A stretch of 64,000 nt of DNA from Aureococcus anophagefferens (Eukaryota > Sar > Pelagophyceae > Pelagomonadales > Pelagomonadaceae): positions 62,459 to 126,458 of the forward strand of contig NW_008705565.1 in the NCBI RefSeq assembly GCF_000186865.1, read 5' to 3'. The translations under genes and the position numbers were made by a program. Numbering within the stretch: the first letter of the stretch is position 1; each line of letters opens with the position of its first letter. The notes under the pieces were generated by a model. It made no database searches. It saw nothing but the letters and a program-made list of their open reading frames with translations, and was not told where the DNA came from. This document shows positions 1 to 64,000 of the stretch, one piece after another.

Positions 1-1
1 C

Positions 2-832
2 TTCCCGACGGCGGAAGCGCGCGACCTGTGCGTCGAGGTCGCGCAGGCGCTCGTGGACCGGGGCGTGCTCGAGCCCCACGCGGACAGCGTCGGCGGCGCG
101 GAGATGCCCTGGGCGGACCGCGGCGACCTGGCCAGCAACTGGGCCCAGCTCCGCCACCTGGGCCTCGCGCGGACGCCCGCGGTCGCCGAGATCCTCGCGG
201 CGCGCGAAAAGAAGCGCGACGCGGCCGTCGGCGAGTGGAAGGCCGCGGCCCTGCGCCGCGTCGACACCCTGGGCTGGGCTTTAGTCGCGGAGCTCTTCCC
301 GCGCGAGCGCGGCGACGCGGCGGCGCGCGAGCTCCAGCTCGCGGCGCTCGCGGCGCTCGTCGACGAGGGCGCGTTCGCGCGAGCGCACGACCCGGCGATC
401 ATGGCCAAGGGCGACGCGGCCTACGCGCGCGCGTCCTACGGCGTCCCGCTCCAGGCCTGGCGCAAGTCCAAGCCACCGCGCCGCGTCGGCAACCCCTGGG
501 TCAACAACCTGCACCGGCCCACGTACGACGGCGTCGACTGGGACCGCGTCGCGCAAAAGTGGCGCGTCTCGGACCACTTCGGCCGCGCGGGCGACCTCTA
601 CGACGACCTCGTCGAGGCGGCGCGCGCGCGCGACGCCGTCGTCTTCGCCCGGGGCAAGTTCTACTACGGCATGCAGCCCCTGCCGAACTTCCCCGAGCCC
701 GTCGTCCACCGCGCGGTCGTCCCGAGCGTCCCGAACGCCGCGGGCCCCTTCGTCGACCTCGCGGGCTCGCCCGCGCCCGCGCCGCCGTCGCCGACGTCCA
801 ACGAGAACCCCGTCGACCTCACGTCGCCCTAG
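2..832 (+). CDS. 3' part of an unknown protein gene, cut by the window edge
   Basis: The reading frame is open from the first bases of the window and ends at TAG 830-832, so only the C-terminal 276 or so residues are seen. I do not recognise the family. The first visible stretch (FPTAEARDLCVEVAQALVDR and after) looks like the last helices of a DEP or similar winged-helix domain, but this is weak. The middle is helical and charged, with WxKSKPPRRVGNPWVNNLHR as its most distinctive segment, and the tail is rich in proline and alanine. An ATG at 53 exists, but the open frame upstream argues it is internal. The next gene starts 98 bp downstream on the same strand. Confidence 0.6.
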   Translation, partial: FPTAEARDLCVEVAQALVDRGVLEPHADSVGGAEMPWADRGDLASNWAQLRHLGLARTPAVAEILAAREKKRDAAVGEWKAAALRRVDTLGWALVAELFPRERGDAAARELQLAALAALVDEGAFARAHDPAIMAKGDAAYARASYGVPLQAWRKSKPPRRVGNPWVNNLHRPTYDGVDWDRVAQKWRVSDHFGRAGDLYDDLVEAARARDAVVFARGKFYYGMQPLPNFPEPVVHRAVVPSVPNAAGPFVDLAGSPAPAPPSPTSNENPVDLTSP

Positions 833-930
833 AGGCGCGCTGTCCCCCCGCTGTTGTAACCAATCCCGCCCTGTTCGTGCTTCACCTTGAAGGCGTGTCC
901 GGACGATTGAAGGATCGCTCTCGCTTGAGT

Positions 931-1848
931 ATGGGCAGCCTCCGCCCGGCAGTCTTCGCCTTGGCAGCCTTCGCCGTGGCGTCGGCCGCGCCGCTCTCGG
1001 ACGAGGCGCGAAGTCTCTTCCACGAGCGCGGCTACCACGTCGCTCCCGGATTGCTGCAGGACGAGGCGCCGGCGCTCATCCAAGAGATGCAGCGCCTCAT
1101 GGACGAGGCGTCCGCCGAGGATGAGGCGGACTGGTCCGACGGCGGCGACGCGCCGTCGTCCTACGCCGTGTCCTACCAGCCCGACGCGGCGACGGGTGCG
1201 CCCATCGCCGGGCGCATCTTCAAGCTCCAGGCCGTCGCGACGCGGTCGCGCGTCATGAAGGAGCGGACGATCCTCAACGAGAAGCTCGTCGCCGTCGCGG
1301 AGCAGCTCCTGGGCGTCGCGGCCGACGAGGCCATGGACGCCTTCGGCACGAAATTCTTCCCCCTGCTGCCCGCGGAGAACGAGACGACGTCGACGTCGTT
1401 CCACGACGACACGCACTTCTTCGGCACGGCCTCGGACCGCGTGCTCTCCATGTCGCTCTACCTCGAGGACACGGACGTCGAGAACGGCTGCCTGCGCGTC
1501 GTGCCGGGCTCCCACGCAAACTACGGCGACGGCGTCCGGCGCGAAAGCCGCTACGCGCGCGGCACGGGCGCGGCGGCGCACGGCGAGTGGCTCGAGCTCG
1601 AGGCCGACGAGCGCGCGGTGGATGTGGCGGTGCCGGCGGGGACGCCCGTCTTCTTCGACGGGCGCCTCATCCACGGCGCGCGCCACAACGTCTCGCCGGA
1701 GCGGAGCTCGTTCCGCATCATCGCCCACTTCGTCCCCGCGGACCTGCCCATGGCCTGGCGGGGCGTCGACTTCGGGCGCGGCTACGCGGACCGCTACGAG
1801 GTCAAGGCGCCGGCCCCGCTCGTCGGGGCGCTGACGAGCGAGCTGTAA
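931..1848 (+). CDS. Phytanoyl-CoA dioxygenase (PhyH) family 2-oxoglutarate/Fe(II) oxygenase
   Basis: 305 residues from ATG 931; the frame is open further upstream without another plausible start. Residues 1-20 form a signal peptide (hydrophobic stretch, then SAAP), so the protein probably enters the secretory route or the plastid. The rest fits the PhyH fold: an N-terminal 'FHERGYHVAPGLL' helix, the iron-binding HxD in SFHDDTHFF, the double-stranded helix strand with NGCLRVVPGSH, the distal His in LIHGARHN, and an Arg in ERSSFRIIAHF suited to bind 2-oxoglutarate. Family members hydroxylate small molecules or lipids; the substrate cannot be read from sequence. It stands alone between unrelated genes. 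Confidence 0.85.
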   Translation: MGSLRPAVFALAAFAVASAAPLSDEARSLFHERGYHVAPGLLQDEAPALIQEMQRLMDEASAEDEADWSDGGDAPSSYAVSYQPDAATGAPIAGRIFKLQAVATRSRVMKERTILNEKLVAVAEQLLGVAADEAMDAFGTKFFPLLPAENETTSTSFHDDTHFFGTASDRVLSMSLYLEDTDVENGCLRVVPGSHANYGDGVRRESRYARGTGAAAHGEWLELEADERAVDVAVPAGTPVFFDGRLIHGARHNVSPERSSFRIIAHFVPADLPMAWRGVDFGRGYADRYEVKAPAPLVGALTSEL

Positions 1849-2053
1849 TTGGGAACGCGGATGTGGTGCGAGACTTGTACGGTGAGGCTCCTTTGGCGAG
1901 TCAACCACTGAGTCGCCACAGGCGCGCAGGAGCAAAAACTTGAAACGTGGGTGAGCGGAGGAGTTACGCGCCGCCGCTCGCCGCGGGCGCGACGCGCTGG
2001 TGCGAGGCGACGTCCGCTTCGTCGACCTCCCGGGCACGATTCACAGCTCGACG

Positions 2054-3355
2054 ATGGCCCTCAATGTGCCAAACGAAACGCTTGCGCATGCGGCGGCCTG
2101 GTCGTCGCTCTCAGACTTACTCGCACTCCGCGCCGTGTCGCCTGCGGGCCGGGACGCCGTGAAGCTCGCTGTTCCGTGCCACAGCAAATGCCACTCAATT
2201 TTCACGCCCGGGACGAAGTGTTCGGACAGTCTAAAGGGCGACAGCAGTTCGCGTCCAACGAAGATCGAAGCTTTGGGCCGCGTCTTTGGAAGCGGCTGTG
2301 GATACCTAGTTACTGAGGTAAGTGATGGGATGGGCATGGAGGCCGCTCTTCGTTCGTTCGTCGCGAGTACGAAACGTCGCCTGATAATAATCCATATCGC
2401 CGATGTGTCGATGTCGGCGTACTCGGTGAGGCAAATCTGCAAGTCGAGCCCGCTGCTGGAGTGTCTATCGATCCGTCGAGGGCCTAAGGAGCTGGCGGAT
2501 GATTGCGCTGAGGAAATTAGTGCCACGTGCCCACTACTCAAAATGGTCACGTTGCCACCGTCAGCGCAGAGCCCAGCGGAGAGCTGGGCCATGCATTTCC
2601 CAAAGCTACCCCACTTGAATTTTTTTCGGGATCGGGATGAACGGTTTTACGAGCCTACCAATTACACTCAGATCGAGGAATCTGCGAAGCGGTGCCTCGA
2701 AGTCTCCACGTACAGGTTCCCTGATTGCGTTGTCAAGCCGGCCCTGGCCGCGTGCCTGCTACGGACGCCCCTGCCCTCGAGAGTGTCAGAGCTCGAATTT
2801 TCCATGGAATGTCAAATTGCACCGTCGACAGTTCTGACATTGGCGCGCGGGCTTCAGGAACTGGTGGACCTGCATTTGCCGTGGTTTTTCGAGCACACGC
2901 CTGCGTTTTACGACGCGCTGTTCGAAGCGCGTCCTGAGATCACAAAGCTCAACATTGAAGTGGAATTCATGGACGATGCTTCCTTCGCTCGGGCCTGCCA
3001 ATTCCGCCTGATACGCCTCCAATTCGAACAATGGTCACAAAGTTCGGGACTCTCTGAAGCCTACGTCGATATGATTCTCGCGAGCCCGTGCCGCCAGACG
3101 CTCGAGTGGCTTCATTTCGAATACTTATCGTGGACGCAAACCAGCTCCATCGCCTTGTGTGCGGATGTCCTTCCTTGCATGACATCATCTGGAAGAGATG
3201 CAGTGCCCCACTCAATGGGAAGGATGCGGACATCATCGCGGCGATTGAAGCTGTACTCAGCCGCCGACCTTGGGGTCGGTTTCGTCTTGAGGAAGACCCG
3301 GACAGGTTTGCTGACGAGGCTTAAGTGCGTAAGTTCGAAGCCCCCCCCCCTCTAG
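2054..3355 (+). CDS. F-box/LRR-like protein, probably frameshifted near its 3' end
   Basis: The open frame from ATG 2054 gives about 433 residues. An N-terminal segment (LAHAAAWSSLSDLLALRAVS) resembles an F-box helix pair, followed by irregular leucine-rich helices and strands. A diverged copy lies at 58648-59548 and shares SDLLALR, GRDAV, the IEAxGRVFGxGC block, ARPExTxL and LASPC. The copy's C-terminus (IVDGCPSLLKVTW...) matches a different frame here, 3088-3324 (LVCGCPSLHDIIW...), ending TAA 3322-3324. So the native C-terminus appears to have been shifted out of frame somewhere around 3100-3165, leaving the present tail as nonsense-like sequence that overlaps the next gene's stop by 4 bp. 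Base composition is visibly less GC-rich than in neighbours. Function is unknown; the F-box reading is tentative. Confidence 0.6.
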   Translation: MALNVPNETLAHAAAWSSLSDLLALRAVSPAGRDAVKLAVPCHSKCHSIFTPGTKCSDSLKGDSSSRPTKIEALGRVFGSGCGYLVTEVSDGMGMEAALRSFVASTKRRLIIIHIADVSMSAYSVRQICKSSPLLECLSIRRGPKELADDCAEEISATCPLLKMVTLPPSAQSPAESWAMHFPKLPHLNFFRDRDERFYEPTNYTQIEESAKRCLEVSTYRFPDCVVKPALAACLLRTPLPSRVSELEFSMECQIAPSTVLTLARGLQELVDLHLPWFFEHTPAFYDALFEARPEITKLNIEVEFMDDASFARACQFRLIRLQFEQWSQSSGLSEAYVDMILASPCRQTLEWLHFEYLSWTQTSSIALCADVLPCMTSSGRDAVPHSMGRMRTSSRRLKLYSAADLGVGFVLRKTRTGLLTRLKCVSSKPPPL

Positions 3356-5385
3356 AGCTCGGCCTCGTCGGCGAGCTTCGTGAGCTGGCCGTCCTTGGAG
3401 AGGAGGAAGTGGCCGGGCTCCGCGACCTCGACGACGAGCACGCCCGCGTCGACGGCCTTGTAGCCGCGGATGCGCTCGAAGGGCTTCGCGGCCGGGATGT
3501 CGGCGTCGGGGATCTCGACGTGGTCGAGGCCGCCGTTGGACACGACGAGGTCCCGGATCACGACGGACGCGTCCGCGCGCTTGTTGACGACCTTCAAACC
3601 GCCGGACACCTTGGCCGACTCCACGGCGATGTTCGCGCCGTCGAGCACGAGCACGGCGTCGGCGTCGAGGTCCAAGGAACCCGGTGTCACCTTGGCGTCG
3701 ACGTCGGCCTGCGTCAGCGCGAAGGACGGCAGGAGCACGACCTTGGGCCCGCCGAACAGGCCGGCGACGCCGCTGAGCGTCCGCGTCGCGGCGACCTCGC
3801 CGGCCGTCGCCAGGCCGAGGCGCGTCGCGTGGGCCGCGTAGACCTCGAACTCCGCGGACCCGGCCGCCCCCGCGGGCTCGCCCTTGGCCGACGACGCGCG
3901 CGCGGCGTCGAGCGCGTTCTTCGCCGGCGAGAACGCGACCCAGCGCTCGAAGGTCGTGAAGCCGACCTTGGCGCCGGGCACCTCGCGCCGGAGGAGCTTC
4001 GGGTAGTCCTGCATCATGCACTCGAGGCGCGTGGGCTTCTTGAAGTCGCACTTGGCGTCGTCCTTGTACTTTGGATTCACGAACTCGTCGACGACGCCGA
4101 GGTCCTCGCCGTGGAGCGTCGCCACGTAGTCCGCGAGGCCGAGCACGAGCACGTTGGCGTTGCCCGGGTAGGGCGAGAAGCCCGTCGCCGGGTCGTTGAC
4201 GTCGCCGTCGCCCGTCGCCGCCCGGAGCATGGGGTCGAGCTGGTTGTACTCGACGTTGATGACGAGGTCGTCGTCGCCCGCCTTGGCGAGGCGCGTGATC
4301 GCGCCGGCGGCCTCGCCGGCGCGCCGCGGCACGCAGACGCTGTTCATGGAGAAGCCGCGCTTCGCGGAGACGCCCAGCGCCGGGAGGATCGTGTGGAGCA
4401 CCAGGGGGTTCGTGTCCTGGAAGAAGAAGACGTAGTCGAGGCCGTAGGACTCGCGCCACTTCTTCGCGATGCCCGTGGACCGCATGAGGCTGTGCACGTC
4501 GCCGTGGCCGTGGGGCTTCGTGAGCAGGGCCCAGCGGTCGTCGTCGTCGACGGCGAGCTTCGCGTTGCCGTCGCTCAGCGCCGCGACCTTGTCCTGCTTC
4601 ATGATCTCGATCTGGCCCGGCTCCGCGCCGAAGTCGCCCTCGGCCTCGAGCAGCGCCCGCGTCGGCGCGTCCGTGTCGTCGGACGTCATGATGCAGAGCG
4701 GCACGACGAGGCTGGCATCGCCGCTGTCCGCGCGCGCGCGCGCCTGCACCGCGAGCACGTAGTCGACGTAGAGCTCGAGGAACGACTTGCCGGTCGCGAG
4801 CTCCACGGGCAGCTCGAGCTTGATGCCGTCGTAGCCGAGGCGCTCGCCGAGGCCGCCGGCGACGAGCACGAAGCCCGTCTTCCGCGCGGCCTCGAGGCCG
4901 TCCCGCTCCGCGGCGCCGAAGCCCGCGCCGCCGAAGACGAGCGTCTCGCCGTCGGGCACGGACGGCGCGAAGCCCTCGAAGGGGTTGTCGCCGCGCGCCG
5001 ACGCGGCCAGGAGCTCGCGCGACCGGCCGACGTACTTGGCGAGGCCGCCGGCGTAGGCCGCGTCCGTCCGCGAGAGCGCGTCGACGAGGCGCCGCTTGTC
5101 GGCGTCGCCGTCGCCCGCCGCGGGCCAGTCCTCGAGGAGGTGGGTCTGGCCGAGCGCCGCGAGGCCGTCGAGCAGCGCGAGCTCCGACGCGCTCAGCAGG
5201 GCCGCGTTGCCGGGGCCGATGAGGTCCGTCGCCGACGCCGTCGTCGCGCCGCCCGACAGGGTCGTCGCGCACGTCGACGTTCCGCGGGTCGTCTTCGGCA
5301 TGGCGCTCGACGTTTTCGGCATAGAGCGACCTCCCACGGGAAAGGAGGAGCCCGTGGCGAGCAGGAGCACGAGGTAGGGGCGCAT
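3352..5385 (-). CDS. USP: UDP-sugar pyrophosphorylase
   Basis: 677 residues starting at ATG 5385 (MRPYLVLLLATGSS), which gives a hydrophobic leader; a longer frame continues upstream. The enzyme makes UDP-glucose, UDP-galactose and other UDP-sugars from sugar-1-phosphates and UTP, feeding polysaccharide and glycolipid synthesis. The uridyl-binding loop LVAGGLGERLGYDGIKLELP and the LLTKPHGHGDVHSLM segment are typical of the broad-specificity USP type rather than classic UGPase. Further conserved pieces are FFQDTNPLV, NVEYNQLDPM and GYPGNxNVLV-like SPYPGNANVLV. The C-terminal third is the left-handed beta-helix expected of this family. Length is close to plant USP. The leader suggests plastid or ER routing, but the cleavage region lacks a clear Phe motif. 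Confidence 0.9.
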   Translation of the reverse strand: MRPYLVLLLATGSSFPVGGRSMPKTSSAMPKTTRGTSTCATTLSGGATTASATDLIGPGNAALLSASELALLDGLAALGQTHLLEDWPAAGDGDADKRRLVDALSRTDAAYAGGLAKYVGRSRELLAASARGDNPFEGFAPSVPDGETLVFGGAGFGAAERDGLEAARKTGFVLVAGGLGERLGYDGIKLELPVELATGKSFLELYVDYVLAVQARARADSGDASLVVPLCIMTSDDTDAPTRALLEAEGDFGAEPGQIEIMKQDKVAALSDGNAKLAVDDDDRWALLTKPHGHGDVHSLMRSTGIAKKWRESYGLDYVFFFQDTNPLVLHTILPALGVSAKRGFSMNSVCVPRRAGEAAGAITRLAKAGDDDLVINVEYNQLDPMLRAATGDGDVNDPATGFSPYPGNANVLVLGLADYVATLHGEDLGVVDEFVNPKYKDDAKCDFKKPTRLECMMQDYPKLLRREVPGAKVGFTTFERWVAFSPAKNALDAARASSAKGEPAGAAGSAEFEVYAAHATRLGLATAGEVAATRTLSGVAGLFGGPKVVLLPSFALTQADVDAKVTPGSLDLDADAVLVLDGANIAVESAKVSGGLKVVNKRADASVVIRDLVVSNGGLDHVEIPDADIPAAKPFERIRGYKAVDAGVLVVEVAEPGHFLLSKDGQLTKLADEAEL

Positions 5386-5581
5386 GTTGCAAGCGATCTG
5401 GCAGCGCTCGTGGCGCTCCGAGAGCTGCGAGAACTGCAAGGCTGTCGCTCGTCACGTCGATCGGCCGAAGCCGTCGAGCGCGTCGCGAGACGCGTCCGCC
5501 CGCACGCGTCCGACGGAGGCGTGGAGAGTAAGAGGTCGGGCACACAAAGGGGGGAGAGGGGGACGGGAACGGCGCGGCACG

Positions 5582-7822
5582 CTACACGGGGCCCTTGCCC
5601 GTCGTGTCGCCCTGGCAGAACGCGCAGACGACCGCGACGTCCGGGCGGCACGCGGCGCAGACCGCGGCGGCGCAGCAGGGGAGCGTGCTGCACGTCGTGC
5701 CCTCGGCGAGGCAGAGCGCGCAGCGCATCACGGGGTTGGACTTGAACGTCGTCGGCGCCTTGGGCCCCACGGCGTCGGGCTTGTAGTGGAGGTCGCGGTC
5801 GTGGAGGCCGGGCCGCTTCTCGCCCGGCGCGCGTTTGCGGCGCTTGACCTGGGGCACGATGTTGCGCGCCGCGGACGGGTCCGCGGGCTTGAGGTAGACC
5901 TTGATGTCGTCGTGGCGGTAGCCGATGGGCCGCGTCGGGTCGCGGTGCGTCGGCGCCTCGGCGCCGTAGGCGCGCGGCGCGAGCGTGCCGCAGCGCGGCG
6001 CCTCGTACTCCGCCGCGGCGACGATGTCCGCGCACTCGGCCTCCATGGCCACGTCCGGCGTCCGCTTGTTCCAGCGCTCCTTGCGGCCCTGCGAGTTCCA
6101 GCGGTTCTTGACCATGTTCGGCGACCGGCCCGCGACGACGAGGCAGATCTGGCCCCACGCGCTGCCCCACTTCTGGTAGCTGTGGTAGAGCAGCGCGTCC
6201 TCGCGCTCGGTCCAGGGGTCGCTCACGGCCTTGAGGCCCGGCGCGAGCTTGTTGTAGAAGCGGTCGCGGATCTGCTTCGAGTTGCGCCCGGGCACGCGCG
6301 CGGCGATCTCGGGCCACTCGAGGCCCTCGGCCGCGTACTTCCGGACGGCCTCGTCCTCGGCGGCCGTGAAGCGGCCCTTGCGCTCGCCCTTGCCGATGAC
6401 CTTCTCCCAGCGCAGGCGGCACTCGGCCGCGTCGCGCGAGCCGAGCGCGCGCGCGACCGCGTCCCAGTCCGTGTGCGCCTTCGAGATCGGGCCGTCCAAA
6501 GCCGCGAGCACGGAGCGGAGCCGCTTGTCCTCGAGCTGGAGCCAGCGGCCCTTGACGCCGCCGGGCGACGCGCTCTCGCGCGCGCACTCGCGGTCCATGG
6601 GCATCTCCATGGGCGTCGGCGGCCCGGCGGCCCGGGCCCCGGCGCGGCGCGCGCGCGACGGCGCCGCGCGCCGCGCGGGGCGCGCGTCGTCGAAGTCGTC
6701 GTCGTCGTCGGACTCGGTGTCGTCGCCGCCGACGCGCACGCGCCCGGCGGGCAGGTCGCCGCGCGCGCGCGGCGGGCCGCGCTTCCGCGGCGCGGGCTTC
6801 TCGCAGGGCTCGTAGATGGACTTGTGGTAGTCGTCGTTGAGCGTCGCGTAGAGCTGGCCCTCGGACTCGAGGAAGTCGACGATCTGGCGCAGGCGCACGG
6901 CGTCCATGCCCAGGGCGCCGGCGACGTAGCCGACCTGGCAGCCCTCCTCGCCCGTGCCCTCGGCGCTGTAGAAGTCGAGCACGCGCTGCCGGTCCGCCTC
7001 GAAGGTCGACGCGCCGGAGCTCGCCGCGATCATGCCGAACTCGTCGTCCTCGGACTCCGTGTCGGACATCGCGGGGCCGGGCGGCGACAGCAGCTCGTCG
7101 TCGGACGACTCCTCCTCCTCCTCCTCCGGCGGCGGCGGCGCCTCCGCGATCGCCGCGAGGAGCGCGTGCGCGGGCGGCGCGGGCTGAACGCGCCGCGTGT
7201 AGCCCCGCTTGGGCGCCTCGGCGCAGAAGCCGAGGGCGGCTTCGGCCGCCGCCGCGTACTCGCGCAGCTGCACGGGCACGCCCGCGCGCGGGAAGAGGTT
7301 GCAGGCCTGGCCGGGATGCGTCAGGTGACCGCACTTGTCGCAGTACTTCGCCGGCTCGGCCGCGGCCGCGGGCGCCGGCGCCGGCTCCGGCGCCGGCTCG
7401 GCGCCGTCCGCGCCGTCTCGAGCGTCCGGCGGCCGCGGCCGGCCGATCACGAGGGCGAGCGTGGCGCCGGCGGATTTCGCGTCGCCGATCCTGCCGACGA
7501 CCTCGCCGAAGGACTCGCGCGTCGCGTCGAAGCCCTGCACGGAGAGGATGACGTCGCCCACGCGGATCGCGCCGAGGGCCATGACCTCGTGGTCCGAGAA
7601 GTCGACGACGACGACGCGCGCGGCGCCGTCTTTGTTGATGCGGATGCCGTAGGAGTTCGTCGCCGCATTGAGCGCGAGCGACACGTCGAGCACGGCGTGG
7701 CCGGTGGGCACGATGGGCGACGGCGGCCGCGGCGCCTCGGCGGGCGGCGACGGGGGCGCGGCGATTTCCGCGGGCGCGGGCGCGAGGAAAGGAGTGGGGA
7801 GAATTCCGCCGGGCGACGCCAT
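5582..7822 (-). CDS. PDZ / RPA32C-like winged-helix / triple Myb (SANT) nuclear protein
   Basis: 746 residues from ATG 7822 (MASPGGIL). Domains in order: a PDZ-like fold at about 43-130 with the IRVGDVILSVQGFDATRESF core; a Cys/His knuckle YCDKCGHLTHPGQAC near 160; an acidic linker; a winged helix near 285-345 (GCQVGYVAGALGMDAVRLRQIVDFLESEG) that resembles the C-terminal domain of replication protein A 32 kDa; three Myb/SANT repeats near 424, 482 and 534, with the Trp-spaced helices and WPEIAARVPGRNSKQIRDRFYNKL; and a C-terminal Cys-rich CxxC module (MRCALCLAEGTTC...CAFCQG). The Myb block predicts DNA binding. The combination is unusual and its target process is unknown. The PDZ-like domain is clearly related to that of the next gene upstream. 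Confidence 0.8.
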   Translation of the reverse strand: MASPGGILPTPFLAPAPAEIAAPPSPPAEAPRPPSPIVPTGHAVLDVSLALNAATNSYGIRINKDGAARVVVVDFSDHEVMALGAIRVGDVILSVQGFDATRESFGEVVGRIGDAKSAGATLALVIGRPRPPDARDGADGAEPAPEPAPAPAAAAEPAKYCDKCGHLTHPGQACNLFPRAGVPVQLREYAAAAEAALGFCAEAPKRGYTRRVQPAPPAHALLAAIAEAPPPPEEEEEESSDDELLSPPGPAMSDTESEDDEFGMIAASSGASTFEADRQRVLDFYSAEGTGEEGCQVGYVAGALGMDAVRLRQIVDFLESEGQLYATLNDDYHKSIYEPCEKPAPRKRGPPRARGDLPAGRVRVGGDDTESDDDDDFDDARPARRAAPSRARRAGARAAGPPTPMEMPMDRECARESASPGGVKGRWLQLEDKRLRSVLAALDGPISKAHTDWDAVARALGSRDAAECRLRWEKVIGKGERKGRFTAAEDEAVRKYAAEGLEWPEIAARVPGRNSKQIRDRFYNKLAPGLKAVSDPWTEREDALLYHSYQKWGSAWGQICLVVAGRSPNMVKNRWNSQGRKERWNKRTPDVAMEAECADIVAAAEYEAPRCGTLAPRAYGAEAPTHRDPTRPIGYRHDDIKVYLKPADPSAARNIVPQVKRRKRAPGEKRPGLHDRDLHYKPDAVGPKAPTTFKSNPVMRCALCLAEGTTCSTLPCCAAAVCAACRPDVAVVCAFCQGDTTGKGPV

Positions 7823-8280
7823 CGTGTTCAACGGTTTGAAGGCCTCGGGATGCGTCGCCGCGTCGCGGGGGCGGGGGCGAGAGCTCTTTGGATATTTACG
7901 CTTCGCCGGGCGGCGAGAGCTTCGCCGGCGGCGAGAGAGCGGACCGGGGCGGAGCGGGCGGCGACTCGACTCCTTGAACGAATGGGTTGGAGCGCGGGCG
8001 CCAAGACTCGCGAGAACCCGTGAGGGGCGTTTGACGTCGTCGGCGCGCGGCGCGAGGCGTCGCTCTCTGAGCTCTCTGCTGCGGCGCTCTCCGGATACCT
8101 AGATGCGCGACGACTCCTTCACAAAGCGTTCACAAGGGATACGGCGTTCCGGACGCCTCCTCGGACCCCTCCTTTGCATACTTCTTTGCATGCAGGCCTG
8201 CATGCATCGAGTCCGCGATGTGCGAACCTAGCGCCCCGGGGGTCCTTGCGAGCTCGCTTCAGACTTTCGACTTAACGTCG
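7823..8280. other. 458-bp intergenic stretch upstream of the PDZ-Myb gene
   Basis: This gap lies between the start of the PDZ-Myb gene and the stop of the Tudor-PDZ gene, both on the minus strand, so it should hold the 3' region of one and the promoter of the other. No coding segment with family similarity was seen. A purine-rich GC stretch (7880-7960) and a perfect 20-bp palindrome (8187-8206) are the only notable structures. Confidence 0.5.
8187..8206. promoter_or_regulatory. Perfect 20-bp palindrome, possible dimeric factor site
   Basis: TGCATGCAGGCCTGCATGCA reads the same on both strands. It is set in AT-richer flanks 365 bp before the start of the PDZ-Myb gene and 75 bp past the stop of the Tudor-PDZ gene. 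A related TGCATGCA core occurs at about 9920. A dimeric DNA-binding protein site or a cruciform are possibilities; no function is demonstrated. Confidence 0.35.
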
Positions 8281-9492
8281 TCAGTTCTCGTCGGCCGGCG
8301 CCGCGCGCGGCCGCGGCACGAAGGGCGGCGGCGTCGTCGCCGCGGCCGGCTCGCGCGGCGCGGGCGGCGGCATGGCCTCGGCGTCGTTCTCCCGCGCGAC
8401 GAGGAGGAGGAGCGGGGCGCGGGCGCCGGCGGCGGCCTTGCAGCGGTCGTGGACGTCGTCGAAGTCCTGGCGCGTCGCGTCCCAGCCGCGGACGCTCAGG
8501 ACGACGTCGCCGACCCGGAGGCCCGCGTCCGCGGCCGCGCCCCCGGGCCGGAGCTTGGAGACGATGATGTCGTCGCCGCGCTCGCCGATCGTGGCGCCGT
8601 AGCCGCCGCCGGCCGCGGGGTAGGGCACGTCGACCTCGACGACCGCGTGACCGTCCGGGACGACGGGGTCGCGCCGCTCCGGCGGCCGCGACGCGTCGCC
8701 GCGGATGGCGACGAAGCCCGCGGCGCTGCGGACCAGCGGCACCGGCGCGATGGGGTCGTCGTCGTCCGCGGCCGGCGGCGCGGCCTCGGCGGCCGGCGGC
8801 GCGGCGGCGGCCGCGGCGTCCTCCGCGCCCCCGGGCGCGCGGCTCTCGGCCGCCTCCGCGGCCGGCGGCGGCGCGGCTTCGGCGGCCGGCGCGTTCGCGG
8901 GCCGCTCGTTCAGGGCCCGGAGGGCCTGCATCCTGGAGACGTGCCGTTTGCCCGCCTCGTCGACGAAGACGACGGTCTCGCGGTCCGCGTGGCCGCGGCG
9001 GTACGTGGACCACCCGGCGAGCGCGCTCGCGTCGCCGCCGCGCTCGGACACGTAGGCAGCGAGGCCCGCGAGGTCCGCCGCCGCACGCTTCTTCGCCGCC
9101 GGGTTCGCGGCGCCCGCGGCCGCGCGCTTCTTCGGCGCCGCTTCTTCGGCCTTCGGCGCCGCGGGCTTCTTCTTCGGCGCCGCTTCCTCGGCTTTCGCTT
9201 TCGCCGCGGCGGGCTTCTTGTTCGGCGCCGCGTCTTCGGCCTTCGCCGCCGCGGGCTTCTTCGGCGCCGCGGCGGGCGCCGGCGCCGGCGCCGCGCTCTC
9301 TTGCTCCTTCTTTCGCCGCCCCCGCGATTCGAACGCGCGAATCAAGTCCTTGGGCACCTTCTCCTCTCGGTCGCCGTCGTTGTATATGACGTCGTAGGAA
9401 TCGTCGTGGATGCGATCGATGAGGCCCACGTACCACTTGTCGCCGCCGCGCCACCGGGCCTCGACGGTATCATTGATCCAGAAGGTGCTCAT
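8281..9492 (-). CDS. Tudor-like / PDZ protein with Lys-Ala-Pro linker
   Basis: 403 residues from ATG 9492 (MSTFWINDTVEARW). Residues about 5-60 form a Tudor/agenet-type barrel (VEARWRGGDKWYVGLIDRI, then YDVIYNDGDREEKVP), a fold that reads methylated histone tails or binds DNA. A low-complexity linker of repeated KKPAAAKAEEAAPKK blocks follows, then a small module (LAGLAAYVSERGGDASALAGWSTYRR) and a C-terminal PDZ domain at about 284-364 (AGLRVGDVVLSVRGWDATRQDF). The PDZ is a close relative of the one in the next gene on the same strand (shared VPxGHAV and VGDVxLSVxGxDATR), suggesting domain duplication. A chromatin-associated scaffold is a reasonable guess. Confidence 0.75.
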   Translation of the reverse strand: MSTFWINDTVEARWRGGDKWYVGLIDRIHDDSYDVIYNDGDREEKVPKDLIRAFESRGRRKKEQESAAPAPAPAAAPKKPAAAKAEDAAPNKKPAAAKAKAEEAAPKKKPAAPKAEEAAPKKRAAAGAANPAAKKRAAADLAGLAAYVSERGGDASALAGWSTYRRGHADRETVVFVDEAGKRHVSRMQALRALNERPANAPAAEAAPPPAAEAAESRAPGGAEDAAAAAAPPAAEAAPPAADDDDPIAPVPLVRSAAGFVAIRGDASRPPERRDPVVPDGHAVVEVDVPYPAAGGGYGATIGERGDDIIVSKLRPGGAAADAGLRVGDVVLSVRGWDATRQDFDDVHDRCKAAAGARAPLLLLVARENDAEAMPPPAPREPAAATTPPPFVPRPRAAPADEN

Positions 9493-10053
9493 GCTTCGCC
9501 CGGCGACGACGAGGTACGCGTCGCTCAGCGTGAGGCGGTGCCTCTCCACGCGCGACGCCTCGCTCTCCCTGGATATTCGAGATCGCTCGCCCAAAAAGTG
9601 GCAAATTCGCATTTTTTTTGTCCCCTTCCCGCAGCTAGCACATCTACGCGTCGCGCGACGGCGGTTGGCGCCGAGCCAGCGGCCGTCCGGGATTTGTTCT
9701 CGACGCGATCCGGAGCCGTGCGGCTGCGCGGCGTTCCCCGCGTCTCGAGTGTCCTTCTCCGGGCCGCGGCGCGGCGGCCGCGAAGCTTAAGCCAGCGGTC
9801 CAAACACCGCTAAGCAGCGCGGTAAAAATAGCAAGGAGGGAAGAACTAGGGAAGGAAGCAAAGCAAGAAGAAGGACAAGACGAGAGGGAACCGTCATGCA
9901 GGGGCACGATGCCGCCTCGATGCATGCAAGATGCTTCGCAAAGCCAACTTGGCAAAATCTCGTTCGGCTTGTGGCAACGTGCTCTCCTCCCACGCCGACA
10001 AGCGCCTCGCAAAGCGGTGTGAGCCGCGCCGCATCGACGCCACGGCAGGGACC
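9493..10053. other. 561-bp divergent intergenic region with a shared 18-bp leader motif
   Basis: This region separates the Tudor-PDZ gene (minus) from the coiled-coil gene (plus) and so should carry both promoters. It includes a purine-rich tract (9825-9890), a TGCATGCA core near 9920 and ATGCTTCGCAAAGCCAAC at 9931-9948. That ATG is in frame with the coiled-coil gene and could be an alternative start. The same 18-mer with two differences occurs at 37126-37143, in front of the MAPR gene. No RNA gene was recognised. Confidence 0.4.
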
Positions 10054-11430
10054 ATGTACGCGACGCCGACGGGCCTCTTCCCCGAGAGTCCGCCCGAGGA
10101 GGAGGACAAGAGCACGACGTCGCAGTCGACGCTGGGGTCGGCGTCGCTGGAGGACGAGCTGCGCAAGTACGAGGCCCTGGGCGCCGGCGCGTCGGAGGCC
10201 GAGGCCGTGGCGACGGCGCGGGTCGCGGGCCTCGAGCGCGCCCTGAGCGAGCGCGAGGCGACGATCGCGTCGCTCGAGGCGCGGCTCGTGCGGCGGTGGC
10301 GGCTCCGCCGCGACCGCGAGGAGGCGCGGTCCGTGCTCGAGGCCAAGGTCGCGGCGGCGGAGCGCGAGCGCGACGAGGCCCGGCGGCGCGCGGCGGCCGC
10401 GGCGCGCGCGCGCGGCGCCGCGCGCGCGGCGGCCGCGGAGTCGACGGAGGCGCTCGGCGCGTCGCGCGTCGAGGAGGCGCGGCTCGAGGAGCGGTCCAAC
10501 GCCGCGGCCGTCGCCGCTGCCGCCGCCGCGGACCACGCGGCGGCCCTGGGCCTGCCCCCGCCGGCGCCCGCCGCCGCCGGTGAGGGCGCCGCGTTCCGGA
10601 AGCGCGACGGCGCGCTGGCCGAGGCGCGATGCCTCGCGGAGGAGAACGACCGGCTCCGCTTCGCCTGCGGCGCCGCGCGCCAGCGCCTCGCCGCGGCGAC
10701 GGCCGCGGCGGCGCGCGCCGAGGCCGCCGCGCGGCGCGTCGTCCGGCGCAGCGACGCGCGCGTCCGGGCCGCGCGCACGGCCGTGACGGACATCCGCGAC
10801 GCGCTCGCCGGCGCCGCCGCGGACGTCGACGTCGACGCGCTCCTCGCGTCGGCGTCCCGCGCGCCGCCGCTCAAGCCCCGGCGCGCCGCGGCGCCCGCGA
10901 AGCCGCGCGCGCGCCGCCGCGCCGCGGCCGACGACGCGGCCGCGACGGACGACGCGACGGCCGGGTCGACGCTCGCGCGCCTCTCCGAGGAGGACGACGA
11001 CGCCATCACATCCGCGGACGACGCGCTCCCCAAGGGCGCCCAGGGCGACGCCACGGACGACGCGACGGCGGGCTCGACGCACGGCAACGACGAGGCGACG
11101 ATCCTCTCCGCGGGCGCGGACGACGAGGCCTCCGCCGAAGACGGCGCGATCACGTCCGCCGACGACGCTGACAAGCGCGCGACGCCGCCGCCGCCGGAGA
11201 AGGCGGCCCGCGCGCCCGGCGACGAGACCGACGACGCGACGGCGGGCTCGACGCTCCTCAACGACGACGCGACGCTCGGCGACGCGACGCTCGGGGCCTA
11301 CTCCGCCGGCGCCGACGACGAGGCGACGGCCGGCGACGAGGCGACGGCCGGCTCCGCGGACACGTCCACCGACGACGCGGCGAAGAAGCCCCTCGGCTTC
11401 GCGCCGGACCGCGCCTTCACCTGCGACTGA
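10054..11430 (+). CDS. Coiled-coil protein with acidic DATAGST repeats
   Basis: 458 residues from ATG 10054 (MYATPTGLFP); an in-frame ATG at 9931 would add 41 residues. Residues from about 25 to 290 are almost pure heptad-like Ala/Arg/Glu helix, predicting a long coiled coil. The C-terminal part is acidic and carries three copies of a TDDATAGST motif embedded in longer repeats with AITSADDA and SAGADDEA, a layout typical of disordered, possibly phosphorylated tails. A KPRRAAAPAKPRARRR basic patch separates the two parts and could be a nuclear signal. I do not recognise the family. It converges on the next gene with 72 bp between stops. Confidence 0.65.
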   Translation: MYATPTGLFPESPPEEEDKSTTSQSTLGSASLEDELRKYEALGAGASEAEAVATARVAGLERALSEREATIASLEARLVRRWRLRRDREEARSVLEAKVAAAERERDEARRRAAAAARARGAARAAAAESTEALGASRVEEARLEERSNAAAVAAAAAADHAAALGLPPPAPAAAGEGAAFRKRDGALAEARCLAEENDRLRFACGAARQRLAAATAAAARAEAAARRVVRRSDARVRAARTAVTDIRDALAGAAADVDVDALLASASRAPPLKPRRAAAPAKPRARRRAAADDAAATDDATAGSTLARLSEEDDDAITSADDALPKGAQGDATDDATAGSTHGNDEATILSAGADDEASAEDGAITSADDADKRATPPPPEKAARAPGDETDDATAGSTLLNDDATLGDATLGAYSAGADDEATAGDEATAGSADTSTDDAAKKPLGFAPDRAFTCD

Positions 11431-11502
11431 GGACCGCCTCCCCCGCTGTTGTTGTAACCGGGGTGTGTGTCGCGGTTCAAGTTCGGTACCTCACACGGCA
11501 TG

Positions 11503-12549
11503 CTAGCGTTCCGTTAGCGTCGCCCCGCCGTCGTCCGCGGCGAGGCCCGGGCGCAGCGCGGACACCGTCGCCGCGAACGCGAGGAGCCGCGCGGCGTAGA
11601 ACGTCGGCCGCGTCGCCTCCCGCGCGTCCCGCGCGAGGGCCGCCCGGTCCGGGTGGCGGTAGGGCGTCTTCACGAAGACCTCGCGGCCGTCGGGCGGCCG
11701 CGCGGCCACGAGCGTGAGCCGCTGCGCCTGGAGCAAAGCGTTGCTGAAGTGCGCGCGGCGGTCGTCCGGGTCCCTCGGGCAGACGAGCGTCCGGCCGGCG
11801 TCCGCCGGGTCCGGCGCCAAAAAGACGGGCCAGCTTTTCCGTTCCGGCTCGAAGCCCAGGGACGCGAGCGCGCGGCAGACGAGCGGTTTCGTCATCTCGA
11901 GCGTCCGCGTCTCGCAGCCGAGCTTCTCGCAGAGGGCCGCGAAGGCGTGCAGGGTCAGCGCCGCGAGGCCCCGGCCGCGGTAGGCCTCGGCGACGTGGAG
12001 GCCGCGCGCGTAGACCGCGCCGTCCGCGCCGACCTCCGCGAGCACGCGCGCGATCTTCGTGCCCTTGGCGCGGTCGACGCCGAGCACGACGGAGAAGCGG
12101 CGGTCGCCGTCCTCGCGGTCCCGCAGGAGCGCCACGTCGTAGCAGTCGCCGGCGGCGTCGTGGACGCGGCCCACGAGCGACCGCTGCGGCGGCCGCGACG
12201 CCGCGACGCCATTCGACGCGAGGCCGGCGGCGAGCGCCGCGCCGTCGCCCGCGCACCGGCCCGCGGCGAGGGCCAGCGCGAAGAGGAAGTGCTGCACGAG
12301 CGGCAGGGACTGGGCGTGGGCGTTGTCCGCGTCCGTCAGGAGCTTCTCGAGGTTGCCGCGCACCTCGATGCCCTCGCAGGGCGTGTCTTTTGCCACTTCT
12401 CTCAGGTCCGCCTCGCAGTGCTTGTAGCTCAGGAGCTCCGACGCGCGCGCGGCCGCGTCGAAGGTCAGGGATGGGTGTGCGTTTTGCGCTGGTGGAGGCG
12501 GCGGTGGAGGCGGTATGGCAGTGTTATGAGACGGCGTAGCAAGCACCAT
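11503..12549 (-). CDS. GNAT-type N-acetyltransferase-like protein
   Basis: 348 residues from ATG 12549. The acetyl-CoA binding motif A of the GNAT fold is visible as ARGLHVAEAYRGRGLAALTLHAFA (R/QxxGxG/A equivalent RGRGLA), preceded by a beta strand FSVVLGVDRAKGTKIARVLAEVG and followed by CETRTLEMTKPLVCRALASLGFEP, which resembles motif B. The N-terminus has a proline run (IPPPPPPPPA) and a helical region, and the C-terminus is an extra 100 residues of unknown nature. The substrate is unknown. The start lies only 57 bp from that of the divergent gene, so both must share a very short promoter. Confidence 0.65.
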   Translation of the reverse strand: MVLATPSHNTAIPPPPPPPPAQNAHPSLTFDAAARASELLSYKHCEADLREVAKDTPCEGIEVRGNLEKLLTDADNAHAQSLPLVQHFLFALALAAGRCAGDGAALAAGLASNGVAASRPPQRSLVGRVHDAAGDCYDVALLRDREDGDRRFSVVLGVDRAKGTKIARVLAEVGADGAVYARGLHVAEAYRGRGLAALTLHAFAALCEKLGCETRTLEMTKPLVCRALASLGFEPERKSWPVFLAPDPADAGRTLVCPRDPDDRRAHFSNALLQAQRLTLVAARPPDGREVFVKTPYRHPDRAALARDAREATRPTFYAARLLAFAATVSALRPGLAADDGGATLTER

Positions 12550-12606
12550 CGCGCGCCGCTGAACATCAACATCCACTCGACCCCATCTCGACCGCCACAA
12601 CTCGGC

Positions 12607-13116
12607 ATGGAGCTCGGAATGCGGCCCCTGTTCGGCCTCTCTACGGCCTCTCGCGTCGCCACAACGGGCGCGCTCGCTCGCGGCTCTACTGTGCGCCGCG
12701 CGCTGGCGGCGACGCGCGGTACGCTGGGCTCGCAACCCCCCGGAGGCAAGGATTTGCGCCGCGCATTAGCCACCACGCGCGGCACGCTCGGCTCGCACTC
12801 CCCCGGAGGCAAGGACTTCGATGGCAAGCGCAAAACAGCGGAAGACGCGTTCATCCGCGCGCGCGAGCTGTCGGCGCGATCGACGAGCTCCTCGTCGACG
12901 CCCGGCGTGCCCGTTGAGCAGGTGCTCATCGACAAGCCTGACGAGGTCTGCCCCGAGCGTCTCGGCGAGGCGCGGTCGTCCTACGACGAGTCGATCGCGG
13001 ACTGGAAGCTCGAGCTGCTCGCGGAGCTCGAGGCCATGGTCATCGAAAAGCAGCTCCCGACCCTCACGGACGCGCAAAAGGCGCGGCTGGTGCAGTGGAA
13101 CATCGAGTCCGAGTAG
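12607..13116 (+). CDS. Small unknown protein with internal 21-residue repeat
   Basis: 169 residues from ATG 12607. The N-terminus is rich in Arg, Ser, Thr and Ala without acids (MELGMRPLFGLSTASRVATTGALAR...), as in mitochondrial or plastid import leaders. Two tandem copies of a 21-residue unit beginning RRALA and ending PPGGKD or SPGGKD follow. The C-terminal half is a charged helix region (LGEARSSYDESIADWKLELLAELEAMV). I do not recognise it. The frame is open well upstream because it is antisense to the GNAT gene, so the start is uncertain. Its stop is 22 bp from that of the convergent PX-ABC1 gene. Confidence 0.5.
   Translation: MELGMRPLFGLSTASRVATTGALARGSTVRRALAATRGTLGSQPPGGKDLRRALATTRGTLGSHSPGGKDFDGKRKTAEDAFIRARELSARSTSSSSTPGVPVEQVLIDKPDEVCPERLGEARSSYDESIADWKLELLAELEAMVIEKQLPTLTDAQKARLVQWNIESE
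12693..12818 (+). repeat. Two tandem 63-bp units inside a coding region
   Basis: Units 12693-12755 and 12756-12818 each start GCGCCGCGC and contain ACGCGCGG and CCCCGGAGGCAAGGA. They differ at roughly a dozen positions. Because 63 is a multiple of three the protein simply gains 21 residues, consistent with a recent in-frame duplication. Confidence 0.8.
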
Positions 13117-13138
13117 ACACGGACCGTAAGAATCAAAC

Positions 13139-15619
13139 TTACGAGCCCGCGCGCGTCGCCTCGTTCGCGGCCTCGCGCGCGCGCTTCGCGTAGATGCCGA
13201 GGAAGTCGACGGTCACCGGCAGGCCCATGACGTAGCCGTGGAGGAGGTCGAGCGCGCGGAACGTCGAGAGGAGGGGCTTGAAGCCGCTCGCGGCCTTCTC
13301 CTTCTCGCCCTTGAGCTTCTCCTTGATGTCGTCGATGCCCTTCTGCGAGTCCTTGAGGAACGAGTCGATGTCCTCGAGGTCCGTCTCCTGGTTCGTCGTC
13401 GACCGGCGGAACGCGAACTCGAGGTGCTCGAAGATCGTCGCCGCGGGGACGGACGCGTGCGTCTCGACGCCCAGGTTCTTGAGCGCCGCGGGCAGCTCGT
13501 CGACGGCCGCGCGGAGGAGGCAGTCGACGAGCCGCGCGATGCCGAGGCGCTGCGCGTCGGGCATGATCTCGTGCATGCCCCAGTCCAGCAGCACGGGGAT
13601 CGCGGCGACGCCGCCGCCGTCCGTTCGCCGCACGTCGACGAGGATGTTGCCCGGGTGCGGGTCCATGTTCACGACGCCGCCGTGGAAGAGCAGCGTCGCG
13701 TGCGCGTCGACGAGCGCGTCGATGCACCGCTGGAGCGGCGCGCCCTTGAGGTCGTGCTTCGCCATGGCGACGTCGATGCGGTCGCCCGCGCACCAGCGCA
13801 TGCAGAGCACGCCGGACCGGAGCGCGGCCACATCGTCCGTGTAGAGCGCCTCGGGCACGACGGCCTCGGAGCCGCGCGCCGCGAGCGCGGCGCGCGCGAC
13901 GCCGAGCGCCCGGGCCTCGGCTTCAAAGTCCATCTCCTGGAGCAGGTTCTGGTACTGGTTCTCGACGATCTCGCCGAGGTCCGGCGTCGCGGGCTCGAGC
14001 GCCATCAGAATCTTCGCGATGACCTTCAGGCAGCACATGTCCACGTACATGACGTGGCGCACGCCCGCCTTCTGGATCTTCACGGCGACGTCGCCGCCGC
14101 CGACGGCGACGCGGTGCACCTGCGCGATGGACGCGGACGCGACGGGCTTCGCCAGGTCGCGGTCGCCGAGCGCTCCTTTGACGGCCGCGGGCGCGCCGCG
14201 CGCGCGGCGCCGCGCCGTCGCCGGGGCCATCGCCGGCATGGCGTCGCAGAGGAGCGCCAGCGGCTCGACGAACTCGTCCGCGAGGAAGCCGCGCTGGTTG
14301 CTGACCTGGGGAGGATTCAACTTCGCTTCGACGCGAGTGTTTCGCGCGCGCGCGTTCCAAAACAAGCATCCACGCTTCGAGGCCGTTCCAAAAATCAGCC
14401 GAAACGAGTGGAACACGGCCGAGAGAGGAGCCTTTGGGAATGTCGCACCCTGGTCGCCGACGACCTGGCCCATCTTCACGAGGAGGCCCCGGTCCATCTT
14501 CGCGAGCAGCACGGTCACGTCGGCGATGACGCGCACGGAGAGGCGCTCGAGGAAGGCGCGCTCCGTCGACGCCAGCAGCGACCGCGTGAAGGCGTCGAGG
14601 TGGTCGTTTTCGTCGCGCTCGACGCCGTGCCACCACCGCGCGAGCCGCCAGAGGTGCAAACACCAGAAGACGCTCGGGATGCGGTAGTTGTAGCGGTGGG
14701 CGCCGCGATACCCATAAAGAAAGAGCGTGCACGCCGAGAGCGCCGCGGACGTCCCGGGGAAGCCCCGCCGGGCGACGAACGCTAAAAACGCGGCCGTCGA
14801 CGCGACCACGAAGACGCCGTAGCACCGCGCGGCGAGGACGATGAGCGCCGCGATGGCCTGGCTCAGGCACTCCTCGGGCTCGGCGACGCGCCTCTCCAGC
14901 GCGAGGACCCGCTCCGCGAGGGCGCCGGCCTCGTCGTCGTCGCCGCCGCCCGCGGCGGCGTCGCCGAGGAACGCGTCGAAAAGCGCCGCCGACTTCTCCG
15001 AGAGCGCGGGGCAGCACGCGACGCGCCGGAGCCAGCCGTCGAGGGCGGCGCGCCGCGCCTCGCGGCCGCCGAAGACCTTGGACGGGAACGGCGCGCCGCG
15101 GAGCACGCGCGCGGCCGCGCCCCGGCGCTCGACGCGGAGCAGCGCGGCCCGGAGCGCGCAGAATTCGCTGTAGCGGCGCTCGGCGCGCCGGGGCCCGGCG
15201 GCGACGACGTAGTAGGCGACGCCGCCGGCGACGGCGACGGAGCTCACGGCGACGCGCGCGTCGCCGAGCAGCGCCTTGGCGATGCGCTCCGCGGCGGGCC
15301 GGAGCCCGTGGACGTCGCCGCGGACGCGGACGCCGCCGGACGCGAGCGCCGCGGGGAAGGACCGCGCGCCGCTCAGCACGTCCCGCTCCACGTCGGGCGT
15401 GCGGAACTGGACGACGACGGCGCCCGACGGCGCCGCCGCCGCGTCGCCGCCGGCGGCGACGCGCAGCGTGGTGCCCTCGGACCAGGCCCGGAAGGTCCGC
15501 TTGCCGCCGCTCGTGACCCAGACCTCGGAGGGCAGCGCGGCGCCGACGTCCCGCCCGTCGTACTTGAGCGCACCGTCCAGGGACAGCTCCTCCACGGGCT
15601 GCCTTCCAGGGCTGGCCAT
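13139..15619 (-). CDS. PX domain - ABC1/COQ8 (ADCK) atypical kinase fusion
   Basis: Two exons: 15619-14462 and 14305-13139, 774 residues, start ATG 15619 (MASPGRQPVEEL). A PX domain at about 120-230 (RRYSEFCALRAALL, FPSKVFGG, LDGWLRRV, LFDAFLG) predicts phosphoinositide binding. Hydrophobic helices at about 255-305 follow. The ABC1 kinase shows KMGQ, ASIAQVHRV, VAVKIQKAGV, MDPHPGNILV and LLDWGM. ABC1 kinases act in ubiquinone synthesis and lipid handling in mitochondria and plastids; a PX partner suggests a different membrane here. The intron (14306-14461) falls inside the diagnostic KMGQ...loop, is 156 bp, has no stop and keeps frame, so an unspliced transcript would still translate. Removing it restores KMGQVVSNQRGFL, which aligns with ADCK1-type sequences. 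Confidence 0.85.
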   Translation of the reverse strand: MASPGRQPVEELSLDGALKYDGRDVGAALPSEVWVTSGGKRTFRAWSEGTTLRVAAGGDAAAAPSGAVVVQFRTPDVERDVLSGARSFPAALASGGVRVRGDVHGLRPAAERIAKALLGDARVAVSSVAVAGGVAYYVVAAGPRRAERRYSEFCALRAALLRVERRGAAARVLRGAPFPSKVFGGREARRAALDGWLRRVACCPALSEKSAALFDAFLGDAAAGGGDDDEAGALAERVLALERRVAEPEECLSQAIAALIVLAARCYGVFVVASTAAFLAFVARRGFPGTSAALSACTLFLYGYRGAHRYNYRIPSVFWCLHLWRLARWWHGVERDENDHLDAFTRSLLASTERAFLERLSVRVIADVTVLLAKMDRGLLVKMGQVVGDQGATFPKAPLSAVFHSFRLIFGTASKRGCLFWNARARNTRVEAKLNPPQVSNQRGFLADEFVEPLALLCDAMPAMAPATARRRARGAPAAVKGALGDRDLAKPVASASIAQVHRVAVGGGDVAVKIQKAGVRHVMYVDMCCLKVIAKILMALEPATPDLGEIVENQYQNLLQEMDFEAEARALGVARAALAARGSEAVVPEALYTDDVAALRSGVLCMRWCAGDRIDVAMAKHDLKGAPLQRCIDALVDAHATLLFHGGVVNMDPHPGNILVDVRRTDGGGVAAIPVLLDWGMHEIMPDAQRLGIARLVDCLLRAAVDELPAALKNLGVETHASVPAATIFEHLEFAFRRSTTNQETDLEDIDSFLKDSQKGIDDIKEKLKGEKEKAASGFKPLLSTFRALDLLHGYVMGLPVTVDFLGIYAKRAREAANEATRAGS
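14306..14461 (-). mobile_element. Introner-type intron D (decayed copy), in the PX-ABC1 gene
   Basis: 156 bp. In gene direction it begins GTCGGCGACCAGGGTGCGAC and ends ...CCTCCCCAG. The upstream 12 bases (GTCGGCGACCAG) match the first 12 of the next exon (GTCAGCAACCAG) at 10 positions, a decayed target-site repeat. The interior shares long stretches with the other three copies (AAAGGCTCCTCTCTCGGCC, CACTCGTTTCGGCTGATTTT, the GGAACGCGCGCGCGCG run). It has lost about 45 bp, including most of the outer inverted repeats, so it looks like the oldest copy. Same element orientation as copies A and B relative to transcription. Confidence 0.85.
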
Positions 15620-15779
15620 CGTGGCAGACAGAAGATGAATGAACCTGTCGCAAGCCGTCCGTGCCGTCACCGTGCAGCCTCGAGCACTTCAAATGTACCT
15701 GCGCCTGGTCGAGAACTCGCGCGCGGACTCGCATATGCCGCCGGCCGCGAGCGCGCAGCGCGACTAAGGCCGCTGTAGC

Positions 15780-16406
15780 TTAGTCCGACACTATCTCCAG
15801 CGGCGCCTTCCAGGACGCGCGCGTCGCGAGGCGGTCCGTCTTGCGCCGTCGCGGCGGCTTCTTGCCCTCGGCCCAGCGCACGACGCGCTCCATGTCCTCG
15901 TCGTCCATGCCCATGCCCGTGCGGATGTGGTGGAGCTCGCAGCCCTTGGTGTTCCGGTTCGCGCGGAGGTCGCGGAGGTTGTCGCCGTTGTCGTCGACGA
16001 AGCACACGTCCTGGGGCCGGATGCCCCGGGGCTTCATGATCTTGGCGAAGGTGAGCTTCGCCTTGTCCAGGTCGCCCTTGGGGTGCTGCTCGATGCCGTA
16101 GCAGTCGCGCGCGCGGAAGTGGCGCAGGAGCCGCGCGGCGTTGAGCGTCTTCACGACAGTGGACCGCGAGTTGAAGCTCACGATGCCGAGGTCGCAGCCG
16201 AAGGACCGGATGGCGGCCAGCATGCTGTCCAGGCTCTTGACTCTGTCGTGGCCGCCGAGGGCCGCGACGCCCTGCTGGGAGTACAGATTCACATCCACGG
16301 CCGCGAGAGTCTTGTCGAAGTCGAACAGGACCACGCGCTTCCGCTGGCCGACTCGGATGGGCTCGTAGCTCTCCTCGGCGTCGAGGAAGCTCGCCGACGC
16401 GCCCAT
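15780..16406 (-). CDS. HAD-superfamily phosphatase-like protein, N-myristoylation motif
   Basis: 208 residues from ATG 16406. The first HAD motif is DFDKTL (Asp29 nucleophile and Asp31 acid), motif II is the Ser of IVSFNSRS, and motif III/IV is the VCFVDDNGDNL segment, all in order with usual spacing for small cytosolic phosphatases of the magnesium-dependent phosphatase-1 class. The N-terminus MGASAS fits N-myristoylation (Gly2, Ser6), suggesting membrane association. The C-terminus is basic (KKPPRRRKTDR). The first 13 codons and the upstream DNA are part of a 116-bp unit present three times (16366-16703), so two decoy starts lie upstream of the real one. Confidence 0.8.
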   Translation of the reverse strand: MGASASFLDAEESYEPIRVGQRKRVVLFDFDKTLAAVDVNLYSQQGVAALGGHDRVKSLDSMLAAIRSFGCDLGIVSFNSRSTVVKTLNAARLLRHFRARDCYGIEQHPKGDLDKAKLTFAKIMKPRGIRPQDVCFVDDNGDNLRDLRANRNTKGCELHHIRTGMGMDDEDMERVVRWAEGKKPPRRRKTDRLATRASWKAPLEIVSD

Positions 16407-16703
16407 GGCCGCCTCCCGGCCCTGGACACGCGGTCTATTTCGCTGGAACGACAGCGCCGATGAGGCAGCCCAAACCCAGCTTAGCTCTCCTCGGCGTCGA
16501 GGAAGCTCGCCGACGCGCCCATGGCCGCCTCCCGGCCCTGGACACGCGGTCTATTTCGCTGGAACGACAGCGCCGATGAGGCAGCCCAAACCCAGCTTAG
16601 CTCTCCTCGGCGTCGAGGAAGCTCGCCGACGCTCCCATGGCCGCCTCCCGGCCCTGGACACGCGGTCTATTTCGCTGGAACGACAGCGCCGATGAGGCAG
16701 CCC
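16366..16703. repeat. 116-bp tandem triplication covering the HAD gene start
   Basis: Copies begin at 16366, 16482 and 16598; the third stops at about 16703, giving 2.9 units with almost no differences. Copy 1 contains the true start of the HAD gene. On the minus strand, copies 2 and 3 each encode a free 13-codon ORF, MGASASFLDAEES then TAA, identical to the HAD N-terminus. If the transcript starts in or upstream of copy 3 these would act as two upstream ORFs. On the plus strand the array lies just before the RhoGEF gene. Confidence 0.9.
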
Positions 16704-16764
16704 GCTGCACGTTTCCCATGCAACATGCACCTAGGCAAGGAGAGCTTGGCGCCCAGCTCCACAG

Positions 16765-18930
16765 ATGGAGGGCGTGCGCCAGGCCGCGGAGGAGATCGCG
16801 GCCACCGAGGAGCGCCTCGTCGCGGACCTCGAAGTGCTCAAGGACGTCTTCGCCGGCCCGCTCAAGAAATGGGGCGCGCAGCTCGAGTCGGGCCTCGCCG
16901 TCGTCGACCATCTCGAGGGCGCCGAGGTGAGCGGCGCGGCCGCGCGGCTCTTCGGCCCCCTCGACGACGTCGTGGCCTTCGCGCGCGAGTTCGCCCCCGC
17001 GCTGCGCGACGCGGAGCGCACGGGCGCGTGGCGCGCGTGCTTCGAGCGCCGCGAGGCCGCGCTCGTCGAGTGCTACGGCCGCTACGTCGCGCGCTACACG
17101 GCGGCCTGGGAGGAGCTCGCGGCGCTGCGGGCGCGGTCCCAGGCCGTCGAGTCCTTCCTCCGCTGCTGCGAGCTCCAGCCCGCGAACAGCCGCAACCTCA
17201 CGTTGGCGTCGCTCGCGATCATGCCCGTGCAGCGCGCGCCGCGCTACGTGCTGCTCCTCGGCGAGCTCAAGAAGCGCCTGGCCAAGCGGGCCGGCGCGCG
17301 CTGCGGCCCCGCGGGCGACGACGGCGACGCGCTCGCCGCCGCGGAGGCGTGCGCGCGCCGCGCGGCGGCCGCCGTGAACGAGACGATCGCGTGCGAGGAC
17401 TCGCGGCGCGACGCCGTCGCGCGCGTCGCGGCGTGCTACCAGCGCTGCGAGCAGACGGCGGAGTGGCTCGAGAGCGCGTCGGAGAAGAAGGTCGTCCTCG
17501 ACGGCGCGATGTCCCGCGTGACGCGGAGCGGGCCCGTCGAGTCGTACTTTGCGCTGTTCGAGGACCGCCTCGTCTACGGCGACGAGGCCCACGCGCTCGA
17601 CCTGATGAAGAGCCGCGTGGGCCGGCGCGGGAGCAACGCGGCGGCGGCGGCCGCACCGGAGGACGGCGGCCGCTACGCGCTGCACCGCGAGCTGCGGCTC
17701 GAGGAGTGCTTCGTGTGCCGAGCGGCGGGCGACGGCAAGGGCGGCTACGGCGACGCCAAGGGCCTCGCGCCCTGGGAGTTCCTCGTGCTGAGCGCGGAGA
17801 AGTCCTTCGTCGTGTCGGCGAAGGACGCGGCCGAGGCGCGGACGTGGGTCGACGCGACGCGCCTCGCGGGCGCCAGGCGCGCGGCGCGCGCGGGCAAGGC
17901 GTCGCGCGCTTTGCCGCGCGCGGCGGCGGCCTACGTGAAGCGCGGCGCGTCGACGGCGCTGACGGACTTCGACGTCTTCACGGAGCGGCCGCCCGCGTCC
18001 GCGCGCCACGGGAGCCTCTACGTCCAGGGCGGCGACCCGGAGGACGCCGCGGCCCGCGCGGACGCGCCGTCCCTCGTCGCGCGGCCCCGGGGCGCCGCGA
18101 CGCCCGTCGGCACGGGCGTGTCCATGCCCTTCTTCTCCGGCGGCGCGGGCTCGCCGCGCGCGGACCGGGACCGGCGGCCGTCCGTGATCCAGCACAGCAC
18201 GCACGACGTCGCGCGCGAGGAGCCGCCGCGGGCCGAGCGGTCGTCGTCGGCGCCGACGCCGCCGAGGCCCGCCGTGGACTTGTTGGACGCGCCGCCGCCG
18301 GAGCCGACGCCGCCGGCCGCGCGCGTCGCGCCCGACGGCTTCTTCGTCGTGACCGTGCCCGTGGACCTGTCCAAGGGCCTGGGGCTGGAGCTCCAGAACG
18401 TGCCGGGGGGCGGCGTGCGCGTCGCGGCGCTGGCGCCGGACTCGGTCTGCGCGGAGACGGGCGTCCGCGTCGGCGACGCGGTCCTCCGCGTCGGCGACGC
18501 GCCCGTCGCCTCGACGGCGGACGTCGTCGACGCGCTCCGGGCGCGGCGCGACCGGCCCGTCGTCGCCATCTCGCTGCGGCGCGCGGCGCGGCCCGCGCGC
18601 GCCGCGACGCTCGAGGCGAACCCGTTCCACGAGCCCGCGCCGCCGGCGGCGGCGGCGCCGGCGGCGCCGAACCCGTTCCTCGCGCCGGACCCGCCGCCGC
18701 CGCCGCCGAACCCCTTCTCCGCCGCGCCGCGGTCGCCGCCGAACCCCTTCTCCGCCGCGCCGCACTCGCCGCCGACGCCGCCGCCGGCGGCCCCGGAGGT
18801 CGACCTCGAGGAGGTCGTCCGCGGCGCCGTCGCCGTCGGCTTCAACGAGGCCGACGCCGTCCGCGCGGTCTCCGCGGGCCACACGGACGTCGACAGCGTC
18901 GTCAACTGGATCCTCGACAACCCCGTTTAA
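16765..18930 (+). CDS. DH-PH RhoGEF with PDZ, NPF motifs and UBA domain
   Basis: 721 residues from ATG 16765. A Dbl-homology domain covers about 1-195 (EERLVADLEVLKDVF, FLRCCELQPANSRNL, and the diagnostic LASLAIMPVQRAPRYVLLL). A PH domain follows at about 235-380 (ESYFALFEDRLVYGD, FLVLSAEKSFVVSAKDAAEARTWVDA). After a disordered linker comes a PDZ domain at 525-607 (KGLGLELQNVPGGGVRV, VRVGDAVLRVGD), then four NPF tripeptides between 618 and 660, ligands for EH-domain endocytic proteins, and a C-terminal UBA domain at 678-720 (AVAVGFNEADAVRAV, VVNWILDN). DH-PH proteins load GTP on Rho/Rac GTPases. NPF plus UBA suggests a role at endocytic or ubiquitin-marked membranes. Confidence 0.85.
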   Translation: MEGVRQAAEEIAATEERLVADLEVLKDVFAGPLKKWGAQLESGLAVVDHLEGAEVSGAAARLFGPLDDVVAFAREFAPALRDAERTGAWRACFERREAALVECYGRYVARYTAAWEELAALRARSQAVESFLRCCELQPANSRNLTLASLAIMPVQRAPRYVLLLGELKKRLAKRAGARCGPAGDDGDALAAAEACARRAAAAVNETIACEDSRRDAVARVAACYQRCEQTAEWLESASEKKVVLDGAMSRVTRSGPVESYFALFEDRLVYGDEAHALDLMKSRVGRRGSNAAAAAAPEDGGRYALHRELRLEECFVCRAAGDGKGGYGDAKGLAPWEFLVLSAEKSFVVSAKDAAEARTWVDATRLAGARRAARAGKASRALPRAAAAYVKRGASTALTDFDVFTERPPASARHGSLYVQGGDPEDAAARADAPSLVARPRGAATPVGTGVSMPFFSGGAGSPRADRDRRPSVIQHSTHDVAREEPPRAERSSSAPTPPRPAVDLLDAPPPEPTPPAARVAPDGFFVVTVPVDLSKGLGLELQNVPGGGVRVAALAPDSVCAETGVRVGDAVLRVGDAPVASTADVVDALRARRDRPVVAISLRRAARPARAATLEANPFHEPAPPAAAAPAAPNPFLAPDPPPPPPNPFSAAPRSPPNPFSAAPHSPPTPPPAAPEVDLEEVVRGAVAVGFNEADAVRAVSAGHTDVDSVVNWILDNPV

Positions 18931-19703
18931 TGGGTGGTTTTCTACGTGTGATGGCAGGGGATGGAGGAAGTCGCGGAGACGTCCGCCGCCGCTCGAGGCC
19001 CATGGTGCCCGTCAATTCCGGCTCGCGGTCGCGCGGCGATTGAAGGCTTGAATCCTTTTCGTTAGTTACCTTCAAGTTGCCGCTCGCCGAATCGCCACAC
19101 GCGCGCGCGATTCCGCGCGCGCGCGAGCTCTCTCTTGTCGCGGAGCTGCGCGGTCCAATCTCCGCTTTGCGATGAGAACGGGCACCCGCGCCGCTCGACT
19201 CGCCGCGGCGAGAAGCGGCGCTTGCCCAGAGACGACGATAGCGGCGTGAAGACACGTCGCCGAGGTGCCGCGCGACCGTCAGCCGCGGCACCGCGGGTCA
19301 TGACCGCGCGCGCGCGTGCGCGTTACAAGTACCCATCAGTACACTGTAGATTTTCCAAATCAGGCCTCCGGACCCACCCACCCACCTCGTCATGAGGTTC
19401 GAATCTTTTGTCCGTGGGTGGCCCGTGGCTTGAAGCTAATTGCGTATGCCGGCGGCGTCCATTCTGTAGTCGCGCGAGGAGGGTCGGGGCGTGGTCGACG
19501 GGCCAGCGGCTGTTCGAGAGGCTCGAGAGCGATGCGTGTGCGGTCTCCGAGGCGGTTCATTCGGCCGCGGCGATGACGTACGCGCCGAGCGCCGCCCCGG
19601 AGAGCGCCGCGACGTAATCGCCGCCGAGACGGCGCGCGCCGCTCCCGCTCGCGGACGACATCGCAACACCGCCCGAGCCGTCATATCCCCGCAGGTTGAG
19701 ACG
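18931..19703. other. 773-bp intergenic region before L18
   Basis: No convincing protein family match was found apart from a small minus-strand ORF at 19557-19661. TTCAAGTT occurs at 19071-19078, 140 bp past the RhoGEF stop. The 19317-19400 part is less GC-rich. A GGTTCGAATC string at 19394-19403 recalls a tRNA T-loop, but no acceptor or anticodon stem could be paired around it. Confidence 0.4.
19557..19661 (-). CDS. Possible 34-residue hydrophobic micro-protein
   Basis: ATG 19661 to TGA 19557. The peptide starts [20 protein letters not shown] and ends in a hydrophobic helix, [13 protein letters not shown], that could sit in a membrane. It is divergent from L18, whose start is 42 bp away. Only length, GC third positions and plausible amphipathic make-up support it; chance is a serious alternative. 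Confidence 0.2.
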
Positions 19704-20144
19704 ATGTTCCGCCTCGCCGTGTTCCTGAGCGCGATCGCGTGCGCGTCGGGCCTCGTCGCCCGGTCGGCGCTGACGATGACGACCGGCAGCCAGGTGCCGT
19801 ACCGGATCCGCCTCAAGCGCATCTCGAACCAGAACAAGGGCCGCATGCGCCTGAACGTGTTCCGGTCGAACCAGCACATCTACGCCCAGGTCATCGACGA
19901 CAAGGAGGGCACGACGCTCTGCGCCGCGAGCACGCTCGACGAGACGGTCAAGGAGGCGACGGGCGGCAAGGGCAACGACGTGTCCGCCGCGGGCAAGGTC
20001 GGCGCGCTCCTCGCCGAGCGCGCCAAGGGCAAGGGGCTCGAGTCGGTCTACTTCGACCGCTTCTCCGGATCGAACAAGTACCTCTACCACGGGCGCGTCA
20101 AGGCGCTCGTCGAGGGCGCCCGCGAGGCCGGCCTGACCGTGTGA
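19704..20144 (+). CDS. rpl18: Ribosomal protein L18 (uL18), organellar type with leader
   Basis: 146 residues from ATG 19704. Residues 1-25 are a signal-peptide-like leader ([20 protein letters not shown]), followed by a short basic, Ser/Thr-rich stretch, as in bipartite plastid leaders. The body matches bacterial-type L18: [33 protein letters not shown], then [32 protein letters not shown] and [17 protein letters not shown]. It binds 5S rRNA in the large subunit. Many red-lineage plastid genomes keep rpl18 themselves, so a nuclear copy with a leader is worth checking; a mitochondrial destination is the alternative. Confidence 0.85.
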
Positions 20145-20499
20145 GGCGCCGGTCGTCGTGAGCTCCGCCGCCCCTATGATAATACACTTCCATTGACCTC
20201 GCTTCTCGCAGTGTCTGGGATGCGGGCGTGGTGCGACGACGTGGACGCGACCTCCGTCGGCTCTGAAGGACGAAGCTCGTGCTCAGGTGCGTGCCGCGCG
20301 ACGCGCTGCCGCGACAAGAGGAAGAAGGGAGAGCTCGCGGTCCCTTCGCGGGCCGCTGCCTCACGCCCTTCAATGTTGATGTGGTTCAAGTTGATGTGGT
20401 TGCCCCGAGCACTGAGGTCTGACTTGGCACACCTCGACCGACGCCGCTTCGCGCCTCGACGCCTCGAGGAGTGACGCCAACTCGCACAGCTTAGCAACC
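20145..20499. other. 355-bp intergenic region between L18 and SohB
   Basis: Likely holds the L18 3' end and the SohB promoter. The only structure seen is a 15-bp tandem unit TTGATGTGGTTCAAG (20376-20390) followed by TTGATGTGGTTGCCC (20391-20405), with TTCAAGTT at the junction (20385-20392). No ORF with family similarity. Confidence 0.4.
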
Positions 20500-22359
20500 A
20501 TGCGCGCCGCCATCGTCACGATCGTTCTCGCAACGAGCGCGCGTGCCTTCGTGGCGCCCGCGCCGAAAACTTCAGCGCTCCGGGCGCCGCGGACCGGCGT
20601 CGAGCAGCACCTGGGCCCCACGGACGTGCTCGCGGCGCTGCCGTCCGTGCCGGCGCTGCCGGCGGGCACGGGCGCGGTCGCCGGGGAGCTCGGCGTCTAC
20701 GCGCTCAAGACGGCCATCAGCTGGGGCGTGCCCGCGGCGGTGGTGGCGCTCGTCGCGTTCCCGCTCATCAGCGCGGCGCGCGGCGACAAGGAGGACCGCG
20801 CGCCGCCGGGCGTGACGGACTTCGGCGACGAGTTCGCCCTCGGCGACGATGGCATGGGCGGCGGCGGCCTGCCCTTCGGCGGGCCGAAGAAGCGCAAGGT
20901 GGCGAACCGGAAGACGAGCCCGGAGTTCCTCAAGGTCGAGCGCCTCAACAACCGCCTCGAGTCCTTCGACTTCTCGCTCACCGCCGCGACGAGCGGCCGC
21001 CTCGCCGCGAAGCGCGCGCGGCGCGAGACGCGCCTCCGCGGCGCCTTCGGCGACGAGCTCGGCCTCGCGGAGCTGAGCGACGACGACTTCCTCAAGCTGC
21101 AGGTCGCCGAGGGCACGTACCTCGCGGAGCGCGCGGACGCGCGGGCCGAGGCGGCCCTCTACCGCGCGCAGCTCCGCGGCAAGGCGCCCGCGGCCGTCGG
21201 CGAGCAGTCCAACGCCACGAAGAACTCGACGGGCAACGTGCTCCGGCGCCTCGCGAAGAACCCCTTCGGGAAGAACGGCGACCGCCAGGCCGCGCTCGAG
21301 AAGGTCGAGGACGCGATGCGCCGCGAGCTCGAGGCCGAGCTCGACTACCTTGACGCCGTGAAGACGGCCCTGCCCTCGGACGCCGCGCGCCTGCGCCTCG
21401 GCCAGCTCGCCGCGACGACGGCCGGCGACGAGAGTATCGCGGGCCTCGGCGGCGCGCTGGCCTTCGCGCGCAACGGCGAGGCGGGCGCGCGCGCCTTCGT
21501 CCTCGACTTCGACGGCGACGTCCAGGCGTCGCAGCTGGCGAACCTGCGGGAGGAGGTCACGGCGGTGCTCGGCTTCGCGAACGCGACGCGCGGCGACGAG
21601 GTCGTGCTGAAGCTCAACTCGGGCGGCGGCACGGTCACGGGCTACGGCCTCGCCGCGGCCCAGCTCATGCGCGTCAAGGACGCGGGCTTCAAGCTCACGG
21701 TCTGCATCGAGCAGGTCGCGGCGTCGGGCGGCTACATGATGGCGTGCGTCGGCGACCGCATCGTCGCGTCGCCCTTCGCGGTGCTCGGCTCCATCGGCGT
21801 CATCTCCGACATCCCCAACGTCTACCAGCGCCTCAAGAAGGAGGGCATCGAGTTCCAGACCGTCACGGCCGGCGCCTACAAGCGCACGCTGACGCCGACG
21901 AAGAAGGTCACGAAGGAGGACATGGACAAGTCGAAGCAGGACATCAAGGAGATCTTCACCTTGTTCAAGACCTTTGTGGCGGGCCAGCGGCCGGCCCTCG
22001 ACATCGACGCCGTCGCCACGGGCGAGACCTGGTTCGGCGAGGACGCGCTCAAGCGCCGCCTCTGCGACGAGCTCCGCACGTTCGACGACGTCTGCCTCGA
22101 CTACTACCACCAGGGCACGGACGTGCTCAAGGTCACCTACGCCAAGCCCCCGGCGACGCCCCTCGCGGCCCTGCTCCAGACCGCCGACGCGCCCGCGGGG
22201 CCCTCGGCCGCCGCGGCCGTCGCGCAGCTCGCGAAAGCCGCGCTCCCGCTCCTCGCGGACCTCGCCGCGGCCGCGGACGCGGGCGACGCGAACCTCCGGC
22301 GCCCCATGGCCCTCGACGACGACCTCATCAACCGGTTCAAGGCCCAGGATCTCCTCTAG
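20500..22359 (+). CDS. sohB: SohB/SppA-type S49 serine protease, plastid-targeted
   Basis: 619 residues from ATG 20500. The leader MRAAIVTIVLATSARA is cut before FVAPAP, the Ala|Phe motif that sends proteins across the outer membranes of a secondary plastid. A membrane helix lies at about 66-90. After a charged, helical insert, residues about 335-540 match bacterial SohB closely: LDFDGDVQASQLANLREEVTAV, LNSGGGTVTGYGLAAAQL, the Ser409 nucleophile in VAASGGYMMACVGDRIVA, GSIGVISDIPN, and the general-base Lys461 in AGAYKRTLT. The Ser-Lys gap of 52 residues equals that of E. coli SohB. S49 proteases trim membrane-bound peptides; in plastids SppA relatives act on thylakoid proteins. The long region before the protease domain and an Ala-rich tail are additions. 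Confidence 0.93.
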   Translation: MRAAIVTIVLATSARAFVAPAPKTSALRAPRTGVEQHLGPTDVLAALPSVPALPAGTGAVAGELGVYALKTAISWGVPAAVVALVAFPLISAARGDKEDRAPPGVTDFGDEFALGDDGMGGGGLPFGGPKKRKVANRKTSPEFLKVERLNNRLESFDFSLTAATSGRLAAKRARRETRLRGAFGDELGLAELSDDDFLKLQVAEGTYLAERADARAEAALYRAQLRGKAPAAVGEQSNATKNSTGNVLRRLAKNPFGKNGDRQAALEKVEDAMRRELEAELDYLDAVKTALPSDAARLRLGQLAATTAGDESIAGLGGALAFARNGEAGARAFVLDFDGDVQASQLANLREEVTAVLGFANATRGDEVVLKLNSGGGTVTGYGLAAAQLMRVKDAGFKLTVCIEQVAASGGYMMACVGDRIVASPFAVLGSIGVISDIPNVYQRLKKEGIEFQTVTAGAYKRTLTPTKKVTKEDMDKSKQDIKEIFTLFKTFVAGQRPALDIDAVATGETWFGEDALKRRLCDELRTFDDVCLDYYHQGTDVLKVTYAKPPATPLAALLQTADAPAGPSAAAAVAQLAKAALPLLADLAAAADAGDANLRRPMALDDDLINRFKAQDLL

Positions 22360-22447
22360 CCGGTTTCTAAAGAGACTCGGACGCGCGTTAGTTCGGTGTG
22401 AGGAATGGGGCGCGGAGTCTGCTCGGCTTGGCGCGGCGCGCGCGGCT

Positions 22448-23287
22448 CTAGGGCTTGGCGGCGCGGGTGGTGCGAGACACGAGCTCCTCGCCGCTGTAAA
22501 AGTAGCCGCCGCAGGATTTCTTCTGGACCGGCGACGCCGGGGGCGCCGTGAAGAGGTCGTCCGTGCGCAGGTAGAAGGTCACGCCGTGGGCCGGGTGCGT
22601 CTTCTTCAGGTGAACCTATGAAGCAGCATGCGTCTCGAATGTTCCGAACAAAACGAGGACGCGGGTGTTCACGTAGCACTCGTCCGGGCTCTGGGAGCGG
22701 AAGAAAGCCTTTCCGCCGAAGGTCGCGAAGCCGCCGTACGAGCCGGTGCGGCAGATCTTGAAGCAGTCGAAGGGCTTCGCGAGATCGACCTCGCAGACAT
22801 AGGCGTCCGAGCCCGGGAAGGCGTCCTTGTTTTTGAGAACGCGGAAGCCCTCGCTGAGCGAAATGGTGTTGGTGGCGACGGTCTTGGAGAGCGCGAGGTT
22901 CTTGGCTCCGAGGTCGTCGAGCGCCGCGGCCTTGGCCGCGACGCTCTTGGAGAGCGAGAGGCACTTGGCGACGAGGCGCGCGCGGACGTCGGACTCGCAG
23001 GTGATGGCGCGGCGCGCGCGCGCCTGGAGGACGACGACGGCGCGGCACGCCGCGGCCTCCTTCTGGACGCGGGCGCGCCGGGACAAAAGACGAGCGAGGC
23101 GCGCGACGCGCGCGGAAGGGTCGATCAAGGCCGCGGCACGCGTGGCCTCGTACTTCTCCGTGAGCGACTCGAAGCGCTCGCACAAAGCCTTGACCGCGGG
23201 ATACTTCTCGCACAAATCCTCGAGAGAGGCGCCGCCGTCCGCCTCCCGAATCCACTCGAAGTCGCACTGGCTCTCGGTGTCGCTCAT
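22448..23287 (-). CDS. Unknown protein; probable 39-bp intron near the 3' end
   Basis: Start ATG 23287 (MSDTESQCDFEW). Without splicing the frame stops at 22616 after ...FGTFETHAAS. Downstream, 22615-22448 encodes a well-formed tail (VHLKKTHPAHGVTFYLRTDDLF...SGEELVSRTTRAAKP, TAG) in register if 22616-22654, GTTTTG...TTCATAG, is removed; a donor 6 bp further upstream (GTCCTC) also works. That gives 266 residues. The N-terminal half is helical with Ala/Arg-rich coiled-coil segments; the C-terminal half looks globular (YVCEVDLAKPFDCFKICRTGSYGGFATFGGKAFF). I do not recognise the family. The intron is shorter than most known spliceosomal introns, so the unspliced form remains possible. Confidence 0.55.
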
Positions 23288-23464
23288 GTTGTCGAGGATC
23301 ATGGTGGGGACCTGCGGGCGGGGGGCGTCGAGAAGGGGTGCGCGCGGGCGGGGGCGCGGCGGCGCGCGTTTGGATCGACTTGGAAGCAGTGAGGCTTGGG
23401 TCTTTGTCTCGAGCTCGACGAATGGCGCGAAGCATCCGCCGGGGCTCGATCGCGCACCGCACTA

Positions 23465-26092
23465 CTACCTTAGCAGCGGCACGCCGAGGTCGTCGTCGTC
23501 CGCGGGGACGGCGGCGCGGTGGTGGTAGAGGTCCGCGACGCGGAGGCAGAAGGGGACGAAGGCGACCCAGGGCCCCTTGAAGCCCCACGCGTCCAGGAGC
23601 GCGGCCGCGCGCGTCTCGTCGCGGCCCGCGGCGCCGTCGGCGAAGCAGCCCAGGACCGCGCGCCGCGCAAAGTGCCGTCGCAGCGCGCCCGGGTCCGCGA
23701 AGGAGTCGCGGAGCGACGCGCGCGCGCCCGGCTCCGAGAAGCTCCCCGTCTCGACGTCGTCCTTGGCGTCCTCGTCGTCGGCGAGGAGGTCGCCGTCGCA
23801 GGCGAGGAGCGCCGCGAGGGCGACGGCGGCGTCGCCGCGCCGCACCGCGTCGAGGCGGTCGCGGTCCCGGCGGCTCGACCGGTCGCCGAGCGCGCGGTCG
23901 ACGGCGTCGCGGACGCGCGCGGCGAGCGCCGCGGCGTCGACGAGGTCCCCGGCGCGGACGGGATCGACGGCGACGGCATCGTCGTCGTCGCACATGGACG
24001 GCACGTCGACGAGGGCGTCGCGCCGCCGGCCGCAGCAGCACAGCAACCGCAGGAAGCCGACGCCCGTCTCGAGCAATAGGACGAACCAGCGCATCGTGAG
24101 CTTCAGCGGCGCCTCGACGGCGAAGCAGACGAGCGCGACAAAGACGCGCGCGGCGTGGCGACCGGCCCCCGCGTCGGCGCCGCGGCTCTCGAGGGCCGCC
24201 CGCGTCGCCGCGAGGGGCTCGAGGCACGCGCGCGTCGACGCGCCGCAGAGCGCGTACAAGGTCCTCGGTACGAATGAACAGAGGTCGTGGCCCGGGTAGG
24301 CCGGCGCGGACGCGTCCCAGAGCAGGGGCGCGTAGGGCACGCAGAAGCGGCTCCGGTAGGGCGAGCGGCGGCCGTCGAGCGCCGCCGCGGCCTCGCGCGA
24401 GAGCCGCGCGCGCAGCGGGCCGTGCCAGCGCGCCGCGGCGACGACGCGGGGCTCGCTCGACGCGAAGAGGGACACGAAGCACACGAGGTCGCGCGACGGC
24501 GGCAGGCTCGCCGCCCACGCGTCCGCGAGCGCCGCGACGCCGTCCTCCTTCGCCATGTCGTCCGCGATCGCGCGCGCGCTCGCGCGCAGCGCCGCGTCGC
24601 CCGCGAGCCGCGCGAGCGCCGCCGCGAGGGACGCCGCGTCGAGGTCGGCGAAGGGGATCGGCGGCGGGCCCGCGCCGCGGCTCCGCGCGACCTCGCCCCA
24701 GAAGTGCTGGTCGCCGAAGAAGGGCACGACGAGCGTCGGCAGCCCCGCGCGCAGCGACGCGTCGAGCGTGCCCGCGCCGCCGTGGTGCACGGCGGCGGCG
24801 CACCGGGGCATCAGCCAGCCGTGGGGGCAGGGCCCGAGCGCGAAGACGCGCGGCGACGTCGCCGCGGCGCCCGCGGCCTCGGACCAGCCGCCCTGGAAGA
24901 GCACGCGGACGTCCGCGGCGTCCGCCGCCGCGACGACGGTCTCCCAGAGCGCCGCCGGGTCCTCGACGACCATGGACCCGAAGCCGACGAGCGCGGGCTT
25001 CTCGCCCGCCGCGAGGAACGCGGCGAGCGCGCTCGGGGGCTCGTAGGGCGCCGCGGCGCCGGGCGATACGGCCGCGTTGCCCGTGACGGAGACGTGGGCG
25101 CCGTAGTCCGCGGGCTTCGGCAGGAGCGCCGGCGACCAGAGGTACGCGAAGGGCACGCGCAGGTCGTTCAGCAGGAACGCGCCGCGCGCGGTCCAGCGGA
25201 GCGGCTTGAGGCCCAGCGTTTTCCGGAACGCGTTCGCGTCGAGGCTCCGCCACTGGAGCTCGTCGACGAAGGCGTAGCTCGCGAGGTTCAGCTGGTCGAC
25301 GGCGAAGGAGCCGAGGCGGCTCCCGCGGTCGCGCTCGCGGAACGGCAGGTTCGCGAGAGGGTGCGGGAACGCGGCCGTGGGCGTCCACGGCTGGGGGAAC
25401 GCCATGAACAGCGGGCACCGCAGCGCCTCGGCGCAGTGGACGTGGCCGTAGCAGACCGGGTTCGCGACGATGGCCTGGGCCCGGAAGGGCGCGCCGTCCC
25501 ACCGGGGGTCGTCGTAGTCGCGGCGCGTGCACGCGTCCCAGCAGGACCGCATGATGTCGCGGATCATGGCCACCTTCTCCGGCAGCTCGACGAGCAGTTC
25601 GTCGCGGAGCTCGCCGCCGCGGAGGCCCGCGCCGGGCAGGAGGCGGCCCCGGCTCTTGACCATCCACGCCGAGAGCTTCCTCGGGTCGCCCGCCAGGGGG
25701 AAGAACTCGAGCGACGCGCCGGCCGCCGCCGCGCGCGCCGCCACCGAGGCGCGGTAGCAGGCGTGCGTGCCCAGGCGCACGCGGTGGCCCCGCTCCGCGA
25801 GCGCGAGGCCGAGCGCGACGAAGGGCTGGACGTCGCCGTGCGTGCCCACGACGAGAAGCGCGACGTCCAGCGGAGGCACGGGCCCCCGCGGGGCCGCGGT
25901 CTCCCAGGCGGCGCGCGTCGGCCCGCGGCCCCGGCCGACGCGCTTCCCGACCTTGCTGCCCCGCGGCAAGATCTTCTGGAGCGTGCGCGCCGCGCCGCCG
26001 GAGAGCCGCAGGACCACGGCCAGCGACATCCACACGTAGACGACGACGATCCACACCGCCGTGTCCAGGTCGAAGGTCACCTGCTGCGGCAT
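23465..26092 (-). CDS. Sterol 3-beta-glucosyltransferase-like GT1 glycosyltransferase
   Basis: 875 residues from ATG 26092. Residues about 8-30 are a hydrophobic helix. The N-terminal Rossmann domain opens with LLVVGTHGDVQPFVALGLALAERGHRVRLGTH, the hallmark of UGT80/ATG26 sterol glucosyltransferases, followed by FFPLAGDPRKLSAWMVKSRG. The C-terminal domain has LVGFGSMVVEDP, the AVHHGGAGTLDASLRAGLPTLVVPFFGDQHFWG nucleotide-sugar signature (near residue 434) and a second hydrophobic helix. These enzymes use UDP-glucose to make steryl glucosides on ER or plasma membrane. The last 250 residues are an acidic Ala/Arg-rich extension I cannot place. It is divergent from the TPR-methyltransferase (131 bp). 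Confidence 0.88.
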   Translation of the reverse strand: MPQQVTFDLDTAVWIVVVYVWMSLAVVLRLSGGAARTLQKILPRGSKVGKRVGRGRGPTRAAWETAAPRGPVPPLDVALLVVGTHGDVQPFVALGLALAERGHRVRLGTHACYRASVAARAAAAGASLEFFPLAGDPRKLSAWMVKSRGRLLPGAGLRGGELRDELLVELPEKVAMIRDIMRSCWDACTRRDYDDPRWDGAPFRAQAIVANPVCYGHVHCAEALRCPLFMAFPQPWTPTAAFPHPLANLPFRERDRGSRLGSFAVDQLNLASYAFVDELQWRSLDANAFRKTLGLKPLRWTARGAFLLNDLRVPFAYLWSPALLPKPADYGAHVSVTGNAAVSPGAAAPYEPPSALAAFLAAGEKPALVGFGSMVVEDPAALWETVVAAADAADVRVLFQGGWSEAAGAAATSPRVFALGPCPHGWLMPRCAAAVHHGGAGTLDASLRAGLPTLVVPFFGDQHFWGEVARSRGAGPPPIPFADLDAASLAAALARLAGDAALRASARAIADDMAKEDGVAALADAWAASLPPSRDLVCFVSLFASSEPRVVAAARWHGPLRARLSREAAAALDGRRSPYRSRFCVPYAPLLWDASAPAYPGHDLCSFVPRTLYALCGASTRACLEPLAATRAALESRGADAGAGRHAARVFVALVCFAVEAPLKLTMRWFVLLLETGVGFLRLLCCCGRRRDALVDVPSMCDDDDAVAVDPVRAGDLVDAAALAARVRDAVDRALGDRSSRRDRDRLDAVRRGDAAVALAALLACDGDLLADDEDAKDDVETGSFSEPGARASLRDSFADPGALRRHFARRAVLGCFADGAAGRDETRAAALLDAWGFKGPWVAFVPFCLRVADLYHHRAAVPADDDDLGVPLLR

Positions 26093-26223
26093 CGCGTGCG
26101 TTCTCTAGGATGGCTGGGGCAGCGCGTGCGCCGCGCGCAGCGCCGAACAAAGCGGCGTTTGAGCGTCGACCATCGGCCAATGAGCGTGCGCGGGGCAGCT
26201 CCATCGAGAGAGAGCATGGCAGA

Positions 26224-27971
26224 ATGAGGATCGCGCTGCTACTTGTCGCGGCGACGGCGCTCCGGGCGCCAGCGCGACACAGCGCGACGCGCGCATCGGT
26301 CGCGACAACGCGGCGCGGCGGCGCGGCCGCGGTTGCAAACGCGACGACGACGACGCTGCGCGGCGGCGCCATCGACGACAAGATCGCCGCGGCCATCGAC
26401 GCCTGCCGCGCCGCGCTCGAAAAGCGCGCGAACAACACGAAGGCCGCCGCGGCCCTCGCGACGCTCCTGCGGCAGACGGGCGACGAGGACGGCGCGCTCG
26501 CGGCGCTCGCCCGGGCCGCGGCGCACGGCGACGCGGCGAGCGCCGCGCGGTGGGCCGTCGCGCTCGAGGACCGCGGCGACGACGCGGGCGAGGCCTGGCG
26601 CCTCGCCTGGGCCCACTCGGGCGACGTCGAGGCGTTCCAAAGGTTCGTCGGCTACGAGCTCCGCGCGAAGCGCTTCGCCCGCGCGCGGGCGGTCGTCGAG
26701 GCGCGGCTCGCGGCCGAGCCGACGTGCGCCGCGGCGCTCGAGCTCCGGGCGACGGAGCGGCGCGCGGCCGGCGACGCGGCCGAGGCCGCGCGGCTCTACG
26801 CCGAAGCGGCCGACGTCGCGAAGCGGACCGGCGGGGACGCCGCGGGCGCCGCGCTGCGCTGCGCGCTCGGCCGCGCCGGCGCGGGCGAGCTCGGCGCCGC
26901 GGCCGCGGCGTTCCAGGAGGCGCTCCAGCTCGACGCGGAACGCGCGGAAATCTGGCGCGAGCTCGCCTTCTTCCTCGACGAGCAGCGGGGCGACCGCGCG
27001 GGCGCCGTGGCCGCCTTGAAGCGCGCCGTGGACCTCGACGCCGGCGAGGGCCAGGGCAGGACAAGAGAGCGAAATTCCCAACTTCAAAGGCTCCGATCTC
27101 GGCCGTTTTCCACTCGTTTCGGCTGATTTTTGGACGAGCGATCATCTCTCGGAACGGTCTCGAAGCATGGATGCTTGTTTCGGAACGCGCGCGCGCGGAA
27201 CACGCACGTTGAAGCGACGTTGAATCACCCTTTTCCTGCCCAGGCGAGGGCCAGGCGCGCGCGCAGCTCGCCAAGTGGACCGACGGCGACGAGGACTGGC
27301 GCCGCGCGCCCCTCGACGCGTCCTACGTCAGCGGCCTCTTCGACCAGTTCGCCAAGACCTTCGAGCAGAAACTCGTCGGCGACCTGAGCTACCGGGGCCA
27401 CCTCCAGTGCGCGGGGCTCCTCGCGCGGTCGCTGCCGAAGCGGCCGGGCGTCGTCGCCGTGGACGTCGGCGCGGGCACGGGCCTCTGCGGCGCGGCGCTC
27501 CGGGACGCGCTGCCTATCGAGGAGATCGTCGGCGTCGACGTGTCGCCGCGCATGCTCGACGCCGCGCGCGAGAAGGGCGTCTACGAGGACCTCGTCGTCT
27601 CCGACGGCGCGGCCTACCTCGCGACGCGCGGCCCGGGCTCCGTCGACGTCCTCGTCGCCGCGGACGTCTTCGCCTACGTCGGCGACTGCGCCGAGCTCTT
27701 CTCCGCCGCGCGGCGCGTGCTGAAGGCCGACGGCCGCTTCGCGTTCACGCTCGAGGAGCGCGCGAGCGGCTTCGGCCTCGGCGACGGCGGCCGCTTCGCG
27801 CACTCCGAGGCGTACCTCCGCGATGCGGCGGCCGCGGCGGGGCTGGCGGTCATCGACGTCGAGCGGGCCGTCATGCGCACGCAGCGCGGCGCGGACGTCA
27901 ACGTCCTCGTCGTCGCGCTCGCGCCGGCCGTCGAGGTCCGCGACGCCGCCTGGCTCGAGACCGCGGAGTAA
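26224..27971 (+). CDS. TPR-like / SAM-dependent methyltransferase fusion with introner intron
   Basis: Two exons, 26224-27043 and 27244-27971, 515 residues. ATG 26224 gives a hydrophobic leader (MRIALLLVAATALRAP) and a basic stretch, suggesting secretory or plastid routing. Residues about 50-270 are helical repeats of TPR/Sel1 character (LATLLRQTGDEDGALAALARAA, LRATERRAAGDAAEAARLYAEAA, AAAFQEALQLDAERAEIW). The second exon carries a class I methyltransferase: VVAVDVGAGTGLCGAAL (SAM motif I), EEIVGVDVSPRMLDAAR, VDVLVAADVFAYVG and ADGRFAFTLE. TPR plus this type occurs in a family annotated as NDUFAF5/TPR methyltransferases; the substrate is unknown. Removing 27044-27243 restores DAGEGQARAQLAKW. 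Confidence 0.85.
27044..27243 (+). mobile_element. Introner-type intron A, in the TPR-methyltransferase gene
   Basis: 200-bp intron bounded by direct repeats GCGAGGGCCAG at 27044-27054 and 27244-27254. Inserted DNA starts near 27052 with CAGGGCAGGACAAG and ends at 27243 with CTTTTCCTGCCCAG, which are inverted repeats of each other apart from a few bases. Splicing from the GC that opens the upstream repeat to the terminal AG leaves a single copy of the repeat, that is, the pre-insertion coding sequence. A GC-AG intron. It shares most of its sequence with copy C (inverse orientation to its host) and copy B. Confidence 0.93.
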
Positions 27972-27973
27972 CC

Positions 27974-28501
27974 TTAGGGAGGCGGCGCGCAGGCGCCCTG
28001 GGGTGCGTCGCAGCTCGCGCCGTAGCGGAGGAACTTGGGCGCGAGGATGCCCATGGGCTTTTGCCCGTTGGCGACCATCTTGAGCAGCGCCTTGCGCACG
28101 TCCGCGACGTCGCCGACGGCGGAGCAGTCGACGACGCGCCAGACGCGGCCGCCGACGGCCGCGCAGACGTCGCCGGAGAGGCGCAGGTTCTCGACGACCT
28201 GCCGCGCGGGCGCCGAGCCCTCGACGTCGCGCTTGTTCACGCAGACGAGCAGCGGCACGAGGCGGCCGAGGGCCTTGTTCACGGAGTGGAGCGTCGCGAG
28301 GATCTTCGACGACTCGCCGGCCCAGTCGCTCGGCGCCGTCGCGTCCAACACGTAGACGACGGCGTCGGCCGTGTCGTCGGCCTCGAGGCTCGGCACGAGG
28401 TCCAGCGCGGCGTCCTTCGAGAGGGCGCGCATGAGCGTCTTGCGGCCGGCGCCGGGCGTCCCGAGCACGAGCACCTTTGGCGTGGAATGGGTGGCGCCCA
28501 T
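27974..28501 (-). CDS. Arf/Arl-like GTPase relative lacking the switch regions
   Basis: 175 residues from ATG 28501. MGATHS fits N-myristoylation as in Arf proteins. A P-loop GTPGAGRKT (residues 14-22) has Arg where most have Lys before the final Thr's neighbour, and the guanine-specificity motif is intact (LLVCVNKRD, then DCSAVGD as the SAL-like loop). Between them the usual switch I Thr and the DVGGQ/DxxG switch II are missing; LSKDAALDLVPSLEADD leads straight to AVVYVLDAT. About 20-30 residues are absent compared with Arf. It may bind nucleotide without a normal GTPase cycle. Its stop is 2 bp from that of the convergent methyltransferase gene. Confidence 0.7.
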   Translation of the reverse strand: MGATHSTPKVLVLGTPGAGRKTLMRALSKDAALDLVPSLEADDTADAVVYVLDATAPSDWAGESSKILATLHSVNKALGRLVPLLVCVNKRDVEGSAPARQVVENLRLSGDVCAAVGGRVWRVVDCSAVGDVADVRKALLKMVANGQKPMGILAPKFLRYGASCDAPQGACAPPP

Positions 28502-29000
28502 GTCGTGCGTCGGTGGCGAACTAAGCTGCGAAGGGCTCAGCGCTCTGCGATGCTCAGCGCTCTGCGACGGGCTTCAGGGTTGTGTTTTTTAGCCCCCCCC
28601 CGGGGCCTTGGGGGGGTTTTATGGGCCCTCAGCGACCCCCCCACCCCCCGTCCCGGTGGCCCCCGGCGGCCCGGACGCGTACTGGGGCGCTGTTTTCAGG
28701 AGGTTGTCGCGCCCGAGCCGAGCAGAAGTCGACCCCCCCCACCCCCGTCAAAACCCCCCCAAGGCCCCCCCCCGTGGCTAAAAAACACAACCCAGGTCAG
28801 TCTTCCAGCCAAAAGCGCTCCCAACTTGTGGCAATAAAGATCAAAGTTGAAGACTCACTGAAGGGCACAAAACCGCCGGGCAGCGCCCGCAGAGTCGATG
28901 GTCCATGATCCGGGGTGCCTCGTTTTCCGTTTTCGGCGTCGACGGTGACGTGACCGGCACCCCTCGAGGTCCGCGCCGCGCGTGAACACGGGGCTGCCCT
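28502..29000. other. 499-bp divergent intergenic region with inverted-repeat element
   Basis: Lies between divergent starts. It holds two copies of a 17-bp unit CTCAGCGCTCTGCGATG (about 28536 and 28553), the element at 28575-28795 and then about 200 bp of AT-richer sequence with no coding match. Confidence 0.5.
28575..28795. mobile_element. MITE-like element with 20-bp terminal inverted repeats
   Basis: 221 bp. The left end is CAGGGTTGTGTTTTTTAGCC; the reverse complement of the right end is CTGGGTTGTGTTTTTTAGCC, 19 of 20 matching. The interior is a series of C runs of up to nine with little coding potential. The flanking octamers (ACGGGCTT and GTCAGTCT) do not match, so no target duplication is evident. 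Its outer bases (CAGGG...CCCAG, second base A/T mismatched) are the same as those of the introner introns at 14306, 27044, 43956 and 50549 although the rest differs. It may be a second family or a relic. Confidence 0.7.
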
Positions 29001-30146
29001 ATGGCCGAGGACGCGGCCGAAACCGTCGTCGAGACGGCGAACCCGCTCGCCGCCGCGGCGCCGGCCGCGGCGCCGCCGCCGACGACGGCGGACGGGCGGC
29101 CGCTGGCGTCGCGGCTCCGGGGCGCGGAGAAGCGGCTCATCACCAAGGCGTCGCGGAAGGAGCAGGACGAGGAGACGCGGACGCGCGCGTACGAGGTCGA
29201 GGACGCGGAGCGGCGCGCGCGGGCCGCGGCGTTCCGGCGCCTGCCGCTGCCGACGCAGCTCTCGCGGAGCTGCGCCGCGAGCGTCTGGGGCTGCGTCAAG
29301 TCCGTCTTCTTCGAGGCGAAGATCGAGGACCGGGGCGACCCGGAGAAGATCCGGAAGTCGCTCGGGCTCGGCGACCACGTCCACGTCAGCGGCTACCTGC
29401 TCCAGAGCCTCGAGGGCGAGATCCGGCACAACCAGATGGTCCAGGAGGCGCTGGCGAACCGGCGGCGCGACGCCGAGCGCGACAGGGCCAAGGCCGCGCG
29501 GCGGTCGATCAAGGTCGCGCCCGCGCCGCCGAGCGCCGTCGAGGAGGCGGCCGCGCCGCCGCGGCCGCGCGCGTCGCAGCTCGACGTCCGCGCCGAGGTC
29601 GCGCGGCGCCTCAGCGCGGCGTCCGCGCCGCCGCCCGACGAGACGTCGCCCGCGGCCGCGCCCGCGGCGGCCGAGTCGGACGAGCCGCCGCCGGTGGACG
29701 CGTACCGCAAGACGGTGCTCGAGGTGACGCGGCGCGCCCGGGAGCTCGAGGAGGAGGAGGACAACTCGGAATTCCAGGACGACTACATCCGCCTGCGGAC
29801 CCTGCGCTTCTCGCCCATCATGAACGTCAACGTCTACGACAACGTCGACACGCTCGAGGGCCAGGAGTGGCTCAAGAAGGACGACGTCGACCGGAACAAG
29901 CGCGTCTGCCGCGCGCTCCAGCACAAGTTCGGCGGCAAGCGCAACAAGAAGTGGGTCTGGGGCGACGAGGGCGAGCTCGCGGCCGAGGAGGGCTACGACG
30001 ACGTCGAGACGTGGCTCGCGGAGAAGCACCCGCCCAAGTCCAAGGAGGACCGCAAGAAGGAGAAGGCCGAGAAGAAGCGCAAGAAGAAGGAGAAGAAGAA
30101 AAAGAAGCAGCAGCAGAAGGACGTCGACGAGGACGAGGACGATTAA
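29001..30146 (+). CDS. Unknown charged helical protein with poly-Lys tail
   Basis: 381 residues from ATG 29001. An Ala/Pro-rich N-terminus is followed by charged helices (LRGAEKRLITKASRKEQDEETRTRAYEVEDAERRARAAA), a more globular centre (LPTQLSRSCAASVWGCVKSVFFEAKIED) and a conserved-looking acidic/aromatic block near 265-330 (SEFQDDYIRLRTLRFSPIMNVNVYDNVDTLEGQEWL, KFGGKRNKKWVWGDEG). The C-terminus is a run of Lys/Glu then an acidic end, typical of nuclear or nucleolar proteins. No family recognised. Confidence 0.6.
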   Translation: MAEDAAETVVETANPLAAAAPAAAPPPTTADGRPLASRLRGAEKRLITKASRKEQDEETRTRAYEVEDAERRARAAAFRRLPLPTQLSRSCAASVWGCVKSVFFEAKIEDRGDPEKIRKSLGLGDHVHVSGYLLQSLEGEIRHNQMVQEALANRRRDAERDRAKAARRSIKVAPAPPSAVEEAAAPPRPRASQLDVRAEVARRLSAASAPPPDETSPAAAPAAAESDEPPPVDAYRKTVLEVTRRARELEEEEDNSEFQDDYIRLRTLRFSPIMNVNVYDNVDTLEGQEWLKKDDVDRNKRVCRALQHKFGGKRNKKWVWGDEGELAAEEGYDDVETWLAEKHPPKSKEDRKKEKAEKKRKKKEKKKKKQQQKDVDEDEDD

Positions 30147-30263
30147 CATGTAAGTGCAAGGACGGGGGGAAACGAAAGAAAGTATCTTGAGAACTTGATC
30201 ATTCCCGCAGTCACCCAGCGTGAGAAGAGACAGGCAGCCCCCGCCGCCGTCCCGCGCCGCAGC

Positions 30264-31127
30264 ATGCCGACGACCTACGGCACGCTCGTCGAGGCGCCGC
30301 CGCCGCGGCGGTCGCGCGCCGCGGGCTACGTCGCCGTCGCCGTCGCGTCCGGGTCGCTTTTGAGCGCCCTGGCCGTCTGGGCCCGCGACGGCCAGAGCCT
30401 GCGCGCCGGGTCGGCGCTGACGACGGACGCGGCGTCGTCCGAGGCGGCGCGCGTGGCCTACGCCGACTACACGGTGTCCGCGGCCTGCGCGGACTACGAC
30501 GACGACGCCGTCTTCGCGCCGACGTGCCCGTCGTTCGACGCCGAGAGCTGGTGCGCGACGGACATCACGGACAAGGGCACGCCCTTCGCGGCGCTCTGCC
30601 CCGACGCCTGCGCGGACCAGGACATGGCCTGGGCCATGCCCTGCGCCTGGATGGCCGTCAAGTCCCTGCCCGAGTCCTGCGCGGGGACCTTCAGGCCCGA
30701 CATCGCGGGCCTGTCGTCGCAGAACGCGGACTCGCCGGGCGACCTGCCCAACCCGCTGACCCTCGGCGGCAAGTCGCAGCTCCACAACTGCGACGAGCAC
30801 GCCGTCTGCTTCTCCTGCTACAACGCGGGCAACGCGGGCACGACGGACGACGCGAAGTACTGCGAGGCCGTCGCGACGTACTACGGCGGCTTCGGCGTGC
30901 CCCTCGTCGAGGGCGCCGATTCCTGGACCCTGCGGGCGCCGGGGGGCTTCGCCGTCCCGGGCCTCGAGGTCCGCGGCGACATGGGCATCACGGAGGCCGC
31001 GGGCGAGGTCGGCGCGAACGCCGCGTGGCGCGCCATCAACGAGGACTGGGACTTCTGGTGCGACGACGCGACCCTCGCCGCCATCGAGGACGGGTCCTTC
31101 GCCGACCGCTACGCGCCGTCGAAGTAA
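30264..31127 (+). CDS. Type II membrane protein with Cys-rich luminal domain
   Basis: 287 residues from ATG 30264. A short cytosolic tail (MPTTYGTLVEAPPPRRSRA) precedes one membrane helix (AGYVAVAVASGSLLSALAVW, about 20-41). The luminal part has 14 or so cysteines, in pairs such as CADYDDDAVFAPTC and CATDITDKG...CPDAC, and a stretch CDEHAVCFSCYNAG. No catalytic motif was recognised. Disulfide-bonded surface or ER-lumen protein is likely. It converges on the fasciclin gene with 235 bp between stops. Confidence 0.65.
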   Translation: MPTTYGTLVEAPPPRRSRAAGYVAVAVASGSLLSALAVWARDGQSLRAGSALTTDAASSEAARVAYADYTVSAACADYDDDAVFAPTCPSFDAESWCATDITDKGTPFAALCPDACADQDMAWAMPCAWMAVKSLPESCAGTFRPDIAGLSSQNADSPGDLPNPLTLGGKSQLHNCDEHAVCFSCYNAGNAGTTDDAKYCEAVATYYGGFGVPLVEGADSWTLRAPGGFAVPGLEVRGDMGITEAAGEVGANAAWRAINEDWDFWCDDATLAAIEDGSFADRYAPSK

Positions 31128-31362
31128 GAAGAGGTTGTGTGACGCGTCGGGCGAGCGAGCCGCGGACTCGCACTCCGGGCTCGGCGAAGCCGCGGACGGG
31201 GCCGGGCGCCCCCCGGTCTCCACAGTCGGGGGCGCAAGCCACGCCCAACACAAAGGGAGCTTTCGGCATCTATCTTAGGGTGCCAGGCTCCACCGCGCGA
31301 GCGCGACTCGGCGTCATTCGCCTCGGCCTTCCTCGTAGTGCTTGGAGAGGGGAGGGCCGCGT

Positions 31363-31944
31363 TTACCGCGGGCCGTCGTAGGCGCCGGGCACGAGGACGG
31401 TGTCGATCGCGTGGATGACGCCGTTGTCGCAGGCGACGTCCGCGGGCCAGCTGGAGGACTTGGACGCGCCCTCGGACGAGAGGCCGATGATCGCGCCGTC
31501 GAGCCAGTTCTTGCGGAACTTGCGGTAGGCCGTGAGCGTGCCGCCGTTGAGCGTTGGCTGGTCCACGGTGAGGCCGGACATGGGGACGGCGCCGTTGATG
31601 ACGTGGTACTTGAGGATGTTCGCGTCGAGCGGCGTGCCGACCTCCTTGTTGTGCTTGTCGATGGCCGAGTTGGAGGGCGCGAGGAGCGTGTACGAGCCGC
31701 CGTCGAGGTTGACGCCCTGGGCCTGCATGGCCCCGGCGAGCACGTCGAAGTTGTCGTAGCCCTTGACCTCGTCCTCCTCGTGGCCCTCGAGCACGCCGTC
31801 GGAGCCCCAGAAGACCTCCGAGCCCTGCATGGACGCGAGCGTCTGCTGGATGGTCGCGTCCATCTTGAGGGCGGCCTTGGGGGCGGCCGACGGCACGAAG
31901 GCCGCGGCGGGGGCGAGGGCGAGGGCGAGGGCGAGCTTCTGCAT
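31363..31944 (-). CDS. Fasciclin (FAS1) domain protein, plastid-targeted leader
   Basis: 193 residues from ATG 31944. The leader MQKLALALALAPAAA is cut before FVPSAAP, an Ala|Phe plastid motif. The rest is one FAS1 domain: a YDNFDVLAGAMQAQGV helix, the YTLLAPSNSAIDK H1-type motif, the LKYHVINGAV strand-helix, and VACDNGVIHAIDTVLVPG as the H2-type motif. FAS1 domains mediate adhesion or bind small ligands; in algal plastids several such proteins occur, with unknown roles. Single-domain length is normal. Confidence 0.88.
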   Translation of the reverse strand: MQKLALALALAPAAAFVPSAAPKAALKMDATIQQTLASMQGSEVFWGSDGVLEGHEEDEVKGYDNFDVLAGAMQAQGVNLDGGSYTLLAPSNSAIDKHNKEVGTPLDANILKYHVINGAVPMSGLTVDQPTLNGGTLTAYRKFRKNWLDGAIIGLSSEGASKSSSWPADVACDNGVIHAIDTVLVPGAYDGPR

Positions 31945-32916
31945 TATCTGCGAGGGGGAAAGGTGTCTGGCGCTCGTTTCGCGCGGATTTTTTGCGGCGA
32001 GGCGCCTCGGTGGGTGTCAGGGAGTGCGGGGGGGACTTTGTGGAAGGTTTCCAGTGCGGCGCGAGGGACACGGCGCATGACGAGAGTGAGATTTTGTGAT
32101 AGGACCTCAATGACTCAGGATTGCGAGAGCCGAGAACACGCTCTCTGCAGTGGCCGGGGGTTTTGCGTCGGGGGACGCCTCGACGCGCGTAAATGCACGC
32201 CTCTTCGGGGTTCTTTTTTTTCGTCTCCTACCGAGAGGGTGTCCCTTTTCGCTAGTACACGCCGCGGCGGCTCCGGCGGCGGCGCGCCACGAGTAAGAAG
32301 TCCGGCCGCGCCGTTCTTCGCCAACACGCGAAGGACGACGTCCACTCGCGCGCGCACGCGGTGGCGTGCACGTCGACGCGCGCCGCACCTCGTCTCGCTT
32401 CGGCTCGCTTTTGGTTTCCTTTCGGATTGAGCAGTTGTTCAGCGCTTCACCATCGATAGCGCCTCGAGCTAGGGGCCCCTGCGCGACGGTGCGTGCCGCG
32501 GTCCCCGGCCACGTCCCCGGCCCGTGCCCGGGCCGTGCCCGGGGCCCCGTGCCGGGCCCGTGCCGGGCCTCCCCGGCCCGTGCCCGGCCCGTGCCCGGGG
32601 CCCGTGCCGAGTGCCGGGCCCGTGCCGGGCCGCGTGGCCCGTGCCCGGCCCGTGCCCGGGGGCCCGTGCCGAGTGCCGTGCCGCGTGCCGGGCCCGTGCC
32701 GGGCCGCGTGCCCGGAGCGCATTTACCGTGCCGGAACCCCCGTGCCCGCCGTCCCCGGCCCCCGTCCCGGGGCCGGACCGTCGTGCAGGGGCCCGTCGGG
32801 CTCGCTCGGCCATTAATCGAGCAGGCCAAAGGAGCTGCGTCGGCCTGTCGTCATCCAGTCGTGCTGCACGAGGAGCTGCCTTCTACGGCCGTGTTGCCTC
32901 GACTGGAAACAACGCG
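31945..32916. other. 972-bp intergenic region with a GC minisatellite
   Basis: Divergent spacer between the fasciclin gene and nitrite reductase, so it should contain both promoters. The first half (to about 32460) is mixed sequence with a T run near 32214; 32500-32712 is the repeat described separately. ORFs covering it are by-products of repeat composition; no protein family match. Confidence 0.5.
32500..32712. repeat. Degenerate GC-rich minisatellite upstream of nitrite reductase
   Basis: About 210 bp of imperfect 10-12-bp units of the type CCCGTGCCGGGC, alternating with CCCGTGCCCGGG. Adjacent units are partly self-complementary, so strong hairpins are expected on either strand. It ends about 200 bp before the nitrite reductase start. 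Unit number may vary between strains or be misassembled. Confidence 0.8.
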
Positions 32917-35411
32917 ATGCCGCACCGCTTGCGGGGCCTGGCGGCCTTCGCGCTCGTGGCCACCGCCACCTCCTTCTCCGCGCCGACGAAGCGGACGGGG
33001 ATCTCGTTCCTGCCGGAGGAGACGATCGCGCGGGCGGTCAGTCCCGGCGTCTGACAAGTCGCCCGCGCGCGCCACACGCGCGAACGAGAGAGCGCATCCC
33101 ACCATCAAACCGAGAGAGAGAGAGTGACACGCGTCTCGCAAGAGCCCGCAACGCGACCAGAGAGCTCCGCGCGCGAGACGTTATTCGCCCGAAAACCGAG
33201 CCGCGCCCGACAGGCGGAGGGCAACAAGATCGAGAAGCTGAAGCTCGCCAAGGACCCGACGAACGCGTGGACGGACCTCTACGAGTTCGCCGGGGCGATC
33301 CGCGCGGGCACGCTCGACTACGCGCGGCGCCCGCGCCCGAACCGCGCTTCTTTTCGAAACCCCCGACGACGCGCTCGTAGGACGACATCGAGGCCAACGA
33401 CATGAACAGCCGCCTCAAGTGGGCGGGCCTCCTGAGCCGCTTCAAGCGCACGCCGGGCCGCTTCATGATGCGCCTGCGCCTGCCCAACGGCATCGTGACG
33501 TCGGACCAGGTCCGGGTGATGGCGGACGCGATCGCGCCCTACGGCGACGACCTCGGCGTCGCCGACATCACGACGCGCCAGAACTTCCAGCTCCGGGGGC
33601 TGACCCTCGAGGACGGCGCGGACCTCACGGAGAAGCTCCACGCGATGAACCTCACGTCGTTCCAGTCGGCGTTGGACAACGCGCGGAACGTCGTCGGGAG
33701 CCCCCTCGCGGGCCTCGACGACCTCGAGCTGATCGACACGCGGCCCATCACGAACGCCATCAACGACCTCATCTCGCTCGACAAGGCGACGGGCGACCGG
33801 GGCAACCCCCAGTGGGGCTTCCTCCCGCGCAAGTTCAACATCGCCGTGTCGGGCGGCCGCGACGACTTCGCGCACACGTACATCAACGACATCGGCCTCG
33901 AGCCCGTCAGGCACGCCGCGACGGGCCAGCCGGGCTTCAACGTCGTCGTCGGCGGCTACATGTCCATCAAGCGCGTCGCCGAGTCCGTCGCGCTCGACGT
34001 CTGGGTGCCCGGCGACGCGTACTCGTGCGAGGCGCTCTGCGAGGCCATCCTGCGCCTCTTCCGCGACGAGGGCAGCCGCGACGACCGCCAGAAGGCGCGC
34101 CTCATGTGGCTCGTCGAGTCCTACGGGCCCGAGGCGTTCGGGGACGCCGTGAAGAAGGAGATCGCGTCCTACGGGCGCGGCGTCGACGTGCAGCCCGCGC
34201 AGCCCCACGACACGACGCCCTTCGAGCGCCGGAGCCTGCTGGGCGTCCAGCCCCAGGCGGACCCGGAGCTCCGCCGCGTCGGCGTCCACGTGCCCGCGGG
34301 GCGCCTGTCCGTCGAGGAGATGCGCCATTTGGCGGACCTCGCGGACCGCTACGCGGGCGGCGAGCTCCGCCTCACGGTGGAGCAGAACGCGATCCTGCCC
34401 AACGTCCACAAGGACAAGGTCAAGGCCCTGCTCAAGGAGCCGGCGCTCACGGCGGGCCGCCTCTCCGTGGAGCCGAGCAACATCGTCGGCAACATGGTCT
34501 CGTGCACCGGGGCCCAGTTCTGCCCGCTCGCCATGATCGAGACCAAGTCCGTCGCCGAGCGGGTCATGGAGAAGGTCGACGCCCTCGTCGAGACGCCGCG
34601 GCCCCTCCGGGTCCATTGGACGGGCTGCCCGAACTCGTGCGGCCAGGTCCAGGCCGCGGACATCGGCTTGATGGGCGGGCCCGCGAAGCGCAAGAACGCC
34701 GAGGGCAAGATGAAGGCCGTCTCCGGCGTCAACATCTACGTCGGCGGCACCATCGGCGAGGGCGGCCACCTCGCCCTCGAGCCCCACACCAAGGGCGTGC
34801 CCATGGACGACGAGGACGAGCTCGCCGCGATCCTCGCCAAGCTCATGCACGACCACTTCGACGGCAGGTACAGGTTCGGCAAGCGGCGCGTCGTCAAGAA
34901 GGCGACCGCGGCCCTCGAGGAGGCGACGACGGCGCCGCCGAAGAAGCCCAAGAAGGCGCCCGCGAAGAAGGCGCCCGCCGCCGCCGCCGCGGCCGACGCG
35001 CCCGCGAAGAAGGCGCCGCCCGCGAAGAAGGCGCCGGCGAAGGCGCCCGCCGCGGCCGCGGCCGACGCGCCCGCGGAGAAGGCGCCGCCGGCGAAGAAGG
35101 CGCCGGCGAAGGCGCCCGTCGCCGCCGCGGCCGCGAACGGCGCCGCCGCGCCCAAGAACGGCGCCGCCAAGAACGGCGCCGTGGCCAACAGCGAGGCGCG
35201 GAGCAGCCAGTCGCAGTACGAGCTCGGCTGGTTCGGCAAGTTCGACGACGCCACGTCCGAGGCCGAGCGGAGCGCGAAGATCCTCTCGCGCTACGACAAG
35301 GTCGGCGGCGACGGCGAGCAGGAGCGCACGCCCGAGCGCGTCAAGGCGGAGATCGCGGCCATCGAGGCGCGCCGGGCCGCGGCCGTGTCGCGCATCAAGG
35401 GCGGCAACTAG
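32917..35411 (+). CDS. NiR: Ferredoxin-nitrite reductase, plastid, with C-terminal extension
   Basis: Three exons: 32917-33036, 33214-33321 and 33381-35411, 752 residues. Exon 1 encodes a leader (LAAFALVATATS|FSAPT) and GISFLPEETIARA; splicing (GT-AG, 177 bp; then GC-AG, 59 bp) gives IARAAEGNKIEKLKLAKD and GTLDYDDIEANDMNSRLKWAGL, matching plant NiR. The core has RFMMRLRLPNG, ITTRQNFQLRG, TRPITNA and the Cys pairs for the 4Fe-4S/sirohaem (CTGAQFC near 450 and GCPNSC near 493). The enzyme reduces nitrite to ammonium with plastid ferredoxin. After the core (about residue 585) come some 170 extra residues: KKAPAKAP-type repeats including a near-duplicated block, then a helical tail ending KGGN. 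Such a tail is not usual in plant NiR. Confidence 0.93.
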
Positions 35412-35625
35412 CGGCGAATCCCATTCTAGAATCCCATGTGACCCCCCCCCCGAACCCGGTTCTCCGAACCGACGCCCCTGTGTAATCAGCTGTGAATACG
35501 AACCCGGCCCTCATGACTCAGGGACCGCGCCTCAATTTGGCTCCGACTCGAGTCTTCGGAGGCGCCCCTGGGCAGCCCGGACCGGCAACCGACGAACACC
35601 ACAGGGTTAGCTTGGGTTCCCCGCT

Positions 35626-36702
35626 TCACGCGCGCTTCTTCATGGCGACCGCGCCGAGCGCGGCGGCGGCGGCGAGGGCGACGGGGAGCCACTTGAGGGC
35701 CTTCTTGAGGCGGAGCTTGGGCACGTGGTACTGCTTGTAGAGGCAGACGAGGGACCGCTCGAGGCAGGCGACGGTGACGCGGCCCACGAGGGGGATGTAG
35801 GTGTAGACGTCGTCGTCCGTCGCGTCCGAGTCGTCCAAATTCTTGAAGCCGGAGACGTTGACGACGACGGCGCCCTTCTTGAGGGTGGCGACCTTGAGCT
35901 TGTACTTGGGCGAGGGCACGCCGAGGACGACGACGTCGGAGGCCTTGATGGCCTCCTCGGGGCTCAGCTTGCACGGCGCCATCTCGCCCTTGCGCATGAC
36001 GTAGATCGAGTCGATGTCGATGGAGTAGACCGTCGCGCCGTCGTTGGCGAGCATGGCCGCCAGGGGCCGGCCGACGATCTCGGAGCGGTTCACGACGGAG
36101 CAGACGACGCCGGCCATGCCGCCGCCGTCGCGCTTGTGCACGCCGACGTGCTCGAGGCACTTGACGACCGCCAAGGGCGTGCAGGGCACGATGGACCGCC
36201 GCCAGCGGTCCACGCGCCGGATGTTGCGGTACAAATTGTGCCGGTAGGTCGTGCAGAGGCCCTCGACGTCCTTCTGCGGCGAGATCGCGTCGCGGAGCTG
36301 GTCGTCCATGGACCCGCCGAAGAACGACGGCTGGAACCCGAAGACGGGGTAGTAGATGAGGATGCCGTGCACAGTATCGTCCTTGTTCGCGGCGTGGAGC
36401 GCGGCGCCGAGCTCGCAGGCCTCGACCTCGCGGAGCTCGTACTCGATGCCGTCCTTGGTCGCCGCGCGGCCCGTCCACTCGGCGTACTTCCGCGCGGCCG
36501 GGTCCTTGTTCGCTACGGGTTTGCGGCGGTTACGACAGTTGGTGGCAAAATCGCGCGCGTCGTCGAAACTCTGGAGACGCCGGTCCGCGCAGAGGAAGCC
36601 CACGAGCCGCGGCCGCACGCCGGGCACGAGCTGGACGTCGCGCCGGATCTCCTCGCGCATGCCCTCGGCGACGATGCTCGTGTCCACCTTGGTCATGCCC
36701 AT
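35626..36702 (-). CDS. MTD1: MTD1-type NAD-dependent methylene-THF dehydrogenase with tail anchor
   Basis: Two exons, 36702-36591 and 36512-35626, 332 residues. The 78-bp intron (36513-36590, GC-AG) is inferred because without it a 26-residue insert splits the conserved block; spliced it reads LVGFLSNKDPAARKYAEWT, like yeast MTD1. Other family blocks: GILIYYPVFG, KDVEGL, YRNIRR, IVPCTPLAVVKCLEHVGV and SVVNRSEIVGRPLAAMLANDGATVYSIDID. The enzyme interconverts one-carbon folates in the cytosol. Unusually the C-terminus is basic, then hydrophobic (LKWLPVALAAAAALGAVA) and ends MKKRA, so it looks tail-anchored, with KKRA in the position of a KKxx ER-retrieval signal. The intron length is a multiple of three without stops, so both forms are translatable. 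Confidence 0.87.
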   Translation of the reverse strand: MGMTKVDTSIVAEGMREEIRRDVQLVPGVRPRLVGFLCADRRLQSFDDARDFATNCRNRRKPVANKDPAARKYAEWTGRAATKDGIEYELREVEACELGAALHAANKDDTVHGILIYYPVFGFQPSFFGGSMDDQLRDAISPQKDVEGLCTTYRHNLYRNIRRVDRWRRSIVPCTPLAVVKCLEHVGVHKRDGGGMAGVVCSVVNRSEIVGRPLAAMLANDGATVYSIDIDSIYVMRKGEMAPCKLSPEEAIKASDVVVLGVPSPKYKLKVATLKKGAVVVNVSGFKNLDDSDATDDDVYTYIPLVGRVTVACLERSLVCLYKQYHVPKLRLKKALKWLPVALAAAAALGAVAMKKRA

Positions 36703-37176
36703 GGTTCGAAAAGCTTTCTGCTGCGCTCAACGCTGTGGGTGGTGGCTCGCGCTCGCTGTCGACTTTCTTCGTGGTGGCGGGGAGCTCCTCCTCTCTGCAG
36801 ATTTTAATTCAGCAACAACAATTGCCACAAGGCGCTGCAACAGGAACTCAAGGAGAGGTTTCGCGATAGGGTTGGTCGGTGGGCTGCGCGCGCGACGTGC
36901 TCGTGGCGGTGGCAGCGCTGGCCGTGCCCTGGCGCGCGATGAAGGCGCAGCCGTCGGCCATTCGCACGAACAAGACCGACTCGGAGGAGCTAAAGCGAGA
37001 CAGGGGTTCGCTCGACAGGCACGCCGTCGCAGTCGTCGCGAAGACGCACGCAAGGGACACAGCCGAGTGCAAAAAAAAACGCGAAGGGACGGCGGGGTCT
37101 AGCCCCTCGCAGCGCGCGTGCACCTATGCTTCACAAAGCCAATGCTGCAGCGACTCGCACGCCTTCTCGACACACG
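36703..37176. other. 474-bp divergent intergenic region
   Basis: Holds the MTD1 and MAPR promoters. An A run (37072-37080) and the ATGCTTCACAAAGCCAAT string at 37126-37143, almost identical to 9931-9948, are the only notable features. Small ORFs on both strands have no recognisable product. Confidence 0.4.
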
Positions 37177-38184
37177 ATGGCCGAGCTCCCCACTGACGAG
37201 GGCGGCGGCTTCCTGTCGAACGTGTCGACGCCGTCGCTGATCTCGCTCGCGGCGCGACGACCGCGCCACGCCGAGCGAAACGCGCGCACGCCGTCGTCCG
37301 CAGGTCTGCGTCGTCTTCGGCACCTACGCCGTCTACCTCGCCATCGCGTCGCCGCCCGAGGCGCTCGACGACGACCCGCAGGAGAAGGAGGAGGAGGACG
37401 AGAAGGAGCGCGACGCCGGCGTCCGTCCCGCGGCCGCCGCGAAGAAACGACCGGACCGCGCCGCAGGCCGCCGCGCGACTTCACGCCCGCGCAACTCCGC
37501 GCGTTCGACGGCCGCGACGACGACACGCCGGTCTACGTGGCGCTCCGCGGCGAGGTCTTCGACGTGTCCGCCGCGCGCCACTTCTACGGGCCCGGCGGCG
37601 GCTACGAGATGTTCCGCGGCCGCGACGCGAGCCGGTGCCTCGCGAAGATGTCGCTCGAGGAGGCCGACCTCGACGGCCCCGTCGACGACCTCAACTTCGG
37701 CGAGCGCGACCAGCTCAACGACTGGTGCGCGCCTTTTTTCCATGTCTTTTTGCGTGACGCGCCGCCCTCCAGGTACATGAAATTCGCGCACGAGAAGTGC
37801 TATCCGGTCGTCGGAAAGGTGTCCGCGCCCGACGACGGCTCCGCGGTCGTCACGCGCGCGGAGCTCCTGGCGCGGGGCACGGGGAACGCGGCGCCGCGGC
37901 CCGGCCGCGTCGCCGCGGAGCACCTCATCGCCATCCGGGGCCAGATCTACGACGTCGGCTACGGCGGCGTCGGCTTCTACGGCGCCGGCGCGTCCTACCA
38001 CCTCTTCTGCGGCAAGGACGCGTCCCGCGCGCTCGCGAAGATGTCCTTCAAGCCCGAGGACGTCGACCGCGGCTGGCCGGACCTCGACGACCTCGACGCC
38101 AAGGACACGAAGATCCTCGACGACTGGGTCGCGCTCTTCAAGCGCAAGTACCCCGTCGTGGCCACGCTCCACGAGACGGACTAG
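37177..38184 (+). CDS. Membrane-associated progesterone receptor (MAPR) family, two cytochrome b5-like domains
   Basis: Four exons inferred: 37177-37251, 37304-37407, 37467-37724, 37773-38184, 282 residues. Splicing joins TPSLISLA to VCVVFGTYAVYLAIAS, making one N-terminal membrane helix, then an acidic linker, then DFTPAQLRAFDGRDDDTPVYVALRGEVFDV...FYGPGGGYEMFRGRDASRCLAKMS, a textbook MAPR haem-binding domain. Removing 37725-37772 restores LNDWYMKFAHEKCYPVVGKV. A second, shorter MAPR domain follows (HLIAIRGQIYDVGYGGVGFYGAGASYHLFCGKDASRALAKMS...DWVALFKRKYPVV). MAPR proteins bind haem and assist P450s in ER membranes. Tandem domains are less usual. Introns 1 and 2 use GC donors (GCGCGA); 48-59 bp long. 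Confidence 0.8.
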   Translation: MAELPTDEGGGFLSNVSTPSLISLAARRPRHAERNARTPSSAGLRRLRHLRRLPRHRVAARGARRRPAGEGGGGREGARRRRPSRGRREETTGPRRRPPRDFTPAQLRAFDGRDDDTPVYVALRGEVFDVSAARHFYGPGGGYEMFRGRDASRCLAKMSLEEADLDGPVDDLNFGERDQLNDWCAPFFHVFLRDAPPSRYMKFAHEKCYPVVGKVSAPDDGSAVVTRAELLARGTGNAAPRPGRVAAEHLIAIRGQIYDVGYGGVGFYGAGASYHLFCGKDASRALAKMSFKPEDVDRGWPDLDDLDAKDTKILDDWVALFKRKYPVVATLHETD

Positions 38185-38386
38185 GGGCCGCGGCGCCGCG
38201 GCGGCGCGGCGCTTCTAACCTGCTCGAGTTTGCGTACGCGTGCTGCGGAAACGGGCCTCGCGGCGACTCCAAGGAGCAACCGCGGGCGAAAAGTGCGGGC
38301 GTTTCCAGTCGGCTCGTTGAAGTTCGCGTATATCTAAGTTTCAAAGTTAACGTTGCAGTTATTGTTATTAAGCGCGCCGTCTGAGC

Positions 38387-40177
38387 ATGGACGCGCCGTC
38401 CCTCGTCGAGTCGTCGATGGTGTCGAGCCACGCGTCCGTGGGCTCGCCCGGGTCCGGCGTCGGGGACCGGCTCTACGAGGCGGCGCTGGACCAGCGCTAC
38501 CGGCGCGAGGAGATGATCCGCGCCCACGAGGCCGAGCGGCGCGCCCTCGAGGACTCGTCGCTGCGCCTGAGCCGCGTGCGCCACCCGCCGTCGCCCGCGT
38601 CGGCCGTCCAAAGCAGCGTGTCGCGGCTGCACGACGAGGCCATGGCGAGCAAGCGCGCCCTCGAGGAGGAGCAGCGCCGCGCGAAGCTGGCCCTCGAGGC
38701 GATGCGCGAGGGCTTCGGCACCGAGGTCACGTTCACGCCGCGCGTGTCCATGCTCAGCAAGGTCATGGCCGCGTCCAAGGAGCAGGAGGCCGCGGCCTTC
38801 TGGGACGGCTCCGACGAGGCCAAGCACTACGAGCGGCAGACGACCGTCGAGGACCGGCTGCGGGCGCAGGGCGAGGCCGCGGAGGCCGTGCGGCGGCGCA
38901 AGCTCCGCGACGAGGCCGCGCGGCGCAAGAGCGAGGCGACGCCGCGCATCACGACCAAGGCCGCGAAGATGCGCCGCGAGGGCGACTTCGGGGCGCGCCT
39001 CCACACGGCCGCGAAGCAGCAGTCCGCGGCGCTCGACCGGCGCCGGTCGGGCCGGCGCCGCGAGGCGTCGCTCACCGCGAGCCGCGTGGCCCGGGGCCGC
39101 GTCGCGTCGCCGACCCGCGCCGCCGAGAGCGCGACGCGCACGTCCCTGGCGGCGTCGCGGGCCCAGGACCTCTACCGGGACGCGCTGAAGCGCAAGGTCG
39201 CCGCGGAGAAGCGCCAGGCCGCCGTCGCGACCGAGGCCAGGCACCTCGCGCGGAGCGACCGCCACGTGCTCGCGCGGTCCAACGAGATCGCCGCGACGCT
39301 CACGACGACGGCGACGGACCGCCTGAGCCGCACGAAGAAGGACGCGGCGAAGGAGGCCTTCCGGAAGAAGATCATGGCCAAGGCCGCGGAGGACCCCCGG
39401 TTCCTCGACGACGCGCCGCCGCCGCCGGCCGCGAAGAGCGCGTCGGCGCGCACGAAGGCGCTGCGCCACGAGCAGCTCTACCGCGACGCGCGGCGCACGC
39501 ACGAGCGGCGGCGGCAGCAGCAGTGCGACGTCGCGGACCGCGAGCTCGACGGCTGCACGTTCGCGCCGCGGCTCGCGAGCTCCCGGGACGTCCGGGGCGA
39601 CGTCGCGCGCCGGGCCGTCGCCGCCGCCGAGGCCACGTCCGCCAAGGGCACGGTCGCCGGCCGCGCGTCCGAGTGGCTCAAGCGCCGCGACGAGAAGCGC
39701 GCGGCCGCGGCCGCGCGCAAGTCGACGGCGGAGATGGTCGAGTGCACCTTCAAGCCCAACACGAAGCCCAACGTGATCCCGCCCAAGGCCGAGGCGCCGC
39801 CGGAGACGCCGGCGAAAGCCCCCGCGGCGGCCGAGGCCGCGGCCGCGACGCCCGCGGCGGCGGCGCCGCGCGGCGCCGGCGAGCCGCCGACGTTCGACGA
39901 CTGGCTCAAGCGCGTCGACGACGACGACCCGGACGCGGGGCCCCGCGACGCGCCGCCGGCCGCGACGCCGCCGCCGCCGCCGCCGCCCAAGGTCGGCCCG
40001 CCGTCGAACGTCGCGAAGGCGCAACCGCCGCCGCCGCCGCCGGCGGACCCGCAGCGCCCGCTCGCGATCCCGACGCCCGCGAACCTCGACGCCGAGCCGC
40101 CGACGCCGCCGCCCGTCGCCGCCTTCGAGGCCGCCCTCCGCGACGAGTACCCCACGAGCCCGGAGACCGAGGACTAA
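38387..40177 (+). CDS. Coiled-coil protein with repeated (C/T)FxP motifs
   Basis: 596 residues from ATG 38387. Long Ala/Arg/Lys/Glu helices alternate with short motifs VTFTPRVS, CTFAPRLA and CTFKPNTKPN, a pattern I associate with protist cytoskeletal or flagellar coiled-coil proteins. The C-terminal 150 residues are disordered with poly-Pro runs (PPPPPPPK, PPPPPPAD) that could bind SH3, WW or profilin. There is one FDDWLKRVDDDDPD segment. No enzyme motif. Function unknown. Confidence 0.65.
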   Translation: MDAPSLVESSMVSSHASVGSPGSGVGDRLYEAALDQRYRREEMIRAHEAERRALEDSSLRLSRVRHPPSPASAVQSSVSRLHDEAMASKRALEEEQRRAKLALEAMREGFGTEVTFTPRVSMLSKVMAASKEQEAAAFWDGSDEAKHYERQTTVEDRLRAQGEAAEAVRRRKLRDEAARRKSEATPRITTKAAKMRREGDFGARLHTAAKQQSAALDRRRSGRRREASLTASRVARGRVASPTRAAESATRTSLAASRAQDLYRDALKRKVAAEKRQAAVATEARHLARSDRHVLARSNEIAATLTTTATDRLSRTKKDAAKEAFRKKIMAKAAEDPRFLDDAPPPPAAKSASARTKALRHEQLYRDARRTHERRRQQQCDVADRELDGCTFAPRLASSRDVRGDVARRAVAAAEATSAKGTVAGRASEWLKRRDEKRAAAAARKSTAEMVECTFKPNTKPNVIPPKAEAPPETPAKAPAAAEAAAATPAAAAPRGAGEPPTFDDWLKRVDDDDPDAGPRDAPPAATPPPPPPPKVGPPSNVAKAQPPPPPPADPQRPLAIPTPANLDAEPPTPPPVAAFEAALRDEYPTSPETED

Positions 40178-40341
40178 CGACGTTGAAGTTCAAGGCGCGC
40201 CTTGCACTTCGTCTTGCCGGTCGCTTTTGCGGCGCTGGCCAGCAGCCACAGGGCAGGCTCGAGCCCGAACATCGTCAGCCACTGCGCCGCGCGCGCGGAC
40301 CTCGAGCGGCGACGAAACGACCCCCGCGTGCTGCAAACACC

Positions 40342-40761
40342 ATGGCCAAATCCGCGAAGGATGCGCTCGACGTCGCGCTGCCCGCCATGACCGAGTTCGC
40401 GAAGGCGAACAAGTGCGACGCGTACGTCGTCGCCGTCTTCGACGCCAGCTCGACGCTCGTCGACTCGCGGCGGGTCGAGGGCTCGCCGGACATCATCCTC
40501 AAGATCCTCAGGGCCAAGGCGCTCGAGGTCAAGGCGTCGGGCAAGAAGAACGCGGGCGCCACGCCGATGCCCGTCTTCATGTGCTGCCACCTGCCGTGCA
40601 TTCTGTGCTGCGGCATGCCGACGACGACGATGGGCGCGGCGCCGTTCACGTACGTCGACGACGCGGGCGCGGTCGTCGACGGCGTCCTCGCGGTGTCCGG
40701 CGGGACGAGCGCTCAAGACGGCGAGATCCTCGACGCGATGCTGGCACAAATCGGGATCTAA
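40342..40761 (+). CDS. GlcG/HbpS-like (DUF336) small protein
   Basis: 139 residues from ATG 40342. The layout fits the GlcG/HbpS fold: an N-terminal helix (ALPAMTEFAKANKCDAYVVAVFDASSTLVDSRRVEG), a substrate-pocket helix region (IILKILRAKALEVKASGK), and the end VDGVLAVSGGTSAQDGEILDAMLAQIG, where xGVSGGxxxxDxxxA is the family signature. Unlike bacterial members it has a Cys cluster CCHLPCILCC in the middle. Family members bind haem or small acids; here the Cys cluster might bind metal. Stop is 21 bp from the convergent kelch gene. Confidence 0.65.
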   Translation: MAKSAKDALDVALPAMTEFAKANKCDAYVVAVFDASSTLVDSRRVEGSPDIILKILRAKALEVKASGKKNAGATPMPVFMCCHLPCILCCGMPTTTMGAAPFTYVDDAGAVVDGVLAVSGGTSAQDGEILDAMLAQIGI

Positions 40762-40782
40762 GAGTTACTAACATGGGATTTC

Positions 40783-41982
40783 CTAGCCGACGGGCACGGA
40801 GCAGACCATGGGCGCCAATAGCGGGTGCTCGAAGCCCTCGGGCAGCGGCGGCAGCACGGCCGGGTCCTCGACCCACGCGGGCGACGAGCCCGACGTGTCG
40901 AGCACGAGCGGGTTGCCGTGGCCGCCGACGCAGACGAGGCGCTTGTCGTGGACGAGGACGCTGTGGTAGTAGCGCGGGCCGGGCAGGGGCGGGCCGTCGC
41001 TCCAGTCGCCCGTCGCCGGGTCGAAGACGGCGACGGCCGCGGAGAGCTTCCGGTTCTTGTTCTTGCCGCCGCAGACGTAGAGCCGCCCCCCGAAGGCGGC
41101 GCCGTCGCCGTAGTACTGGGCGCTCGGGAGCCGGGGCCCGAAGGACCAGGCCCGCGTCGCGAAGTCGAAGACCTGGAGCTGGTCCGACGGCGTCCGGCGC
41201 CGGCCGTCGTCCTCCCACCGCAGGCCCCCCGCGACGTAGAGCTTGCCGCCGAGCACCGCCGACGCGAAGTTGGACACGGCCTGGGGCAGCGCCGGCAGGT
41301 GCGCCCAGGGCCCCGCGGGCGCCGCCGCGGGCACGCGGCCGCCCGGCAGCGCCTGCGCCGACGACACCGCGGCGTCGCGGAACTGGTGGCGGTCCACGAC
41401 GCGCCAGCCGCCGAGGACGACGAGGCCGCCGCGCACGGGGTCCACGCAGCAGGCCCCCGACGTCCGCGCGTCGAGGCCGCCGCCGTCGCGGCGCACGTCG
41501 ACGTCGCGCCAACTGTCGGCGAACGCGTCGTACGCGACGACGTCGCCCACGCCCGTCGTCATGACCCAGCCCTCGTCCTCCCAGGTCGTGATCGTGCCCC
41601 CGGCGCAGACCATCTCGGACCCGACGCAGGCCACGCCGCAGTCGCACCGCGGCGCGGGCTGCGGCGCGAGCGCGCGCCACGCCCTCCCGATGAGGCCCCA
41701 CGTCTCGGGCCGCTCGGGCTCGGGCTCGTCGTCGAGGTGGTCGTAGACCGTGTTCCCGCCGCCGGCGACGATGAGGGCCCGCTCGTCCCAGCCCGCCGCG
41801 ACGCGGTGCCGGTAGAGGGCGCCCTTGGCCGCCGTGGCCTGGAGCCGCCGGCAGACGCAGCGCAGGGCGTCGTGGCTCGCGTAGGGGATGCGGCAGCAGA
41901 TGGCCAGCAGGTCGTCCTGGCGAAGCGTCGCGAGGTTCCTGCGGCGGCGGGGGCCGCCGGCGGCGGCCTTGGCGCCGCGCAT
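40783..41982 (-). CDS. F-box-like / kelch-repeat protein
   Basis: 399 residues from ATG 41982. Residues about 15-60 (NLATLRQDDLLAICCRIPYASHDALRCVCRRLQATA) look like an F-box. At least five kelch blades follow, with the paired Gly and spaced Tyr/Trp: ERALIVAGGGNTVYD, RGGLVVLGGWRVVDR, GGKLYVAGGLRW...AWSFGPRLPSAQYYG, GGRLYVCGGKNKN...DWSDGPPLPGPRYYHS and DKRLVCVGGHGNPLV. F-box/kelch proteins usually present substrates to SCF ubiquitin ligases. The substrate is unknown. Confidence 0.83.
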   Translation of the reverse strand: MRGAKAAAGGPRRRRNLATLRQDDLLAICCRIPYASHDALRCVCRRLQATAAKGALYRHRVAAGWDERALIVAGGGNTVYDHLDDEPEPERPETWGLIGRAWRALAPQPAPRCDCGVACVGSEMVCAGGTITTWEDEGWVMTTGVGDVVAYDAFADSWRDVDVRRDGGGLDARTSGACCVDPVRGGLVVLGGWRVVDRHQFRDAAVSSAQALPGGRVPAAAPAGPWAHLPALPQAVSNFASAVLGGKLYVAGGLRWEDDGRRRTPSDQLQVFDFATRAWSFGPRLPSAQYYGDGAAFGGRLYVCGGKNKNRKLSAAVAVFDPATGDWSDGPPLPGPRYYHSVLVHDKRLVCVGGHGNPLVLDTSGSSPAWVEDPAVLPPLPEGFEHPLLAPMVCSVPVG

Positions 41983-42074
41983 TCAGCCTGTTCGTGCGGC
42001 GGACCGTCCGTGCGTTGCCGCGCGAGAGCTTGCGGCAACATCTCGTCAATATGAGAGCAACATCGACCTCGAGA

Positions 42075-42238
42075 TGCACGATGGCATGCTCAAGACCATG
42101 AGCCAAGGCTGCCGCTGCACGATGGCATGCTCAAGACCATGAGCCAAGGCTGCCGCTGCACGATGGCATGCTCAAGACCATGAGCCAAGGCTGCTATTGC
42201 ACGATGACCTGCTCAAGGGCATGAGCCAAGGCTGCCGC
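42075..42238 (+). repeat. Four 41-bp tandem units overlapping the P4H gene start
   Basis: Units start at 42075, 42116, 42157 and 42198. Each contains CACGATGGCATGCTCAAGAC or a variant, then CATGAGCCAAGGCTGC. Copies 1-3 are nearly identical; copy 4 differs at several sites and holds the ATG at 42221 used for the P4H call. As 41 is not a multiple of three, every copy offers ATG codons in changing frames, so upstream starts would be out of register with the main ORF. Confidence 0.9.
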
Positions 42239-43081
42239 TGGGCCTCGCTCCAGTTCGTTGCCATCGCAGCAGCATTTCGAAACGTCACGCCGGCCTGGCC
42301 GACGCCGCACGCGAGCCTGGCGACCTTCGAGCGCCTCCTGAGCCACCGCGCCTATGGACCCAGGGTCGTCGCCGCCCCGCGGCCCTGCGACCGCGGCAAC
42401 TGCGCCGGCCGCGTCGCCAACGCGTCGTCGTGGGTCGTCGTCTTGGAAGACTTCGCCTCCGAGGCCGAGGCGCGCGCGCTCGTCGACGCCGCGGCGTCCC
42501 AGGGCTTCGCGTCCGCGACGACCGGGTTCGGGAGGGCGGCCGGCGAGAAGGCGCGCGTCTCGGCCATCCGCAGCGGCGGCGTCGCGTGGTGCGGCGACGC
42601 CTGCGCCGCCTCCGCGGCCGCGCGCGCGGTCCTGGCGCGCGTCGCCGCGGTCACGGGCGTCGCCGAGGCCTACCACGAGGCCGCGCAGTTCGTGCGCTAC
42701 GAGCCGGGCCAGCGCTACGCGGAGCACCACGACTCCCTGTCGCCGCGGGGCGCGGGCCGCGCGGCGCGCGCCTCGCCCCTCGCGAAGATGGAGCGCCTCG
42801 GCCACCGCGTCCTCACGGCTTTTTTGTATTTGAACGCGCTGCCGCCGGGCGCGGGCGGCGAGACCGCGTTCCCGCGGCTCGGCGTCTCCGTGACGCCCGC
42901 GCGGGGCAAGCTCGTCGTCTGGGCCAACGCCTGGGCCGCCGACGAGGCGAACGGCGCCGTGCGGGACACGCTCATGTTCCACGAAGCGAAGCGCGTCGCG
43001 CGCGGCTGCGCGCGCCACGGGCGCCTCGGCTGCACGAAGTACGGCGCGAACGTCTGGGTCCGCGAGTTCCCGCGACGATAG
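42221..43081 (+). CDS. Prolyl 4-hydroxylase-like 2-oxoglutarate dioxygenase
   Basis: 286 residues from ATG 42221, the first ATG in frame. The N-terminus has a weak hydrophobic stretch (WASLQFVAIAAAF) that may act as a secretion signal. The P4H catalytic core is clear: FVRYEPGQRYAEHHDSL (HxD), LTAFLYLNALPPGAGGETAFPRLGVSVTPARGKLVVW, then LMFHEAKRVARG and KYGANVWVREF, providing the distal His and the Lys for 2-oxoglutarate. A CARHGRLGC insert splits the usual HxGxPVxxGxK spacing. Such enzymes hydroxylate proline in secreted or cell-wall proteins. Confidence 0.87.
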   Translation: MSQGCRWASLQFVAIAAAFRNVTPAWPTPHASLATFERLLSHRAYGPRVVAAPRPCDRGNCAGRVANASSWVVVLEDFASEAEARALVDAAASQGFASATTGFGRAAGEKARVSAIRSGGVAWCGDACAASAAARAVLARVAAVTGVAEAYHEAAQFVRYEPGQRYAEHHDSLSPRGAGRAARASPLAKMERLGHRVLTAFLYLNALPPGAGGETAFPRLGVSVTPARGKLVVWANAWAADEANGAVRDTLMFHEAKRVARGCARHGRLGCTKYGANVWVREFPRR

Positions 43082-43130
43082 TCCGCGTTGCGCCGTTCGC
43101 GCGAGTCCCCGCGCCGTTACACGCGAGTTC

Positions 43131-45404
43131 CTAGCGCGCCTGGCAGAGCATCTCGACGAGCTTGAGGGTCTGGGTGCGGCTGAGCTTGGCGTCGAAGTCG
43201 AGAAAATCGCCGAACTTCTCCTGCAAATCGCCGAGGACCGTCTCGGGCGAGTCGCCCGCGTCCGCGGGGACGACGGGGATGAGCTTGCGGTAGGCGGCGC
43301 CCCCGGGCGTCGTGTACTCGATGGCGAGGCGGCTCGGCTTGTAGGAGATGCCGAGGCGCGTCGGCTCCCAGTCCGGGTGCGGCGGCCCGTCGGGCGCGGC
43401 CTCGGGCTTGGCCGCGATGCGCTCCGGCGGCGCGGGCGGCGCGACGGGCGGCGCGGCCGCAAAGACCGGCGGCGCGGCGGCGACGGCGGCGTTGGCCTCG
43501 AGGGCGCCGGTGCCGTCGTCGAGCGCGCGCGCGACGGCGCCGAAGTCGCCGCGCTTCGCGTCCATGGGCCGCGCGCAGACCTGGACCGCGTCGAACGTCG
43601 CCTTGAAGTCGAGCCAGTCCATCCAGAAGAGGCCGTCGTCGGCGAAGGCGTAGCCGAGCGCCGCGGCGACGTCGGGCCGCTCGCGCCACTGGGGCGCCTT
43701 GTCGGACCAGGCGCCGTTCCACTCCGTCGAGTTGCCCCAGGGGTTGCGCGCCTGCACGAGGCGGACGTCGCCGACGGCCGCGACGCGGATGAGGCTGTAG
43801 GCGTGGCGCTCGACGAGGCCGTCGTCCCGGGGCTTCTCGATTTCGTCGCCCGTGATGGACGCGGCCATGATGAAGTTCGACTCGTCGCAGTGCAGCAAGA
43901 AGTCGAACATGGCCGCGTCGCCGAGCGCCTCGGCCGTCTTCCGCGCGTAGAGCGCCTGGGCAGGAAACTGGTGATTCAACGTCGCTTCAACGTGAGTGTT
44001 CCGCGCGCGCGCGTTCCAGGAACAGCATCCACGCTTCGAGAACGCTCCGAGGGACGATCGCTCGTCCGAAAATCAGCCGAAACGAGTGGAAAACGACCGA
44101 GATAGGAGCCTTTGAGGTCGGGAATTGCACACCCCTTTCCTGCTCTGACTGAGCGCCTGGTAGTTGTGGGGGTCCTCGCGGACCTGGGGCATGGAGACCA
44201 TGGACTTGGCCCAGGTTTCGCCGGACCGGTGCCACATCTGGAGGTCCTCGCAGCCCGTGAGCGTGAGCCACGCGAGCACGGGGTAGCCGCCCGACAGCTT
44301 CCCGTAGGACCCCGCGAGCTTCGCGAAGGCCTTCTCGATGAGCAGGATGTACATCTCGTTGCCGTGGGGCTGGCTGAAGAGGGGCCGCGGCGCCTCCCAC
44401 CACTTCTTGGGGCCGCAGGGCACGAGGTCGTCGACGACGACGGACGCGAAGTCGCCGAGCTTCGCGTCGTAGAGCCGGAGGCTGTAGCGGCCGTCGGCCG
44501 TCGGCGCCTTCGTTTCAAATAGCGCCTCCTCGACGAAGCCCGGGAACTCGGCGACGGCGCTCAAAGCGCACAAGAGCCAGCAGTCGCCGAGCGCGCCCTG
44601 CATGATGTCCGACGGTTCGACGCCGTCCCAGAGGTGGACCTCCTCGTCCGGCCCGTGGAGCTTGGACGCGCGGATCCAGCTCGCGCCGCCGACGCTCGGC
44701 TCGTCGAGCGACGCCGGCCCGGCGACGAAGTCCGGGTCGTGGAAGCCGCCGTCGTCGACGTCCTCGTCGTGTTCGCCGGCCGCGTCGCCCGCGGACGGCG
44801 GCTCGCAGGGGTGCACCGTCAGCGCGACGGCGGACCAGTCCGCGCGCTCGGGGCTAAACGCGTCCGTCGGCGCGCTCCCGAAGTAGGACGCGTAGGCGCC
44901 GGACGCGTCGAGGCCCGCGGCGTCGCCGAAGAGCCAGCGCCGCTCCGGGCCGTACCAGAGGTCCTTGCCGTCCTCGGCGTTGTGGTACACGGGCCGCCCG
45001 TTCTCCGCGCGGTCGTCGCACGCGACGTAGCCGCCGGCGATGTTCCCGTAGCGACACTCGACGGCGACGGCCCGCGACGACGCGACCTCGGGCGCCGCGC
45101 GGCCGAACGCGAGGCGCAGCGCGGGCCAGCCGACCCACCGCTTCTCGTGGTAGACGCTCCAGCCGCCGACGACCGTCGCCTCGCCGCCGTTGTAGGCCTT
45201 GCAGCTCTTGCCGCCGCTCTTCTTGCCCACGACCCAGGCGCCGGGCGACCGCTCGTAGAGGTAGAGCCGGTTCTGCTGGCAGTAGTAGGTCGGCCCGCCG
45301 GACTTGCCCACCTCCTTGTAGAGCTCGAAGGTGCCGCAGACCGTGCGGGGCTCGCCGTCGACGACGTCGAGGACGGCGACCTCGGGCGTCGCCGCGAACT
45401 CCAT
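43131..45404 (-). CDS. Calpain-type cysteine protease with introner intron
   Basis: Two exons, 45404-44157 and 43955-43131, 690 residues. The catalytic triad is intact: Cys275 in IMQGALGDCWLLCALSAVA, His467 in LVERHAYSLIRV and Asn487 in VQARNPWGNSTEW, followed by NGAWSDKAPQW. The N-terminal 230 residues contain two or three repeats of a small module (CGTFELYKEVGKSGGPTYYCQQNRLYLYER; CRYGNIAGGYVACDDRAENGRPVYHN) of unknown function. The C-terminus has an Ala/Pro-rich linker and a short helical end. Calpains are calcium-regulated cytosolic proteases; no EF-hand is present here. Removing 43956-44156 rejoins HNYQ to ALYARKTAEAL exactly. Confidence 0.92.
43956..44156 (-). mobile_element. Introner-type intron B, in the calpain gene
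   Basis: 201 bp. In gene direction the host reads CAG|GCGCTC before the element and CCCAG|GCGCTC after it, so GCGCTC is the clear part of the target repeat (neighbouring bases have diverged). Element ends are CAGAGCAGGAAAGG and, at the other side, CAGTTTCCTGCCCAG, still partly inverted. GC donor, AG acceptor. Interior blocks (CACTCGTTTCGGCTGATTTT, GACGAGCGAT, CACGTTGAAGCGACGTTGAA) identify it as the same family as copies A, C and D, and in the same orientation relative to transcription as A. Confidence 0.92.
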
Positions 45405-45530
45405 GCGGTCCGAGGAGGCTGCCGGCGGGCTGCCAAGCTAGAAGGTGGCTGCCGACAAAATCGCAAAATCGATTCTGGCGCGGCAAATTGAGGTGCTCTT
45501 GAATTCAACTTTGTAACTCCCAAAAGCCCC

Positions 45531-45688
45531 AGCGCGCCGATGTGATGGGCTGCATGATCGAGGTTCCCCCTAGGGCGTGGCCCTGGGCTACCTGGGCCCG
45601 TGAAGTGTAACGCCTGTCTCACAGCGCGCCGATGGCGTGCATGATCGACGTGCTCCCGGAGGGCGAGGCCCTGGGCTACCTGGGCCCG
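45531..45688 (+). repeat. Imperfect duplication of the MYND gene start
   Basis: 45531-45600 and 45623-45688 align along their whole length (AGCGCGCCGATG, TGCATGATCGA, CCCTGGGCTACCTGGGCCCG). The downstream copy contains the start of the MYND gene; the upstream copy has small indels and stop codons and is non-coding. The offset is 92 bp. Confidence 0.85.
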
Positions 45689-46666
45689 TCCGAGCTCTGC
45701 GCGCTCATGCACACCTGCGAGGGCTGGCGGAAGCGCGCGGGCTGCAACGCGCTCTGGCGCGCCGTGGCGAAGCGGTCGCCCTTCGTCCGGGCCCTGGAGC
45801 TCGACGACGGCGTCGACTGGCGCCAGATCTGCGCCCACGCGCACGACGGCCCGCGGCCGCCCGTCGCCGGCCGGACCGCGGCGGTCCCGGACCCGGCGGA
45901 CGCGTCGTACGTGCTCGTCGTCGCCGCGCAGCCCATGCGCCGGCCGAACTCGAACCGCGCGGTCGTCCTCGGCGGCGCGCGCGGCCTGCCCGCGGCGGAG
46001 ATCCGCGACGCCTTCGCGGCCGTCGTGCCCGCCGCGGCCATCGCCGAGATCGCACCGACGCGCGCGGTCTTCCGCTCCGACGCGGCCGCGGAGGCGGCCA
46101 CGCGCTTCGACGGCATCTCGCTCCGCGGGCGGCGCCTCCGCGTGCGCCTCGAGGCCGACGACGCCTGGCGCACCGTCGCGTTCCTGCCGCTCGCGTTCCT
46201 CTCGCCCCTCGCGCTGCGCACGGTCGACCGCGTCGACGAAGCGATGCTCCGGGCCGACGAGGCCGGCGCGCGCGTCGTCCGCTTCACGGTCGTCGCCTAC
46301 TCGCGCGCGGGCCTTTTCCAGCCCACGGTCGCGTTCAAGCAGGACCTGCCGCGCGCCGCGTTGGAGGAGGACCCGGCGGCGCAGAAGCTCTTCTGGTCGA
46401 ACGCGCGCTACAACGCGATCGGCACGGCGCCCTCGCTCTACCGCGGCTTCTTCTGCTGGGCCGCCGACGACGTCCGCTGGGGCCACCTTCGCGTCACCAG
46501 ATCTCACCGGTCCGCCGCGTCGTCCTGCGGCTTCTGCGCGCGCGACGCGCTGCGCAAGCTCCGCTGCTGCGAGACGACCTACTTCTGCGACGCCGAGTGC
46601 GCGAGGCAGGCCTGGCTCTTCTCCCACCGGAAGCGCTGCCCGCGCGAGGCGCCGGTTGGTAATTGA
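45632..46666 (+). CDS. F-box-like / MYND zinc-finger protein
   Basis: 344 residues from ATG 45632. The start MACMIDVLPEGEALGYLGPSELCALMHTCEGWRKRAG resembles an F-box. The centre (AVVLGGARGLPAAEIRDAFAAVVPAAAIAEI...ATRFDGISLRGRRLRVRLEA) has the beta-alpha-beta look of an RRM, which I propose only tentatively. The C-terminus is a MYND zinc finger: CGFCARDALRKLRCCETTYFCDAECARQAWLFSHRKRC, with all ligands in place. MYND domains bind proline-rich partners. The TGA stop sits in a TTGAACTTCAAC palindrome-like string. Confidence 0.78.
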   Translation: MACMIDVLPEGEALGYLGPSELCALMHTCEGWRKRAGCNALWRAVAKRSPFVRALELDDGVDWRQICAHAHDGPRPPVAGRTAAVPDPADASYVLVVAAQPMRRPNSNRAVVLGGARGLPAAEIRDAFAAVVPAAAIAEIAPTRAVFRSDAAAEAATRFDGISLRGRRLRVRLEADDAWRTVAFLPLAFLSPLALRTVDRVDEAMLRADEAGARVVRFTVVAYSRAGLFQPTVAFKQDLPRAALEEDPAAQKLFWSNARYNAIGTAPSLYRGFFCWAADDVRWGHLRVTRSHRSAASSCGFCARDALRKLRCCETTYFCDAECARQAWLFSHRKRCPREAPVGN

Positions 46667-46777
46667 ACTTCAACTAAAAACTTTTTAGCGTGCTACAGTC
46701 ATTGGCTGCGGGGCAGCCATGATGAGGTCCACGGCGTCTCCTTAGGGCAGCAGTGCGCAACGCGGCTGTGGGCAGCC

Positions 46778-47749
46778 ATGAACGATGTGGTGCTCGGGCC
46801 CTGGGTCGTGCGGTCGGCCGCGGCGCAGAAGGCGCCGCGCGCCACGAGAAAGCTCACGGTCGTCGCCATCGCCCAGGCGGGCACGGGCGCCGGCGGCTGG
46901 CACGGCCACGGCTGGCACGACGCGCTGCCGCCCGGCGTCGAGCTCTGGCCCGTGGAGCTGCCCGGCCGGGGCTCGCGCATGGACGAGCGCGCCTTCAGGT
47001 CCATGCGGCCCCTCGTCTACGCCCTGGCCGACGGTCTCGCGCCTCTGCTCGACGGGCCCTACGTCGTCGTCGGCCACTCGTTCGGCGCGTGGGTCGCGTA
47101 CGAGCTCGCGCAGGAGCGGTGGCGCCGCGGCGAGACGGTGCCGGAGAAGGTCTACGTGAGCGGCAACCGCGCGCCGTCCCTCGCCGGCGCCGAGCACGAC
47201 GCCGACGCGCTCGCGCCGGAGCTCCACGGGCTCCGGGGCGGCGCGTTCTGGGCCGCGTTCGAGCGGCGCTACGGCGCGAACCCGCAACTCGCCGTGCCGG
47301 CGATCCGCGACTTCGTCGAGGACCTGCTCCTCGCCGACTTCCAGTGCCTCGAGACGTACCGGCCCCTCCGGGGGGACCCGCCGCTGCCCGTGGCGCTCGC
47401 GGCCTGCGGCGCCAAGGGCGACGACCGCTACGGCCGCGACCAGCTCGCGGCGTGGGCGGGGAGCTGCGCGGCCTACGAGGAGGTCTGGTTCGAGACGACG
47501 CACGAGCCCTGGGGCACGCCCCACCGCTACCTGCTGGACGCGCCGGGGCCGCTCCAGCGGTACCTGCGGGCGGATCTCGAAGCCAACGTGCTCCCCAACG
47601 TCGTCGCGCAGAACGCGGTCCCGCCGCACCCGAACGCCGCCGCGCGCGCCGACGACGCGCCCGGGAGCGGCGCGTGCGCCTACGCCGCGCTGGTCGCGGG
47701 CCTCGTCGCGGTCTACGCGGCGACGCTGTACCTCCCCGGCACGGTGTAG
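46778..47749 (+). CDS. Type II thioesterase (alpha/beta-hydrolase) with C-terminal membrane helix
   Basis: 323 residues from ATG 46778. The fold matches the thioesterase II family: WHDALPPGVELWPVELPGRGSRMDE, then the nucleophile elbow VVGHSFGAWVAYELA, the Asp region VALAACGAKGDDRY, and the His in TTHEPWGTPHRYL. Family members edit polyketide or non-ribosomal peptide synthases or release fatty acids. No such synthase lies in this window. A C-terminal extension ends in a membrane helix (CAYAALVAGLVAVYAATLYL), which is not usual and suggests membrane anchoring. Confidence 0.85.
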   Translation: MNDVVLGPWVVRSAAAQKAPRATRKLTVVAIAQAGTGAGGWHGHGWHDALPPGVELWPVELPGRGSRMDERAFRSMRPLVYALADGLAPLLDGPYVVVGHSFGAWVAYELAQERWRRGETVPEKVYVSGNRAPSLAGAEHDADALAPELHGLRGGAFWAAFERRYGANPQLAVPAIRDFVEDLLLADFQCLETYRPLRGDPPLPVALAACGAKGDDRYGRDQLAAWAGSCAAYEEVWFETTHEPWGTPHRYLLDAPGPLQRYLRADLEANVLPNVVAQNAVPPHPNAAARADDAPGSGACAYAALVAGLVAVYAATLYLPGTV

Positions 47750-47779
47750 TACAGCGGCGCGATCGTGGTTTAGGCGCGC

Positions 47780-49544
47780 CTATTGTCGGCCCTCGCGCCG
47801 CTTGAGGACGTGGTAGGCGAGCGTCGCGGCGAGGCTCGTCGAGAGCACGACGGCCGCGCGGCCGAGGCTCGCGGGGACGAAGGGGGCGTGGAAGCCCAGG
47901 GTCTGCTCGTGCTCCCAGACGACGTCGTCGAAGCCCCGGTAGGCGCGGCAGTGGGGCCCGAGCCAGTCGCCCGCGCACGCGCACGCCTTGGCCTCGCACG
48001 CCGACTCGGGCCCGCAGTCCGCGTCGCGCTTGCACTTGCCGCCGCCGACGATCTGGTCGTGGAGGGGCTTCGTCTCGCCGTTGTAGGCGTCGAAGTAGCG
48101 CTCCTTGTGGCCGGCGATGAACTTGGCCGTGGGCTTCGTGTCCGTCGAGCAGCCGACCTTGTGCGTGTCGTCGTCCGGGTTCTGGTAGACGCGGACGTAG
48201 TCGATCTCGTAGAAGGCCGGCAGCATGGCGCAGAGGCCCTCGGGCATGCCGCAGGAGCAGGCCGGGTCCGCGACCTTGCCGATGCAGTCGTAGCACGTGC
48301 AGTCGCAGCCCGGCGGGCACGGCGCGGGGAACCCCCACGTCGACGACACGGCGGTGTTGAGGAGCACGTGCATGGGCTCGTCGGGCATCTTCGCGCCCGT
48401 GAGCTCCAGGGCCTCCGGCGGCAGCTCGAAGATGAGCTCGTCGTCGAGGTACCAGGTGAGGAGCATGCCGTCGGGCTTGGTCTGCCACTCGAGGCGGTAG
48501 ACGTGGAAGTCGTCAAAGTGCTCGTCGCCGATGGGCCGGTTCGCGGAGATGGCGTCGGCCGTGTAGGAGTCGCGCTTCGCCTTGTGCTTGAGCTCCTCGC
48601 CGTAGAAGAAGGCGTTCATGGACACGTTGCGGCCGTACTTGAGGCCCTTCTCGTACCACTGGCCCGGTTGCGGCCGCTTGCCCTCGATGGGCCGGTCGTG
48701 GGGCTTGCCCGGCGCGACCTGGTAGGACGCGCTGAAGTAGGGCTTCTTGAGGCCGTAGTTCATGGTCCCCGTCCCGGGCATGGCCTCGAGTAAATCGATC
48801 TCGGGCGCGCCGCGGCCCGTGTAGCCGTCGAGGCCGAAGTGCGGCTCTGGCTCGCACGCGTTGATCTCCTGCTTGGGCTGGAGGCTCCGGTCGCACGTGT
48901 CGTAGGACCAGGGCCAGATCCAGTCCGTGGACCCGACGTAGGTCGCCCGGGCCAGCGACCCCAACAACCACATCGCGGGCCACAGGCCGCCGACGGCGCC
49001 CGCGCCGGGCAGCTTCGCGCGGACCTCCATGATGCCCCCCGTGAAGCAGAACTTGCCCCAGCCCTGGACCATGCCCGAGCTGTAGGGCTTCCGCCGCTTC
49101 GTCATCACCACGAAGCCCTTGTCGTCCTCCGCGGACTCGAAGCTCGTCGGGCTGTAGCTCGTGGAGATGTTCAACGCGCCGCCGGACGTCGTCACCGCGG
49201 ACGCGTGGTAGAAGTGGAGCGCCATGTTCGTGTAGTCGTTCTTGTTCACGGCCGTCCACCGCGGGTCGTGGCCCTCGTGGAACGTGCGGCCGTCCTACGG
49301 GGCATTCGGCGGTCACGGCGCGTCGAAGGCGAATCGAAAAGCGGGACGCCGCGCGACGCGCCACTTCGAACTCGTCGGAGTAGACGAGGTCGTACTCGTC
49401 GCTGCCGCCGATCTCCGTCGTGCTCTGCGCCGAGCTCGGGCTGTCCGGATCGACCCACCCGGCGCCGCAGGACGTCAGAGCGATGAGCCCGACGACCGCG
49501 CGCGCCCGCCGTCGTCGCGTCCGCCGGGCCGCGGCGGCGCGCAT
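47780..49544 (-). CDS. KRE6/SKN1-family GH16 beta-glucan synthesis protein
   Basis: Two exons, 49544-49365 and 49294-47780, 564 residues. ATG 49544 gives an Arg-rich start and a membrane helix (AVVGLIALTSCGAGW). The 70-bp GT-AG intron (49295-49364) is supported by the restored YDLVYSDEFEDGRTFHEGHDPRWTAV, a strong match to yeast KRE6. The GH16 core has IMEVRAKLPG, LWPAMWLLGSLARATY and the catalytic GRGAPEIDLLEAMPG (ExDxxE form). A Cys-rich insert (CPPGCDCTCYDC), an EGF-like module near the end (CKRDADCGPESACEAKACACAGDWLGPHC) and a second membrane helix follow. KRE6 proteins act in beta-1,6/1,3-glucan assembly; in this alga the target could be storage or wall glucan. Confidence 0.88.
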
Positions 49545-49759
49545 GGGTTTTTTTTTTAGCTGTCGCGCGTCAGATGGCGGTGAGGGGGTTGGCACGGAGC
49601 GCCGGGTTTGCGCGTGCTTGCCGCCGTTGCCGCTGCCGAGCCGCGGCGCCGGTGTCTGCAACTCGATCTGCCCGAAGTGACGTAAACCGCGTCGGCTCCG
49701 CGAGGGAATTTACGGGATTCTCGCGGGGCCTATTTACGGAGGGTTGAGGGAGCGGAGGA

Positions 49760-52047
49760 CTAGTCCTTGATGAGCTTGTAGGCGGCCACGGCCGCCGCGG
49801 ACGGCTTGCCGTGGTCGATCATGAGCTTCAGCTTCCGCGCCTTGGGGAAGTGCGCGGCGCCGCGGTCCTCGTAGACGCCGTACAGCGCGCGCGCGAGCGC
49901 GACGCAGGCGGGCGCGCTGTAGACTTCGCAGCGGTACGCCTTGCGCGTCCGCTTGTGCACCGTGGGGCCGACGACCTTGGCCGGCGTCTCGGTCACGTGG
50001 AAGTCGCCGGCCGCCGCGACGAGGCGGCGGCTCACGAGCGCGTCGCGGAGCGCGACGAGGAAGCCCTGGTCGGACTGGAAGAAGCCGATGCAGAACTTGC
50101 CGTCGCTGATGTAGGACCCGCCGTCGCCCTCGAAGAAGAAGGTGACCATGGCGACGAACTGGTCCGCGGTCATGGCCGCGAACAGGCCGCCGTACCAGGC
50201 GACGTTCGCCGACGTCGACTTGACGGCGTCGGCGGACTTGAGGCGCTTGAGCACGGCGAAGAGCACGTTGCGCGCGTCGTACTGGAGCTGCGTGCCCTCG
50301 TGCCAGGCGATGCCGTAGCCCCGGCCGAGGCAGAGCTTGGCCTCGCGCAAGGCGAGGTTGGCGAGCTGGAGCTGGCGCGCCTTGACGCCGCCGAGGTGCC
50401 AGTGCGTGGCGAGGAAGCGGAGCATCGTGCTGTCGCTGGCCTTGTAGACGACCTTGACGTAGTAGCCGAGGTGCCGGCACGCGAGGATGTGGACGGAGCC
50501 CGTGCCGATCGCGTTCTTCAGCGCGACGAGGAGCTGGATGGAGTGCACCTGGGCAGGACAAGAGTGCGAAATTCCCAACTTCAAAGGCTCCTCTCTCGGC
50601 CGGTTTCCACTCGTTTCGGCTGATTTTTGGACGAGCGATCATCTCTCGGAATGGTCTCGAAGCGTGGATGCTTTTTCCAGAACGGGCGCGCGCGAAACAC
50701 TCACGTTGAAGCGACGTTGAATCACCCTCGTCCCGCCCTGGAGTGCACGCTCAGCACGGCCTCGATCATGAGGCGGGAGGCCATGCCGAAGACCCCCGAG
50801 ACGGTGACGTAGAACGACCCGTCCGCGCAGATGAGCCCAAGCACGTCCACCGGCTTGAGCCGCACCGTGCCCGCGAACCAGTCGGGCAGGCAGATGCCGC
50901 CGGACCCGAGGCGGGGCTGCGCCAGCGCCGCCGCCGCGACGCACGTCATCCAGACCTGCCACAGGGCGCCGCCCTTGCCGCGCCGCGCGTCGCCCTTCTC
51001 CTGCGTGAGCTCCTCGGGCACGTCGACCTTGTAGCGGCGCGCCTTCGTCCGCACCAGCGGGATGAAGGCGGCGGCGGCGGCGGCGACGGCGGCGGCCTCG
51101 ACCGTCGCCGAGCGGACGACGCGGACGACGCGGAGCAGCGGCGTCGGCGTCCACTGCGTCGCGTCGTCGCCGCCCGGCGGCAGGCCGAAGCTGGGCGCCG
51201 CGTCGTAGCCGCCGGGGACCGCCGGCCGCGACGCGGCGAGCTCGTTGCCGAGGTCGCGCCGGTGCTTCGCCCAGCCGCCGTCGGGCGCGGACGGCTTCTT
51301 CCGCCCGTCCGGCGCCACGGCCGCTTCCTCGTCGTCGTCCTCCGACTCCAGCGCCGCGTCGTCCTGCGGCGCCGCCGGCGCCTCCTCGTCCATGGCGTCC
51401 GGCGCCGCCGGCGGGTCGTCCTCGTCCATGGCGCCCGTCGCCGCCGGCGCCGCGTTGCCGCGGGCCTCGTCCGCGAGCTGCGCGGCCTCCGCCGCCGCCT
51501 CCTTAGCCGTCGCGCGCGTCACGCGGGGCGCGGGCGGCGACTCCAACGCCGCGGTGAGCGGCGGGTCCGGCGCCGCGTCGCGCGGTCGCTTCGCCGGCGG
51601 GGCCTGGCCCGGCGACGCGCGCCGCGGCGCGAGGACCTCGCGGAGCGGCTGCCGGGCCGCCTGCCGGGCCATCTGCTCGCGCGTGGCCGCGGTCAGCTGG
51701 TCCTCCTCGACGATCGCGGCCACGAGGGACTCGAGGATCTGGGCCTTGTCCGGCGCGATCAACGTCACCGACGCCAGCGCCGAGATGACGCCGGCGAGGC
51801 TGGAGTCGGCCGCCGCCGGCGTCGCGCGGTCCGGGGCGTCGTAGAAGTCGCACAGCAGGCCGAGGTCGACGAGCGCGCCCAGCGTCGCGCGGACGACCGT
51901 GACGGGGGCGCCGACGTCGCGCGCGATGTCGCTGGACGACTTGCAGTCGTCGCCGTCGCCGCCGACGACGGCCTCGTAGGCGTTGCGCTCGAGTGCGCTA
52001 AGTTTTGGCATTGGCGCCGGGTCCGTGTCCTCGTCCATGTTCTCCAT
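49760..52047 (-). CDS. Winged-helix / two-domain LAGLIDADG protein with introner intron
   Basis: Two exons, 52047-50749 and 50548-49760, 695 residues, ATG 52047 (MENMDEDTD). Residues about 13-70 form a winged helix (LERNAYEAVVGG, SSSDIARDVGAPVTVVRATLGALVDLGLL). A long disordered, acidic and Ala/Pro-rich region follows. From about 385 the chain matches double-motif LAGLIDADG homing endonucleases: LGLICADGSFYVTV (Asp409), MIEAVLSVHSIQLLVALKNAIGTGSVHI and KARQLQLANLALREAK, then FVAMVTFFFEGDGGSYISDGKFCIGFFQSDQGFLVAL (Asp575). Both catalytic acids are present. The intron 50549-50748 cuts the first domain; removing it joins LS to VHSIQ without change. Whether it still cleaves DNA or has become a host regulator is unknown. 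I know no described protein with this architecture. Confidence 0.8.
50549..50748 (-). mobile_element. Introner-type intron C (inverse orientation), in the LAGLIDADG gene
   Basis: 200-bp intron between direct repeats GTGCACTCCA (gene direction; 50748-50739 and 50548-50539). The inserted part (192 bp counted from an 8-bp repeat) is the same length as copy A and very similar to it, but copy A-like sequence reads on the plus strand while the host gene is on the minus strand. In gene direction it starts CAGGGCGGGACGAG and ends CTTGTCCTGCCCAG. The GT donor comes from the target repeat and AG from the element end. So the element provides a usable 3' splice site at either end. Confidence 0.93.
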
Positions 52048-52222
52048 GGTCCCTACGGCGCCCGCGCGCGACGTTCCGCTGGCCCAGACGCTCTTGGCCA
52101 AACGGCAACGTCCTCTTCACGAAACCGCGAAGCGCATCGTGCGGTCACCGTGCGCCTCAACTCTAACGCCGATTACTTTCGATGGCGCTGCCCGCCCGAG
52201 ACGGTTAACGCTGCCCGCCGAG

Positions 52223-53266
52223 ATGGGGAAGGGGGTACACGTGCCCATTGAGGAGCGCCTCGCGGCGTCGCGGGTCGACGACGCGCTCGCCGCGACATTG
52301 TACCGTGCCCTACGACACGAGCTTACGGCGGCGGACAGCCTGGAAGCGCTCCGCGAGAAGTTTGTCCAACGCACGCCGCGCATGGATGACAACGAAAAAG
52401 CAATAAACGGTGTGTTTTCTCGGCGTGTAGCCGAGCTGCGAAAGCGCGAAGCGCGCGCCGCGCACGCCGCCGCGCACGCCGCCGTGCTCGCCGAGGCCGC
52501 GCAGATGGCGCGCCTGCTCGCCACGGGGCAGACCACGCGCGCGATCTGGCGCGCCGGCGCGCCGCGGCGCGAGCTCATGCGGGCGTTCACGGGCTGGCGC
52601 CGGGCGACGCGCGAGGCGGACGCGGAGCGCAAGGCGACGGCGGCGAAGCTCGCCGCCGAGGCCGCGGAGCGCAAGGCGACGGCGGGGAAGCGGCGCAAGG
52701 CCGCGACGGTGCCCAAGGCGTCCACGGAGGTCCGCGTCGGCGTGCGGTACTGCGACAACGGCACGTGGGTGTCGGCCGTCGCCGTCGTCGTGATGGCCGT
52801 GGTCGAGACGACGGTAGGTTCGAAAGTCATGAAGACGCAGCGGCCGGTCGACGCGAGCCTGCTGCGGCCGTTGCCCGTCGACTGGAGCGACAGCGACAGC
52901 AGCGACGAGGACGATCCCTTCGAGTACCAGGTCGACGGCTTGAGCGACGAGGACGACAGCGGCGACGAGGTCGAGGAGGAAGCCCACTTCAAGGGGCCGC
53001 TGCCGTCGACGGTCTTGGCGGCCTGGCGGAAGCGCGAGACGGAGCTGCTCAAGAAGCGGCCGACGTTCCGCGAGCTGCTCGAGAAGCGCAAGATCGACGC
53101 GCCGGACTACGTGGCCATAAAGTCGCGACAGACCGCGGGGAGAGTGCTGTGGAGCACGAGCTCGGATCTGCCAACGTCACGCGCCCGAGCCCGACAACCG
53201 AGGTGTCGATTCTCGCGCGGAACTCGAGAGGAATCGACCCCATCGCGATGCATCGTCCCTTGGTAG
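52223..53266 (+). CDS. Unknown protein with charged helices and acidic Ser/Asp region
   Basis: 347 residues from ATG 52223. The first 170 residues are helical, with repeated Ala/Lys/Glu stretches (AAHAAAHAAVLAEAAQMARLL; ERKATAAKLAAEAAERKATAGKRRK). Then comes a short globular-looking segment (VRVGVRYCDNGTWVSAVAVVVM), two acidic tracts (WSDSDSSDEDDPFEYQ; LSDEDDSGDEVEEEA) and a final basic region. The last 40 residues are Arg/Ser-rich and could be out-of-frame read-through of an unrecognised intron. Not assigned. It is divergent from the LAGLIDADG gene, with 175 bp between starts. Confidence 0.5.
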   Translation: MGKGVHVPIEERLAASRVDDALAATLYRALRHELTAADSLEALREKFVQRTPRMDDNEKAINGVFSRRVAELRKREARAAHAAAHAAVLAEAAQMARLLATGQTTRAIWRAGAPRRELMRAFTGWRRATREADAERKATAAKLAAEAAERKATAGKRRKAATVPKASTEVRVGVRYCDNGTWVSAVAVVVMAVVETTVGSKVMKTQRPVDASLLRPLPVDWSDSDSSDEDDPFEYQVDGLSDEDDSGDEVEEEAHFKGPLPSTVLAAWRKRETELLKKRPTFRELLEKRKIDAPDYVAIKSRQTAGRVLWSTSSDLPTSRARARQPRCRFSRGTREESTPSRCIVPW

Positions 53267-53360
53267 GCTGAGAGGCTCGTGCGCGAATCGAGTCAAGCAT
53301 CCGGTCAGACACGAGCACGACGTGCATCTCTTGGGACTCGGAGCGACCGTACCGGAGGAC

Positions 53361-54137
53361 ATGCACGTCGGCGTCGTCGGCATGGCCGCGTCGCTCGACC
53401 TGGACCCGCGCGCGAGCGGAGCCATCGCCTCGCTCTCCCTCGGCTTCGGCGGCAAGCTCATCGCGGACGCTCTGCCGCCTCGGGTCCTTTTAGAGCTCGG
53501 CGGGCTTCTCATCGCCCTCGGCGCCGTGCCCATGGGATGCGCCGTCGCGGCCTTCGGGGCGTCGGTGGGTATTGGAACGTCGCTCGCGCGCCGGGCCGGT
53601 TTTTCCAAAACCCTCTCCCTCGATATCTGCGCCGTCAGGCTGGACACGGGCGTCAAAATGTTCGGACGGCGCGTCGTCGGTCCCGAGCTGAAGCCGAAGA
53701 CCGTCAACTTCAACCAAGGGCGCGAGCTCTCGGCCGCCGTCCGCGCGTGCCTCCGCTTCGCGAAGCGGTCCCTCTTCGTCGTCATCTCGACCAAGTGCGA
53801 GGGGTTCAGCAAGTCCTCCGAGCCCAACAACGGCGTCGCGCTTCCTCTTTGCCAAGGCGTCTACGACACGCCGACCATCGTCAAGAACATCATCAAGCGG
53901 GACAAGGAGAAGAAGCTCAAAGGCGGCCTCATCGAGAACGTCGTCGAGCTCTACACGGAGGGCACCAACTTCCCCTGGGAGCTCCTGACGAAGACGCTCA
54001 TGGACGCCGAGTTCCACGTGCTCGCCTTCAAGCCCTTCAAGATGACCTCCGTCCGGGTCCCGAGCGACCGGGACCGCGCGATCGTCCTCTTCTGGCGCGC
54101 GAACCCCGGCGTGAAGCCCGGGCTCCTCTACGCGTAA
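53361..54137 (+). CDS. Unknown protein, hydrophobic N-terminal region
   Basis: 258 residues from ATG 53361. A long hydrophobic region (about 45-75: LLELGGLLIALGAVPMGCAVAAFGASVGIG) could span a membrane once or twice. The remainder looks globular, with KPKTVNFNQGRELSAAVRACLRFAKRSLFVVISTKCEG and a Lys-rich helix KNIIKRDKEKKLKGG. No family recognised. A GT...CAG intron around 53567-53640 was considered but does not keep frame. The last 20 bases before and across the stop are duplicated 30 bp downstream. Confidence 0.5.
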   Translation: MHVGVVGMAASLDLDPRASGAIASLSLGFGGKLIADALPPRVLLELGGLLIALGAVPMGCAVAAFGASVGIGTSLARRAGFSKTLSLDICAVRLDTGVKMFGRRVVGPELKPKTVNFNQGRELSAAVRACLRFAKRSLFVVISTKCEGFSKSSEPNNGVALPLCQGVYDTPTIVKNIIKRDKEKKLKGGLIENVVELYTEGTNFPWELLTKTLMDAEFHVLAFKPFKMTSVRVPSDRDRAIVLFWRANPGVKPGLLYA

Positions 54138-54165
54138 TTGGACGAGCCCGGGCTCCTCTACGCGT
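54116..54165 (+). repeat. 20-bp duplication across a stop codon
   Basis: GCCCGGGCTCCTCTACGCGT occurs at 54116-54135 and again at 54146-54165. The first copy encodes the last residues (PGLLYA) before TAA; the second is non-coding. This is another small tandem duplication at a gene boundary. Confidence 0.85.
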
Positions 54166-54488
54166 CTGCCAGTGGGCCGAGCGAGACGCGGCGCTGCTAG
54201 AACTTGAACGTGCACCAGAAGCCTTCCGACGTCACTCGCATCCCAGTTAGTTCGTACGCGCCGTCACCAAGTCCCAGCACCAACACCATGGCCCGCGCCC
54301 TCATCCTCGCCCAAAACGTTTTGCTGAGCATCAAGTTGGGGCGGCCTAATCGAGCCAAGGAGCTGAGCCCGGACGCGTCCGCCCCGTCTGTGCCAATCAC
54401 CAAAATGAGCTCTACGCTGCAGGGCGCACCAAAAATGAGCTCTACGCTGCAGGAGCCGGTCGCCCCTCGCGTTTGTGTCAGTCAATTC
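54138..54488. other. 351-bp convergent intergenic region with small duplications
   Basis: Between stops of the unknown gene and the SGNH gene. Besides the 20-bp duplication it has AACTTGAA at 54201-54208 and a 25-bp unit ending ATGAGCTCTACGCTGCAGG present twice (54399-54423 and 54428-54453). Short plus-strand ORFs are not convincing. Confidence 0.5.
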
Positions 54489-56921
54489 CTAAAGCTCGAC
54501 GGACGCGGAGACGGGCCTCGCCGGCTCGGGCCCTTCGCGTGCCGCCGCGGGCGCCTCCGCCGCGGGCGCCTCCGGAGGCGCCTCCATCTGGGCGACCTTC
54601 GCCGCGTCCGCGGCGACGTCCGCGTCGCCGTCCGCGGAGCCCGTCTTGGCCCAGAGCGCCGGGCGGAGCCAACCGATGGCCGTCGCCGCGGCCTGGAGCG
54701 TGCGCTGCGCGGGCGACGGCGAGCCCGGCTCCGCCTCCGAGGGCCGTCGCCGCGGCGTCTCCGGCGCGGGCTCCTCGCCGACCTCGAGCGTCACGTCCTT
54801 CGCGGGCGCCTCCGCCTCGGGCGGCGGCGGCGGCGGCGGGAGCGCCTCCTCGAGGAAGGCCGCCGCGCTCGCCTCGTCCGGCGAGTCCGGCGCGGGCGAC
54901 GTCGGGTCCGGCGCGGCCACGAAGAGCGACGGCTCGTCGTCGGACGCGGCCCGGGCGTCGTCGGCGACGTCCAGGGCCGGCGGCGCGAGGTCCAGGGGCG
55001 GCGGCGACACGAGGAGCGCCGGCGCGATCGTCGGCGACGGCGAGTTCGCGAGGAACCTGTCGACGGCCGGCGCGGCCGCGCCGGGGCTCGCGGGCGGCGA
55101 CGGGGCCACGAAGGCCTCGACGACGGGCGTCTCCACGGTCGGGCTCGTCGGCGGCGAGTTGGCGAGGAACGTCGTCTCCGCCATGACCGTGTCGATCTGC
55201 AGCTCGCGGACCGGGCGCTCGGGCGTCGCCGCGAAGTCGATCTCCACCCGCGGCGGCTCGTCGGGCTCGTCCTCCCCGGCCGCGGACTCGGGCGACGCGA
55301 GGAGCCGCGACGCCTCCTCCGCGGGCGCCGGCGCCGGCGGGGGCGCCTCGCCGCCCTCCCGCACGGCGAGCTCGACGTCGTCGTCGCGCAGGATGGTCCC
55401 CTTGCGGCCCGGCGCGTCCGCCGCCGCCTCCTCCTTCCGGAACTTGCGGTAGGCGTGGAAGGCGAGGCAGACGGCGACGACGCCGAGCAGGAGGACCGCG
55501 AGGCCGACGAAGAGCACGGGCGACGCGGCCGCGCTGTCGGCCTCGTCGTCGTCGTCCGCCGCGGCGGACACGGGCTGGGGCGTCGGCCGGGGCGTCGGCG
55601 CGGGCGGGCAGCCGTCCGCGGCCGGGTGGTCCGCGCAGTAGGCGTCGACGGTGACGCCCGCGGAGCACGCGAGGCACGCCGCGTCCATGGAGAGGCAGCA
55701 CAACAGGGCGCCGGCCGTCGGCGCCGCCGTGGGTCGGGGCGTCGGCGCCGGCGACGGTCGCGGCGACGGTGCAGGGGACGTCTTCGGCGCCGGCGACGGT
55801 CGCGGCGCCGGCGCGGCGGTCGTCGGCGTCCTCGTCGGCGCCCGCGACGGCGCCCGCGTCGGCGCCGGGGTCGGCGCGGGGGACGGTTCGGCCGTCGTCG
55901 GCGGGGCGGAGCCGACGATGGGCGCGCGCGTGGGCGCGGGGACGGGCGCCGCCGACGGCAGCGACGACGGGAGCGGCGACGGCAGCGGCGACGGCAGCGG
56001 CGAGGGCGCGGGCGTCGGCATGGCCGTCGGCGCTTCCGAAGGGCGGCTCGAGGGCTTGTAGGTCGTCGGCGCGTAGGTCGTCGGGGCGTAGGTCGACGGC
56101 GCGTAGGAGGGGTGGGACGTCGTCGGCGCGTAGGTCGGCTCGTAGGACGGCAGCGGCGACGGCGCGGCCGTCGACGGCCGCGGCGTCGCCGACGGCGGCG
56201 CCGACAGCGTCGGGACGGCCGTCGGCGGCTCGAAGCGGAGGCGCACGGCGTCGGCCATGCGCGCGGCGATCAGCGCGAAACCCGCCGCGTTCGGGTGTAT
56301 GCGGTCCGCGTAGAGCGAGCCATCCGGGTCGTCGCCGCCGAAGAGCGGCCGCAGATCCACCAACGACGAGGCGTTGTTCCGCGCGGCGACCTCGGCCACG
56401 GCCTCCGGGAGCTCCTCGTTGATGAAGGACGTGTCCGGCCAGAGCGTGTTGGCCTCGAGCTGCGGCGGCGGAATCGTCACGAAGATTTCCGCGGGCTCCG
56501 GGTTCGTGCCGAGCCCCCGCAGCGTCGCGATGAGGGCGCCGTACTCGTCGATGTAGGTCTCGTTGAAGCCGGGCGCGGACCAGTACTCGTCCTTGGCGTC
56601 GTTCGTCCCGAGGCCGACGATGAAGACGTCCGCGACGGTGATCTCCATGGCCTCCTCGCCTTGCTCGCTCGCCGCCCACTCCACGTCGGTCGCCGTCAGG
56701 GTATGACCACTCAAGCCCTTGTTGTATACACGGTACTGAGCCCCGAGTAGCTCCTGAAGGAGCGACGGCCAGTCCTCGCCCGCTTCGACGTCGGCGCCCT
56801 CGGTGATGGAGTCGCCGCAGCAGACGACGGCGATGCAGTCCTCATCGTACCAGGGGCTGCAGCTCTCGTCGGCGACGCAGGCCAGCGCCACCAGCGACGC
56901 GGCCAGGAGCCGCATGCTCAT
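54489..56921 (-). CDS. Membrane-anchored SGNH/GDSL hydrolase with Pro/Ser/Thr stalk
   Basis: 810 residues from ATG 56921 (MSMRLLAASLVALACVADES, a signal peptide). Residues about 28-240 are an SGNH esterase: VVCCGDSITEG (Ser38), NKGLSGHTLT (Gly block), VGLGTNDAKDEY (Asn block) and DRIHPNAAG (Asp/His block). A 180-residue stalk follows with repeats YAPTTYAPTTY, SPLPSPLPSPLP and PAPTRAP, expected to be heavily O-glycosylated or hydroxyproline-modified. A small Cys-rich knot (CCLSMDAACLACSAGVTVDAYC) precedes a membrane helix (VLFVGLAVLLLGVVAVCLAF). The cytosolic tail of about 300 residues is disordered and acidic. The enzyme should act outside the cell on acyl or acetyl esters, perhaps of surface polysaccharide. 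Confidence 0.87.
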   Translation of the reverse strand: MSMRLLAASLVALACVADESCSPWYDEDCIAVVCCGDSITEGADVEAGEDWPSLLQELLGAQYRVYNKGLSGHTLTATDVEWAASEQGEEAMEITVADVFIVGLGTNDAKDEYWSAPGFNETYIDEYGALIATLRGLGTNPEPAEIFVTIPPPQLEANTLWPDTSFINEELPEAVAEVAARNNASSLVDLRPLFGGDDPDGSLYADRIHPNAAGFALIAARMADAVRLRFEPPTAVPTLSAPPSATPRPSTAAPSPLPSYEPTYAPTTSHPSYAPSTYAPTTYAPTTYKPSSRPSEAPTAMPTPAPSPLPSPLPSPLPSSLPSAAPVPAPTRAPIVGSAPPTTAEPSPAPTPAPTRAPSRAPTRTPTTAAPAPRPSPAPKTSPAPSPRPSPAPTPRPTAAPTAGALLCCLSMDAACLACSAGVTVDAYCADHPAADGCPPAPTPRPTPQPVSAAADDDDEADSAAASPVLFVGLAVLLLGVVAVCLAFHAYRKFRKEEAAADAPGRKGTILRDDDVELAVREGGEAPPPAPAPAEEASRLLASPESAAGEDEPDEPPRVEIDFAATPERPVRELQIDTVMAETTFLANSPPTSPTVETPVVEAFVAPSPPASPGAAAPAVDRFLANSPSPTIAPALLVSPPPLDLAPPALDVADDARAASDDEPSLFVAAPDPTSPAPDSPDEASAAAFLEEALPPPPPPPEAEAPAKDVTLEVGEEPAPETPRRRPSEAEPGSPSPAQRTLQAAATAIGWLRPALWAKTGSADGDADVAADAAKVAQMEAPPEAPAAEAPAAAREGPEPARPVSASVEL

Positions 56922-57093
56922 TACGGCATAGCCCCACGTCGAAACGCAGCCCCGCCGGGCACACCTCACTCAGCTCAATATTTGCGGCTCTGTCGGCTTC
57001 GGCATCTTACGAAGCAGTTGTTACCGCAAGCCTTCGGAGAGCATCGGCAACGCGCCCGAGATGGGCAGCCCGTAGGTCGTCAAAAGAGACGCG

Positions 57094-58350
57094 ATGATCC
57101 ACGAGGAGCGGCCGAACTCGCGGGGCCTGGGGTCCCTCGTGAAGCTGAGCAGCGATCTCAAGGTCGACAGCCCCGACGTCGCCGAGGAGACGCGCACGGA
57201 GCTCCTCGAGAAGCTGCGCCTGGACAGCACGCGGCGCGCCCACCTCCTGGAGCAGCACCGCGCCGAGAGCAACATGGAGGACTCGCGGCGCCACAGCCGC
57301 ATCCACAAGCGGCCGGGCTACGAGGCCATGCGCGAGCGCCACGAGCACCTGAAGGACGTCGACGAGTGGTTCCGGTCGCTGGACGTGGACCACACGAACA
57401 CGGTCGACGCCCACGAGCTCATCGGCCCCTTCACGGTGCTGGGCATGGCGAAGACGCGCACGGACGTCGAGGACCTCGCGGAGCAGATCGAGCTCCACGA
57501 CAGCGACGGCATCAAGGGCCTGAGCATCGAGGAGTTCCGCGCGTTCGTCGCGACGCACGGCCTCAAGCCCGAGGAGCTGCGGAGCCGCGCCTCCGCGGCC
57601 GTCAAGCCCAAGAAGGCGCCGTCGACGAGCGGCGACAAGGCCGCGGCGAAGCGCGCGGAGGAGCTGCGGCTCCACGAGCTCGACCTCCGGACGCAGATCC
57701 TCATGAACCGGCGGGGCCAGGTCATGGAGGCGCTCATGGCCCACGCGACGACGTCCACGGAGCCCGACGTGAAGCGGTGCCGGGAGCTCCAGGGCACGCT
57801 GCGGACGCTGGTGAAACACAAGGAGTGGAGCGACCGCATCACGGGCCCGCTCGGCGACGAGGACCGCGAGCGCTCGGCGACCGCGCGGCGCATGGCCCAG
57901 CTCGAGGCGACCTTCCCCCAGCGCCTGCTCTTCGAGCTCGACCGGCGCGACAAGGCCAAGGCCCACACGACCTGCAGCCCCCAGCGGTCGCGCGCGTCGC
58001 GGACGATCCGCCAGGTCCTCGGCGGGAGCGGCCGGCCCGCGAAGCTCGTCTTCGGCGGCGGCGAGAAGTACGTGTCGCGCTACGCGACGTCCAAGTCCGC
58101 CGTCAACGTCGGCGGCAAGCTCGAGAAGCAGGACGACAAGCGCAAGGAACTCGTGAGCCGAGCGTTCTACGGCCACCGGAAAGCCGACCGGTCCGGCACC
58201 GTCGGCGTGCCCCTCTACCGGCCGGGCTCGCCCTTCCCCGTGCTCATCCACGCGTCCACGCGCAAGCCCGAGGACGTGCACCTGCCGGCGCAGAGCCGCA
58301 AGTCCCTCCTCCTCGCCGCGGCGCACCGCCGGCCCGTAACAGCCTTTTAG
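57094..58350 (+). CDS. EF-hand protein, basic C-terminus
   Basis: 418 residues from ATG 57094. An EF-hand pair lies at about 88-150: the first loop DVDHTNTVDAHE is canonical; the second, DSDGIKGLSIEE, lacks a good residue at position 5 but has the final Glu. Charged helices surround the pair (DSTRRAHLLEQHRAESNMEDSRRHSR; HELDLRTQILMNRRGQVMEALM). The C-terminal part is basic with KYVSRYATSKSAVNVGGKLEK and RKADRSGTVGVPLYRPG. Probably a calcium-responsive cytoskeletal or flagellar protein; no closer family is evident. Confidence 0.75.
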   Translation: MIHEERPNSRGLGSLVKLSSDLKVDSPDVAEETRTELLEKLRLDSTRRAHLLEQHRAESNMEDSRRHSRIHKRPGYEAMRERHEHLKDVDEWFRSLDVDHTNTVDAHELIGPFTVLGMAKTRTDVEDLAEQIELHDSDGIKGLSIEEFRAFVATHGLKPEELRSRASAAVKPKKAPSTSGDKAAAKRAEELRLHELDLRTQILMNRRGQVMEALMAHATTSTEPDVKRCRELQGTLRTLVKHKEWSDRITGPLGDEDRERSATARRMAQLEATFPQRLLFELDRRDKAKAHTTCSPQRSRASRTIRQVLGGSGRPAKLVFGGGEKYVSRYATSKSAVNVGGKLEKQDDKRKELVSRAFYGHRKADRSGTVGVPLYRPGSPFPVLIHASTRKPEDVHLPAQSRKSLLLAAAHRRPVTAF

Positions 58351-58647
58351 GCGCGCGCCGCCTCGACGGCCTTCAAGATGCACTGCTCGATCGGCCTGGG
58401 TTCGAGACGGCTATGAGCCGTGCAGGCACTACACTCACGCAGACGAGCTAAGCACCCGCGCGCGCACGAGCCAATCAACACGAGCCCCCGGACGGTCGGA
58501 CTCGACACGGTTGCGTAGTTCCTGCGCGAGAGCGGCCACGACGCGGGGCGGGGCCGCGGCGCACGGAAGGACCCCGAGGAGACGGTCGAGCTCGACGCGC
58601 TCTTGCTAAGCTTGCGCTAGAACGGGGCCCACGACGCGGCGAACTTC
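58351..58647. other. 297-bp intergenic stretch
   Basis: Lies between the EF-hand gene and the broken F-box-like copy. A GGTTCGAGA string near 58400 looks like a tRNA T-loop, but flanking stems do not pair. No feature can be supported. Confidence 0.3.
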
Positions 58648-59548
58648 ATGGAAACGACGTATCCCTTGCGCCGCCTGGCACCTTACGGCGGCGACGCGAT
58701 GAATCGCATCCTGCCGGACACGCTGGCGTACGTGTCGTCTTGGGTGCCGCGCAGCGATCTGCTGGCGCTCCGCGTCGCGTTCGCCACCGGTCGCGACGCG
58801 GTGCGCCGCGCCGTGACGATCCGTCCGGACTGCCGCTCCTTTTCGAACTTCGACGGCCTCGTTTCTCGTGAGCATTATTACGGGCCGCGCGTGTCGGGCG
58901 CGAGCGTGTCCACGCGCGCCATCGAGGCCATCGGGCGCGTATTCGGTCCTGGCTGCCGCAGTTTTTTGGAGATAAAAAAATGAAGTATAATTTTGGTGCT
59001 GGGGAGCCTTTCCTACGAAACCTGGCCAGAGCCGACCGGCCGCAGTTCTGGAGTTCCTAGAGGATCTGCACCGCGCTCGACCGGAACTCACTCGCCTCAG
59101 TTTTGGTCTCGGGGAGAACGTCAACGACGCCTGCGTGAAGCGAGTATTTGCGCTCTTTGGTTTGCAGTGTGTCGAATTCAAGGGAAACATGCGGTGTGCT
59201 CGGACAATTGTGGATTCGCTGCTCGCAAGCCCGTGCTCGAAGACGCTGCAGGAGATCCAGTTCCACCACGTGTTTTGCTCCCCGGGAGGCGGTCCGACCG
59301 ACACTATTTTCGACTCAGCCTCTATTATTCGCATCGTTGATGGGTGTCCCTCTCTTCTCAAAGTCACCTGGAATGCCGGCAATATTATTTGGGATAGTCA
59401 GTTTGAAGGCTGCGAGCCCGACACCTCGAAGACTGGGCGCATTGATGCCATACTGAAATCTCGCGGCGGCCAGCTCTCGACGGACGTGGACCGTGAGTTC
59501 TGGTGGAAGTCACCGCCTCCGATCGAGCCTACCCCGGTAGACTACTAG
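58648..59548 (+). pseudogene. Broken second copy of the F-box/LRR-like gene
   Basis: Two open pieces in different frames. Piece 1, ATG 58648 to TGA 58983, has LPDTLAYVSSWVPRSDLLALRVAFATGRDAVRRAV and IEAIGRVFGPGCRSF, matching the N-terminus of the gene at 2054. Piece 2, open from 58991 to TAG 59548, has LEDLHRARPELTRLSF, VDSLLASPCSKTLQEIQF, IVDGCPSLLKVTW and RIDAILKSRGG, matching that gene's C-terminal half. The roughly 180 residues that separate these blocks in the first copy are absent, and a TGA and TAA lie at the join in an A-rich stretch (58974-58990). An intron cannot be excluded, but internal deletion plus frame change is simpler. Base composition is less GC-rich than in neighbours, as in the first copy. 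Confidence 0.65.
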
Positions 59549-59595
59549 GGCGTAGCCTGAAAAATACAGTCGCTATCATCGCCGCCGCCAGCCTC

Positions 59596-62500
59596 TTAGA
59601 GACTCGCCTTGCGCGCGCCCGGGTCGCGGTCCCCGCCGCCGGACGACGTCCCGCGCGGCGACCGGAGGGGGTTCGCCGTGCCGAAGCGCTCGGCGCTCCG
59701 CGGCGTGTCCGGGCAGAAGCCGTCGTCGTCGACCTGGCCCGAGCGGGACCGCGCGCGCGGGCTTCCGCCGAGGTCCACGGCGTCGTCGTCGAACTCGGGG
59801 CGCACGAGCGCGAGCGCGGTCATGGCGATGCCCTCCATGGACGCGTCGCTCTTCGTCTCGGCCTTCTTCGGCATCTTCTTCTTCCGCGGCGCCGTCGCCC
59901 GCTTCGGGGGCTTCGGCGACGACGGGTGCGCGACGGCGGGCGCGGGCGGCTCGTGCTCGACGTCGCGGTCGGGGAGGCACGCGTCGAAGCAGCGGAAGAG
60001 CACCGCGGAGACGATCTTCAACACGTAGTAGGGGCGCGAAGCGAACAACTCCTCGAAGAGCACCTCCTGCCCCCACTCCGGGAGCCGCAGGAACCAGGAC
60101 AGGAGCGCCAGCGTGAAGCGCACCTGGACGCTCGGCTTCCACGTCGCCTCGCGGTAGACCCGGTTCAGCGTCTTCACGAGGTCGCCGCCCTCCAGATCCG
60201 CGCGGTGCTCGAGCTCGCCGAGGCAGTACTTGCCGATCCTCGTGTCGTGGAGCTCCGGGTGCCACACGGCCAAAAAGAAGGTCGGCGACGCCGGGAGCTT
60301 CGTCTGGAAGGGGAACTGGGCCGACGCGGTCGGGTCGCGCCACCGCGAGAAGTGCTCCTTGAGCAGCGAGGGCAGCCACATGGTGAAGAACAGGATCTGC
60401 AGCGGGTTGATGACGAGGTAGTAGAGCACGAACGACGTCACGACGGCGTTGATCCACTCCGCCGTCTTGCCCGGCCCGTAGTCGCTGCCCGTGAGGATCA
60501 AGTAGTAGACGTTGAGCGCGACGATCACAACGACGAGCGCCCACGCGCACACGTACGCGACCGCGGACACGCCCTCGGGCGCCTCGAGGTCCGCGACGCG
60601 GTTCTGGCCCATGGCGTAGATGGACCGCTCCAGCGGCCGCAGGCGCGCGACGCGCTCGAACTCCATGAGCTTCGCGGCGCGGAGCTGCTTCGTCTGCTTC
60701 GCGGTGCGTCCCTCGACGGCGGCGATCTCGTCGTTCCACCGCGCGGCCGCGGTGACGCGGCCCCGGATGATGTAGGCCACGGACGTCTCGAAGAGCGCGC
60801 GGTCCTCGACGTAGGCCCAGTCGTCCATGAGGTGGATCCGCAGCTGCTTGAGCACCCAGCGCGCGCGGCGCTCGTCGAGGCTCGTCGCGCCCTCGAGCTG
60901 CTCCAGCGCGGCCCGGAGCTCGTCGTCGCGCGCGACGACGGCGTCGGCGACCAAGGGCGCCATGCGCTCCGCGTCGACGACGTCGAGGCGCGTCTTCACC
61001 GTCGCCTTGACGGCCGCGAGCTCCGCGCGGTGCTCCTGCGCCGCGAAGAAGCGGAAGCAGCTCCGGACGAGGCGCCGCGGGCCCTTGAAGAGCTTCGCCG
61101 CGGCCTTGCGCGCCGGCGACCGCACGGAGCTCCGGTGCCCCCGCCGGCCCTTGCGGAAGGACTGGTCGTCGACGTCGTCCCAGACGACGCGCTTCGCCGG
61201 CGGCGGCGCGCCCTCGGCGGCCGGCGGCGCGCCGCCGTCCGCGTCCGGGGACGCGCAGCACCGCAGCGCCTCCGGGACGCCGCTGATGAGGTAGTGCTCG
61301 AAGCAGACGTCGATGATCAGGATCATGGGCAGGATGACGGCCAGCGTGAGGCCGATGGTCAGGTAGTGCTCGAAGGACTGGGCCTCGGACGCGCCCGGCT
61401 CGTGGAAGACGCAGGACCGGCTGCAGGCGTCCCACTCGCACATGTCGCGCTCCGCCGACGTGTAGACGCCGGGGATCTTGAACTGCAGGTTGTGGAACTT
61501 GAGGCACTCCGACGGGACGCGCTGGTCCTCGCAGCCGGGGTCCGGGTAGTGCAAATTCGTCGCGAGCGCGACGCCCGACATGAAGACGAGCATCTCGAAG
61601 CCGAACTTCCAGAGCCGCGCCACGCGGCTCGCGTGCTCGCTGTACTCCGTGAGGATGTTCAGGACCGGGTGGCCGATCTTGATGAGCTTCCACGCGCGCT
61701 TCCACGACGAGCGCGTCGACGCGAAGAGCTTCAGCTGCGCGAGCGACTCCTGGAAGATGGACTCGTCCTCCTTGCCCTCGGGCCGCGGCGGCGCGCCGCC
61801 GGGCTTGGCCCGCGGGCTCCGCACCTCGAAGCGCTTCTTCTTGCGGTGCCTCTGCTTCGCGTCATGCTTGTCGCGCGCGGCGCAGACCGCGGAGAGCACG
61901 AGGCAGCCCCCGAAGCCCGCGGCGAGCGCCAGGAGCATGACGCGCGCGCGCCGGAGCGCCGGCGCGCCCCGGAACGACGACGTGTAGGCCTCGAGGCTGC
62001 CCGCGTAGTCGTTGCGCAGCGCGAACGCCGCGCGCGAGTTCAGGTCGAGGTCGCACGCGCAGCCGACGACGCCCGACGCGTTCGTCGCGAAGGGCACGCA
62101 GGACGCGAGCCAGCGGCCCGTGTCGCTGTTCCAGCTCTCGCAGACCGTCGTCGTCGTCGCGCACTGGACCGCGAGCACGCTCTCCGTGCCGTTGCACTCG
62201 TTCTCGAAGACGGCGCCGTCGTCGCACGTGTAATTGACGCGGCCGACGTGGTCGCAGGGGCAGCGCAGCTCCACGGGCTTCGGGGGCTTCTTCGTCTGGA
62301 CCGTGCGGTTGTCGAAGGCGCGGATCCTCACCTTGACGGCCTGCTTCGGCGCCGGCCCGTCGTTCGCCGCGGCCGCCTCGACGCCGACCTGGAGCGACGG
62401 CGACAGGAGCGCGCTCTGGTTCTTCCTCGGCGGCGGCGCGACCTCGTCGTAGACGTCGACCAAGACCTCGGCGACCCAGACGTCGACGTCGCCGCCGCTC

Positions 62501-64000
62501 TCGAAGTCCGGGGGCAGGTCGACGCCGCTTTGGGAACCGTCGAGCGTCAGCGTCCGCGGCGCGTCGCCCGTCTGCGCCGCGTAGACCTTGGCGGCCTTGA
62601 CGTCGAGGTTCTTCGTCGTCACGGCGTAGGGCGCCTCGTCGGGCACCCTGCCCTGGAGCGCCGCGCGCGCGAGGTCGTCGACGGCGGCCTCGACGAGCGC
62701 CGCGGAGCTGTTCCCGGCGAACTCGCCGCGGTCGGCGCCCTCGAGGCGGCGGCGCGCGACGTCCGACGCGTTGGACACGTTGCCGAAGAGGGGCGAGCCG
62801 AGGAGGGCGCTCAGCGAGAGCGCGAGGTCGCCGGCCGCGGCCGCGCCGACGCCGACCGTCGCCGACGTCCGCGCGAGGCGCCGCGCGGTCTCGAGGGACC
62901 CGCGCGCGGCGCCGCCGTCGAGCGCGCCGTAGAGGAGGGGCTCCTTGAGCGCCGCGGCGGCCTGGGCGACGAGGTCGACGTCGTCGTCCATGGCCGCGAC
63001 GACGGCCCCGAGCGCGCCGGCGAGGCTCCCGAGCAGGAGCGAGTCGTTGCGCGCGGCCGCCGACGCCGCGACGACGGTCTGGTACACGGTCTCCGGCGCG
63101 GCGTAGGCCGCGGCGAGGGCCAGGCGCTCGCTCGCCGCGTCGCGGAGGCCCGCGCCGCGCAGGGCCGTCGCGTCGACGCGCGCGGACGCGGACGCTTCCC
63201 CGAGTCCGCCGAGCGCGTCGCGCGCGACGACCGCGAGCGACACGTTCGGCGCGCCCGGCGGCAGGCGCGCGTCGGCCAGGGACGCGGCGCGCGTCGCCGC
63301 CTTGAGCGTCGTCGCGTCGCCGTGGACGCCGTCGACGACGGTCCACGAGTAGACGAGCGGCAGGTCCTCCGAGATCCAGTCCCTCGTCGACAGCGCGAAG
63401 GGCGTCTCCAGGGCGACGCCGCGGGCCGGCGCCACGGCCAGGGACCCGTGGGACGGCGGCCGCGCGCTCACGAAGGACACGGACGCGCGGCCCTCCCGGG
63501 GCACGCCGTCGACGGCCGCGCGGAGCTCGAAGACGTACGCCGCGCCCGCGACGAGCGCCGCGCCGGGGACGACGAGGCTGTGGGGCCGCGCGCCCCGCGC
63601 CGCCGCCGTGGCGACGTCGAGGGCCGTCGTCGCCCAGTCGCCGAGCGCCCCGCCGTCGGCGAGCTGGCCCGCCTTCAGCACCCACGTCGTCGCGAGCGCG
63701 CGGCCCTCCGCGAACTCGCGCCCCTCGAGCGACGACGGCGCCGCGGACCCCGCGAGCACGGCGCGCGCGCCGTTGGGCACGCGGGCGCCCAGCGCCGACG
63801 CGTCGACGGACACGAGGGGCACGTCCTCGTCGACGAAGGTCAGCGCGACGGACGCGCGCGACGTCCGGCCGTCGGCGGCCGTCGCGTTCACCGAGAGCAC
63901 GGCGTCGCCGACCTGGAGCTCCGCCGCGTCGAGCGTGAGGACGGCGCCGTCGTAGGTGTGGCCCCCGGGGCAGGTCCCAGGAGAAGGCCAGGCCCGCGGC
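59596..64000 (-). CDS. REJ-domain polycystin-like membrane protein, 5' end outside window
   Basis: The frame is open from the right edge (reading ...GTCPGGHTYDGAVLTLDAAELQVG) to TAA 59596, at least 1467 residues. The extracellular part has REJ-type beta repeats (LPLVYSWTVVDG, LPPGAPNVSLAVVARDALGG), many N-glycosylation sites and Cys-rich segments (CPCDHVGRVNYTCDDG; VVGCACDLDLNSRAAF, in the position expected of a GPS cleavage region). Five hydrophobic helices follow, among them MLLALAAGFGGCLVLSAVCAA, LTIGLTLAVILPMILIIDVCF, CAWALVVVIVALNVYYLIL and VTSFVLYYLVINPLQILFFTMW. The long cytosolic parts are basic. REJ/polycystin proteins sense external cues and are numerous in diatoms and relatives. 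A pore domain is not evident in the visible part. Confidence 0.82.
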   Translation of the reverse strand, partial: PRAWPSPGTCPGGHTYDGAVLTLDAAELQVGDAVLSVNATAADGRTSRASVALTFVDEDVPLVSVDASALGARVPNGARAVLAGSAAPSSLEGREFAEGRALATTWVLKAGQLADGGALGDWATTALDVATAAARGARPHSLVVPGAALVAGAAYVFELRAAVDGVPREGRASVSFVSARPPSHGSLAVAPARGVALETPFALSTRDWISEDLPLVYSWTVVDGVHGDATTLKAATRAASLADARLPPGAPNVSLAVVARDALGGLGEASASARVDATALRGAGLRDAASERLALAAAYAAPETVYQTVVAASAAARNDSLLLGSLAGALGAVVAAMDDDVDLVAQAAAALKEPLLYGALDGGAARGSLETARRLARTSATVGVGAAAAGDLALSLSALLGSPLFGNVSNASDVARRRLEGADRGEFAGNSSAALVEAAVDDLARAALQGRVPDEAPYAVTTKNLDVKAAKVYAAQTGDAPRTLTLDGSQSGVDLPPDFESGGDVDVWVAEVLVDVYDEVAPPPRKNQSALLSPSLQVGVEAAAANDGPAPKQAVKVRIRAFDNRTVQTKKPPKPVELRCPCDHVGRVNYTCDDGAVFENECNGTESVLAVQCATTTTVCESWNSDTGRWLASCVPFATNASGVVGCACDLDLNSRAAFALRNDYAGSLEAYTSSFRGAPALRRARVMLLALAAGFGGCLVLSAVCAARDKHDAKQRHRKKKRFEVRSPRAKPGGAPPRPEGKEDESIFQESLAQLKLFASTRSSWKRAWKLIKIGHPVLNILTEYSEHASRVARLWKFGFEMLVFMSGVALATNLHYPDPGCEDQRVPSECLKFHNLQFKIPGVYTSAERDMCEWDACSRSCVFHEPGASEAQSFEHYLTIGLTLAVILPMILIIDVCFEHYLISGVPEALRCCASPDADGGAPPAAEGAPPPAKRVVWDDVDDQSFRKGRRGHRSSVRSPARKAAAKLFKGPRRLVRSCFRFFAAQEHRAELAAVKATVKTRLDVVDAERMAPLVADAVVARDDELRAALEQLEGATSLDERRARWVLKQLRIHLMDDWAYVEDRALFETSVAYIIRGRVTAAARWNDEIAAVEGRTAKQTKQLRAAKLMEFERVARLRPLERSIYAMGQNRVADLEAPEGVSAVAYVCAWALVVVIVALNVYYLILTGSDYGPGKTAEWINAVVTSFVLYYLVINPLQILFFTMWLPSLLKEHFSRWRDPTASAQFPFQTKLPASPTFFLAVWHPELHDTRIGKYCLGELEHRADLEGGDLVKTLNRVYREATWKPSVQVRFTLALLSWFLRLPEWGQEVLFEELFASRPYYVLKIVSAVLFRCFDACLPDRDVEHEPPAPAVAHPSSPKPPKRATAPRKKKMPKKAETKSDASMEGIAMTALALVRPEFDDDAVDLGGSPRARSRSGQVDDDGFCPDTPRSAERFGTANPLRSPRGTSSGGGDRDPGARKASL

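Follow-up and report, generated by a model that had tools for sequence, protein, structure and literature searches.

A transposon-derived introner predicted to be excised as a GC-AG intron from a methyltransferase gene of Aureococcus anophagefferens

Introduction

MITEs of the hAT type are recognised by an 8-bp duplication and by a CAGGG-type sequence at both of their ends. The introners of A. anophagefferens were reportedly described in 2016, by Huff, Zilberman and Roy in Nature, as short non-autonomous DNA transposons, which are said to carry one splice site, to co-opt the other from the duplicated host site and to be removed exactly. The passages on introners of a review (PMC10228655) state that the 2016 study reported insertion in both orientations, and insertion between nucleosomes is reported for Aureococcus in passages of PMC9860276 and PMC10228655. 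The characteristic length of these introners is about 210 bp according to a passage of PMC9481584, and passages of PMC7789003 describe them as having canonical splicing motifs and list A. anophagefferens among the organisms with many non-canonical introns.

Here, we analysed a 64-kb window of the A. anophagefferens genome (the window being the whole stretch of DNA under study), in which an intron is predicted at positions 27044-27243. The family of elements to which it belongs resembles the hAT-type MITEs in its 8-bp duplication and in one CAGGG end, and differs from them in that 106 of 107 copies have CTGGG instead of CAGGG at the acceptor end. The predicted intron is 200 nt long, as compared with the ~210 bp given in the passage of PMC9481584, and the 71 GC donors found in 99 copies conflict with the canonical motifs mentioned in PMC7789003, in the passage concerned, unless GC-AG counts as canonical. 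As described in passages of Gozashti 2022 (PMC9860276), the introners of Symbiodinium microadriaticum are similar in that they bring their own 3′ splice site, derive the 5′ one from the duplication and have inverted repeats, but they generate a 4-bp duplication, as opposed to 8 bp here, and occur in a distant host. The same passages (PMC9860276, Fig. 2F) present introner family 4 of an Aureococcus sp. metagenome genome, which belongs to the same genus and has an 8-bp duplication, but carries both splice sites and adds 12 bp to the mRNA, whereas nothing is added here.

Materials and Methods

Copies of the element were searched for in the 49-Mb genome with a loose and a strict two-ended pattern, the loose pattern being accompanied by a reversed control. 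The 107 copies analysed are what remained of 114 matches after dropping three that were truncated at the edge of a stretch and four with ends too diverged for the end score. They came from the window, from the best 39 other matches to the window copy, from 30 of 47 reversed copies that one pattern had retrieved, from one single copy, from 20 copies taken in listing order from contigs 1-2 with the strict pattern, and from neighbours present in the same stretches. Because the sample was drawn in this way, the share of reversed copies in the 107-copy set is no estimate of their frequency. A consecutive listing from the loose pattern, comprising 34 copies with both ends visible, was counted by hand.

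Results

The predicted intron and its host gene

The gene interrupted by the segment lies on the forward strand. Its 5′ exon (26224-27043) and its 3′ exon (27244-27971, which encodes the methyltransferase domain recognised by Pfam) form one open frame when joined, and the spliced gene (26224-27971) encodes a 515-amino-acid protein with Pfam matches to methyltransferase and TPR domains. Translation of the window sequence with the segment kept leads to a frame shift and to a stop ending at position 27126. The 200-nt segment is bracketed by the direct repeats GGCGAGGGCCAGG at 27043-27055 and 27243-27255, so that 14 registers of a 200-nt removal yield the identical mRNA. Only one of them, 27044-27243, starts with a possible donor (GC or GT) and ends with an AG acceptor, in agreement with the GC...AG intron of the original prediction, and its removal gives the reading of the related proteins.

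The segment 27044-27243 consists of one copy of an 8-bp target-site duplication and of a 192-bp introner element, all on the forward strand. The upstream copy of the duplication (GCGAGGGC, 27044-27051) provides the predicted donor with its first two bases, as judged from the 107-copy profile, and the downstream copy (27244-27251) is the start of the 3′ exon. The element (27052-27243) has imperfect terminal inverted repeats (CAGGGCAGG... / ...CCTGCCCAG), namely a left one at 27052-27067 (CAGGGCAGGACAAGAG) and a right one at 27228-27243 (reverse complement CTGGGCAGGAAAAGGG), which ends with the predicted AG acceptor. The direct repeat of 11 bp initially noted at this place does exist, but as a measure of the duplication it is too long: the repeat appears to span 11-13 bp because the CAGG of the host is by chance identical to the first four bases of the element. 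A target-site duplication of 11 bp was ruled out since the flanks of the 107 copies agree consistently at 8 positions only.

The expected reading after removal, DAGEGQARAQ, is the one found in P0002, a public protein with 97% identity, which is devoid of the inserted segment. Four more distant proteins (P0004, P0005, P0006 and P0008; 50-51% identical) aligned across the site free of gaps, with the reading EGQARAQ or EGQARCQ. At the level of these sequences, P0002 and the distant relatives would fit splicing and empty sites alike.

A dispersed family of elements

The loose pattern found 1,359 places in the genome and its reversed control none, a difference well above chance, which bears out the dispersed family that a genome search for further copies was expected to reveal. 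The strict pattern found 355 places, and missed the window copy, whose right end deviates from it by one base. Among the 107 sampled copies, 88 have an element length of 192 bp. The sampled copies are bounded by inverted repeats and flanked by 8-bp duplications, and the sequences around them differ from one another, i.e., the insertion sites are unrelated.

Two other near-intact copies occur in the window, both on the reverse strand. The one at 43956-44156 is a predicted 201-nt GC...AG intron of a calpain-like gene, in which one extra base separates the duplication from the element, with the donor still at the start of the duplication. Its removal generates an open stretch of 701 codons (in the 3 kb examined), and a single Peptidase_C2 domain (Pfam, residues 221-543) then spans the junction. 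The copy at 50549-50748 has its interior reversed relative to the gene and is a predicted 200-nt GT...AG intron, the junction of which is present, at the protein level, in two public A. anophagefferens proteins, P0055 and P0056. The host gene of this copy has no match to a Pfam family; one public record (P0055) calls it "beta-1,6-glucosyl hydrolase", and by eye parts of it resemble a LAGLIDADG-like endonuclease. At 14314-14455, there is a diverged sequence related to the element (76% identity over 167 aligned positions), with unrecognisable ends. Separately, an inverted-repeat structure with C and G runs and arms of the GTTGTGTTTTTTAGCC type was seen by eye 3′ of the methyltransferase gene (28580-28796), and is possibly a further small mobile element.

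Target-site duplication and donor

Each of the 8 flank positions matches between the two flanks in 97-103 of the 107 copies, as compared with 10-49 of 107 for the positions just outside. All 8 bases agree in 82 copies, and 7 bases in 17. In these 99 clean duplications (7-8 of 8 matching), the first dinucleotide is invariably GC (71 copies) or GT (28 copies). GC and GT together make up only about 20% of the coding-strand dinucleotides in the 5′ flanks, where GC is 4.3 times as common as GT. As a side observation, the match to the U1 consensus was slightly better in the GC donors than in background GC sites (A at position 4, 20/71 vs. 14%; R at position 3, 54/71 vs. 58%), while no such shift was seen in the GT donors.

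Frame restoration

Using a coding model trained on two genes of the window, one of which is the host gene of 27044-27243 itself, we found that removal brings the upstream and downstream coding frames into register in 100 of the 105 copies with enough flank. The frame is open only after removal in 100 of the 105 copies, open either way in four and neither way in one. The strand with the acceptor coincides with the coding strand in 103/105 copies as seen from the 5′ flank and in 99/105 as seen from the 3′ flank, and among 97 copies with clean duplications the best junction offset is 0 in 96. Three of the five frame failures, including the calpain-like copy, have 1-2 extra bases between the duplication and the element, which places the duplication and its leading donor 1-2 bases further upstream. 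As to the remaining two, one has no clear downstream coding signal and the other an uncertain boundary.

Ends of the element and polarity classes

The acceptor end is AG in 106 of the 107 copies, and the lone exception is the copy with the uncertain boundary mentioned above. The equivalent position at the other end is A in 98 copies, G in eight and T in one. Accordingly worded from the outside inwards, the non-acceptor end starts with CAG in 98/107 copies and the acceptor end with CTG in 106/107. Genome-wide, in counts that are valid only for copies whose remaining terminal bases fit the pattern, an AG acceptor occurs on at least one strand in 1,358 of 1,359 places, on both strands in eight and on neither in one; this sole place begins 684 bases away from the end of a contig. 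In the consecutive listing, the AG end is present in 34/34 copies, the other end is not A in 6/34 and the interior is reversed in 15/34.

In copies with a reversed interior, the AG is still on the strand of the gene, and the 33 sampled ones all have GC or GT donors. The frame is restored in 31/31 copies with T at both ends. On a tree of the interiors (106 rows), the polarity classes require at least four changes; no branch of this tree is starred, so that a single origin and multiple origins of the classes look the same on it. We also observed that at positions 9 and 11 of the terminal repeats the alleles co-vary between the two ends, with both alleles common and the arms staying complementary (counts of 61/10/6/21 of 98, with one odd row excluded, and 45/11/10/33 of 99, respectively). 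This covariation was not counted as evidence, because it could reflect inherited haplotypes, a need of the transposase or RNA pairing.

Discussion

The copies, their inverted ends, their 8-bp duplications and the restored frames speak for the intron-forming DNA transposon (introner) that had been put forward for this locus, and from sequence comparisons we consider it almost certain that 27044-27243 is an A. anophagefferens introner derived from a 192-bp non-autonomous (MITE-like) DNA transposon and excised as a predicted intron. On inserting into the methyltransferase gene, the 192-bp element would have generated an 8-bp duplication, whose leading host dinucleotide (GC here, GT elsewhere) would serve as the 5′ splice site; the 3′ splice site would be the AG with which the element ends. 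Splicing in the cell, as it may be deduced from these data, would then remove one copy of the duplication together with the element, thereby giving back the pre-insertion mRNA and leaving the protein unchanged. The proposed restoration of the pre-insertion codons is in line with the frames of 100/105 copies and with the gap-free relatives of the host protein. The view that the host site supplies the donor GC also held, with the donor inside the duplication in 99/99 clean duplications, and can be refined in that the introner donor is GC or GT depending on the site. Mobilisation would presumably depend on a transposase acting in trans, and insertions at sites lacking GC or GT would presumably be eliminated by selection.

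The public gene models bear on where the intron starts. The hypothetical protein AURANDRAFT_62435 of A. anophagefferens (P0001) is letter for letter the product of the window read with a GT donor at 27116 and the AG acceptor at 27243, as would be the case if the intron were real but shorter and 27044-27115 added 24 residues to the protein. This identity also assigns the window to A. anophagefferens itself. P0003, likewise a public model of this species, differs in its 5′ part, and its exon begins, by eye, at the same acceptor. The 72 nt retained in the AURANDRAFT_62435 model cover the duplication and the first part of the element, and the 24 residues that they encode are absent from P0002 and from the four distant relatives, in which EGQAR(A/C)QLAKW is uninterrupted. 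Moreover, the junction of P0055 and P0056 at 50549-50748 follows the same rule as that of the 200-nt intron, be its origin spliced or empty. We therefore regard the shorter intron as very unlikely. The AURANDRAFT_62435 form would fit a gene finder that refuses GC donors, which we propose because two public proteins match the predicted junction at the GT-donor copy 50549-50748. Hence, one public gene model looks wrong owing to the GC donor of the gene, and others may be.

The GC or GT at the start of the duplication might also reflect a target preference of the transposase, independently of splicing. Such a preference could be mirrored, since C occupies the eighth position of the duplication in 57/107 copies and the mirrored dinucleotide RC occurs at the far end in 40/99, above a background of 22%. 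At 40/99, however, a symmetric preference alone is insufficient for a GY rule that holds in 99/99 at the donor end only. This GY follows the strand of the terminal AG, not the interior (22 GC and 11 GT in the 33 copies with a reversed interior), and both the frame and the coding strand concur with splicing, which makes target preference as the explanation highly improbable. The family might, on the other hand, have spread not as DNA but through reverse splicing of the excised intron RNA, a route proposed for fungal introners in a passage of PMC9860276, and it is true that the sampled copies lie in genes and, by their sequence, could be spliced. The 8-bp duplications, the inverted-repeat ends and the reversed interiors are nevertheless marks of a transposon, and the donor GY is a property of the site and not of the element, so that we give this route hardly any credence.

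Returning to the DNA transposon, we looked for an autonomous partner with the same ends, using two patterns that excluded the usual next bases. They matched 17 and 20 places, and the six inspected, all from the first pattern, were ordinary copies. A search for the hAT transposase domain PF05699 gave zero matches, but the control genomes were likewise silent. The element had no match in a phage collection. Five viral contigs contain the 16-base end; since beyond this end only two weak stretches (17 and 27 bases, E 0.08-0.9) were found, none of these viral contigs contains the element.

We tentatively suggest, with somewhat less than even confidence, that one base per end sets both the spliceability and the strand: an element with CAGGG at both ends would be unspliceable, and one ...CCCAG end would make it an intron. 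The interior would be reversed between the two resulting polarity classes, for which the two-acceptor copies (8/1,359) are a possible bridge, inversion between the terminal repeats being the other route. A switch of polarity would thus occur either by inversion between the terminal repeats or by base changes passing through two-acceptor copies. The strictness of the acceptor could be measured, as one place of 1,359 is without it, compared with changes at the other end in 9/107 sampled and 6/34 listed copies.

This kind of element is already known, given that transposon-born introners are said to have been described in A. anophagefferens; the present family very probably is the published one, the correspondence being at the level of the reported description. 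The polarity classes may be known as well, because insertion in both orientations was reported in 2016 according to the review passages (PMC10228655). Neither the one-base polarity rule nor any count of copies lacking an acceptor or having two was found in the literature passages covered here (from PMC9860276, PMC9481584, PMC7789003, PMC10228655 and PMC6726248). Our analysis adds the 8-bp duplication, the donor rule (99/99), the acceptor count (1,358/1,359), the polarity classes and the odd gene model.

Introners are among the few mechanisms of bulk intron creation that can be read from sequence, and the copy at 27044-27243 is a clean textbook case. If the one-base rule for the ends is true, the interior of the element would be largely free, and the family would represent a natural experiment on the minimal definition of an intron, mostly with GC donors.
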